37,997 bases of DNA from a virus: IMG/VR virus record IMGVR_UViG_3300029787_000106, positions 1 through 37,997 of that record; one strand, written 5' to 3'. The first letter of the stretch is position 1. Every line of letters starts with the position of its first letter. Below, in pieces: positions 1-37,997 of this stretch. A model generated the notes under the pieces. It was not told the origin of the DNA, made no database searches, and saw only the letters and a program-made list of their open reading frames with translations. Both the position numbers and the translations under genes were made by a program.

Positions 1-1
1 A

Positions 2-409
2 CTATCCGTAATGCTTAATGACGCTCAAACAGACGTTATAGACATCACCATCGCTATGAGCAACCGTAGTAAACATAATGTCGCCGGTAACTCCGGTGCC
101 AGCATTATTTGGAATACCACTAAATTCGCTAAAATCTAATTCGTCTGAGTAATCTGCATTCAACTGCCATGCTAAAACATCAGTGTCTGCATCGAAAAAT
201 ATCTTTACACCCATACCAATGTTGGTGTACCAAATCTTTTCAATTGTTACTTTTGAACATGCGGCACCAGATACTGGGTCTACTGAAAGAGCAGATACAT
301 CTATCTTCTTTACAGCAGCCTCGCCAGTACCGTCGCTTACATTTGTAAAACGGAAGATGGCCTTTCGGGGGCCATCTTGAATCGTTTGTGAAGCTACTGC
401 ATCAGCCAT
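2..409 (-). CDS. putative virion structural protein (135 aa)
   Basis: Unrecognised protein of 135 residues, rich in Gly, Thr, Asp and Val with little charge clustering, as in beta-rich virion proteins. It is the last gene visible at the left edge of the leftward head operon, 12 bp beyond the 182-aa gene, and has a complete stop codon at positions 2-4. An AGGAG-like ribosome site precedes the start (rc of the bases around 413-420). No transmembrane segment or catalytic motif is visible. Its position after the major capsid gene suggests a head decoration, completion or neck protein, but that is inference from gene order only. Confidence 0.6.
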   Translation of the reverse strand: MADAVASQTIQDGPRKAIFRFTNVSDGTGEAAVKKIDVSALSVDPVSGAACSKVTIEKIWYTNIGMGVKIFFDADTDVLAWQLNADYSDELDFSEFSGIPNNAGTGVTGDIMFTTVAHSDGDVYNVCLSVIKHYG

Positions 410-421
410 AACTGTCTCCTA

Positions 422-970
422 TTACGCTATCTGAACGTACTCAATAATAAACGTAAAAGAGCCAGCGGTGGTTGCGTCAACTGTGTTAGTGATATTGCAA
501 TAGATTGTTCTTGCAGCAGAAGTGTACTGAACAGAAGCAGGAGCCGTAGTGCCACTTTGAGTCTGAACAACCAAAGTAGTCAAAGTTACGTTGTGTTCAA
601 CAACAGTTGTACCGCCATCTAAAATCTCATCAGTCACTGCTGCAACGATTTGTGCGCCAGAAGACGAAGTACCAACCTCATAGCCAATGTCACCTGTGCC
701 AATAACTGGGGAGGTGTCACAGAAAATTTTAATGTCGGTAATAATGGTATTTGCAGGTTGTGTAAACTCGCCAATTGATGGGCTATCACCTGCTGTAGTG
801 TTAACGGTAACGCCTGTAGCAAAGCCAACATGCTTTACATACTTGCTAGTTACGATTCCAGTAGAAGCAATGTCAACAACTTCAGTAATTGCGCCAGTGC
901 TGCTATTTTCCGAAATAACCTTAAACCCATTCTTTGAGCGGACTGCGCCGCTGAATGTAGTATTCGCCAT
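422..970 (-). CDS. putative minor capsid or decoration protein (182 aa)
   Basis: A 182-residue protein very rich in Thr, Ser, Gly, Val and Ile, with alternating hydrophobic residues suggesting an all-beta fold. It has almost no Lys or Arg after residue 50. The N-terminus starts MANTTFSGAVRSKNGF, the kind of 'SGxxxSxxGF' opening I associate with surface-exposed phage head proteins. The start is supported by AGGAG about 7 nt upstream on the minus strand. It lies 105 bp downstream of the major capsid gene, after a terminator-like hairpin and the parS-like palindrome, so it may be expressed at a different level from the capsid. Function is inferred from composition and position. Confidence 0.6.
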   Translation of the reverse strand: MANTTFSGAVRSKNGFKVISENSSTGAITEVVDIASTGIVTSKYVKHVGFATGVTVNTTAGDSPSIGEFTQPANTIITDIKIFCDTSPVIGTGDIGYEVGTSSSGAQIVAAVTDEILDGGTTVVEHNVTLTTLVVQTQSGTTAPASVQYTSAARTIYCNITNTVDATTAGSFTFIIEYVQIA

Positions 971-1000
971 GAGTATCTCCTGTCGTGGCTAATGTCAGAC

Positions 1001-1016
1001 TGTTCCACGTGGAACA
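1001..1016. promoter_or_regulatory. parS-like 16-bp palindrome (ParB-loading site)
   Basis: The 16 bases TGTTCCACGTGGAACA form a perfect palindrome. They match the chromosomal parS consensus (tGTTnCACGTGnAACa) at every position and, to my knowledge, equal the symmetric parS variant used in Pseudomonas-like gammaproteobacteria. The site is intergenic, between the major capsid gene and the 182-aa gene. A chance exact 16-mer in 38 kb is expected about 1 in 100,000 times. No ParA or ParB gene is present in the window, so any binding protein would be the host's or encoded elsewhere on the phage. Confidence 0.75.
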
Positions 1017-1027
1017 TTCTGTCAGGG

Positions 1028-1068
1028 ATAAAAAAAAGGACTACCCAAGTATAACCTGAGTAGTCCTT
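1028..1068 (-). terminator. rho-independent terminator after the major capsid gene
   Basis: On the minus strand the stem AAGGACTAC (rc of 1060-1068) pairs perfectly over 9 bp with GTAGTCCTT (rc of 1036-1044) across a 15-nt loop. It is followed directly by a run of T residues (positions 1037 down to about 1030). It begins 8 nt past the capsid stop codon. This is the strongest intrinsic terminator in the structural block and would end or attenuate transcripts after the capsid gene. Confidence 0.85.
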
Positions 1069-1075
1069 AAAAGCT

Positions 1076-2014
1076 CTAGCTAGAGCCGGGTGATCCGAAA
1101 ATTCCAAGTGGATCAGAAACGCCGAAACTGTAGCGTTCACGCGCTTTATAGCGCACGTTACCAGTATCGAAGTCACCATCCATAGAATTTTCTAATGCTG
1201 CCCGTTCAAAGTGCTTCATGCCATTTGGAACGTCAGTAATCAAGAACCACGCATTTGTATCTGTGAGGTAATGATTTACTGAGTAGCCTTCTGGAATGCT
1301 GCCATTTGTATAGATAGCGTTCAGATCATTGTCTGCCGTACCAACACGACCTTCTGTCTGAAGGATACGAGTTGCGGTAAACATCAACGCAGGTGGAACA
1401 ATCAACTTGCGAGGACGGGCTGCAATCAGCAATCCACGCTCGTCAGTCCATCCTGCAATAGCAATGATAGCTGCCTCTAAAGAAGTTTCGTTCAAGTCAG
1501 CCGCCGTCGCAGGACGATTGCTATTCTTGCCGCCACTTACGAGAGGGTGTCCATCACCACCAGTAACGCCATCGCCAGAAGCAGTAAACAAGTTTACGCC
1601 GTCACCCGATTGGAATGAGTTTGTAAAACCATTGTTTAATGGCTGTGCAGATTTAACCTGCTTGGTGTATGCCATAGCTCGTGCTAGCGCCTTGGTGTAA
1701 CGAGCAGAAAGAGAATCGTAAAGATTATCTTCCATCGCTTCCTCGGTGATTGCAAAACCCATAGCTACTGTTTCGTGATTAAAGCGAGCAGTAAACGACT
1801 CTTGTGCAGCATCATATGTAATGCTTTCACCTTCGCCTTTTGTTGGTGCTGCGCCAAAGCCACTTAGCTTGACTTCTTCCTCAAATGAACGATCAGAAGA
1901 TTCTGTGTCGTAGATTTGAGTATGTTCATCTTCGTACTTCGTATACTCCAAACCGAACAAGGCATTAAGCCCCGGCAGGAGTTCTTTAAGCATTTGCGCT
2001 CTTGAAATTGCCAT
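1076..2014 (-). CDS. major capsid protein
   Basis: A 312-residue major head protein. The N-terminus MAISRAQMLKELLPGLNALF, followed by an acidic stretch around residues 24-48 and the region 'ETVAMGFAITEEAMEDNLYD' (about 80-99), is what I recognise from HK97-fold capsid proteins of marine phages. The C-terminal part, with 'YKARERYSFGVSDP' near the end, is also typical. An AGGAGA site precedes the ATG. Order scaffold, 149-aa protein, decoration protein, capsid fits a head-assembly operon, and a strong terminator follows the stop codon. The family assignment comes from remembered sequence features and context. Confidence 0.88.
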   Translation of the reverse strand: MAISRAQMLKELLPGLNALFGLEYTKYEDEHTQIYDTESSDRSFEEEVKLSGFGAAPTKGEGESITYDAAQESFTARFNHETVAMGFAITEEAMEDNLYDSLSARYTKALARAMAYTKQVKSAQPLNNGFTNSFQSGDGVNLFTASGDGVTGGDGHPLVSGGKNSNRPATAADLNETSLEAAIIAIAGWTDERGLLIAARPRKLIVPPALMFTATRILQTEGRVGTADNDLNAIYTNGSIPEGYSVNHYLTDTNAWFLITDVPNGMKHFERAALENSMDGDFDTGNVRYKARERYSFGVSDPLGIFGSPGSS

Positions 2015-2027
2015 TGCTTAGTTCTCC

Positions 2028-2606
2028 TTAAACGCCGGTTGTGTTTCTGTACGCATGACCAACATTAAAAATGAAGAGTGCGTCCGTGAATGCATCACCA
2101 ATAGTGCTACTAGGGCCATCATAAAAATCATAGATTCGCAATGGCAAAGTATTGGTAGTTGCAGTTGAATCGGCATCAACAGCATTTTTACTGTTACCGA
2201 TAGAGGTTGTTCCAGCAGTTTGGATAACATCAAAGTTAGACCCAAGTGCTGTTTGAGCAATAGCGCCATCAGCTTGCATCAAGAAAACCACATCGGGATC
2301 ACTTAATACATATGCCATAGCATCTGATGCAACAGTTGACGCTGGCCAATACTGGCTAAACGTCATCTGGTTAGTGGTAGGGTCTGTATATTTACAGCCC
2401 ATAAAAATGCCAACAGTGGTTAGCGTAGCAGTGCCTGTATCTTTTTCGATAGTACCTGCTGCAACCATTTTGACAAAATCGCCGTTAAAAATAGCAGTTG
2501 CATAACCGCTAGCGATTTTAAGATGTTGAACCTTTCCATTGAAAGATCCGCTAGCACTTGTGGTGCTAACTGGTCTTGCCCCATGGGGCGCGGCTGTAGT
2601 AGCCAT
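2028..2606 (-). CDS. putative capsid decoration or structural protein (192 aa)
   Basis: A 192-residue Thr/Ala/Gly-rich protein, probably beta-rich. It contains 'GDFVKMVAAGTIEK' (around 42-55) and 'GIFMGCKYTDPTTNQMTFSQYWPAS', a segment I recognise from small head proteins encoded next to the capsid gene in marine phages. It lies 13 bp upstream of the capsid gene in the same operon, with a strong AGGAG site 7-8 nt before its ATG. There is no signal peptide or membrane segment. It is most likely a head decoration or stabilisation protein. Confidence 0.65.
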   Translation of the reverse strand: MATTAAPHGARPVSTTSASGSFNGKVQHLKIASGYATAIFNGDFVKMVAAGTIEKDTGTATLTTVGIFMGCKYTDPTTNQMTFSQYWPASTVASDAMAYVLSDPDVVFLMQADGAIAQTALGSNFDVIQTAGTTSIGNSKNAVDADSTATTNTLPLRIYDFYDGPSSTIGDAFTDALFIFNVGHAYRNTTGV

Positions 2607-2639
2607 AATTGAGTTCTCCTAACAAATAAAAATAAGTTG

Positions 2640-3089
2640 TTATTTACCAAAACTACTTACGCGAGTTTTTCGATCAGGTCGGAGCATAGGCATCCGTGGA
2701 TCATTTTCTCGCATGTAAGATTGGTCAACACTTTCCATTTGTTGCGCTGCAACTCCCTCGTAATGACGCTGGCGCGAATCCGCAACTTCCTGTGGAGCCT
2801 TACACAATAACTGACCGCCAATTTCAACACATCCGGGAAACTGAGAGTTATGATCAGGCATAACTTCTAGCTCTGGGTGGTCTTCAAGCTTCACTGGCTC
2901 CCATCCTTCTCTAAAGCGCATAGATACATTAGTTGCATCTGATTGCCCTACCATAGATGTACGAATCCATCTAAACGCCCATCCCGGTTGTGGGATTGGA
3001 TCTGGTAGCAGATTGGGTGGTGTCCACTGCTGCTCTCTAGCTGTGTTATCTCTCGACTCCAATTCTCTTGGTTCTCTTGTTTCGCTCAT
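2640..3089 (-). CDS. conserved phage head-operon protein (149 aa)
   Basis: A 149-residue hydrophilic protein with an acidic, Arg-rich N-terminus (about 1-25). A central conserved-looking core, 'GWAFRWIRTSMVGQSDATN' (about 36-54) then 'RFREGWEPV', recurs in my memory among marine phage head operons without an assigned function. The C-terminus is Met, Arg and Asp rich. Its ATG overlaps the stop of the scaffold-like gene by one base, implying translational coupling. A role in head assembly is inferred from position. Confidence 0.6.
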   Translation of the reverse strand: MSETREPRELESRDNTAREQQWTPPNLLPDPIPQPGWAFRWIRTSMVGQSDATNVSMRFREGWEPVKLEDHPELEVMPDHNSQFPGCVEIGGQLLCKAPQEVADSRQRHYEGVAAQQMESVDQSYMRENDPRMPMLRPDRKTRVSSFGK

Positions 3090-4000
3090 TACGACATCCT
3101 CTGTTTCTGGGCAGCATATTGCTGCGGGGTAATTCCTAGTTTCTTGATAAGCTGGATTTCCGAGCTACTCAATTTAACTTGTGTTTTCTTACCACCACTT
3201 CGTTGCGCTGGTGCAACTGGTGAAGATGATGTCCTTGTTTGAGAAGCAGTGCCTTCGTCTTTTGTTTCTATACCAAAAGCTGATGGAAATGAATCCCTCA
3301 AAGCTTTATCAATAGCTCCAAAATACTCAGGGGAGTTTCTTTCGACACCCCTTTTCACTAACATCTCGTCAAGCCCATAAGCAAATCCTGTGACTGCTTC
3401 GTTTCCGGGCGCTCCAAACCAAGTGTTTTGCCCCAGCCATCCCTGCAATCGCGGGTCAAGCTGTTGCTGTTGCGGTGGCTGTCCCACCGTATTAGCAGGG
3501 GGTTGCTGTTGTCCCTGCGCCTGTGGCTGCATTTGAGGCTGATAGTTCTGTATATAAGCTCTATCTGCCTGTATTTGCGCAAGCTGTTCTTGCGCCTCAA
3601 CCATAGAATCTGTATCGCCCTCTTCATGGGCTTGCTTGTACCTTTGCTTCGCAGCCGTTAATTCGGCTTCAGTGCGATTCTGTACACTCTGAAGCAATGC
3701 TTGTTCGCTTTGGCCTACAAGTCCTTGTAAGCGCTGAACCTCTGTTTGGGTTCCTTGTGCAAACTGCACAGCCTCATCTCTTAATCTTTGCGCAGCTTCT
3801 TTCTCTCTGCGCTGTTGATGATACTCGTATTTTAATCTGTTTAAACGCTTTTTAACACGCTCATCTTGAACGTCAATCTCTTCATCAATGTTAAACGGTT
3901 CAACATCAGATCTTACAGGGCGACGATCTTCTTCTGGAGTATCGTCTACCTCAATGATTTCTATATCATCGGGTTCTGGTAATGCTACTTCTTCAGACAC
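3089..4000 (-). CDS. putative scaffolding protein
   Basis: A 303-residue protein with the typical build of a phage scaffold. It has an acidic N-terminus (1-45), a long charged helical and coiled-coil region (about 48-150), a Gln/Pro-rich linker (about 155-185) and a basic C-terminal tail with 'KKLGITPQQYAAQKQRMS'. Basic C-terminal helices of scaffolds bind the capsid shell in well studied phages. It lies between portal/GroES and the capsid gene, where scaffolds usually sit. One GTTTAAAC palindrome falls inside it at 3839, read as Leu-Asn. Confidence 0.7.
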   Translation of the reverse strand: MSEEVALPEPDDIEIIEVDDTPEEDRRPVRSDVEPFNIDEEIDVQDERVKKRLNRLKYEYHQQRREKEAAQRLRDEAVQFAQGTQTEVQRLQGLVGQSEQALLQSVQNRTEAELTAAKQRYKQAHEEGDTDSMVEAQEQLAQIQADRAYIQNYQPQMQPQAQGQQQPPANTVGQPPQQQQLDPRLQGWLGQNTWFGAPGNEAVTGFAYGLDEMLVKRGVERNSPEYFGAIDKALRDSFPSAFGIETKDEGTASQTRTSSSPVAPAQRSGGKKTQVKLSSSEIQLIKKLGITPQQYAAQKQRMS

Positions 4001-4391
4001 GGCTTATACCTCTTGGATCTTGTACTACGGCTTCGGGTGTATCATCGTTAATCAAACGGAATTCTTTGCCATGAATTTTTATTCTGGTTCCGCTATACGC
4101 CCTCATTAAGATAAAGTCTCCCTCTTTGCACCAAGGCCCATTAGGAAATCGTTTTGTATCTTTATAACAGTCTGGCCCCATTGCAATAACAAACCCTACC
4201 ATCGAAGCAGTTTCTTCGATTTCTAGCGTTGTCCTTGCTTTTATAATGCCGCCTTCTGTTTTTTCCTCTATCTCCGGTAATCCAATAAGGATGTGGTATC
4301 CAGTAGGCACTGGAAGTTGACTAGCTTTTTCTGTATCTGCTTTGTCTTCTTCAGCGCCAATGGACGTTACGTCCACTTCTGCTGCTGTCAT
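3993..4391 (-). CDS. GroES-like co-chaperonin
   Basis: A 132-residue protein of the GroES (Cpn10) family. After a 26-residue acidic extension it follows the family pattern: first strand 'PTGYHILIGLPE' (29-40), mobile-loop region with 'EEKTEGGII' (42-50; compare ETKSAGGIV in bacterial GroES), 'GFVIAMGPDCY' (66-76), 'CKEGDFILMRAYSG' (88-101) and 'FRLINDDTPEAVV' (111-123). Phage co-chaperonins such as T4 gp31 replace host GroES so that GroEL can fold the phage capsid protein. Its place inside the head operon fits that job. No GroEL partner is seen. It overlaps the scaffold gene by 8 bp. Confidence 0.85.
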   Translation of the reverse strand: MTAAEVDVTSIGAEEDKADTEKASQLPVPTGYHILIGLPEIEEKTEGGIIKARTTLEIEETASMVGFVIAMGPDCYKDTKRFPNGPWCKEGDFILMRAYSGTRIKIHGKEFRLINDDTPEAVVQDPRGISRV

Positions 4392-4448
4392 TTTTTCACT
4401 CTCTGCAACACTTAAAGGGAAGTGTAGTACCCGCGCATCCTGATGATG

Positions 4449-4652
4449 CTAAATTTCTGTAAAGGTCTTATCTGCTACCTCTCGTATTTCTCTAGCAGCC
4501 ATTTGTAATCCTTCTAGCTGCCCTCTAAACAATTTGTAGTCTTCAATAGACTCAACCGATCCTGCAATCAGCTTTTCTTTACAATGCGACTCTAGGTCGT
4601 TTAAACGCGACAATATCAAATCAATAAACTGTGGGTCAATAAAATCACCCAT
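4449..4652 (-). CDS. small hypothetical protein, portal-coupled (67 aa)
   Basis: A 67-residue acidic helical protein that I do not recognise. It overlaps the portal stop codon by 8 bp (its ATG is at 4650-4652), which suggests translational coupling to the portal. It contains a GTTTAAAC site at 4599 read as 'RLNDL'. There is no membrane segment or cysteine cluster. Small helical proteins at this place in short-tailed phage operons are often of unknown head function. Confidence 0.55.
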   Translation of the reverse strand: MGDFIDPQFIDLILSRLNDLESHCKEKLIAGSVESIEDYKLFRGQLEGLQMAAREIREVADKTFTEI

Positions 4653-7245
4653 TGCGTTTTGGATTCATAATCTGATCTGCAAGCTTGCGACCTATTTCAG
4701 CGCCTTTACTTTTTTCTACAAGATTAGCTCGCTCAATTGCAGCATCTCGATCATTAGTTTTATCAACAATCCTTGCGCCAAGCTCTGCGCCAGCAATCTT
4801 AGCTTTAGCATCAAGCTCCGCTTGGGTAATCCTTTCTTCACTGTTGATCTTGATCTGAAGCTCGCTCATATCTTGCTCAAGCTTCATTCGCTCTAATTGA
4901 TCTCTCATTTCTGCCTTACGAGCATCAAGCGCCAGTTTTTCTTGCGCTGTTGCTACTCGCTGCGCATCTGATTGCGCCTTAGCCATGGCGGTTTGCTCTT
5001 CGATTTGAAGTTCTTTTTGCTTCAACTGCAAGATTGGATCATTAGCTTGCGCAGCTTGCTGTTGTTGTTGAGCTTCAGCTTGTCCCTTTTGCAACAATTG
5101 TTCTGCTGCTTGTGCAACAAGTGATGACAACTTAGCTTCAATTTCAGGCGGCAACTCTGTTTCGGCAGAAGGAAGATCTAAACCAAGTTCTTTCTGAATC
5201 TCTACTCTGTACTGGAACGCCAAGTGTTCTGCAATATGTGCAGACACTGCGGCTTGAATAGCTTGTTGATTCGGAGCTTGCGCCATAAGTTCCATAATTC
5301 TTGGATCTTGCATTGCTGCCATATGCGTCTTGATATGCGCTTCGTGATCTTGATAGGCAAAAGCTTTTACTGGCTCTCCATTTATAAAATCCATATTTTC
5401 TGTAACTGGATCTTTAGGAGAAAGGTCATCTGTTTCTGGAACAAGTGTTTCTGGATCTCTTATTCCTAATGCCTCAAGCATTTGTCTATGCAGCGCTGGC
5501 AAATCATAAAGCTGTGGTGATTGTTGCGCCAACTGCATAGCCGCCTGATATTGCATAATCCGCTGCGACATAGTGGCAGCATTTGGATTTGCCACAGGTA
5601 CTACGTCTATCTGATCATTAAAGTCTTTTTGAATATCTTGCTTTTCACCATACGGCTGGTATGGATACTCGCTTGGCCCAAAGTCTTTAACAATATTTGT
5701 AACAAGCCTTAGCTCATTTTTCATAGATGCATGTAGTCTTGCTTGTATTGCAGACATAACTTTCATGTTTCGCTCTATCAATGCAAGCGTAGTTCCCACA
5801 GGAGCTTGGCTATTCATGTCTGACGCCTTTACATCAGCCATTGATGCAAAGCGTCGAGCCTCTTCTACAAGGTTGCCAAGGAGGTTATAGAGCGTTGTGC
5901 TTGGTTCTTTGTATGGCAAAAACGAAATGTTTTCTTTAATTGTTCCACCGGGGACATCTACATCACGAAACTCTCCGGGCATAATTGGAGTATCGTCTGC
6001 GTTAATGCGCATACCCCTTGTCTTTAACCCGCCCGGAAGATTTGCCAAAGTACCTGCATCAACTAACTGGCGAAGTATTGAGGTTGAGGATTTAACTAGA
6101 CCGCCAATCAAATGCACCAAACCTAAGCCATAAAAGCCCAAGCCCGGAATATATTCATAGTGTACAAAGTGATCGCGCTTACGCTTAAGCGGATCATCTT
6201 CATAATAGTTTCTGCGAATAGATAAAATCGCAGCAGAGTCTTTATCTACAGTAACAACATAAGGAATAGCTATGCCTGTAGGCTCGCCATCTTTCATATC
6301 TTCAAAGCCTTCAAGATCAAGCTCTACTTGAATCTCCAGCAAAGAATATACGGTTTCTCCAAATAAATAATTAGATCCACCTGATGGAGAATAACTTTCT
6401 CCTGTCAACTCACTGTATTTTTCTTTTACAGGGTCAACTGAAGAGTCACCGCCCTTTAGCTCTACGTCCCTATAAAAACCTGCAACTTGTAACTTGCGAA
6501 CATCATTGCCCGTCTTGCGCATTCGATGCGTCATACGAGTTAATGATTTAAGATCTGTTGCTCCGTTAAATACAACTAAATCTTCTGCTGGAACAAACAT
6601 TGAGCAAGGTCGGCCCATTGTTAGGTCATAATAAACTTTTTTAAATGCACTACCTGCTAGTGGTAGTGAAAATAACATCCGCTCCGTTTCTGGACGAAAC
6701 TCAGTCATTTCTTCGGTAAGTAAATAATTTAAATAGTTTTGTATACGATTTGCTTGCTTATATATTTCATCGTCTGCTTCGCCAACTATCTTTGTTCTTG
6801 CTGGGCCTTGCGCTGGAAACAACTCTCCAATTGCCTGAGACTGAAATCTAATAACGGATTCAGCAAGTAGGGGGTGGTGTACGCCACAAGCTCCGGGCCA
6901 CGGCTCAGTACGGTCTTCGATTTTCAAACCTAGTAGATCAAGACCCTCAACGTAGGTGTCTTCCCAATCCCTTCTGGATGCAAGGTCATCTTCAAATGCT
7001 GAAACAAGCTCAGACCCAAGCATATCGAGATCCATGTCATCCATGAACTCAGCAAGGTTTGCATCAAATGGCGCATCGTCTACTTTAGCTTTGGGATCAA
7101 AGTCAATAATCATCCCGCCATCTTCAGTCTCAATTGCAACTGAGTCGGGATTTTCTATCTCAATAACCATTGCTGGCTCAGAAGCTTCTAATCTTCCAGC
7201 CATGTCAGCCATTTCTAAAGCGTCTAGTGACTTATCTACAGCCAT
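4645..7245 (-). CDS. portal protein
   Basis: An 866-residue portal protein, which forms the dodecameric DNA gate at one vertex of the head. Family signs are 'DWEDTYVEGLDLLGLK' (about 92-107), the 'EPWPGACGVHHPLLAESVIRF' region just after it (about 113-134) and the downstream 'GELFPAQGPARTKIVGE'. The C-terminal part after about residue 720 is Gln/Ala rich and then strongly coiled-coil (about 735-840), making the protein longer than the 500-700 residues usual for portals. It lies directly after the large terminase gene with a 33-bp gap that holds a GTTTAAAC site at 7268. Confidence 0.88.
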   Translation of the reverse strand: MAVDKSLDALEMADMAGRLEASEPAMVIEIENPDSVAIETEDGGMIIDFDPKAKVDDAPFDANLAEFMDDMDLDMLGSELVSAFEDDLASRRDWEDTYVEGLDLLGLKIEDRTEPWPGACGVHHPLLAESVIRFQSQAIGELFPAQGPARTKIVGEADDEIYKQANRIQNYLNYLLTEEMTEFRPETERMLFSLPLAGSAFKKVYYDLTMGRPCSMFVPAEDLVVFNGATDLKSLTRMTHRMRKTGNDVRKLQVAGFYRDVELKGGDSSVDPVKEKYSELTGESYSPSGGSNYLFGETVYSLLEIQVELDLEGFEDMKDGEPTGIAIPYVVTVDKDSAAILSIRRNYYEDDPLKRKRDHFVHYEYIPGLGFYGLGLVHLIGGLVKSSTSILRQLVDAGTLANLPGGLKTRGMRINADDTPIMPGEFRDVDVPGGTIKENISFLPYKEPSTTLYNLLGNLVEEARRFASMADVKASDMNSQAPVGTTLALIERNMKVMSAIQARLHASMKNELRLVTNIVKDFGPSEYPYQPYGEKQDIQKDFNDQIDVVPVANPNAATMSQRIMQYQAAMQLAQQSPQLYDLPALHRQMLEALGIRDPETLVPETDDLSPKDPVTENMDFINGEPVKAFAYQDHEAHIKTHMAAMQDPRIMELMAQAPNQQAIQAAVSAHIAEHLAFQYRVEIQKELGLDLPSAETELPPEIEAKLSSLVAQAAEQLLQKGQAEAQQQQQAAQANDPILQLKQKELQIEEQTAMAKAQSDAQRVATAQEKLALDARKAEMRDQLERMKLEQDMSELQIKINSEERITQAELDAKAKIAGAELGARIVDKTNDRDAAIERANLVEKSKGAEIGRKLADQIMNPKRNG

Positions 7246-7278
7246 AGTGTTTCCCTCATCGCGGCGAGTTTAAACGCC

Positions 7279-8808
7279 CTAGTAATAGTTAGCAATTCGC
7301 CGTGGCTGGCTCTCTTCATAATCATCATGGTCTAGTGCAATAAAGCCGCCTTGCCTAAATCTAAGTAATGCTTGTGTTGATGAGTCAACCAAGTCATCGT
7401 GATCACCAATAGGAAATGAGGCAAACTCTTCAATCACTTCCTCGGCCCATCTTTTTGGTGGTGCCCAAACAATGCCTGATGCAAAAAAATCTGCAACAGC
7501 GTTTACACGAGACACCTTATCATTGCCACGAGAAGGAGTGTACTCCTGTACGCTTATACCCACAGCCCTTAATTCATAGATCAACGGCGCACCTGCGGCC
7601 TTTGCCTCCACGATAAACGCATCTGGTTGCCAATCTACATACATCTCATAGGCTCGTTTCTTGAGCGTAGGAAACTCCATACGCTCTTTTAAGGCATCTA
7701 ATAGGATTATGTTGGGTGCAAGCATCCCTTCGTCATTTTCTTTGTAGAACACACCCCACGTTGTACAGGCAGAATAGTCAGCCCGTTCATGCTTCATAAA
7801 CGCCGTATCCCAAGATTGAATTACAAACGACACATCAGGCGGATCACGCTCCTCCCAAACTTGCCACCAATCCCGTTTGATGATTGCAGACTCTTCAGAT
7901 GTAGGCTGTTGCTGGTACTGCGCTTCCCATTTAGATATAGGCAGTTCGGCCTTAAGCTTTTCTAATTCATCAATCGGCCAGTATTCAGGCCATAATGAGG
8001 AACCTGATGGCAGTATTGCGGGTAGCTCAATGACTTCCCAATCATCAGATCCATCACGTTGCATGGAATCTCGCGTGATTTGCCCACACAAATCCTTCTG
8101 ACTCCAGCGAGTCATCACAATAATAATTGCACCTCCGGGCTGAAGACGCTGCCGAGGGCCAGAACTAAACCACTCATAAGTAGAATCAAATACCTTTGGA
8201 TCAGCCTGTTGTCCCTGTTGTTCTGAGTGCGGGTCATCTATAATAAGCAAATCAGCACCACGACCAGTAACGGCACCACCAACACCCACAGAGAAGTACT
8301 CACCACCACCTGATACATCAAAGCGACCAGCAGCCTTTGAGTCAGCAGTAAGTGATGTTTCGGGGAACACATCCCCAAACTCTTCACTACCAATCAAGTT
8401 TCTAACCATTCTACCAAAGCGAATAGCAAGCTCGGCGGTGTGAGACGCCATAATAATCTTCTTCTCAGGCATCTTGCCCATAATCCAAGCTGGCAATAAC
8501 CAAGAGGTAAGCTGAGACTTACCCATACGAGGGGGCATGTTAATCATTAAACGCTTACATTCCCCACTAGCAACACGTTCAAACGCCCTTGCCATCTTCC
8601 TATGGTGCCCACCTTCCATAAATGCTGGCCATACAGAAGCACAAAAAGAAAGAAAGTCTTCTTGCGCCCTTTCTCTACGAACAGACTTCTCCAATGCCTC
8701 CATCAAATCCATTACTTGAATACGATCAGCCGCAGAAAGCGTTGACATTCTTTCTGGTGTCAACATTTGTTTCACACTATCCAGTTGTTCAGTAATTGAT
8801 GTTGACAT
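7279..8808 (-). CDS. terL: terminase large subunit
   Basis: A 509-residue packaging motor with both enzyme domains visible. ATPase: Walker A 'PPRMGKS' (92-98), Walker B 'LLIIDD' (187-192), coupling motif 'VMTRWS' (231-236). RNase H-like nuclease: 'SWDTA' with Asp334, 'VEAKAAG' with Glu401, 'GDHDDLVDS' with Asp471/472. It translocates DNA into the prohead through the portal and cuts the concatemer. It is separated from the small subunit by an unusual 240-bp non-coding gap. Confidence 0.95.
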   Translation of the reverse strand: MSTSITEQLDSVKQMLTPERMSTLSAADRIQVMDLMEALEKSVRRERAQEDFLSFCASVWPAFMEGGHHRKMARAFERVASGECKRLMINMPPRMGKSQLTSWLLPAWIMGKMPEKKIIMASHTAELAIRFGRMVRNLIGSEEFGDVFPETSLTADSKAAGRFDVSGGGEYFSVGVGGAVTGRGADLLIIDDPHSEQQGQQADPKVFDSTYEWFSSGPRQRLQPGGAIIIVMTRWSQKDLCGQITRDSMQRDGSDDWEVIELPAILPSGSSLWPEYWPIDELEKLKAELPISKWEAQYQQQPTSEESAIIKRDWWQVWEERDPPDVSFVIQSWDTAFMKHERADYSACTTWGVFYKENDEGMLAPNIILLDALKERMEFPTLKKRAYEMYVDWQPDAFIVEAKAAGAPLIYELRAVGISVQEYTPSRGNDKVSRVNAVADFFASGIVWAPPKRWAEEVIEEFASFPIGDHDDLVDSSTQALLRFRQGGFIALDHDDYEESQPRRIANYY

Positions 8809-9048
8809 TTATCGCACTAATCCTTTACAGAAATGTAATATTTTTTTGCAAAATTTTTGTAGACATATAAATGTAAACTTTATTTGCGATTTAGGGGGTA
8901 GGGGTCATTGGTAAAGTGGGGTGCCTGACTGTGTATATTTGTATATACGGGTAGGTACGGGACTCCTGCGCTGTGTGCGCGGGGGTGGGGGTGCGCTGGG
9001 GCGTGTAAACGCGCTACGAGCGGGACTCCTGTGCGCATTATGCGAGCG
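8809..9048. other. non-coding gap between terS and terL with repeats; possible packaging site
   Basis: These 240 bp carry no convincing gene. The part next to terL is very AT-rich. The part next to terS is G-rich on the plus strand and repeat-laden: CGGGACTCCTG occurs at 8958-8968 and again at 9021-9031, each followed by GCGC-type inverted repeats, and GTATAT/ATATAC form an inverted repeat at 8933-8948. Packaging sites (cos or pac) often lie in or near the small terminase gene, so this is a candidate; it may also carry a minus-strand promoter for terL. Both readings are inference. Confidence 0.4.
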
Positions 9049-9474
9049 CTAGTCCGGCGCATCAAGCGCATTGGGTGCGCCACGCGATAGCAATCCGTTT
9101 AAACGCTCCAAGATCACCGTAGGTGAATCCATGTCGGCCTTAGCGACCACCTGCTGCTCGACATACAGACGCGATGCCTTGCCACGATGGTGTTCGGCCT
9201 GTATAGCAGAGCTATATTGCCCAGCGTCACGCGCATCATCACGCAAAGCAGCCAGCGTATCGAGGTGTTCCCGTAGGGATACCGCCCGATCATCGGCCAA
9301 TTCAGCGCCACGCTTATTAATTAAGTCTACGACTTCAGGCTTTTTAACCAACTCACTCCCCTTTTTGTCTGGATTACTGGCGTAGCCAGCCATACGCGCA
9401 CTCTGCGCCTGTGTACGGCCTTCGGCCACATACCTAGCGAATAGGCGTTCCTTCACGCTGACCTGCTTACCCAT
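9049..9474 (-). CDS. terS: terminase small subunit
   Basis: A 141-residue protein with an N-terminal helix-turn-helix pattern 'ERLFARYVAEGRTQAQSARM' (about 9-28) followed by 'AGYASNPDKKGSELVKKPEV', the layout of small terminases of the P27/Terminase_2 type that I recognise. The middle is helical, consistent with ring assembly, and the C-terminus is variable. It recognises the packaging start and feeds DNA to the large subunit. It starts the leftward head operon. A GTTTAAAC site at 9097 is read as 'RLNGL'. Two copies of TTACCCGTAG and a GTTTAAAC lie immediately upstream. Confidence 0.85.
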   Translation of the reverse strand: MGKQVSVKERLFARYVAEGRTQAQSARMAGYASNPDKKGSELVKKPEVVDLINKRGAELADDRAVSLREHLDTLAALRDDARDAGQYSSAIQAEHHRGKASRLYVEQQVVAKADMDSPTVILERLNGLLSRGAPNALDAPD

Positions 9475-9477
9475 GCA

Positions 9478-9521
9478 TTACCCGTAGAGCGTTTAAACTG
9501 CAAAAGTTACCCGTAGGGTAA
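9478..9521. repeat. TTACCCGTAG direct repeats and hairpin upstream of terS
   Basis: The 10-mer TTACCCGTAG occurs at 9478-9487 and 9507-9516. The second copy is part of a perfect inverted repeat TTACCC-gta-GGGTAA (9507-9521). A GTTTAAAC at 9491-9498 lies between the copies. The position just before the terS start suggests an operator or a terminase-binding site. Confidence 0.55.
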
Positions 9522-9544
9522 TAAACTTAGTTACGAAATAAAAG

Positions 9545-9574
9545 TTGACAGTTTAAACGGAATCTGGGCATAGT
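9545..9574 (+). promoter_or_regulatory. sigma-70-type promoter with GTTTAAAC in the spacer
   Basis: TTGACA at 9545-9550 is a perfect -35 box. With an 18-nt spacer the -10 would be CATAGT (9569-9574), 4 of 6 matches to TATAAT. The palindrome GTTTAAAC occupies 9551-9558, directly abutting the -35 box, so a protein bound there would compete with polymerase. The promoter would drive the structured non-coding element and the plus-strand operon. Its -10 is weaker than those of the two promoters further right. Confidence 0.55.
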
Positions 9575-10000
9575 GATTGGCGTCGACGGATTGGGCAGCC
9601 CATCTAACCCAGCTTACCGACGATCACTGAATGGGTGTAGGCCACCTCCGATCAGGTATCGGTGTTTCGATCTCACGGCGGATCGGAGCGAATCAAGCTG
9701 GCATTGTGTGCAAGGCAATGCTGCGAAGGCTTGGGCAAAGGATGTCGGGGCGTTGGAGTCACCTACTCCGACACGAAGTGTACCGCTGGGATAGCGGCAG
9801 CGACGTAGTCGGATAGGCCAAGAGCGTCAACGGAGTGAACCGGCTAGGTGTGTTCGCAGATCGGTATGAGGCCCGTGATGCACCTGAAGAGTCGCCACAG
9901 AAAGCGACTTGGACTAGACGATAGATTCACTAAAGATCGAGAGATTATATCTCTGATGCGCTTACTGCTCACCCTGTGAGCGTATCGAGATCGAATTTCA
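9575..10000 (+). ncRNA. candidate structured non-coding RNA, about 430 nt
   Basis: No convincing gene lies here, but perfect short helices follow one another through the whole stretch. They are: 9581-9585/9618-9622 (continuing outward as 9572-9577/9623-9628 across a 3-nt bulge), 9646-9653/9681-9688 (8 bp), 9701-9706/9716-9721, 9752-9759/9765-9772 (8 bp, one G-U), 9783-9787/9793-9797, 9801-9804/9808-9811, 9890-9895/9904-9909, 9940-9945/9949-9954 and 9967-9972/9976-9981. It follows a TTGACA promoter and ends just before the leader of the SprT-like gene. I looked for tRNA, tmRNA, RNase P and group I intron core sequences and did not find them. It could be an independent RNA, a long 5' leader, or partly a replication origin. 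Confidence 0.6.
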
Positions 10001-10033
10001 CTAATGTTTAATCGCAACCAAAGGAGTACTGCT

Positions 10034-10642
10034 ATGCAGTCATACAAGACACGAGAAGAATGGTTACAAGCTGCGCTTGTTATGTTGTTTGAGATGGTGT
10101 TTGCCAATGCTGGTATCTCACCTGCCGCATGGGAATCACGGCGCTACCGTGTGTCCTGCGGTTTCCCTATCGGGTATCGTGGATCTAAGAGCGGCAAGGT
10201 CGTGCTAGGTCAGGCATTCGACGCATCAATCAGTGCCGATGGCACTATGGAAGTGTTCATCAATCCACTAGTGGATGATGTCACCGAGGTGCTGCGTATC
10301 CTACTACATGAATTCATTCATGTTTGGGCTGGCATCGAATGTGGTCACAAAGGCGAGTTTGCCAGAATCGCTAGAGCCGTAGGCTTTACCGGCCCGATGA
10401 CACAAACCCCTGCTTCCCCAGCTCTGCTGGACACACTCAAGGATATTGCCGACATACTCGGAGAGTATCCCCACGCTGCAATCGACGCCAATCTTCGCAA
10501 GAAACAAGGCACTCGTATGCTCAAGATCCACTGCAACGAATGCGGATTCACCGCACGAGCTTCGCTCAAATGGCAATCGACCATCACCGCCGAGTCGCAT
10601 TGTCCTTCCTGCCACCTCGCTGGATGCCTAGTCACAGACTAG
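10034..10642 (+). CDS. SprT-like zinc metalloprotease
   Basis: A 202-residue protein of the SprT-like family. It has the metalloprotease motif HEFIH (92-96) with a further His at 105 in 'CGHKGEF', and a C-terminal zinc ribbon with Cys167, Cys170, Cys190 and Cys193. Cellular SprT-like enzymes (Spartan) cleave DNA-protein crosslinks; the phage role is unknown but probably acts on DNA-bound or host proteins. The start at 10034 is preferred over an upstream in-frame ATG at 10004 because the recurring leader GCAACCAAAGGAG lies just before it. First gene of the plus-strand operon, after the structured non-coding region. Confidence 0.82.
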   Translation: MQSYKTREEWLQAALVMLFEMVFANAGISPAAWESRRYRVSCGFPIGYRGSKSGKVVLGQAFDASISADGTMEVFINPLVDDVTEVLRILLHEFIHVWAGIECGHKGEFARIARAVGFTGPMTQTPASPALLDTLKDIADILGEYPHAAIDANLRKKQGTRMLKIHCNECGFTARASLKWQSTITAESHCPSCHLAGCLVTD

Positions 10643-10681
10643 GTTTCCACACTGTTTAAACGCAACAAAGGAGTACGAACT

Positions 10682-11833
10682 ATGTTCGATCATTCTAACA
10701 CAATCGAGCCACGCCGCCTAAACAAACTGACCGAAAGGTTGTCCCATGTGAGCGAGCTTGTCGCTGCTAACCTACATGGGTTATCAGCTATCGCTGACAG
10801 CCTGTCTCGTGATGAGCGTTCCGCTTTGTCCCTGCTCTGCACACTGTACCGCCTGTCCCCCCAGATGCCTGTCGAAGACAAGATCACCCTCTGGGCACAT
10901 GGCCCTGATGGTGGCAAGGCAGCTACGCTGACCAGCGATGATCTGGATCGCATGGTGGCCCAAGTCACCGAGCGGCTTGAGTCTAAGATCGAAGATCTGG
11001 AGCGTCAGGTGGCGGCTACTCGTACTGTCAGACACGAGATCGTGATCGGTGATGAGATCGTAGATCTCGGTGATGTTCATGTTCACGAAGTGTTCGATGA
11101 CATCCTACCTACGGTAGCAGTTGGAGAGAACGTGTATTTGGTCGGCCCTGCTGGATCAGGCAAGACCACCATTGCGAAGCAAATCGCTGAAGCGCTTGGC
11201 CGAGACTTCTACTGCTACGGTGCCATCAAGTACGATCACGACGTAGTCGGTTACGTCAAGCCCGACGGTTCGTACTCACAGACTAACTTCTACAAGGCGT
11301 TTAAACATGGTGGCCTCGTCCTGATGGACGAAATGGACGCATCATCCAGCAATGCGCTGCTGGCGTTGAACGCTGCACTAGCCAATGAGTTTGCCAGCTT
11401 CCCTTTGGGGAACGATGGCGAGGGTGGCATGGTTGATCGGCACCCCGACTTTGTCGTGATTGCTTCGGCCAATACCTTCGGTCACGGTGCATCTGCACAG
11501 TATGTGGGACGCAATCCCATGGATATGGCTACGCTTGATCGTTTCTGCAACATCACGATGGGTTACGACGAGTCGCTAGAGCGAGCCATCACCGGAAACG
11601 ATACTTGGGTGGACTACGTCCAAGCTGTTCGCCACGCCGTGGCACATCACAAGATGCGCTACATCGTAAGCCCAAGGGCTTCGGTCAAGGGTGCCAAGCT
11701 GCTAGCGGCTGGCGTGTCACCGGATCGTGTAGCAGCACAGACGATATGGAACAAGGGCTTCAGTGAAACTGACAAGCACAAAATCTTGGACGAAATCGGC
11801 GGGGATGTCTTCGCCTTTGTGGAGGCAGCGTAA
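10682..11833 (+). CDS. MoxR/CobS-type AAA+ ATPase
   Basis: A 383-residue AAA+ protein. The N-terminal 130 residues are helical. The ATPase domain shows Walker A 'GPAGSGKT' (155-162), Walker B 'GLVLMDEMDA' (211-220), sensor 'ASANT' (261-265) and a likely arginine finger 'DRF' (Arg287). The sequence resembles CobS, the cobaltochelatase ATPase, and phage homologues of it, which work as ring-shaped remodelling machines usually paired with a von Willebrand A-type partner. The next gene overlaps its stop codon by one base and is the natural partner candidate. It is preceded by GTTTAAAC (10654) fused to the CGCAACAAAGGAG leader. Confidence 0.85.
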   Translation: MFDHSNTIEPRRLNKLTERLSHVSELVAANLHGLSAIADSLSRDERSALSLLCTLYRLSPQMPVEDKITLWAHGPDGGKAATLTSDDLDRMVAQVTERLESKIEDLERQVAATRTVRHEIVIGDEIVDLGDVHVHEVFDDILPTVAVGENVYLVGPAGSGKTTIAKQIAEALGRDFYCYGAIKYDHDVVGYVKPDGSYSQTNFYKAFKHGGLVLMDEMDASSSNALLALNAALANEFASFPLGNDGEGGMVDRHPDFVVIASANTFGHGASAQYVGRNPMDMATLDRFCNITMGYDESLERAITGNDTWVDYVQAVRHAVAHHKMRYIVSPRASVKGAKLLAAGVSPDRVAAQTIWNKGFSETDKHKILDEIGGDVFAFVEAA

Positions 11834-12639
11834 TGAGCATAGCAACGTACAACGCAACATGGGACGAGTGCATGGCAGATATGCACCGTGATCCGAACGA
11901 GGCATGGGGCGATGAGCCATCATCAATCAGCGGCACCCACGAGTTCACCGGATCTAATTCCTTTGAGGAATCACAGCAGCTTGCGATCAGCGGCTGGGCC
12001 GAGGGGCGCGATGCCATGGACGCCGACGTTGAGTTTGCCAAGGCAAAAGAGGCATCGTTTAAACGACCTGAGTGGGAGTATGGCATGGCAGGTCAGCGAG
12101 TTTGTGTCCCCAGCTACGCTGCCGGAGCGCCAATGCACATGATGTTCATGGACGATGAGGACGCCAAGCCGCTACCGATTGTGCGAATCTACTGCGACAT
12201 CGGCGCTGTGTGGTACACCAGCACTGAGGCGATGATCCGCAAGGGTGCCGCAGTGGTTGCACTGATCGACCAGATCGAACGGGCTGGGCAGCGTGTCGAG
12301 TTGATTGCTACGCAGATCAGCAAGACGCATCGCCAGTACGATGAGCAGCACATCTTCATCACGGTCAAGCAGCCCGACGAGCCGCTTGATCTTGATCGCA
12401 TCAGCTTCGCTGTGGCACACCCCAGTATGCTGCGCCGAGTGTGCTTCCGCATCATGGAGTTCACTTACGACAAGCCAGTATCTGCCTACGGCAGTGTCGA
12501 GGAGATGAAGGACATCCCAGAGGATGCCATGTACCTACCGCCCATGCTTGGCGATACGGGGTACGAGGACATGGACGCAGCGCTGGCCACGGTCAACGAT
12601 GCATGGACTGAGAGCGCGGCCTACCAACAGGCCGCTTAG
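11833..12639 (+). CDS. probable partner of the AAA+ ATPase (268 aa)
   Basis: A 268-residue acidic protein translationally coupled to the AAA+ gene (TAATG overlap). The segment 'PIVRIYCDIGAVWYTSTEAM' (about 114-133), followed by 'RKGAAVVALIDQIERAG' and 'VELIAT', follows the strand-helix-strand order of a von Willebrand A domain, but the classical metal-binding DxSxS is not intact (D-I-G). MoxR/CobS ATPases usually have a VWA partner encoded next door, so I infer a divergent VWA-like partner. I recall similar proteins beside CobS-like ATPases in other phages without assigned function. A hairpin overlaps its 3' end (12616-12635). Confidence 0.6.
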   Translation: MSIATYNATWDECMADMHRDPNEAWGDEPSSISGTHEFTGSNSFEESQQLAISGWAEGRDAMDADVEFAKAKEASFKRPEWEYGMAGQRVCVPSYAAGAPMHMMFMDDEDAKPLPIVRIYCDIGAVWYTSTEAMIRKGAAVVALIDQIERAGQRVELIATQISKTHRQYDEQHIFITVKQPDEPLDLDRISFAVAHPSMLRRVCFRIMEFTYDKPVSAYGSVEEMKDIPEDAMYLPPMLGDTGYEDMDAALATVNDAWTESAAYQQAA

Positions 12640-12648
12640 AAAGAATGC

Positions 12649-12678
12649 TTGACAGGTGATGCTGTCTCGTATTACTAC
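12649..12678 (+). promoter_or_regulatory. sigma-70-type promoter P1
   Basis: TTGACA (12649-12654), an 18-nt spacer, then TACTAC (12673-12678), followed by tGTAAACCATCGCAACAAAGG. The -35 continues as TTGACAnnTGAT and the downstream part is shared with the promoter at 13693, so both belong to one class. It would drive the cluster of small genes to its right. Confidence 0.75.
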
Positions 12679-12900
12679 TGTAAACCATCGCAACAAAGGA
12701 GAGCCGCGATGACTTGAACCTAAGCCTTCCACCGTCAATCACCTCACATGAGTGACGGGTCATGGGCATGGAGTCTGATGTGGGGTGCGCCTTGGGAAGT
12801 CCGACCAAGGGTAAGCGACAAGAGATGCGACCTCATGGGCCATATCAATAAGCCCCAGCAAAGCCTCGGCATTCTATTTAAACGCAACGAAGGAGTAACT
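12679..12900 (+). other. untranslated leader with a two-codon ORF and hairpins
   Basis: This 222-bp stretch starts just downstream of promoter P1. It holds a complete copy of the standard leader (GCAACAAAGGAG at 12690) leading to ATG ACT TGA (12709-12717), a start codon followed after one sense codon by a stop. Downstream are perfect hairpins CCGTCA/TGACGG (12732-12737/12753-12758) and CCTTGG/CCAAGG (12790-12795/12805-12810). It could be a regulatory leader, a small RNA, or the remains of a lost gene. An in-frame extension of the next gene back to 12748 is possible but has no ribosome site. Confidence 0.45.
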
Positions 12901-13101
12901 ATGTTAATCGAAAAGCAATCGCTGTTCTCAGGCAAGACCCACATCATGGATCTGCCTGTCACCCAAGAGCAAATCGCTCGTTGGGAAGGGGGCGCATTCA
13001 TACAGGATGTGATGCCCGAACTGTCCGAATCTGAGCGTGAGTTCCTGATCTCAGGAATGACCGACGAGGAGTGGACTGAGTGTTGGGGGGAGGAGGAGTA
13101 A
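12901..13101 (+). CDS. small conserved phage protein (66 aa)
   Basis: A 66-residue acidic protein. The pattern 'SGKTHIMDLPVTQEQIARWE' (10-29), then 'EREFLISGMTDEEW' (45-58), matches a small protein I have seen in many phages and some plasmids, with no known function. The start at 12901 is chosen because ACGCAACGAAGGAGTAACT, the recurring leader, lies directly before it (here behind ATTTAAAC, a one-base variant of the palindrome). Its stop codon lies in the loop of the terminator at 13090. Confidence 0.65.
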   Translation: MLIEKQSLFSGKTHIMDLPVTQEQIARWEGGAFIQDVMPELSESEREFLISGMTDEEWTECWGEEE

Positions 13102-13112
13102 CCTCCTCTTTT
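13090..13112 (+). terminator. probable intrinsic terminator
   Basis: GAGGAGG (13090-13096) pairs perfectly with CCTCCTC (13102-13108) over a 5-nt loop AGTAA, followed by TTTT. The stop codon of the 66-aa gene is inside the loop, so a terminating ribosome would cover the hairpin. The stem also resembles a Shine-Dalgarno/anti-Shine-Dalgarno pair, so a role in translation is an alternative. Confidence 0.6.
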
Positions 13113-13143
13113 CAATCTGTTTAAACGCAACAAAGGAACAACC

Positions 13144-13488
13144 ATGACCAAGCCTAACGCAGCAATCGCACACTTCCTGCTCGGACTCGACGGGAAAGAC
13201 GCCAACACGGAGAGCCGCGAGGGTAGCCTGTACCTACATGGCAACCTGATCGCTCAACGTGATGATGACAAGTCGGAGATCTGGATCTCTAACGCCGGAT
13301 GGAAAACTCAACTAACGCAACGGCGTTTAAACGAACTGCTTCACAAGATGCGAGTGGCGGCGAAGATCGCAACTCGTGACGGGCAGCAGTACATAGATCA
13401 TGTGGTCGATGGCAAGCTCAAGTCCACGCTACTCGTTGGCTTCAACGAGGTTGCCCAGACCGCACTACGTCAACAATGGGGGCATTGA
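13144..13488 (+). CDS. hypothetical phage protein (114 aa)
   Basis: A 114-residue protein of mixed charge. Its middle part, 'IWISNAGWKTQLTQRRLNEL' (46-65), is the kind of motif seen in uncharacterised phage proteins around the replication module ('GW.T..T..RLN'). It begins after GTTTAAAC (13119) plus CGCAACAAAGG, and contains a second GTTTAAAC at 13325 inside the 'RLN' codons. No membrane segment or catalytic motif is visible. Confidence 0.6.
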   Translation: MTKPNAAIAHFLLGLDGKDANTESREGSLYLHGNLIAQRDDDKSEIWISNAGWKTQLTQRRLNELLHKMRVAAKIATRDGQQYIDHVVDGKLKSTLLVGFNEVAQTALRQQWGH

Positions 13489-13703
13489 TGAGCAATCTTA
13501 GACTCGCATTAACGACGGGCATCCTGTCCGTTATCGGCGCAATCAACCTGTGGGTGGGGCTGTATCTGTGGGATACGGCACCCGACTACCTCATCAAACT
13601 GTGGGGTGGTGCGTGGCTGGTGCTGTTCGTCTGCGTGACGTTCACAACGAGCGCTTGCACCGTGGTGCTATTGGCATCCGCCAAAACTAAGGTTGACAAA
13701 TGA
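13488..13703 (+). CDS. small two-span membrane protein (71 aa)
   Basis: A 71-residue protein with two hydrophobic segments (about 7-29 and 41-64) separated by 'DTAPDYLIKLWG', so it is probably an inner-membrane protein. The start at 13488 is chosen because it overlaps the previous stop as TGATGA; an upstream in-frame ATG at 13476 has no ribosome site. Possible roles include superinfection exclusion, but nothing in the sequence decides this. Its last codons contain the -35 box of promoter P2. Confidence 0.6.
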   Translation: MSNLRLALTTGILSVIGAINLWVGLYLWDTAPDYLIKLWGGAWLVLFVCVTFTTSACTVVLLASAKTKVDK

Positions 13704-13721
13704 TTCTCAATAGGTTACTAT
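13693..13721 (+). promoter_or_regulatory. sigma-70-type promoter P2
   Basis: TTGACA (13693-13698), a 17-nt spacer, TACTAT (13716-13721, 5 of 6 matches), then AGTAAACCATCGCAACAAAGG leading to the ATG at 13751. It shares TTGACAnnTGAT and the downstream GTAAACCATCGCAAC with promoter P1 at 12649. It lies partly inside the preceding gene's 3' end. This is the best sigma-70 match I found in the window. Confidence 0.8.
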
Positions 13722-13750
13722 AGTAAACCATCGCAACAAAGGAGGCTCCA

Positions 13751-13954
13751 ATGTATTGGATAAGCAAGAAAGAACATTCGCTTCGCATAGCCATCGGCAA
13801 GAAGCGTTTACGCGACTTCAAACCAGAGGAAGGGTGCGAGTATCTGGTTCGCACCAGCAGGAAGTCGCCAGACTTCTTTGAGTTCGTGCCTGTTTACGTC
13901 GGCAAGGACGGCAAGTTGGTTAGAACCAACCAAGATCAAACATTCTGGTGCTAG
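13751..13954 (+). CDS. hypothetical small basic protein (67 aa)
   Basis: A 67-residue, Lys-rich protein that I do not recognise. It is the first gene after promoter P2, with the full leader GCAACAAAGGAG 18 nt before the ATG, so it is probably well expressed early. Sequence such as 'YLVRTSRKSPDFFEFVPVYV' suggests a small beta-rich fold. Host-takeover or anti-defence roles are common for such genes but cannot be shown here. Confidence 0.55.
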   Translation: MYWISKKEHSLRIAIGKKRLRDFKPEEGCEYLVRTSRKSPDFFEFVPVYVGKDGKLVRTNQDQTFWC

Positions 13955-13963
13955 GGAGGCTGC

Positions 13964-14482
13964 ATGACAGAGATATACACAGACAAAGACTTTGTCTTTG
14001 AGATAGTGCCAACGCCACGGCAAAGCGACATGAAAATGTTTGCTTTGGTCAGGGACTATGCGCCCCATGATTGGACAGACGAGCGGGTGATGGACAACGT
14101 CAAGGCTATGCAGCGCGAGTACGACGAAACGACAACCTATCTGTCACCCATGTTTCAAGTCCTGCGCCGTGTGCTGTGGGATGAGCAGCATGGGTTTCGC
14201 GACAACGCACCAACCTACCTGTCAATCAAGCGCAATGACCGTGAGCCATTGAATAATTGGCGAGCCAAACAGCACATCAAGAACGCAGTGCTAGGCGACC
14301 ACTGGGAGGCGGTGGAAATGTATCCGCAAGAGGATCGACTGGTCGATACTAGCAATCAGTATCACCTGTTTGCATGGGAGGCTGTGTTTCCCATATACGT
14401 GTTCAACACTCGTGAGGTGTGGAGCAAAGAAGAATCCGAGGATCGCAACCAACGACTCGGCATAAAAACCAAACAATCATAA
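13964..14482 (+). CDS. conserved phage protein of unknown function (172 aa)
   Basis: A 172-residue protein whose C-terminal half, 'AKQHIKNAVLGDHWEAVEMY' (about 102-121) then 'RLVDTSNQYHLFAW' (126-139), matches a widespread uncharacterised phage and bacterial family (I believe DUF7694). The N-terminal half looks specific to this phage. It lies 9 bp after the previous gene with a GGAGG site. No function is known to me. Confidence 0.65.
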   Translation: MTEIYTDKDFVFEIVPTPRQSDMKMFALVRDYAPHDWTDERVMDNVKAMQREYDETTTYLSPMFQVLRRVLWDEQHGFRDNAPTYLSIKRNDREPLNNWRAKQHIKNAVLGDHWEAVEMYPQEDRLVDTSNQYHLFAWEAVFPIYVFNTREVWSKEESEDRNQRLGIKTKQS

Positions 14483-14511
14483 TGTTTAAACGCAACAAGG
14501 AGAACCCGAAA

Positions 14512-14724
14512 ATGCGTAATCACTACGGCCATACGCCACAAGAGCAAGCCCGATCAGAGATCTTGGATTTGCTTGAGGCACTAGCGAAAGCGGATGGAGA
14601 TCGCAACCCTCATGTTGAGACTCCGTCTTTCAACACTGCGAAGCGTAAGCACTTCGCTCGACTTTATTACAAGCTGGCAAACCAGTGGGACTTTGAACCC
14701 GCTGGAACAGCGTTAGAAGTTTAA
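14512..14724 (+). CDS. hypothetical protein (70 aa)
   Basis: A 70-residue protein, not recognised. The start at 14512 is preferred over one at 14419 because GTTTAAAC (14484) plus CGCAACAAGGAG lies 20 nt ahead. The upstream extension merely translates the leader as 'MFKRNKENP' and overlaps the 172-aa gene. The sequence 'QEQARSEILDLLEALAKADG' (10-29) predicts a helix. Confidence 0.55.
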   Translation: MRNHYGHTPQEQARSEILDLLEALAKADGDRNPHVETPSFNTAKRKHFARLYYKLANQWDFEPAGTALEV

Positions 14725-14734
14725 GGGGTAAGGC

Positions 14735-14983
14735 ATGATCGAACACTACCAACCACGCATCGACGAGATCCAAGAGAACCTAGCGCGTGATGACATCAGC
14801 AAGCGCGAGAAAATCCTGTGGGTTTTCAAGATCAGTAAACTCAGCGACAAGATCCTATCGGATTTTGATAAGCAATTTGGCTATGACCTACGGTGGCCAC
14901 GAGTCAAGGCACAAGTGGAATGGCTGGACAACTGGGAGCGAGCAGAGATGAGACTCCTTTTAGAAGAGGAGGGTGCAGCATGA
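14735..14983 (+). CDS. hypothetical helical protein (82 aa)
   Basis: An 82-residue, highly charged, probably all-helical protein that I do not recognise. It lies 10 bp after the previous gene and its stop overlaps the next ATG (ATGA), so it belongs to the same tightly packed operon. The last residues come from an AGGAGG-rich stretch that also serves as the ribosome site of the next gene. Confidence 0.5.
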   Translation: MIEHYQPRIDEIQENLARDDISKREKILWVFKISKLSDKILSDFDKQFGYDLRWPRVKAQVEWLDNWERAEMRLLLEEEGAA

Positions 14984-15246
14984 CACCTAGCTGGATATTC
15001 GACAGGCTTGAGCAAGGACTTCCCTTGGATGTGTACCAATATCTTGAGTGCTATCACGCCGACTTGCGCTACCAGTACGACGCTGATGGCAGGAACTATG
15101 TGAACGACTGCTCTAGCGGTACGCCTTACTTCGACAGCGAGGACGAGGCCAAGACATACATCGACAATCTGGCTGCTGTGATACAACAGCGCAACGCAAC
15201 AATTGAACTTGAAGTAATAGAAAAGCCGAAAGGCGAAAAGTTTTGA
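14980..15246 (+). CDS. hypothetical protein (88 aa)
   Basis: An 88-residue protein rich in Asp and Tyr, with 'RYQYDADGRNYVNDCSSG' (30-47) and a helical C-terminal part. The start at 14980 is chosen over 14893 because it overlaps the previous stop as ATGA and has AGGAGG upstream. Not recognised. Confidence 0.55.
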   Translation: MTPSWIFDRLEQGLPLDVYQYLECYHADLRYQYDADGRNYVNDCSSGTPYFDSEDEAKTYIDNLAAVIQQRNATIELEVIEKPKGEKF

Positions 15247-15455
15247 TGTTCAAGCGCAACAGGATGTTGTGGATTGAGGTTGAACCAACGAGCGAAGACG
15301 ATGTCATCGACCTATCGAAGATGTCCGAGCTTGTTGAGTCAGCCTTGAGAGATGAGGGTGTTACGAAAAGTAAACTCACCAAAGTGGTGATCGAAGTTTC
15401 ATATGACAAGGAGACAGGCAATGGTCACGATAGACCTAAGCGGACAAGACGGTAA
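15246..15455 (+). CDS. hypothetical protein (69 aa)
   Basis: A 69-residue protein whose N-terminal 'MFKRNRM' is encoded by GTTCAAGCGCAACAGG, a degenerate form of the palindrome-plus-leader element that sits within the coding start. The start overlaps the previous stop (TGATG). The C-terminal 12 residues overlap the next gene, which has its own AGGAG. Because the first codons look like a leader, this gene could have arisen by reading through a regulatory element. Not recognised. Confidence 0.45.
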   Translation: MFKRNRMLWIEVEPTSEDDVIDLSKMSELVESALRDEGVTKSKLTKVVIEVSYDKETGNGHDRPKRTRR

Positions 15456-15630
15456 CGCATTCGCGTTGATGGGTCACGCCAAAAACTTTGCAAGGCAAAT
15501 GGGATTGGATGGCGATGAGATCGTTTACGAGATGCAGCAGGGCGACTACGAGGATCTGGTCGATGTGTTTAAACGATACTTCGACGGGGTCGTGGAGGTC
15601 ATTGATCACGAGGAGGATGAATGGGAGTAA
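15421..15630 (+). CDS. hypothetical acidic protein (69 aa)
   Basis: A 69-residue, strongly acidic protein ending 'DHEEDEWE'. The start at 15421 is preferred over 15403 because AAGGAGA precedes it at normal spacing. It contains GTTTAAAC at 15567 read as 'VFKRYF'. Small acidic phage proteins sometimes mimic DNA, but this one is short and I see no specific match. Confidence 0.55.
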   Translation: MVTIDLSGQDGNAFALMGHAKNFARQMGLDGDEIVYEMQQGDYEDLVDVFKRYFDGVVEVIDHEEDEWE

Positions 15631-15857
15631 ACGAGAAAGGGCTGCGCGAGATCAGGGATGTGCTGATGCGCTACAGCCAGTACGGGTCAGCCTATGAGGT
15701 GTTCGACAAGCATGACATAGGGCTGCGTAAATTCGCAGAGGAGGCCGAGAGTGAGATGCGAGCAGGGCGTGTGCCATCCATCGCACTCAAGGCGCATGAA
15801 ACGAAGTCGGGCCAAGAGGAACGACATCCATTATTGAAAGACGGGTTTGATAACTAG
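15621..15857 (+). CDS. hypothetical protein (78 aa)
   Basis: A 78-residue protein overlapping the previous gene by 10 bp, with GAGGAGG ahead of its start. 'GLREIRDVLMRYSQYGSAY' (7-25) predicts a helix. Not recognised; it lies in the run of small unknown genes. Confidence 0.5.
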   Translation: MGVNEKGLREIRDVLMRYSQYGSAYEVFDKHDIGLRKFAEEAESEMRAGRVPSIALKAHETKSGQEERHPLLKDGFDN

Positions 15858-15873
15858 CAACAAGGAGATGTGC

Positions 15874-16203
15874 ATGAATATGCAGAAACAAAAGAAGATT
15901 GTCGATGAGACAATGGAGATTTGCAGAGGGTTTATTAGCAAGACAGAGCAGCAAAGCATGGATGTGTTTAAACATGCTGGATCTCATGGCGAACTCGATG
16001 TGATGTTTGCTCGCATGGTGATGATCGTTCACGATCAGTTGATGGAGATAGATCTCTCGGAATCATACAGTTCGGTGACGAACAACATGCTGCTGCAATG
16101 CCTACACGTTATCCGCAGGGCACACGCCAGAGCGCTGGAGGGCTTGATCGAACATGAGCGTATGCTTGCAGCGAAGGAGTCGTTGACCAGTGCGAAGCAT
16201 TAA
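15874..16203 (+). CDS. hypothetical helical protein (109 aa)
   Basis: A 109-residue, probably all-helical protein rich in Met and His. The start at 15874 follows GCAACAAGGAG, the shared leader; an upstream start at 15847 has no support. GTTTAAAC at 15966 is read as 'VFKHA'. No recognised family. Confidence 0.55.
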   Translation: MNMQKQKKIVDETMEICRGFISKTEQQSMDVFKHAGSHGELDVMFARMVMIVHDQLMEIDLSESYSSVTNNMLLQCLHVIRRAHARALEGLIEHERMLAAKESLTSAKH

Positions 16204-16333
16204 CCGGCACGTTGCGGCAAGGGGTGCGGCCATGATCCTAGCGGCCATGGCTTACCTTTGTGTCAGCGAGCAGGACTTCGTAGAACAATGCACAAGCGAT
16301 CCCGTTTGTGCGTCCAAACATATTCGTAAGTAG
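16190..16333 (+). CDS. possible small exported Cys-containing peptide (47 aa)
   Basis: A GTG-started frame of 47 codons overlapping the end of the previous gene, with AAGGAG 10 nt before the GTG. It reads a basic start, a short hydrophobic stretch 'GAAMILAAMAYLCVS' (about 12-26), then 'EQDFVEQCTSDPVC' with two more cysteines. The layout could be a small exported or membrane-associated peptide. It fills what would otherwise be a gap between two genes. It is short, so coding status is uncertain. Confidence 0.4.
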   Translation: MRSINRHVAARGAAMILAAMAYLCVSEQDFVEQCTSDPVCASKHIRK

Positions 16334-16340
16334 GTAAGAC

Positions 16341-16520
16341 ATGAAGATTTCAGAACTAAGAACAATCGCAAGCGACATAGGTGAGAAGAAGATCGTAGGC
16401 ATGATCAAGAAAGAAGTGACCAAGGCTCGCAAGGATGATGGCATGGTAGCTATCTGTGACATGGTAGATGGGCTGCTTGCAGCTATTGATGAGAAGAAAA
16501 AGGAGAGCGCCAGTGAGTAA
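16341..16520 (+). CDS. small hypothetical helical protein (59 aa)
   Basis: A 59-residue Lys-rich helical protein running from ATG at 16341 to TAA at 16518-16520. It fills the space before the next gene and overlaps it by 8 bp. Its 3' end carries the AAGGAG of that next gene. Tight packing on both sides supports it as a real gene. Not recognised. Confidence 0.5.
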   Translation: MKISELRTIASDIGEKKIVGMIKKEVTKARKDDGMVAICDMVDGLLAAIDEKKKESASE

Positions 16521-16905
16521 TGTTTTCAACATGAGCGGTGAGAAGGTTGATATAGCTGAAGATATTGAGGAGCATCGGAGAGTGACGTTACGGTTACAGC
16601 AGCCATCACAGAACCTCTTGAGTGAGGTTCAGAACTTTGCCATGACCGCCAACGCCGAGGAGCAACTGCTTGAGGCGATGAGTCCAGATCGTTTAAACGA
16701 ATGGGTTGAGTCAACGCTCCGACGATTCAACGGCATGGATTGGGGTGTCATCTGTGATGAGGACAAAGAAACAAACCTAGTCAGCGCCAAGCGTGGTGGC
16801 ATGGTGATGGGTCAGTACCCATACAACGACGCAAAGGATCAGGTGTGGCTGATCTTAGATGCAGGGCACGAGACTCTGACTGTGTTGATGCCGGAGGACT
16901 ACTGA
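16513..16905 (+). CDS. hypothetical protein (130 aa)
   Basis: A 130-residue protein starting at GTG 16513, chosen because AAGGAG lies 7-8 nt upstream and because the frame above it is occupied by the 59-aa gene. It contains 'SPDRLNEWVESTL' with GTTTAAAC at 16691. The C-terminal half 'DQVWLILDAGHETLTVLMPE' looks like a beta-rich fold. Its stop overlaps the next ATG. Not recognised. Confidence 0.55.
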   Translation: MSNVFNMSGEKVDIAEDIEEHRRVTLRLQQPSQNLLSEVQNFAMTANAEEQLLEAMSPDRLNEWVESTLRRFNGMDWGVICDEDKETNLVSAKRGGMVMGQYPYNDAKDQVWLILDAGHETLTVLMPEDY

Positions 16906-17321
16906 TGTCTGGCGTACCGTGGATTGCCGCTGCTGTACATCTAAGGCGCAACGGGAGTACGCTCAAGCAGATCGCAGAGGAGATCAGCGTACCCCTTAGC
17001 ACCATGCGGCCATACCTTTTGAGCGCAATGACAGAGGAGGAGTACCTGTCTTTGAATAAGCCAACGCGCAACTCCGAACGGGCTGACCGCATAAGGTTGG
17101 CCATACGGGAGGGCGAGCGCAGCATGGCAAGCATCGCAGAAGACGAAGGCGTTAGCCGTCAGTATGTTTACTCGGTCAAGTGGAAACTTGAAGGCGCAGT
17201 GGATAAAGCAATCAAGGATCTAGGTGACAAGGATTATGTCGATGACAAGGTCGGCATTCTTCAATCCCAAGATGAGCGCAACAAAGCCATCGAGAAGATC
17301 GAAAGAATGCTTGACGTTTAA
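16905..17321 (+). CDS. protein with two helix-turn-helix segments (138 aa)
   Basis: A 138-residue protein with two HTH-like segments: 'STLKQIAEEISVPLSTMRPY' (18-37) and 'RSMASIAEDEGVSRQYVYSV' (about 71-90). It probably binds DNA as a regulator or terminase-like adaptor. The start at 16905 overlaps the previous stop (TGATG). Its own stop TAA lies within GTTTAAAC (17316-17323), so the palindrome ends the gene. A second small HTH gene converges on it from the minus strand with 3 bp between the stops. It is a candidate for the palindrome-binding factor, with no direct evidence. Confidence 0.65.
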   Translation: MSGVPWIAAAVHLRRNGSTLKQIAEEISVPLSTMRPYLLSAMTEEEYLSLNKPTRNSERADRIRLAIREGERSMASIAEDEGVSRQYVYSVKWKLEGAVDKAIKDLGDKDYVDDKVGILQSQDERNKAIEKIERMLDV

Positions 17322-17324
17322 ACG

Positions 17325-17552
17325 CTACTCCAATTGCCGCAGGTGTCTACGCACCACATTGTAGACACTTGACGGCGCAATCTTTACTGCTCGCGCAATC
17401 TCTGCCTGAGTCACGCCCTCCCGATAAAGCCTTGAAACCCTCTCGACTTCCTCCTCCGTCAAAGGCTGGCGCTTTTCGTAAACCTTTGGTTTTTCAAACC
17501 GCTCATGCACATCATCTTGTGCGCGTATTGCTCTCAAAAACTTTGCGCTCAT
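17325..17552 (-). CDS. small helix-turn-helix protein (75 aa)
   Basis: A 75-residue protein. Residues about 31-66, 'TEEEVERVSRLYREGVTQAE' onward through 'IARAVKIAPSSVYNVVRR', form a clear HTH of the resolvase/sigma-like type. The N-terminus is basic. It overlaps the end of the primase-helicase gene (ATGA), so it is the last gene of that leftward operon. It is probably a DNA-binding regulator of replication or of the neighbouring early operon. Confidence 0.7.
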   Translation of the reverse strand: MSAKFLRAIRAQDDVHERFEKPKVYEKRQPLTEEEVERVSRLYREGVTQAEIARAVKIAPSSVYNVVRRHLRQLE

Positions 17553-19279
17553 CCCGACAACCCCACCGTTGGTGTTCGATAACTACCGTCAACGTAGTTG
17601 TATTTGAGATCAACTGTCCCCACCCTACCGCTCTGCTTGAATCTTATCTTCTTCACATGCACTCGGATGTCATCCGATCCCTCCGTGAAATCCCTTTCCA
17701 CAATCAGAATATTGTCTGCCTTGTTATAAAAGTTTGCTGATCCCGCTATGTCGTATGGCTCTGGGACAGGGAACGTCCCGTCCTGATTCCTTCTCAGCTT
17801 CGCTGGATGGGCAACTAGAAATATCGCGCACTCGTTTGCTGCTGCCCAACGCTTGAGTGAGGCTAGCATCTGCGACACATACTCGGTTTCCGTCCACCCG
17901 CTGGGGCGACGGTGTTCAAACTCGTTATACGGATCAAGGATCAGGCCGCGCACGTTTGGGTATCGCTGCACACACGCGGTTGCATTCTCCAGACACCACT
18001 CCACAGTCGGCGCTTCGTCTTCGGATCTGATCCAGTAGTAATGCTTGCCGATAAAACTAACCGCCTCCGACCACTCGTTGTGGTTCATCTTCTCCCCGCT
18101 ACGCACATCCCACGCTGGCTTGCCGACATACTTAGCCGCCAACTTATTAATGTGTTCGTCAACTGGGTTCTCAAAGGAACAAACCGCGAACCTCCAATCC
18201 TCCATTGCCGCAAGGTTTAAACAGATTTGATCTAGGAATTCTGACTTACCAACTCCCGGCGCTCCACTAATAATGTTTAGCTCGCCAGCCCTCACCCTAT
18301 AGTTGAGATCCAGCGCATTGATACCTGTGCTGACACCAGTTTTCACATCACCATTCAGTAATGCGAAAGCATCATTCACATATGAGCGTGTCTCATGCAA
18401 AGCTTTTAACGGCCATGGTTCTGCGCCATCCACAAACTCCTTGAACTTCTCCGCGCCGTAGCCGACGAGCATATCGTTAGGATCTTTGCAGCCCTCTGGC
18501 CAATCAACCCGCCAACATCTATGCCTACCCAACCTACGCGCAAGCTCATTGCGCATTGCGATACCAACGGAATCCCCATCCGTGAGCAAAACAATCCTCT
18601 TGAACTGCTTCAACTCCTCTTCCAGATCCTCCACCCACAACAGCTTCTTGTCGCTCGCACCATCAGGTACGCTGATGACGTTGCTGTACCCCGCCTCCAT
18701 GCATGTTAATGCATCCACCTCACCTTCGGTGATAATCAATTGTTCGTTGCTTGGCTCAATCAGGTTCCATAAATAGGGGAGCCTAGCTCCATTCTTGATC
18801 TGGCTGAACTCCTTTTGATTGCTTCGGAACTTGACGTTGATGATCTTGCCGCCGCAATCCCTATGCACAAACGCAATAGCTCGCTTGCTCTCTCCGTTCA
18901 TGTACGCGCTACCTGTCTCTACTCCAGCCATCTCGACAACCTTGCGAGAGATACCTCGGTCACTGAACCATTTGATCACACCCTCGCTTGGCTTTTCCAA
19001 ATCAGGTATGACCGGCGGCTCCTTTGGCTTGACCACTTCAGGCCGCTTGCTCCGTTTAAACGGGCTACTATTCATGCTGTTTCTCCAAACATTTCCTGTC
19101 CAATCGCAGTGATGGCAACGCCATTGCGCCCCTTCACCGTCAATAGAAATTGACAGACAATGCTCATGTTTATTTTTTGTACGGGTGCTACTGCACTTGG
19201 GGCAAAGTATTTTTGATTGCCCCTCAGACAGCGCATTGATGGCGAAGCCTTCGCTTGCCAGAGAATCCCAGAAGTCCAC
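17549..19279 (-). CDS. DNA primase-helicase (T7 gp4/Twinkle type)
   Basis: A 576-residue fusion. N-terminal zinc finger: Cys26, Cys29, Cys55, Cys58. TOPRIM primase core: 'ITEGEVDA' (183-190, Glu185) and 'LLTDGDSVG' (231-239, Asp234 and Asp236). DnaB-type helicase: Walker A 'GAPGVGKS' (339-346), with 'LILDPYNEFEHR' later as the Walker B region. It would unwind the fork and prime lagging strands. There is no DNA polymerase in the window, so replication may use the host enzyme or a gene beyond the window. GTTTAAAC sites fall at 18215 and 19054. Confidence 0.92.
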   Translation of the reverse strand: MDFWDSLASEGFAINALSEGQSKILCPKCSSTRTKNKHEHCLSISIDGEGAQWRCHHCDWTGNVWRNSMNSSPFKRSKRPEVVKPKEPPVIPDLEKPSEGVIKWFSDRGISRKVVEMAGVETGSAYMNGESKRAIAFVHRDCGGKIINVKFRSNQKEFSQIKNGARLPYLWNLIEPSNEQLIITEGEVDALTCMEAGYSNVISVPDGASDKKLLWVEDLEEELKQFKRIVLLTDGDSVGIAMRNELARRLGRHRCWRVDWPEGCKDPNDMLVGYGAEKFKEFVDGAEPWPLKALHETRSYVNDAFALLNGDVKTGVSTGINALDLNYRVRAGELNIISGAPGVGKSEFLDQICLNLAAMEDWRFAVCSFENPVDEHINKLAAKYVGKPAWDVRSGEKMNHNEWSEAVSFIGKHYYWIRSEDEAPTVEWCLENATACVQRYPNVRGLILDPYNEFEHRRPSGWTETEYVSQMLASLKRWAAANECAIFLVAHPAKLRRNQDGTFPVPEPYDIAGSANFYNKADNILIVERDFTEGSDDIRVHVKKIRFKQSGRVGTVDLKYNYVDGSYRTPTVGLSG

Positions 19280-19281
19280 GG

Positions 19282-19575
19282 CTAGGGAGCCGTCTTGAAT
19301 CTAACGCGACCATCGGGAGTTATCTTTCTCCCGACAGGGTCAGTCCTGTTCTCCAGTGCAGCCTTGGCATCTTGCTTGGCAAGGTAGGCTGATGTGCTTA
19401 GGAACCAGCGTTGCTGGGTCTTGATCTCTGCGTCGTATGTGAGCCAATCGTCACGCGATTGCAGAACTGCATCTAGGTTTGGAATGTTTTTGTAGCTGCT
19501 TACCCACCGATCATAGTCGGCTGGTTTCAGCTTGATAGTATTGCCGTTGAATTTATATTCCGTCGAACTCGCCAT
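19282..19575 (-). CDS. replication-associated protein, DnaT-like C-terminal domain (97 aa)
   Basis: A 97-residue protein. 'YKFNGNTIKLKPADYDRWVS' (7-26), 'NLDAVLQSRDDWL' (about 33-45) and 'RWFLSTSAYLAKQDAKA' (56-72) match the small helical domain found at the C-terminus of many phage replication initiators and helicase loaders. Standing alone just upstream of the primase-helicase gene, it could be a helicase loader or a fragment of one. The leader GCAACAAAGGAG precedes it (rc of 19593-19597 onward), inside the upstream gene. Confidence 0.6.
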   Translation of the reverse strand: MASSTEYKFNGNTIKLKPADYDRWVSSYKNIPNLDAVLQSRDDWLTYDAEIKTQQRWFLSTSAYLAKQDAKAALENRTDPVGRKITPDGRVRFKTAP

Positions 19576-20017
19576 TTCTAATTTGCTCCTTTGTTGCGAT
19601 TTGGAACTGTCTCATTTCGTAATGATTCACAGGCTCCATGTCCTGCTTATCTCCCCTGTCTTTCCTGCCGCCCCATTGGATTGAATCCGGTTTGGCATCG
19701 ACCATACTCAAGTAGCCAACGGTTCCGCATGACCACTCCACAATTAAAAATACATCTAATCCGGTTGCACTTGCAAGAGCTTTCGCGCTTGCCACCTTGT
19801 GGCTGCTGATCATATACGTTGGGAAGGTACCGAAAGGATGTGTTCTTGTTTTGATTTCACCGAACCCCTCAACCTCTCCTGCATCGTTAATAAACGAGTA
19901 GTCGATGGTGTACATTTTTGGGTTTGGCTTTGCTTGAATGTCCCACATCACAGCAATTTTACCTGCCAACGTGCTTTCGCGCTCGCGGTCTTTGCTTGTT
20001 TCGTACACTGGCCTCAT
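19553..20017 (-). CDS. putative PD-(D/E)XK-type nuclease or conserved phage protein (154 aa)
   Basis: A 154-residue protein. 'MYTIDYSFINDAGEVEGFGE' (about 35-54) followed by 'IKTR' gives an Asp...Glu-x-Lys arrangement, and 'GLDVFLIVEW' follows as a core strand. This is the pattern of PD-(D/E)XK endonucleases such as VRR-NUC or Holliday-junction types, so a nuclease is plausible but unproven. It is the first gene of the leftward replication operon, preceded by CGCAACAGAGG and the 219-bp gap. Confidence 0.5.
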   Translation of the reverse strand: MRPVYETSKDRERESTLAGKIAVMWDIQAKPNPKMYTIDYSFINDAGEVEGFGEIKTRTHPFGTFPTYMISSHKVASAKALASATGLDVFLIVEWSCGTVGYLSMVDAKPDSIQWGGRKDRGDKQDMEPVNHYEMRQFQIATKEQIRNGEFDGI

Positions 20018-20236
20018 AAGAGTTACCTCTGTTGCGATAGTTAGATCGGATGGAGAGAGAAGGACGCTCCCCCCAAACCCCCCTCATCAAAGGAGATTGG
20101 AGAGAGAAAGTCAGATCGGACGGAGCCGAGCATGGACATTACCGCGAATTTATATAGCGCCCTTGCGGTCTTACCCCCTTGCGCATTCCTTGCTTTCTTA
20201 AAAAAGCACAGTCACAATCCCCTTGTCAACTTCTCA
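20018..20236. other. non-coding gap upstream of the replication operon; candidate origin
   Basis: This 219-bp region has no convincing gene. It holds AGATCGGA twice (20043-20050, 20113-20120) and TGGAGAGAGAA twice (20051-20061, 20098-20108) in swapped order, plus a mirror-like C6-A3-C6 tract (20069-20083). It also has an AT-rich patch around 20145-20157 and the inverted repeat TGTCAAC/GTTGACA reaching into the end of rusA (20223-20229/20248-20254). Repeats, strand-biased purine tracts and an AT-rich element next to the primase operon fit a replication origin or an iterated operator. Confidence 0.4.
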
Positions 20237-20674
20237 TCACAACTTGTTGACATCCTTTGTTGCGAAGGAAGGCTCATCGTCACGCCCCGTCTGTGGCGAT
20301 GGGCCATTTTCGTTGTGATCAATCTCCGTGATAGTTACTTCTGCTCTGGGATTTTCTTTGTCCAGAAATCTACGGCTGCTGATTTGTTTAAACTGTCTGT
20401 CGTTTTCGTACAGCAAGCCCTGCATCGCATCGAGCAGAATGCTGGGATCAAGATCCTGTCTGCGTGTTGGGTAGTAGATGTCTGCGTGGAATGACAGGTC
20501 GCCTTCCAGCATGTTGTCCATCTTCCCAATCTGCGCTTTCACATCCTTCTCAAACTGAATAGCGGCCTTAGATTTTATGAACCGAGGCTTACCCCCAAAG
20601 GTGACAAGACGCCGACTGTTAGACTTGCTTTGCGCAACTCCAAAAATTATTTTGTTGACAGATCGTTTTTCCAT
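20237..20674 (-). CDS. rusA: RusA-like Holliday junction resolvase
   Basis: A 145-residue protein of the RusA family, which cuts Holliday junctions and branched DNA. Acidic residues Asp74 and Asp76 in 'RRQDLD', Asp82, and Asp92 in 'YENDRQFKQI' match the family spacing. The usual Asn and Lys after the first pair (DLDN..K) are replaced (DLDPS), as in some phage members. The start at 20674 (MEKRSVNK) is preferred; a longer frame to 20719 would overlap the opposite gene. GTTTAAAC at 20386 reads 'QFKQI'. It lies beside Sak3- and Cas4-like recombination genes. Confidence 0.78.
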   Translation of the reverse strand: MEKRSVNKIIFGVAQSKSNSRRLVTFGGKPRFIKSKAAIQFEKDVKAQIGKMDNMLEGDLSFHADIYYPTRRQDLDPSILLDAMQGLLYENDRQFKQISSRRFLDKENPRAEVTITEIDHNENGPSPQTGRDDEPSFATKDVNKL

Positions 20675-20684
20675 GTGTTCCAAT
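20655..20684 (+). promoter_or_regulatory. possible promoter for the recombination operon
   Basis: TTGACA at 20655-20660 with an 18-nt spacer to TCCAAT (20679-20684), 4 of 6 matches to TATAAT. The leader ATCGCAACAATGG and the ATG of the nuclease gene follow. The -35 lies inside the first codons of rusA on the other strand, so the divergent genes share the region. Confidence 0.45.
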
Positions 20685-20717
20685 CGTACCCCATACCTAT
20701 CGCAACAATGGTAACAC

Positions 20718-21590
20718 ATGAACTACACCAATAAGTTAGGGCTTCCTGCCCCACTAGCCGCAGCGCTGACACGCGACAGCTACACCAAGGGTGATGCGTC
20801 GTTTAGTGCGACGGGGTTGCTGCGCCCACCTCGCATGGCAGCTTTGTTCGATGACCCGAACAACATCATGTTCAGAGATGTGAGCAGTAATCTTTGGACG
20901 CTGTTTGGAACAGCAGTCCACAACATTCTCGAAGACTCAAAGCATCCCGACTTCATAACGGAGGAGCGCCTGTACTGCTCTGTGAGCGGCGTAAAGCTAT
21001 CAGGTGCCATAGACGTACAGCATGTACAACCGGACGGCACACGAGTCTTACAGGACTACAAGACTCGCAAAGCATATGGCGTTATGAACAACGACAGCGA
21101 CGAGAAGCAACTCAACATCTACGCATACATAGCGCACAGGAACGGTATCGAAGTAAGCGGGTTGCAGATCATTAACTTCATCAAGGATTGGAGCAAGCAC
21201 GACGCTGCTCGCAAACCGGAATACCCACAGCACGACATTTGGATTCAAGACATTCCTCTTTGGCCTATCGAAAAGACGGAGAAGTTTGTTGTTGAGCGGA
21301 TCGCTGCACACCAAGAGGCTCTGTCTGGCAAGTTACCTGACTGCACAGACGAAGAGCGGTGGCTCCGAGAGGAGAAGTTTGCAGTGATGAAGGAGAAGCG
21401 GGTACGCGCAGTGCGTGTGTTCGATTCAATGCAAGAAGCTGAGACATTCATCTCGGCACAAAAGGATGCAGACAAACACAGGATTGATCACCGTCGAGGA
21501 CAACCTCTACGATGCGAGCAGTTCTGTGATGTGTCGCTGTACTGCGACCAGTATGCTGCGTTTAAACAACAAGGAGAAAGTGATGAGTGA
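20718..21590 (+). CDS. Cas4/RecB-like PD-(D/E)XK exonuclease
   Basis: A 290-residue nuclease of the RecB/Cas4 type. His68 in 'FGTAVHNILE', Asp99 in 'SGAIDV', Asp113 and Lys115 in 'LQDYKT', then 'QLNIYAYI' form the standard PD-(D/E)XK series. Cys266, Cys270 and Cys276 near the C-terminus could bind an iron-sulphur cluster with one upstream Cys. It probably resects DNA ends for the annealing protein encoded next, with which it overlaps by 8 bp. GTTTAAAC at 21560 reads 'AFKQQ'. The start is supported by the CGCAACAATGG leader, though the Shine-Dalgarno itself is weak. Confidence 0.8.
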   Translation: MNYTNKLGLPAPLAAALTRDSYTKGDASFSATGLLRPPRMAALFDDPNNIMFRDVSSNLWTLFGTAVHNILEDSKHPDFITEERLYCSVSGVKLSGAIDVQHVQPDGTRVLQDYKTRKAYGVMNNDSDEKQLNIYAYIAHRNGIEVSGLQIINFIKDWSKHDAARKPEYPQHDIWIQDIPLWPIEKTEKFVVERIAAHQEALSGKLPDCTDEERWLREEKFAVMKEKRVRAVRVFDSMQEAETFISAQKDADKHRIDHRRGQPLRCEQFCDVSLYCDQYAAFKQQGESDE

Positions 21591-22275
21591 TGTTACCTAC
21601 GGTGACATTTGGGAGAAGTTGTATCCAATCAACTGTACTGAGTTTGCCAAGAGCAAAAACAACTTGACGTATCTCGCTTGGAACTCTGCATGGAGGCTCT
21701 TGATGATGGAGTATCCAGATGCGCACTATGAGTTTCAGCCAATGGAGGATCATCCAGACGGATCACAGACGGTGCATTGTATTGTGGTTATCGGAGGTTT
21801 GACACGGCGCATGTGGCTACCTGTGATGGACTACAAGAACAAGGCGATTGCAAACCCTAATGCGCGTGATGTCAGCGACACCAAGATGCGCTGCTTGGTC
21901 AAGTGCATTGCCATGTTTGGCTTGGGGTTCCACATCTTCCAAGGACAGGTTCAGCCAGAGGACACTTGGAACGATGACTCCGATCAGCCAGCAGAAGAGC
22001 CGGTTAAGGAGCCAGAGGCAAAGAAGAAGACCAAGGCAAAGCCAAAGGCAGAAGAATCTAAGGATATGTTTGTTGAAGATACTAATGTTTTGAAGGATGA
22101 GCTTGCTCACGCAGCAACCATTGATCAGGCAAAAGAAGTTATCAACAAGTATTTCCCATCAATCAAACAGGGCTATGCGGATCACGAAGGATTCCAAGGC
22201 TTGCTTGACCACATCCAAGAGCGCTTGGATCAAATCAAAAACCCAATACCACAAACAGAAGGAGAACCATTCTAA
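21583..22275 (+). CDS. Sak3-like single-strand annealing protein (DUF1071)
   Basis: A 230-residue protein. 'NNLTYLAWNSAWRLLMMEYP' (26-45), 'RRMWLPVMDYKNKAIANPNA' (75-94) and 'MRCLVKCIAMFGLG' (102-115) are the signature segments of DUF1071/Sak3 annealing proteins. A Lys/Ala/Glu-rich linker (about 130-160) leads to a helical C-terminal domain. It would anneal complementary strands exposed by the neighbouring nuclease, giving a Red-like pair. Starting at 21583 with AAGGAG upstream, it overlaps the nuclease stop. Confidence 0.82.
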   Translation: MSDVTYGDIWEKLYPINCTEFAKSKNNLTYLAWNSAWRLLMMEYPDAHYEFQPMEDHPDGSQTVHCIVVIGGLTRRMWLPVMDYKNKAIANPNARDVSDTKMRCLVKCIAMFGLGFHIFQGQVQPEDTWNDDSDQPAEEPVKEPEAKKKTKAKPKAEESKDMFVEDTNVLKDELAHAATIDQAKEVINKYFPSIKQGYADHEGFQGLLDHIQERLDQIKNPIPQTEGEPF

Positions 22276-22541
22276 TGGCATACGAGAGAAAAGACCTGCA
22301 AGGAGCAGCGTTTAAGAACGACAAGAAGGAACTGGATTGGCACGCCGATTTCAGAGGCGACATTCTTGTTGACGGAGTGGATTACTACTTGGATATAACC
22401 AAGAAGGTAGCAGCGTCTGGATCGAACTACCTTCGCGTAGCGCTCAAGCCCAAGACGCAAGACGCACGAGCCTCTACCGAGGCGGCGGTGTCCCCGTTTA
22501 AGAAAGCGGAGCCAGCGCCAGACGATGACTTTGACTTTTAG
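22275..22541 (+). CDS. small protein with an SSB-like acidic tail (88 aa)
   Basis: An 88-residue protein. 'GAAFKNDKKELDWHADFRGD' (10-29) and 'YLDITKKVAASG' resemble small phage and plasmid proteins of the type 'alFkNdkk....pdy.G.i.v.G..y', fold unknown to me but probably OB-like. The last residues 'PAPDDDFDF' copy the acidic hydrophobic tip with which bacterial SSB recruits partner proteins. It overlaps the annealing gene by one base. It may act as the phage SSB or as an SSB mimic. Confidence 0.6.
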   Translation: MAYERKDLQGAAFKNDKKELDWHADFRGDILVDGVDYYLDITKKVAASGSNYLRVALKPKTQDARASTEAAVSPFKKAEPAPDDDFDF

Positions 22542-22549
22542 GAGGCCGT

Positions 22550-22834
22550 ATGAGCAAGACAAAAGGATATGTAATGGGCCTTGAAGACAAGTTGTCGCAG
22601 TCTGAGCTAGACATCAGGGCAGCTAGGCGCAAGCTTAGAGGATTAGGTGTTGAGGTTATGAAGACCCACATGCCTGACCCGCCTATAGACGAGGACATGC
22701 TTACCAATTTAGATGAGCGCATCAACGACGCTAAGTTGATACTAGACGGACTGAACTCTCTGGTAACAACGGCAGAAGAAATGGTGAAGGAATTTGCAGA
22801 AGAAAACGTGGTCGAAAAAACTACGAAGCCGTAG
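22550..22834 (+). CDS. hypothetical helical protein (94 aa)
   Basis: A 94-residue, largely helical, charged protein, 8 bp after the SSB-like gene, with AGGAGG before the ATG. Not recognised. The C-terminus overlaps the HNH-like gene by 41 bp. Confidence 0.55.
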   Translation: MSKTKGYVMGLEDKLSQSELDIRAARRKLRGLGVEVMKTHMPDPPIDEDMLTNLDERINDAKLILDGLNSLVTTAEEMVKEFAEENVVEKTTKP

Positions 22835-23123
22835 GCATCTGCAAGCGGTGCGTGAACAGGGCTGCTTGGTTTGTTACAGGCCAGCCCAAGCACATCATCT
22901 TACCTTTGTGGAGGAGGATGGTTTGCGAGGTATGCGTAGAAGCGGGGATCAACACGCAGTCCCTTTATGTGATGACCATCACAGACAGCTTCATGCGCAT
23001 GGCAACGAAAAGCGATGGTGGGCGCTACAAGGTATCGACCCCATGGCATGGCTAGATGTGTTTAAACGCAACAGAGGAATGAGAGATGACAGCGACGAAG
23101 AAGTACTACACGACGAAGAATGA
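22794..23123 (+). CDS. HNH-like protein of the DUF968 type (109 aa)
   Basis: A 109-residue protein with Cys24-x2-Cys27, His34-His35, Cys59 and His62-His63 in 'VPLCDDHHRQLH', then 'GNEKRWWALQGIDPMAWL'. This matches the zinc-binding HNH-type DUF968/NinB-region proteins of phages, thought to be endonucleases in recombination. The start is a TTG at 22794, the first possible codon after an in-frame stop; a later GTG would remove part of the conserved start. Its 3' end codes through GTTTAAACGCAACAGAGG, the leader of the next gene, read as 'VFKRNRG'. Confidence 0.7.
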   Translation: MQKKTWSKKLRSRRHLQAVREQGCLVCYRPAQAHHLTFVEEDGLRGMRRSGDQHAVPLCDDHHRQLHAHGNEKRWWALQGIDPMAWLDVFKRNRGMRDDSDEEVLHDEE

Positions 23124-23484
23124 AATGATTATCAACCTCCAGAACGAACTGGCCATGCAGCAGGAGGCCCACGAGAAGGAGATCAAAGAGCTACAAGATA
23201 CAACGCTTAAAGCAGAACAAGACAGAGCCTATATGGCCAACACCTTGAAGAAGTGGTCAGATATGAGGTTTAGAGCCGATGATGCTTGGGACTTGTGCAA
23301 CATGCTCTCAGCGAACGATTTAAGCACAATCCTCCACTGTTTCAAGGACAGGCTCACTTTCTATTACGACGATGGAGAGGCAACAGACATTATAACGTTA
23401 GACACAGAGGGAGATCCCTTCTACTTAGAGAGCGGCAGCATAGAAATATCTTTGGTTGCTGAAGGGGATGACGATGGAGATTAA
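23086..23484 (+). CDS. hypothetical coiled-coil protein (132 aa)
   Basis: A 132-residue protein with a predicted coiled coil (about 10-62) and a beta-rich acidic C-terminus ending 'AEGDDDGD'. It follows GTTTAAAC (23060) and the CGCAACAGAGG leader, and overlaps the HNH-like gene by 38 bp. Not recognised. Confidence 0.55.
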   Translation: MTATKKYYTTKNEMIINLQNELAMQQEAHEKEIKELQDTTLKAEQDRAYMANTLKKWSDMRFRADDAWDLCNMLSANDLSTILHCFKDRLTFYYDDGEATDIITLDTEGDPFYLESGSIEISLVAEGDDDGD

Positions 23485-23656
23485 ACCGGCTCGCAAAATA
23501 TACGCATTAGAAGCGCACATAACGACAGTGAAGCACTTCTCAATAGAAGCTGACTCCTTGAAGGAAGCAAAGAAGAAGGCCGCTAACGAAGCCAGACGAT
23601 TTATGGGCGAGGATTGGAAAGGGCTAGTTATCAAGGAGGCAGACAATGAATGGTGA
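23474..23656 (+). CDS. small hypothetical protein (60 aa)
   Basis: A 60-residue basic protein, 'KIYALEAHITTVKHFSIEAD' (8-27) then a Lys/Ala-rich helix. The pattern strand-strand-helix resembles the small phage proteins of ferredoxin-like shape. The start at 23474 gives 6 nt from AAGGGG; 23468 is an alternative. It overlaps both neighbours by about 11 bp, so it is translationally coupled. Confidence 0.5.
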   Translation: MEIKPARKIYALEAHITTVKHFSIEADSLKEAKKKAANEARRFMGEDWKGLVIKEADNEW

Positions 23657-24095
23657 GGATATAGCGGAGAGCTTTGAGGCAAAGAAGTATGCGTATCGGC
23701 AATCGAAAGATGGAATGGTCTTGTCTTTTGTACTGCACCCCAATGATGTGCCAAAGGACATGGCAACTTCCCCAATAGGGCAGCGATACATGATTGCCTG
23801 TGCGCAGATAGATGACTTTGAAAACCCCATTAGGCCAGCGGCTGTCACAGATGCAGAGAAAGCTTTGGCTAGGGCCAACCTCATATGTAGAGATGAGTCG
23901 TATATCAAGTGGGTTCGCATGAATTATTACCAATGGCACCCTGTTGATGAGACTCAGAGTGATGAGAACTATGCGGCAGATGTCATTAGATTTATTTGCG
24001 GCATCGGATCTAGGTCAGAACTCAAGACAAACGAAGAAGCTAGGGATCGTTTAAACGAACACCTCAAGTTGTTTGAAAGTGAGGTTAGCGCATGA
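23646..24095 (+). CDS. conserved phage protein of unknown function (149 aa)
   Basis: A 149-residue protein. 'RQSKDGMVLSFVLHPNDVPK' (18-37) then 'TSPIGQRYMIACAQI' (about 41-55) matches a family of phage proteins I recognise by sequence but not by function. The second half contains 'WVRMNYYQWHP' and 'DRLNEHL' with GTTTAAAC at 24049. AAGGAGG lies ahead of its ATG inside the previous gene. It overlaps the XRE gene by 4 bp. Confidence 0.6.
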   Translation: MNGEDIAESFEAKKYAYRQSKDGMVLSFVLHPNDVPKDMATSPIGQRYMIACAQIDDFENPIRPAAVTDAEKALARANLICRDESYIKWVRMNYYQWHPVDETQSDENYAADVIRFICGIGSRSELKTNEEARDRLNEHLKLFESEVSA

Positions 24096-24358
24096 AGACT
24101 TGGTATACCGAGGAGTTGCGTAGGTTACGCGCCGACCAAGGGATGTCGCTTCAAGAGTTGGCTGACAAAGCTGGCAGCACTAAGAGTTATGTTGGTCAGG
24201 TGGAACGCGGTCTACGCAACCCCAGTTTCGGGATAGTGGAAAACATGGCCAACGCTTTGGGTGCAAAGGTTTACATACAGCTAGAATCTCCAGAGCCTCC
24301 AACCGCTGCTGCAAAAGATAGGCGCAAACGCACTTCCATTGTAAGCAGATTTATGTAA
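24092..24358 (+). CDS. XRE-family transcriptional regulator
   Basis: An 88-residue Cro/CI-type protein. 'LRRLRADQGMSLQELADKAG' (9-28) followed by 'STKSYVGQVERGLRNPS' is a textbook XRE helix-turn-helix; the C-terminus is short and basic. It would repress or time phage promoters. It sits near the end of the plus-strand recombination operon, overlapping the previous gene (ATGA). No integrase is seen, so lysogeny is not implied. Confidence 0.85.
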   Translation: MKTWYTEELRRLRADQGMSLQELADKAGSTKSYVGQVERGLRNPSFGIVENMANALGAKVYIQLESPEPPTAAAKDRRKRTSIVSRFM

Positions 24359-24448
24359 CAACGACGTTAGGTCAGGGCTTTAATCAGCCGCCGTAGCACG
24401 TTCCCGTCCGTGTATGACCGAAGGCGGGTCTGCAATATAGGAGATTTG

Positions 24449-24673
24449 ATGTTTATTTTTGGGCGCAAGACGTACCTTTTTGGGCGCAAGACGTACCTCT
24501 TTATACCAATAACCCTGTTTCTTTTGACGGGCTGTAAGACTACAACCCATACCTACTGGGATCAGCTTGGCCCAGATCAGGTTCACTGCCCAGACCGAGC
24601 AGCAGGACACAAGATTATGAAGATGTGTCGGCAGTATGGCCCACATTTAATCTGCAAGTGCGTGTCTAACTAA
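24449..24673 (+). CDS. putative lipoprotein (74 aa)
   Basis: A 74-residue protein with a hydrophobic signal and lipobox L26-T27-G28-C29, then a short Cys-containing domain. The N-terminus contains 'FGRKTYL' twice, from an exact 21-bp tandem duplication at 24456-24497, so the basic n-region is doubled. The start at 24449 follows AGGAG; the frame extends upstream to 24410 without support. Small phage lipoproteins can be spanin components or block superinfection. The stop overlaps the next start. Confidence 0.65.
   Translation: MFIFGRKTYLFGRKTYLFIPITLFLLTGCKTTTHTYWDQLGPDQVHCPDRAAGHKIMKMCRQYGPHLICKCVSN
24456..24497. repeat. exact 21-bp tandem duplication
   Basis: TTTTTGGGCGCAAGACGTACC occurs twice without mismatch (24456-24476, 24477-24497), inside the signal region of the lipoprotein gene. 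The perfect copies suggest a recent event or slippage. Confidence 0.9.
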
Positions 24674-25134
24674 TGAATTTCAATATAGGCGACAGTACAT
24701 CGCACCCAATCTTGCATGGCTTGTTGACTATGCCCCAGTTGCAAAATACATCAACATCAACAATTTTTAAAAACAACGGGTGCGCACCATACCTATCAAT
24801 AAAAAATGATGGGTATTTAGCTGCACAAATTGATTACCTACAGCAACCCAAACAACCCAAGCGTGTTTACCGTAGCAAGAAACAGGTGCATGTCACTGCG
24901 GAATACAACAGGTCTGCCGTGTACCTACTGTTCGATAAGGGTGAGCTTGTCTATGTGGGCCAAAGTGTAAAGCCCTTGCAGCGTATCGGGCAGCATCAGA
25001 GAGAAAAAACTTTTGATAGCTACAGGATTTTATACTGCGCCGAGAACCGCCGTTTGTATTGGGAGTCTAAGTTAATCGACGCGCTCAACCCGCCACTCAA
25101 TAAAACTGGGAAAACTTTCCGGGGAACCGGGTAG
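24673..25134 (+). CDS. GIY-YIG nuclease-domain protein (153 aa)
   Basis: A 153-residue protein. Its C-terminal half is a GIY-YIG domain: 'VYLLF' (83-87) at the GIY strand, 'VYVGQS' (93-98) at the YIG strand, Arg104, His108, and the catalytic Glu131 in 'WESKLIDALNPPLN'. The N-terminal 75 residues are unrelated and could bind DNA or a partner. Such proteins may be homing-type or repair nucleases. It is the last gene of the operon, overlapping the lipoprotein stop. GTTTAAAC at 25136 follows the stop codon by one base. Confidence 0.75.
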   Translation: MNFNIGDSTSHPILHGLLTMPQLQNTSTSTIFKNNGCAPYLSIKNDGYLAAQIDYLQQPKQPKRVYRSKKQVHVTAEYNRSAVYLLFDKGELVYVGQSVKPLQRIGQHQREKTFDSYRILYCAENRRLYWESKLIDALNPPLNKTGKTFRGTG

Positions 25135-25226
25135 CGTTTAAACAACCACCTACTAGAGTGTTTTAGATACCTGTAGTTAATTAACACCTACGTTTAAACG
25201 CGGATAGTAGAGGATAATCTATATGA
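25135..25226. other. convergent junction with three palindromes
   Basis: The 92 bp between the converging operons contain GTTTAAAC at 25136-25143 and 25192-25199, with the 10-bp palindrome GTTAATTAAC at 25176-25185 between them. I see no strong stem with a T-run, so the operons would need another way to stop transcription, possibly a protein bound to these sites. Confidence 0.6.
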
Positions 25227-25556
25227 TTATTTACCGAACTTTTGCTTTTGAGATTTAGGCGGGGACTTTTTGCTACCACCCTTGCCGCTCCAGAACATCT
25301 TGTTTGCCCAGTAAGCTGCTGATGTTTTGCCCTTCTTTATGTTTTTACCATGCCTAGCTTTAAAGCTTTTTCTAGCTTCATCACTGTAGTTGTGGCCCAT
25401 CTTCTGATCACCAAAGCGAATGATCTTCATCTTCCCGCCATCACGCACAGCCACGACACCTTTCTTTGTCTTGTGGCTTGGTGTTCTCTTTGGCTTGTTT
25501 AAACCAGAAAGACCGACCTTCTTGAGCCTATTCTTTTCTGCATCTGTCAAACTCAT
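25227..25556 (-). CDS. small basic conserved phage protein (109 aa)
   Basis: A 109-residue protein rich in Lys and Ser. 'MSLTDAEKNRLKKVGLSGLN' (1-20) followed by 'HKTKKGVVAVRDGGKMKIIR', and 'FKARHGKNIKKGKTSAAYWA' later, match a family I recall from marine phages and cyanophages (possibly DUF6321). Its high charge fits a DNA-associated internal virion protein. It overlaps the next basic gene by 4 bp. GTTTAAAC at 25497 reads 'SGLNK'. Confidence 0.65.
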   Translation of the reverse strand: MSLTDAEKNRLKKVGLSGLNKPKRTPSHKTKKGVVAVRDGGKMKIIRFGDQKMGHNYSDEARKSFKARHGKNIKKGKTSAAYWANKMFWSGKGGSKKSPPKSQKQKFGK

Positions 25557-25807
25557 TTGCGGTGCCTCGCTGTTTTCTTGGCAACCTTCTTAGGTTGAGC
25601 GCTATGCTGCTTGCCCTTCTTTGTGTCTGCCCGTTTCTTCTTTGATGTCGCTGCATACTCTTTGCTAGACAGAGACTTGATTGCTTTCTCTGGCAAGTAC
25701 CGCTCGCCTGTAGCCTTCTTCCCTTGGGTACTAGGCTTCCCTGACTTGGTTCGCCACTTCTGTTTTGTCCACTTCTTGAGGGACTTCTGTGACTTCTTGA
25801 GAGGCAT
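25553..25807 (-). CDS. small Lys-rich protein (84 aa)
   Basis: An 84-residue protein about one third Lys/Arg. 'KKWTKQKWRTKSGKPS' (11-26) and 'GERYLPEKAIKSLSSKEY' (34-51) are conserved segments I recall from marine phage and algal-virus proteins of unknown role. The C-terminus resembles histone-tail composition. Coupled at both ends to other basic genes. It probably binds nucleic acid. Confidence 0.6.
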   Translation of the reverse strand: MPLKKSQKSLKKWTKQKWRTKSGKPSTQGKKATGERYLPEKAIKSLSSKEYAATSKKKRADTKKGKQHSAQPKKVAKKTARHRK

Positions 25808-26022
25808 TACTTGTACCCACCACCGGCATCTTTGTATGCCTTAGCGAGCATCTGGGCTTTACGCGCCGACCACTGACCAGCCTTGCCGCCCTTCGTTCCC
25901 GCCTTGATACGGTTGAACTGGCGCTTGCGCATCTCTGGCTTGGTGTAATTGCCAGCCTCGTTGACGCGAGACTTGCTCTTTTTCTTCTTAACCTTCCCGC
26001 CTTTGGCGTATCGTTTAAACAT
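25807..26022 (-). CDS. small basic phage protein with NYTKPEMRKR motif (71 aa)
   Basis: A 71-residue Lys/Arg-rich protein. 'SRVNEAGNYTKPEMRKRQFN' (18-37) then 'AGQWSARKAQMLAKAYK' (47-63) is a motif pair I recognise from many marine phages, function unknown. Its start codons ATG TTT AAA CGT overlap GTTTAAAC at 26013. It overlaps the lysozyme gene by 8 bp, so it is translated from the lysis operon. Confidence 0.68.
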   Translation of the reverse strand: MFKRYAKGGKVKKKKSKSRVNEAGNYTKPEMRKRQFNRIKAGTKGGKAGQWSARKAQMLAKAYKDAGGGYK

Positions 26023-26440
26023 AATCGCCGCTTCTTATCATCTCGGTTACTTCCACAGCGCGATTGCCAACCTGCTGGCTCCAACGCGAATCCATAAACT
26101 CATCGGCTGCAATGTCGAACTGCTCGCGGCTCATTGCTTCAATCGCTTTCACAAATCCGCGCAGTCTTGTCATGCCGAGGTTAAAGCTTATGTCGATCAT
26201 CGCATCCTGTCGCGCTTCATTCAAAGCCGGAAACCAGAAGTAAGTATCAGTCAATTCCTGACGGACTCTCGTGATGTCGTTCTCCAGCAAGTAATCTATC
26301 TCGTCCTCAGACAGCCCAAGGCCACCGTTCTCGTCAATGTTGCGCCCGACACCTACAGTGATCATATCCTCTGAACATTTGTACGCATGGCTGCGCACAC
26401 CCTCATGCCTTCGCAGCATCTCTATTAAATCTTTTGACAT
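26015..26440 (-). CDS. T4-type lysozyme (GH24 endolysin)
   Basis: A 141-residue muramidase. Catalytic residues lie at Glu13 ('RHEGV'), Cys22 ('YKCSED') and Thr28 ('ITVGVG'), with the same 9 and 6 residue spacing as T4 lysozyme Glu11-Asp20-Thr26, but with Cys in place of the Asp. This E-C-T triad is known in a branch of phage endolysins. No signal peptide is present, so it depends on the holin encoded immediately upstream, with no gap between the genes. It cuts peptidoglycan at the end of infection. Confidence 0.9.
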   Translation of the reverse strand: MSKDLIEMLRRHEGVRSHAYKCSEDMITVGVGRNIDENGGLGLSEDEIDYLLENDITRVRQELTDTYFWFPALNEARQDAMIDISFNLGMTRLRGFVKAIEAMSREQFDIAADEFMDSRWSQQVGNRAVEVTEMIRSGDYV

Positions 26441-26824
26441 CTATTTCTCCCTGCTCACACCTCTGGTCTTCTCGTAGCTTCTCATAGCGCCTAAACCGAG
26501 CATCCCAGTCATAGTAGTCATTAACAGCGACGGGTCTATCTCTGGAACCTCTACCCAGATACCAGCAATGGGCGCGATTAATACATGATACAGGAGGCCC
26601 AGACTACAGCACCAACCGATGCTGGGACGCCATCCAGCCACAAACAACGACTTGTGTGCAGCCTCCACCTTATTGATTTCCATCTGACCCTTGGCAAGTT
26701 CAGCGGCATGGCGCTCTGCAAGCGTACTTAACTCAAAGGCAATACGATTCTTTTCGTCCTTGTCTTCAATAACCTTGTCAAGCAAAGAGGTTGCTGGGCC
26801 TATTAGTGAACTGAGTATGCTCAT
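26441..26824 (-). CDS. holin, GTA/3TM type
   Basis: A 127-residue membrane protein. An amphipathic N-terminal helix is followed by charged helix 20-60 and 'FVAGWRPSIGWCCSLGLLYH' (61-80), the hallmark 'GWRP.iGW' of the 3TM/GTA holin family. A second hydrophobic segment lies at 99-114. It forms the membrane lesion that releases the lysozyme. Its ATG overlaps the stop of the giant gene by 4 bp, so lysis genes are read from the same leftward transcript. Confidence 0.85.
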   Translation of the reverse strand: MSILSSLIGPATSLLDKVIEDKDEKNRIAFELSTLAERHAAELAKGQMEINKVEAAHKSLFVAGWRPSIGWCCSLGLLYHVLIAPIAGIWVEVPEIDPSLLMTTMTGMLGLGAMRSYEKTRGVSREK

Positions 26825-29800
26825 TCCGCTTCCCTGTCTTCTCTACGAAGACGCTCAGTAATCAGCCGTGTTGTCCTACCAGCCTCTACAAGCGCCGAAT
26901 ACTTCTGCCGAAAGTCCTCAAGCTTAGAGTTGTAATTCTTAACTCTGCGCTGACGCTCGGCGCGTGACAGTGTTTGGTCTTTCAGAACCCTACGTCTTGC
27001 TGCGAGTACATCATTACGCTCTTTCTCCAAATACGTTAAAGACAATCTTATTTGTCTAGGATCTACATTGGTTACGTTTAAACCAATCATACGCATTAAT
27101 GCTTGACCCATAGTGTCGCCCTCAACGCCACTAGCCTTTGTGCCACCGCGCAATGCAGTGTTTAGTTTTGATACCGCACCGTATTCTGTGTTCAAAAATC
27201 CCGGCAAGACATATTGATTAGCTGCCCAGAACATAGCGTCGGTAAGCTTCCCACGCTTATAGAATGGGCGCTCCATAGCGTTTTCTATGTACATAGGATC
27301 TGATGGATTGACTATTGGACGCTGTGTAAACGGATCAAGATTTTGTGATGCGCCAAACAACGACCACGCAGGGCCACCAAACATACCCACTAATGAGGTT
27401 ACATCTTTAACGCTGAAGCCCTGATCTTCTGCTGCCTTTGTGCCTGTTGCAGTCTTAACACCAGCGGCTAGGTTTGCTCCGAGGCCAGACAGCGAACCCC
27501 AAGGATACAGATAGCTTGTGTCCATAAACTGCAAGCGACCTTGCGCATCTCTAGCTGGCAACGGTATGAGGCCGGGATTGTTCCTTAGATAATCAGGCAA
27601 AGCCTTTTTAACTTGATCGTACTCATCATCGTCTATATCAAACATCGACATAAACAATGACGGCAACGCATAGCTAAGGGCGACATATGGCGCAAACTTA
27701 GTTGGGTTACGCAATGCAGTCTTTGCCAATACTGGTAGAACTTTGTACTGGAACGTAAGGAATGGAATACCCAAGGGGCTTTGTCGCAATCCACGCACAA
27801 CCTGTGGAACATCAGAGTAATCAAACAGATACTCTTGAGCCTTCAAGAATGCATCGTCTGCCGAGCCGCCCTGTCGCTCCATTACATCTATAGCTATTGC
27901 AGTCTTACCTACAACCTCAATGCCTTGATATATGTTGCTGGCTTTATTTGCCAATCGCGTCCATGTATTTAGCTTGAGCCAACCCAACAGCCCAATATCT
28001 TTTGCATCAACTGACTTCAAGAATTCAAGCATGTCATCGGACATCTGCATAAGCTCTTGATCAGTAAATGATGACTGCTGTACTCCCCGCTTCAACATCT
28101 CTGCGAAGTGCTTAGAGTTTTCAAAGTCATTATTCCTGTACGCAACAATCTCTCTCGCAGCTTCGATCATGCGAGGAAGAACGCGATGGAATGGTACACC
28201 TGACAGGTGAATCAATATGGCGTTACTGAAAGTGTTACGCGCAATAGTCGGAGGGTTAAGCGGAACCTTAATGGTTTTCCAAACAGCCGTAAATTTGCGG
28301 CCCTTAGACATGAGATTAACGTATGCCTCATCGCCCACGTTGAGCATTGCGCCTGATGAAACGACATCATCATAGATCTCTGTTCGCACTAACCGTCCAG
28401 CAAGCAGACCATATTCTCTCGTTTTAGGAACGCGCTTGTATTGATTGCCGTACTGCTGGAGGGCAACCGATATGTCCTTATTAGGATCAGTCAAGTATTC
28501 CGATAGGCCGCGCTTTTCAAACGTGGCTATTACAGCCTGTTCCATTTGATCTGCGTCGTTACGGAGCCTTGCTGCTCGCTCTGGCTCTGCTGACTCTAGC
28601 GCCGTTGCTATGTCACGCAGCGTCTGCACTTCGTTTATAAGATAAAAGCCGCTGACATTAGATGGCTGTCCGTTCTCATCTGGTGGGCCATACGGAACCA
28701 AAAACTGATCGTCATTAGTAGTCCAGTTCTTGTTCTCAGATACAGAGTTCATCCACTCTATAAACTGCAAGTCCCTTACTGGTCGCTGTATAGCGCGAGA
28801 AACTAGGAACGCAGGATCAAGCTCATTGATTGCGCCCAACGCTTCTTGCGCTTCTGGATCTAAATCTTTTCTTTGTTTGAGATAGCTAAACTTAGCGTCC
28901 CGCTTATCCTCAAGTACATGCTTCAAGTACATACGCGGCAAGTATGACCGCTTGTTCTCAAAGTATGTCTTGGCTGGTAGCAACCCAGCATTCATAAGCT
29001 CACCACCAAGACGCTCAATCATGTCCTTAGCTTTAAACGCTGCTGCTGCCGCCCGGTTGTCTAAAGCTTGCAGCTGTTTAAACAGTGCCTCTTCTTGAGA
29101 AGACTCACCTGTAGTCATGTACTGGTAGATAGTGCTACGCAAAAGCTCCGTAGATTGTCGGTTCTTTGAACCCTTACGGGTCAGGAACTTGTTGCCAATC
29201 TCATCTCTAAGGTATTCAGCGATCTTAGAGGATCGCGCCACAACGCCAAGGTACTCTGCTCGTGACAGGTAAAATTCTTTCTTATCTGGCATTGCCCTTA
29301 ATGTATTGAAGAAGGGCAAGTTGTTAATGAAGTCTATTCCGTTCTGACGGGCGTTCTTAAATACGCCTCTTAGGTCATCGGTGCCTTTGTTTGTAGCCTC
29401 TACGCGATCATTTTCTTTACGGGCATAGTATATTTCTGATGCTTCTTGCAATTGATCTGATGAGCGCATGTCATCAGTGATCTCAAATGTGCGTAACTGG
29501 TTTCTCTGGGGGGATGTGGTGATTGCGTATCGTTGCGTTACATCGCCAAAATCTTCTGCTGGAAAATCTGGATCTCTATCCCTAAAAAAGTCTTGTGTCG
29601 TATCGCCTTCGATCAGCGCTCTTTGCAAGGCTTGCGCTTCTGCTGTGCCCTCCCCTATTGGTCGGCTGCGGCTACCAGCAGACGCAGCAGGATCATTGCT
29701 AACGTCAACAATCGTTGCTTCTTCAAAAGGAATGACATCGCCCATCCCTGTAAGCGGAGAATCGCCTGTGCCAATATACAAACGCTTGTCTTTATTGGCG

Positions 29801-32800
29801 CGTTTTATTTCTTCTTTGGCTTTTTTAAATGGCTTGCCTGATGTTCCAAACAACCGAGCCATTGCTTCAACAAGCTGTTGCGGCATTTTTTGGTCGTAAA
29901 TGTTTTCAAACCCGCCGCCCACAGGCAAATCAATAGCGCCCGTAGTTCTGTCTCTAGCGTCCCGTATAGCGGGAACATCCAACAAGCTCTCTGATTCTAA
30001 CTCTTGTGCAGTAAGCCGCTCTCCCGCTTCTTTTCTTGCTTTAAGTTGCTCTAGTTGAGTAATCTTTTCTTGTACAAAAGACACCAAGTTTGGCGCATAA
30101 AATCCTGAACTCGTACCCATCTCATCCAATACAAGTTTGGATATGTTTTCTCCAAGCCAATCGTTTACGTTGAGCTTGAGCGCGTTATCAAATGACAACC
30201 TAGAATCTTTTTCACCTAGCTCAATAGTGCCCCTGTAAAAACTGCCAGAAAAATACTCGCCTTCATTACTCACGCCTTCTACTGGCTGCGTATATGAAGC
30301 AAGAATCTTCTTGGGTATTAACGGGTTCCGCTCTATAAGCGCTTGCGCCATTGACAGAGCAACGACATCATCAGATAGCGCTTCTGAAGACTCGTCAAAT
30401 TCTGACTTAATAGCTCTTTCTGCTGCTTCCAGATCAAGACTGAAAAACCGCAACATAAAATCGCCCTTGACTTGCGGATTGAAAAGATCTTCAACCCGCT
30501 CAAACGCTTGGCTAATTGCCTGATCAGCATATTGACCTTTTTCTTCCTGCTCTTGAAACGCTTCCCGACCAAGGGGCATTCCACCTAAAGCCTGTGCTTG
30601 AGGAAAAGATAGGTCTTGATCTATATCTAACTCTACTGGAGTAAGTAACCCTATGTTTTCATTGAGCCGCGCCAAAACATCTTCTTTGAAAAGAATGATG
30701 CCATCCTCTTCCATTTCATCAATTTCTTTGTCGGTAAACCCTAAGTCTTTAGCACCACCAAGTTCGTCTCGGACAACCTCAAATAACACAGAGCCATCTG
30801 AGTTTCTTGTTTTGGGCCGCATCACCTTTTTAGGCAAAGCGCTCAACACCAAGCCATCAATATGCTCTTTAACACCGTTGCGATAACGCTCTACTTGCAT
30901 CTCGCTATTTGATATTGCTATTTGATCATAGCCATTTTTAACAGCCATCTTTGTAAGCATATCCATAGCAAATGCTAGGCGTTGATTTTCGTTTTTAAGC
31001 GGAAGATCAGGGACTGTTACGCCATAAACTTTATCTTTGTATTCATCAACAGCTTGTCGGACTAGCTGCTTTTCTTCCCTGTTTAAACGGTCAAAGTTGT
31101 CTGATGAAATCTGGCCATCGCTATACAAATCACTTGCTGCAAGCGCCTTCATCTGCGTTTGGGCGCTTTGATGAAGATCCGATTGAATCTCCTCTACAAC
31201 AAGAACTATATCTCCATTATCCAAAACAATATCTGACACCCTCATATGCATAATCGGGTTTCGTATATCGGGAAAATGTCCGTGATACCAGCCTTCGCCA
31301 GCTAATGTGGGAACCGATAAAACAATGTCTCTATAGTTTCGATCTTCAAGCGCGGCAGGGAGTTGACCTTCAGGAGGTTGTGGTATTTCTCTGCCACCCA
31401 TCGTTGTGTAAGCATAATAGAAATTAGGAGCTTCACTTTCTGTTGGGTCTACAGAAACCTCTGAGCCTACACCAGCCTTTGTTAGTGTCGGATCTAAGTT
31501 TATTGATTCCGCTTCTTCTTCTGTTGCTTTAAGTTGCTGCCCTTTGTAGCTATTTTCTACAAGGATCTGACCCAATAACTTTTTATCAAATCCCGATTTT
31601 GGATCTTTAATTTCCAATGTTAGAGCTTTAATAAGCCCTTTGCGTTGATTATCAGTTGGTTCAGTAAATACGCTTATTTCATTCAGCGCAGACTGAATGC
31701 TTTGCGGCAATGCTGGGCCATCAACAGATGGATTAGGGACACTGTCATTCGTTGACAAGTACATCTTGAGCGGCTCAATAACATTCATCGCAAACTTGTT
31801 GAGGCGCAAGCTAGTCATTGCCTGATTAGCTACCTGATTAAACGCTTGATTGTTTCTGTCTTCTTGTAACGCAGCCCGATACGCTGTCTCAGAATCTATG
31901 CCGGGGCCGCGATCTTCTGATCTTCCGTAAGCAGACCTATCTATTGGCCGTCCATAGATTTGTATTTCAACAATCTGCTCCATGTCAGACACATGGTCTA
32001 ACAACTCCTGACCTGATACAGCTTTGTCTTGAGGCAGGGTTGCTAAGAATGACGCAAGCCTAGAGTCGTTAAACTCTTCTATCTTGGTGCCTTGGAGTAT
32101 TCCTGATAGCTGGTCTTTACCCTTATCGTTCTTCTTGATGGTGGCCCACGCTTCTGGCAACGCTTTCTGTGATGCCTTGCCCTGCAATGTGCCAACAAGT
32201 CGAGACTTTATCTGTGGCCTAGCTTCTGTTACTGCGGCTGCTGGCCCCTGCTTTATCATGTAAAGCGGTGTAGATGCAGATAGCCCTGTCGCATCAAACT
32301 GGCTTGTCGCCTGTGGTAAGCGCCTTCCTACGCGACCTTGTCGTATCTCCTCAAAAACTTGCTCAATCTCAGCGGGTCTGCCTTCCCCAGCAAATGCCGC
32401 CTTAATCTGTTTAAACAGCTTTGCAATCTTGCTGAATATCCTACGCAATCCGGGGTTAAACTCTTTTGGCACCTTGCCATCTATGTCTAACCCACGATTG
32501 TATAGCGCAGAGCCATACGCTATTAGCTCGTTAAGCTTTTGCTCCGGCGTAAGCCCATCAAAAGCGCGACCATACTCTGTTGCGCCTAAGTGATTAGATA
32601 CAATGCCCTGCAACCTATCTATGTTGGCTGCAAGATCTGCCTTATCTTTATCTGTAAGGTAGTTGTTGTTGTACAGAAAGTGCGTGGCTTCGTGGTATGC
32701 GCGGTTTTGTGGGTCAAGAAACCCATCAGCTAATGACACCGCCACTATGTTGCCAGCCTGTAATCCCAATGCTTCTTCCATTGGGTATACAACGCCATCA

Positions 32801-35800
32801 ATCTCTACTTCGTTTTGATTTGCTTCGCCGCCCCTGCTAGGCCCATAAAGCTGGCTAGCCACCACCAAGTTAGCTTCTGGGGCAATAGAATTTACTATCG
32901 CCTTAACTCGGTTGAAGTCGTTTATATCTAAGGGTGCTTTGCTTTTAACAATTCCCGGCCCATCAGGAGTTGCAGTAACCTGAGTCCCTTGTACAACACC
33001 AGTATCTTGAAGCCCTTCCTTGCGGAGAAAATCAATGTCATCAAGATCAGACATTTCGTCTTCTTGATTTGCAGCCTCAATAAGATCTTCATTCGTTTCC
33101 AAGGCATCCAATGCCCCGTTGTGATCTTTTCCTTGCGCCCTTTGTTCGTTGTAGGCTGCTAAGGCTAGCCCCTGCAATGATTGAGATGCAGTTTTTTCGC
33201 TCAACAATAATGAATTAACAAATACCGCAACGTCATTTTTTTCTGAAGCACTTAACGCTTTTTGTTTTTTAGTTTGTAGACGCTTGGCTGGCTTTGCTTC
33301 TGGCTCCGCTTCCCCTACGACTTCTGGCTCTGCCTCTACTACAACCTCTGGAGTCGCATCAGCTTCTTGGGTAGGCACCGGATAGAAATCTTCTAAAGTC
33401 TCTTTTTTTGCAACAATATCAACTGCTGGTGTGGCTACTTCGGGTACATCAAATTCGTTTCGGCCATCTTTATTAGCCGCCTCGCCTCGTTCTTTAACTG
33501 ACTGCCGCACAAGTTGACCCAACCTGCGAATATCTGAATCAGAAAACTCTCCTTGCCCACGGTCAAGATACTTGCGTAACTCGCCCATGATCTGATCATC
33601 TGCTTTAGATTTGCTTCTTGGGTTGCCGACTATGTACAACGCCTTGTCTAGTTGCGACTCAAAGACAGGCATTGCGCTTTTATATCGAGGCTTGGAGTCC
33701 TCTACTGTCTTAGATTGAAATGGCTCTTGGGTTGTTTGCACCTCTGGCGCGGCTTCTACTTCAGGAGCGGCCTCTACTTCAGGCGCTACTTCTACCTCTG
33801 GAGCAGCTTCTGGCTCTGCTGGCGGGATTATAACTTCATCTTGATCTTCGTCTAAGGCTTCCTCAAACGCAGGGGCAGATCCGTCTACGCCTTCTGTGGT
33901 CGGCCCTAACGCCTGTTTAATCTCATCGGCTTCTGCTTGCCTTGCCGCTTCATCAGTTACCCGCTGCTGCTCTGCTGCTTCTGCTTTAGCTTTTTGCGCG
34001 TCTTGATAGCCAAACGCTTTATCCATTAACTGCGCTTTTTGCGCATTATCTAGGTCAGCTAGTGATGCACCTTCTGCTCCAGCAACTTCATCAATCAGCC
34101 CCGCTTGCGCCTTCTTAGGAACCCTGCCGCGTTTAAACGCTGCCTTTATAGCCTTGTCTTCTATGTTGTCGTAGCGTTCAACATCTTTGTCACCGGCTAC
34201 TCTGCCAATAACAGTATCAGTATCGTCACCAAGAATACCGCTAATAATTGGATCGCTTGCTTCATCTGCATTCTCTCCCGAATCAATGACCCCAGCCTCT
34301 TCATCAGTAAGTTGCTTGTCATTGTTTGCCGTGGGCATGTTGCGCTCACGGCTTGGGTTTCTTCTATCAAGCTCCGCTTCAATTGCTTTTATGTTATAGG
34401 CTGTTTTTGCAGTGACTTGAGCGGTGCCATCCTCTCCGATGTTCATTGCTTCTACAGCTTCTAACACGGACAGCTTGCCAGCATCTACATCAGCTATAAG
34501 CTCTGGCGGCAAGAACGCTCGTAGCTTCGCCTCCTCTAGCTCCTGCGCTGTTAGCGAGCCGACATCACGGCCATCAATCTGGTAGCGAGGAGTAATAAGA
34601 TCAGCATCTTTGGCAAACGAAAGCCCTTGATCTTCTGAAGGAGTCTGGTTTAGCGGTACATAAACTAGCTCATCATCAATAAGCACCTTGGCATCGTCGC
34701 CCTCTGTGCCAATAATCTGACCAGATAACTGGTTACCGTCAGCATCGTATACAGCTATTGCTGTCTCGTTTGTTACCGCGTCTTGTATAAATTCATCATC
34801 AAGAGGCGCTAATGGAGTAGAGTCCTGATACTCCTTTGTGATCTCTTTGTCGCTCTTGGGGTAACGAACTTTGCCGCGTGTAAGTAAATCAAATATGCCA
34901 CCAGCACCCGCGCCATAACCAAAGTCAGACAACATACTTTCGCCAATAGGCATGTCTGGGTTGTAGTTGAGCTTGGCAGCAGTCTCTTGAAGTATGCTAG
35001 AAAACGCTTCCTGCCCACCCTCACCGATGCCTGTGGTTCCAGCCTCGCCTAAACGACGAAGTATCTGGCTTTTTGTGGCTCCAGCTATACCATTGGGTAT
35101 GCCCCGTAGCACCATCTCAGGGGCAAGCAATTCAAGAAAACCAATAGGGATGCCAAGAGCAACCGCAAGATTGCGCTGCCCTACGGTGTAGTCATTGCCA
35201 GCAGCTTTGTATGCTTCAAGCATGGCGCTCGATTGACCCGCGCCAGCAGCGCCAGCAAACGTCCATTTAAGACCGTTTAAACCCTTGGCCAACCCAAGCG
35301 CTCTTCTTGATGCGTCAAGATACTGCGGCCCTTTAGCGGCTAATGCGGTTCCTCTAGCCAAAGCTCCTGCCTGACCCAAGCCGGGAAGGGCGAAAGTAAA
35401 GATACTTCCAACACCCTCGGCAAGCTTTCCAACCATGCCCTCTTCATTTCCAACGTACCGCTTTGCTTCTTGTATGTTTTGAAATGTCTCAGACGTTTCT
35501 GGATCTAATGCGTCTTCATACCCAGCAAGGTTAGTAACCATGTCTGCCATCGAAAACAGACCTTCAGCCATGCTAAGACCTGTTTGCATAGCACCACGAG
35601 CTACACCACGAGGAACGGCGTACAGACTATCGTCTGTGCCTTCAAACATGCCAGTGCTACTGGGAGGCGGTTGAGTGGCAAATGGCGAATCAAACGCTTG
35701 GAATAAATCTAAGGCTGTTGTTGGTTCAGGTACAGGCTGTGACGGCTGTACAGGTTGCTGCACAACAGGCGCTGGCTGCATTGGCGCACCCGACGCTAAG

Positions 35801-35961
35801 TCTAAAAAGCTTCCTTGCTGCGCATCAGGAATGTTTATTTGCTGGGGAGCAAATGACACATTTAGGTCTTGTGGTAACGCATCGAAACTAGACCGCAAGC
35901 CCTGTGGCGGGCCTTGCAGCCTATTGATTAACTGCTGAATCCTTTCTTCTTGTGTAGCCAT
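26821..35961 (-). CDS. giant polyvalent internal virion protein (3046 aa)
   Basis: A 3046-residue protein, the kind injected with the DNA by many marine phages. In order: Pro/Gln-rich N-terminus (1-105); hydrophobic, Gly/Ala-rich segments that could insert in membranes (about 185-290); acidic, repeat-bearing region (about 700-900) with four 18-bp APEVE units; a zincin-like motif HEATH (1090-1094) with Glu1145 as possible third ligand; a large-polyvalent-protein domain with 'VVEEIQSDLHQ' (about 1588-1598); helical regions; another hydrophobic segment near 2755-2770; charged coiled-coil C-terminus. It probably combines head-stored enzymatic and membrane-crossing functions. Seven GTTTAAAC sites lie inside it between 27076 and 35275 (29076, 31081, 32409, 34131 among them). 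Confidence 0.8.
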   Translation of the reverse strand: MATQEERIQQLINRLQGPPQGLRSSFDALPQDLNVSFAPQQINIPDAQQGSFLDLASGAPMQPAPVVQQPVQPSQPVPEPTTALDLFQAFDSPFATQPPPSSTGMFEGTDDSLYAVPRGVARGAMQTGLSMAEGLFSMADMVTNLAGYEDALDPETSETFQNIQEAKRYVGNEEGMVGKLAEGVGSIFTFALPGLGQAGALARGTALAAKGPQYLDASRRALGLAKGLNGLKWTFAGAAGAGQSSAMLEAYKAAGNDYTVGQRNLAVALGIPIGFLELLAPEMVLRGIPNGIAGATKSQILRRLGEAGTTGIGEGGQEAFSSILQETAAKLNYNPDMPIGESMLSDFGYGAGAGGIFDLLTRGKVRYPKSDKEITKEYQDSTPLAPLDDEFIQDAVTNETAIAVYDADGNQLSGQIIGTEGDDAKVLIDDELVYVPLNQTPSEDQGLSFAKDADLITPRYQIDGRDVGSLTAQELEEAKLRAFLPPELIADVDAGKLSVLEAVEAMNIGEDGTAQVTAKTAYNIKAIEAELDRRNPSRERNMPTANNDKQLTDEEAGVIDSGENADEASDPIISGILGDDTDTVIGRVAGDKDVERYDNIEDKAIKAAFKRGRVPKKAQAGLIDEVAGAEGASLADLDNAQKAQLMDKAFGYQDAQKAKAEAAEQQRVTDEAARQAEADEIKQALGPTTEGVDGSAPAFEEALDEDQDEVIIPPAEPEAAPEVEVAPEVEAAPEVEAAPEVQTTQEPFQSKTVEDSKPRYKSAMPVFESQLDKALYIVGNPRSKSKADDQIMGELRKYLDRGQGEFSDSDIRRLGQLVRQSVKERGEAANKDGRNEFDVPEVATPAVDIVAKKETLEDFYPVPTQEADATPEVVVEAEPEVVGEAEPEAKPAKRLQTKKQKALSASEKNDVAVFVNSLLLSEKTASQSLQGLALAAYNEQRAQGKDHNGALDALETNEDLIEAANQEDEMSDLDDIDFLRKEGLQDTGVVQGTQVTATPDGPGIVKSKAPLDINDFNRVKAIVNSIAPEANLVVASQLYGPSRGGEANQNEVEIDGVVYPMEEALGLQAGNIVAVSLADGFLDPQNRAYHEATHFLYNNNYLTDKDKADLAANIDRLQGIVSNHLGATEYGRAFDGLTPEQKLNELIAYGSALYNRGLDIDGKVPKEFNPGLRRIFSKIAKLFKQIKAAFAGEGRPAEIEQVFEEIRQGRVGRRLPQATSQFDATGLSASTPLYMIKQGPAAAVTEARPQIKSRLVGTLQGKASQKALPEAWATIKKNDKGKDQLSGILQGTKIEEFNDSRLASFLATLPQDKAVSGQELLDHVSDMEQIVEIQIYGRPIDRSAYGRSEDRGPGIDSETAYRAALQEDRNNQAFNQVANQAMTSLRLNKFAMNVIEPLKMYLSTNDSVPNPSVDGPALPQSIQSALNEISVFTEPTDNQRKGLIKALTLEIKDPKSGFDKKLLGQILVENSYKGQQLKATEEEAESINLDPTLTKAGVGSEVSVDPTESEAPNFYYAYTTMGGREIPQPPEGQLPAALEDRNYRDIVLSVPTLAGEGWYHGHFPDIRNPIMHMRVSDIVLDNGDIVLVVEEIQSDLHQSAQTQMKALAASDLYSDGQISSDNFDRLNREEKQLVRQAVDEYKDKVYGVTVPDLPLKNENQRLAFAMDMLTKMAVKNGYDQIAISNSEMQVERYRNGVKEHIDGLVLSALPKKVMRPKTRNSDGSVLFEVVRDELGGAKDLGFTDKEIDEMEEDGIILFKEDVLARLNENIGLLTPVELDIDQDLSFPQAQALGGMPLGREAFQEQEEKGQYADQAISQAFERVEDLFNPQVKGDFMLRFFSLDLEAAERAIKSEFDESSEALSDDVVALSMAQALIERNPLIPKKILASYTQPVEGVSNEGEYFSGSFYRGTIELGEKDSRLSFDNALKLNVNDWLGENISKLVLDEMGTSSGFYAPNLVSFVQEKITQLEQLKARKEAGERLTAQELESESLLDVPAIRDARDRTTGAIDLPVGGGFENIYDQKMPQQLVEAMARLFGTSGKPFKKAKEEIKRANKDKRLYIGTGDSPLTGMGDVIPFEEATIVDVSNDPAASAGSRSRPIGEGTAEAQALQRALIEGDTTQDFFRDRDPDFPAEDFGDVTQRYAITTSPQRNQLRTFEITDDMRSSDQLQEASEIYYARKENDRVEATNKGTDDLRGVFKNARQNGIDFINNLPFFNTLRAMPDKKEFYLSRAEYLGVVARSSKIAEYLRDEIGNKFLTRKGSKNRQSTELLRSTIYQYMTTGESSQEEALFKQLQALDNRAAAAAFKAKDMIERLGGELMNAGLLPAKTYFENKRSYLPRMYLKHVLEDKRDAKFSYLKQRKDLDPEAQEALGAINELDPAFLVSRAIQRPVRDLQFIEWMNSVSENKNWTTNDDQFLVPYGPPDENGQPSNVSGFYLINEVQTLRDIATALESAEPERAARLRNDADQMEQAVIATFEKRGLSEYLTDPNKDISVALQQYGNQYKRVPKTREYGLLAGRLVRTEIYDDVVSSGAMLNVGDEAYVNLMSKGRKFTAVWKTIKVPLNPPTIARNTFSNAILIHLSGVPFHRVLPRMIEAAREIVAYRNNDFENSKHFAEMLKRGVQQSSFTDQELMQMSDDMLEFLKSVDAKDIGLLGWLKLNTWTRLANKASNIYQGIEVVGKTAIAIDVMERQGGSADDAFLKAQEYLFDYSDVPQVVRGLRQSPLGIPFLTFQYKVLPVLAKTALRNPTKFAPYVALSYALPSLFMSMFDIDDDEYDQVKKALPDYLRNNPGLIPLPARDAQGRLQFMDTSYLYPWGSLSGLGANLAAGVKTATGTKAAEDQGFSVKDVTSLVGMFGGPAWSLFGASQNLDPFTQRPIVNPSDPMYIENAMERPFYKRGKLTDAMFWAANQYVLPGFLNTEYGAVSKLNTALRGGTKASGVEGDTMGQALMRMIGLNVTNVDPRQIRLSLTYLEKERNDVLAARRRVLKDQTLSRAERQRRVKNYNSKLEDFRQKYSALVEAGRTTRLITERLRREDREAE
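33741..33812. repeat. four 18-bp tandem units in the giant gene
   Basis: Four imperfect 18-bp units encode repeated Ala-Pro-Glu-Val-Glu on the minus strand. They form an acidic flexible linker; a related Pro/Glu/Val stretch follows at about 33300-33370. Confidence 0.75.
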
Positions 35962-37997
35962 TAAGGAGTAAGGTTATATGCAAGTATTTTCGGATTTAAG
36001 AAACTATTTTTTGGTCGCTGATAGAATCGCTTGTATGCGGCAGCTTTATCTTTGGCTGTTGAGAGGTCAAAAATATCTTCTGCATATTCATCTAGCACCG
36101 CCATATCGCCTATTGCGCCTTCTGCTTGATGCTTGGCTTGTAGTGCTGCTCGCGCTGCGGCCATTCTCTCTTGCGGATCAGGTATTTGCTTGGCGAGTCT
36201 ATTGTACTCTTGGCTTAAATCAGAAACGACACGCTTTAATCCTTTATTAATGTTCATCTGTGCGCCACGGACATATTGATTTGCGTAACTGTTACCAATG
36301 TCATTAGCTAATACCCTTTGATCTGCATCAATCTTAGAGTCTTGATCAACATTGTTTGCAGCTATGCCAAAATCATCCCTGTTCTTCTTAGCAGCACGAA
36401 CATCATCTCTAAACCTATCGTATTCTTCACGACTGATATTGTTTCTAGCTAGAACGTCAGCTTGGTTAGCCTTCTTAACATCAACATTGAGGCGCATTGC
36501 ATCGTAATAGCCATCTTGCTGCATCTTCGCCACTTGATTTCTAGCAGTTCTATTAGCTGAAGCAATTGTTGCTTGGAAAGTTTGAGCATCAGTAATCTTC
36601 TTCATTGCGTTTTCTTGTCGTTTAAACGCAGTATTGGCTTTGCCTTGCTCTCTTTGATACTCAGCTAAGGCGTGTGCATAAAGTTCTTTCTGCTCTTCGC
36701 CTGTCATCTTGTTCATAACGCCAGCGGCACCAGCCAATCCTTGAGACATTGCCGTAATAAAGTCTGGGCTTTTACTTCCAGCCGCTTGAAAGAATGCTTG
36801 GGCCATACCAAGCGATGTTTGTTTCTTCAAACGATCCTTAATGTTTTGGCGGGTAGGCAAGTCCTTTTCTAAGTCTGCAAGTCTCTGAACAGAGTCATCT
36901 ACTTCCTTGTTATATTTTTCCTCTCTTTTTTGCAAAGTTTTTAATAGATCACCCTGCAATCCATTAACAGTAACTTGTGAGCTTTGCATTTGCCTTAGCA
37001 ACGCAGCATCTTTTGCGTACTGTGGGCTTTGCTCGTATGGAACAACCCCGCCAATTGGATTATACAAAGCATTGAACGGTTGCGTAGCTCCTGCAACAGC
37101 AACATCTGGCGTCGGGAACGTATCAACTTGGGTGCCAGTAGTCGTACCAGTAGTAGCGCCAGTAGTAGCGCCAGTAGTTGTGCCAGTAGTTGTGCCTGTG
37201 GTTGTGCCTGTGGTTGTGCCTGTGGTTGCTTGGCTAGGGGGCTGGTTAGCAGCAGCGGCTGTATTTGCAAGAATGCTAGAAGCATAGTTTTGCATCGTTG
37301 GAGGAGATAATTGTTGCATTGTAAGAGGCTGCTGAGTAGCTCGATAATCAACTGCCTTTTGTTGTGACGTTGAGTATGGCGTCAAAGACGGTCTTTCTCC
37401 GGGGTCTGAAAGGCCAAGCGCTCTTCCAAATCTGCTAAACATTGCCTCTTGAGCTGCGTTCGTTAAAAGCCTTGGTGCAAACATAACAGCATCAGTCGCA
37501 GCGCCTACTGGAGATCCCAACAAAGCAGAAGCGCCTCTATTAACAGCCCTGCTATCATTAATTGTTTGCAACACTTCTTGTTGCTCTACATCTGAAAGCA
37601 AAGCGAAGGTATCAGGTGTGTACCCAAACTCTTCTAATGCCTGTAATCCTATAGTTCCTTGACTACCAGCTTGAAATCGGCGTATTAAGCCACCGCTCTG
37701 CATTGCAGGAATACCGCCTCGCGCTGCAAGCGCAGCCAACTCAGGCGAAATACCTTGAGGCATAGGCGCACTAGGCGCTGTAGGCGCTCCTCTGGCCATT
37801 AGAGCCTGTCTACCGGCAGCGGCACCCTGTGCCATAGGTGCAGCTTGCGGGGCTTGTGGGGGCATAGGTTGACCCATAGGAGGCATCTGTGGTGCAGCTT
37901 GGCGGTTAGCCATATTGATTAGCTGATCCACTACAGGAGGCATCTGTCCTTGCTGTGGCATCTGTGCATCTTTGCGTATATCGCTACGGGCTTTCAT
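35961..37997 (-). CDS. large virion protein, possibly 5'-partial (678 aa visible)
   Basis: A 678-residue frame ending one base into the giant gene's start. It opens with an ATG at the window edge, so the true start may lie outside. The N-terminal 110 residues are Met/Pro/Gln/Ala rich. 'MQSGGLIRRFQAG' follows, a segment typical of marine phage tail or internal proteins. A Thr/Gly repeat tract covers about 252-287, and the rest is largely helical and coiled-coil (about 330-678). It is probably an internal core or ejection protein working with the giant protein. GTTTAAAC at 36620 reads 'AFKRQ'. Confidence 0.65.
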   Translation of the reverse strand: MKARSDIRKDAQMPQQGQMPPVVDQLINMANRQAAPQMPPMGQPMPPQAPQAAPMAQGAAAGRQALMARGAPTAPSAPMPQGISPELAALAARGGIPAMQSGGLIRRFQAGSQGTIGLQALEEFGYTPDTFALLSDVEQQEVLQTINDSRAVNRGASALLGSPVGAATDAVMFAPRLLTNAAQEAMFSRFGRALGLSDPGERPSLTPYSTSQQKAVDYRATQQPLTMQQLSPPTMQNYASSILANTAAAANQPPSQATTGTTTGTTTGTTTGTTTGATTGATTGTTTGTQVDTFPTPDVAVAGATQPFNALYNPIGGVVPYEQSPQYAKDAALLRQMQSSQVTVNGLQGDLLKTLQKREEKYNKEVDDSVQRLADLEKDLPTRQNIKDRLKKQTSLGMAQAFFQAAGSKSPDFITAMSQGLAGAAGVMNKMTGEEQKELYAHALAEYQREQGKANTAFKRQENAMKKITDAQTFQATIASANRTARNQVAKMQQDGYYDAMRLNVDVKKANQADVLARNNISREEYDRFRDDVRAAKKNRDDFGIAANNVDQDSKIDADQRVLANDIGNSYANQYVRGAQMNINKGLKRVVSDLSQEYNRLAKQIPDPQERMAAARAALQAKHQAEGAIGDMAVLDEYAEDIFDLSTAKDKAAAYKRFYQRPKNSFLNPKILAYNLTP
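37134..37230. repeat. 12-bp tandem repeats encoding Thr-Thr-Gly-Thr
   Basis: About eight degenerate 12-bp units of the type GTAGTNGYGCCA / TGTGGTTGTGCC encode (Thr-Thr-Gly-Thr/Ala) on the minus strand. The last copies (37190-37225) are nearly identical, indicating recent slippage. Probably a flexible linker. Confidence 0.85.

Follow-up and report, generated by a model that had tools for sequence, protein, structure and literature searches.

A phage genome in which no partition genes were detected carries a 16-mer with the sequence of a chromosomal-type parS, and this site is most likely bound by the ParB protein of the host. The 16-mer lies in the window, a stretch of 37,997 nucleotides taken from the IMG/VR virus record IMGVR_UViG_3300029787_000106 (positions 1 to 37,997). 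Support for this reading comes from the identity of the sequence, its recurrence at independent positions in related phages, constraint at the DNA level on a copy inside a coding sequence, and the match between phage and bacterial alleles. From these we infer ParB binding, clamp loading and a resulting benefit.

A perfect parS-type palindrome downstream of the capsid gene

Positions 1001-1016 read TGTTCCACGTGGAACA, a perfect 16-bp palindrome (hence given without strand) that has 0 mismatches to the parS consensus TGTTNCACGTGNAACA. The same 16 bases form parS2 and parS3 of Pseudomonas aeruginosa, which are the best-bound sites of its ParB (PMC4368675), and are common to all Pseudomonas chromosomal parS (PMC5450999). 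They also make up most of the parS-like sites on Porticoccaceae chromosomes. The preliminary description had claimed a perfect parS-type site in the capsid region, identical to a real ParB-loading site and placed between genes, and each of these points holds: the 16-mer falls in the gap between the end of the capsid gene at 1076 and the start of the next gene at 970. Under a first-order Markov model a genome would be expected to contain the exact 16-mer about 7e-6 times and a match to the consensus 1.9e-4 times; a scan of the whole 42,512-base virus record found no other match at up to one mismatch. A reversed control pattern gave 0 matches in every record scanned. Given the tiny expectation, the single copy and the empty control, a chance origin was ruled out. 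As a matter of sequence, the identification as parS is right, and stronger than the earlier reading had it.

The capsid gene (1076-2014, minus strand) encodes a Mu gpT-like major capsid protein (PF25209 and PF10124 in Pfam; phrog_371, major head protein, in PHROGs). The next gene (422-970, minus strand) has no Pfam match and is comparable, by position only, with the cement-protein gene of phage DSL-LC04. After the capsid gene, in the direction of the coding strand, come an intrinsic terminator-like hairpin with a U-tract (1036-1068, minus strand, recognised from sequence and fold), which had been overlooked in the first reading, and then an RF03012 RNA that contains the 16-mer. Other genes of the window encode a terminase, a portal, a primase-helicase, a Sak annealing protein, RusA, an exonuclease and a GroES-like protein; the gene for this putative co-chaperonin (3993-4391, minus strand) stands within the head-gene cluster. 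No recognised integrase or repressor was found among the window genes scanned, and a lytic life style is therefore likely.

Partition genes were not detected

The par genes had been described as absent, and no match to ParB_N or HTH_ParB (Pfam) or to a ParA-type ATPase was found in the window's record. ParB_N and HTH_ParB were likewise absent from 20 of the 21 other phage records in the comparison set (21 of 22 with the window's own), and ParA-type ATPases from all 18 records scanned. The one exception is an unrelated 125-kb viral contig (L360 / G018) with its own ParB-like gene; its five perfect copies of the site lie within 3 kb, and the ParB-like gene is ~23 kb away from them.

The 16-mer could be part of a full phage-plasmid ParABS whose par genes lie in a missing part of the genome or are too diverged for Pfam to detect. 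The record, at 42.5 kb, is probably incomplete, relatives being 54-58 kb long, and the 125-kb virus shows five copies together with its own ParB. However, the long relatives that carry the site have no ParB_N/HTH_ParB or ParA matches either. With no par-gene matches in these genomes or in the window's record, we set the phage's own ParABS aside as very improbable. Chromosomal parS are found near oriC and the parAB genes of the same replicon; because the record has no ParB or ParA, the 16-mer is here termed a parS-type site and not a chromosomal centromere.

The site coincides with the tip of an RNA hairpin

The 16-mer of the window lies within a match to the Rfam family RF03012 (Mu-gpT-DE RNA; 968-1027, minus strand) whose last bases are the ATG of the following gene. 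The match scores 54.5 bits in cmscan (gathering score 49, E 3.7e-12), was recovered in the scan of the whole window too, and has the context of the family, as the RNA follows a Mu gpT-type capsid gene (PF10124). The P2 hairpin spans 996-1021 (minus strand), with outer pairs joining 1018-1021 to 996-999 in the fold of 968-1027; its inner 6-bp stem and ACGU loop are exactly 1001-1016, a coincidence missing from the first reading. The 3' strand of P1, CAGG (979-982, minus strand), pairs with CCTG at 1023-1026 and overlaps the Shine-Dalgarno sequence AGGAG (977-981) of the next gene, and the RNA therefore probably acts as a leader of that gene. RF03012 is entered in Rfam as an sRNA gene; here and in relatives, where it ends at the start codon and P1 overlaps the Shine-Dalgarno, it has the look of a cis-regulatory leader.

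These features raise the alternative that the 16-mer is simply the tip of an RF03012 hairpin, with selection on the P2 stem and an incidental match to parS. The RF03012 match exceeds the gathering score, the 16-mer coincides base for base with the inner stem and loop, the outer P2 pairs covary among relatives, and centres within the window's own clade show loop-like variation. For the window itself, constraint on the 16-mer is not separable from RNA pairing. Against the alternative, the core within the hairpins, in a sample picked by motif search, is far better conserved than the outer pairs, which covary freely, and its centres are always YR. A pure RNA hairpin was favoured after the RF03012 match was found, and was set back by sites that lie outside the RNA, in sister phages having another P2 hairpin and at an intergenic locus kilobases off, and by a copy inside a gene. 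We now regard it as unlikely.

A different structured leader occupies the gap after the capsid gene in distant relatives (L016, L018, L020, L062, L080, L545, L547). By eye it shows crossing pairings of the CUAGG...CCUAG and CUAGCG...CGCUAG types, forming a pseudoknot, sometimes with a further stem near the Shine-Dalgarno. Scans of L016, L020 and L062 gave no RF03012 match, and this leader may be an undescribed variant.

Sites recur at independent positions in related phages

The preliminary description had named absence of the site from close relatives as evidence against its function; it is present in L002 and L003, the nearest relatives. Conservation among relatives at large, which had also been proposed, is found in part: many retain either the site or a variant known from natural parS, but one clade has a relaxed centre, and elsewhere the position differs. 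In sister phages such as L314, L315 and L323 the perfect palindrome follows directly after the capsid terminator and lies outside the RF03012 RNA, whose P2 hairpin has a different sequence there. Some relatives have the palindrome before the capsid terminator, and in others it lies ~700 bp further on, in an upstream gene, or at an intergenic locus ~8 kb away. Six capsid relatives (G012, G014, G057, G059, G060, G061) have 2-3 copies each, after the capsid gene, ~3 kb upstream and, in some, ~8 kb away.

The site is far from universal. In an unselected sample, 91 of the 112 loci with an RF03012 RNA had none, and a tree of capsid proteins calls for at least 12 changes between presence and absence, a count of lower confidence because the sample was enriched for sites. 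Among the matches listed in a pattern scan of IMG/VR, whose counts are not absolute frequencies, TTTTTGTTCCANNTGGAACA occurs in 42 flank clusters, with a CG centre in 28 and the next most common, TG, in 5. Most isolate phages among the capsid relatives are without it. The culturable Alcaligenes phage vB_Af_QDWS535 has one site and HTVC023P only the YR variant TGTTACACATGTAACA. The vB_Af_QDWS535 site (L552, OK172329.1 46000-50121) is perfect and lies at record position 47934, within a short annotated ORF that comes just after divergently oriented genes. Three records (OQ594354.1, OL906435.1, PP438419.1) are identical in length (65,014) and capsid match, yet are assigned to three different cyanobacterial hosts; their hosts or records may be mixed up.

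A copy inside a coding sequence

The second parS of the sister clade, ~3 kb from the capsid site, lies in a gene syntenic with window positions 3089-4000. The window's counterpart (minus strand, 303 aa, matched by synteny and length) is without the site. The coding copy, the sharpest test among our comparisons, specifies the residues D/N-V-P-R-G-T within an acidic part of the protein near its N terminus. We compared ten sequences of 75-99% amino-acid identity, selected independently of this copy. All fourfold-degenerate positions inside the copy were invariant (5/5), versus 22/76 elsewhere (hypergeometric probability about 0.003). The sole change in the copy, in L384, is a non-synonymous replacement of Gly by Glu, and it affects parS position 12; natural parS vary there and at one other position (PMC5450999). 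Because fourfold sites are fixed and the single change lies at position 12, we read the pattern as selection that acts on the DNA and tolerates the change that parS tolerates.

Phage alleles match those of bacterial chromosomes

Variation among the phage relatives is confined to positions 5/12 and the centre, as in natural parS, and the phage centres are always YR. Among 36 distinct hairpins of the window's own clade, collected by motif search, the centre is CA in 16, TG in 11, CG in 8 and TA in one. For P. aeruginosa ParB it matters that the CACGTG core is intact (PMC4368675), and retention of the CG centre in only 8 of the 36 hairpins is a point against ParB as the ligand. The relaxed centres were at first counted in this way, but chromosomal pairs in Porticoccaceae show them too. 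In this marine family the motif was found in 40 of 41 genomes, mostly as pairs ~630-660 bp apart, and in one genome inspected the pair lies within recF, beside dnaN and gyrB. Judged by sequence and location, these chromosomal sites would be expected to bind ParB. CG, CA/TG and TA centres all occur among their alleles, as they do among the phage hairpins, and on this basis we equate the phage alleles with those of the Porticoccaceae pairs. Rhodobacteraceae, by comparison, have almost only TGTTTCACGTGAAACA, and the family of Cellvibrionales bin G066 has TGTTYCACGTGAAACA. The CA/TG variants retain one perfect half-site, GTTCCAC, which is bound by P. aeruginosa ParB (PMC7022226).

Host assignment through co-binning in MAGs was dropped because the bins were inconsistent, and only the allele comparison was used for the host. 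One relative binned in a Porticoccaceae MAG (L521) is without the site.

Alternatively, the palindrome may be the operator of a phage or host regulator other than ParB, equal to parS in sequence and serving late-gene control beside the terminator. Several copies do adjoin terminators or stand upstream of genes, and five copies, several in gaps between genes, are present on another viral contig. However, variation falls exactly at the positions where parS is tolerant and matches the chromosomal parS-like alleles, and the copy in a coding sequence is not promoter-like. We consider such an operator improbable, with a wide scan for DNA-binding families that covered the window's proteins.

A proposed model for recruitment of host ParB

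Since the relatives retain such sites in several independent locations, the viruses probably attach to, or divert, the protein that segregates the host chromosome. We propose, with confidence evenly divided, a more specific picture: an apparently lytic marine phage family would carry host-type parS at 1-3 dispersed positions, with alleles tuned to marine gammaproteobacterial centromeres, and would thereby recruit or sequester host ParB (with ParA/SMC) during infection. Host ParB would load on the phage site as a CTP-gated clamp. Chromosomal ParB clamps slide kilobases from parS; loaded clamps would therefore slide over and cover the neighbouring late genes. Phage genomes could in this way become attached to the host ParA/SMC machinery, for tethering or segregation, or ParB could be pulled off the few chromosomal sites by the many phage copies. 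Since the phage makes many copies of its genome, either outcome could follow from 1-3 sites per genome. Spreading over the capsid region, tethering, titration and also silencing of late genes had been put forward as possibilities in the preliminary description. We slightly prefer titration over tethering, as single sites in a replicating lytic genome would suffice for it. In the window's lineage the palindrome would be nested in the insertion-tolerant loop of P2 in the RF03012 leader, where the transcript would form a harmless hairpin. The RNA tolerates a longer hairpin there, as the covarying outer pairs indicate, so a transcribed leader could readily house a palindromic DNA site in this loop.

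Relation to known systems

The putative ParB site shares with bacterial chromosomal parS the 16 bases of P. aeruginosa parS2/parS3 and the tolerated variation (positions 5/12, and YR centres as in Porticoccaceae). It differs in being phage-borne, away from oriC and parAB, and in single or few copies among late genes. The closest precedent is SGI1, whose parS-like sites have been shown experimentally to hijack the ParABS of IncC plasmids, so that a mobile element can use parS mimics both for segregation or tethering and for titration (PMC10954446). Like SGI1, the phages are mobile elements with sites for the ParB of another replicon and no ParB of their own at the site; a foreign-ParB-type site without own par genes, as in parasitic mimicry, is what the window's record contains. 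The phages differ from SGI1 in that the centromere mimicked belongs to a chromosome; the carrier here resembles a tailed virus and is known from its sequence. Phage-plasmids with partition loci (P1, N15 and the mycobacteriophage ParABS) also have a centromere-like site on a phage genome, but in the present phages no cognate ParA/ParB was found and the site is of the chromosomal type. With RF03012 the leader shares sequence, structure and a place downstream of a Mu gpT-type gene; it differs in that the parS palindrome replaces the tip of P2, and sister phages have the site outside their RNA.

A literature search, with preprints and most subscription papers outside its scope, returned no report of host-type chromosomal parS on phages without par genes. 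If our reading is correct, centromere parasitism would include apparently lytic phages as well as mobilizable islands, and phages could target chromosome segregation without any protein of their own. Correspondence of parS alleles between phages and chromosomes might, in addition, help to predict the hosts of uncultured phages.

Clustered sites on other viral contigs

Clusters of the palindrome were seen on other viral contigs as well. A 29-kb contig (L185, IMGVR_UViG_3300003650_000024) has five perfect copies of TGTTCCACGTGGAACA within ~6 kb, several of them between genes; no ParB match was found on this fragment. Five further contigs (L129, L151, L179, L188, L189) carry TGTTCCACGTGGAACA and TTTCACGTGAAACA ~10 bases apart, which gives them the look of a double parS.
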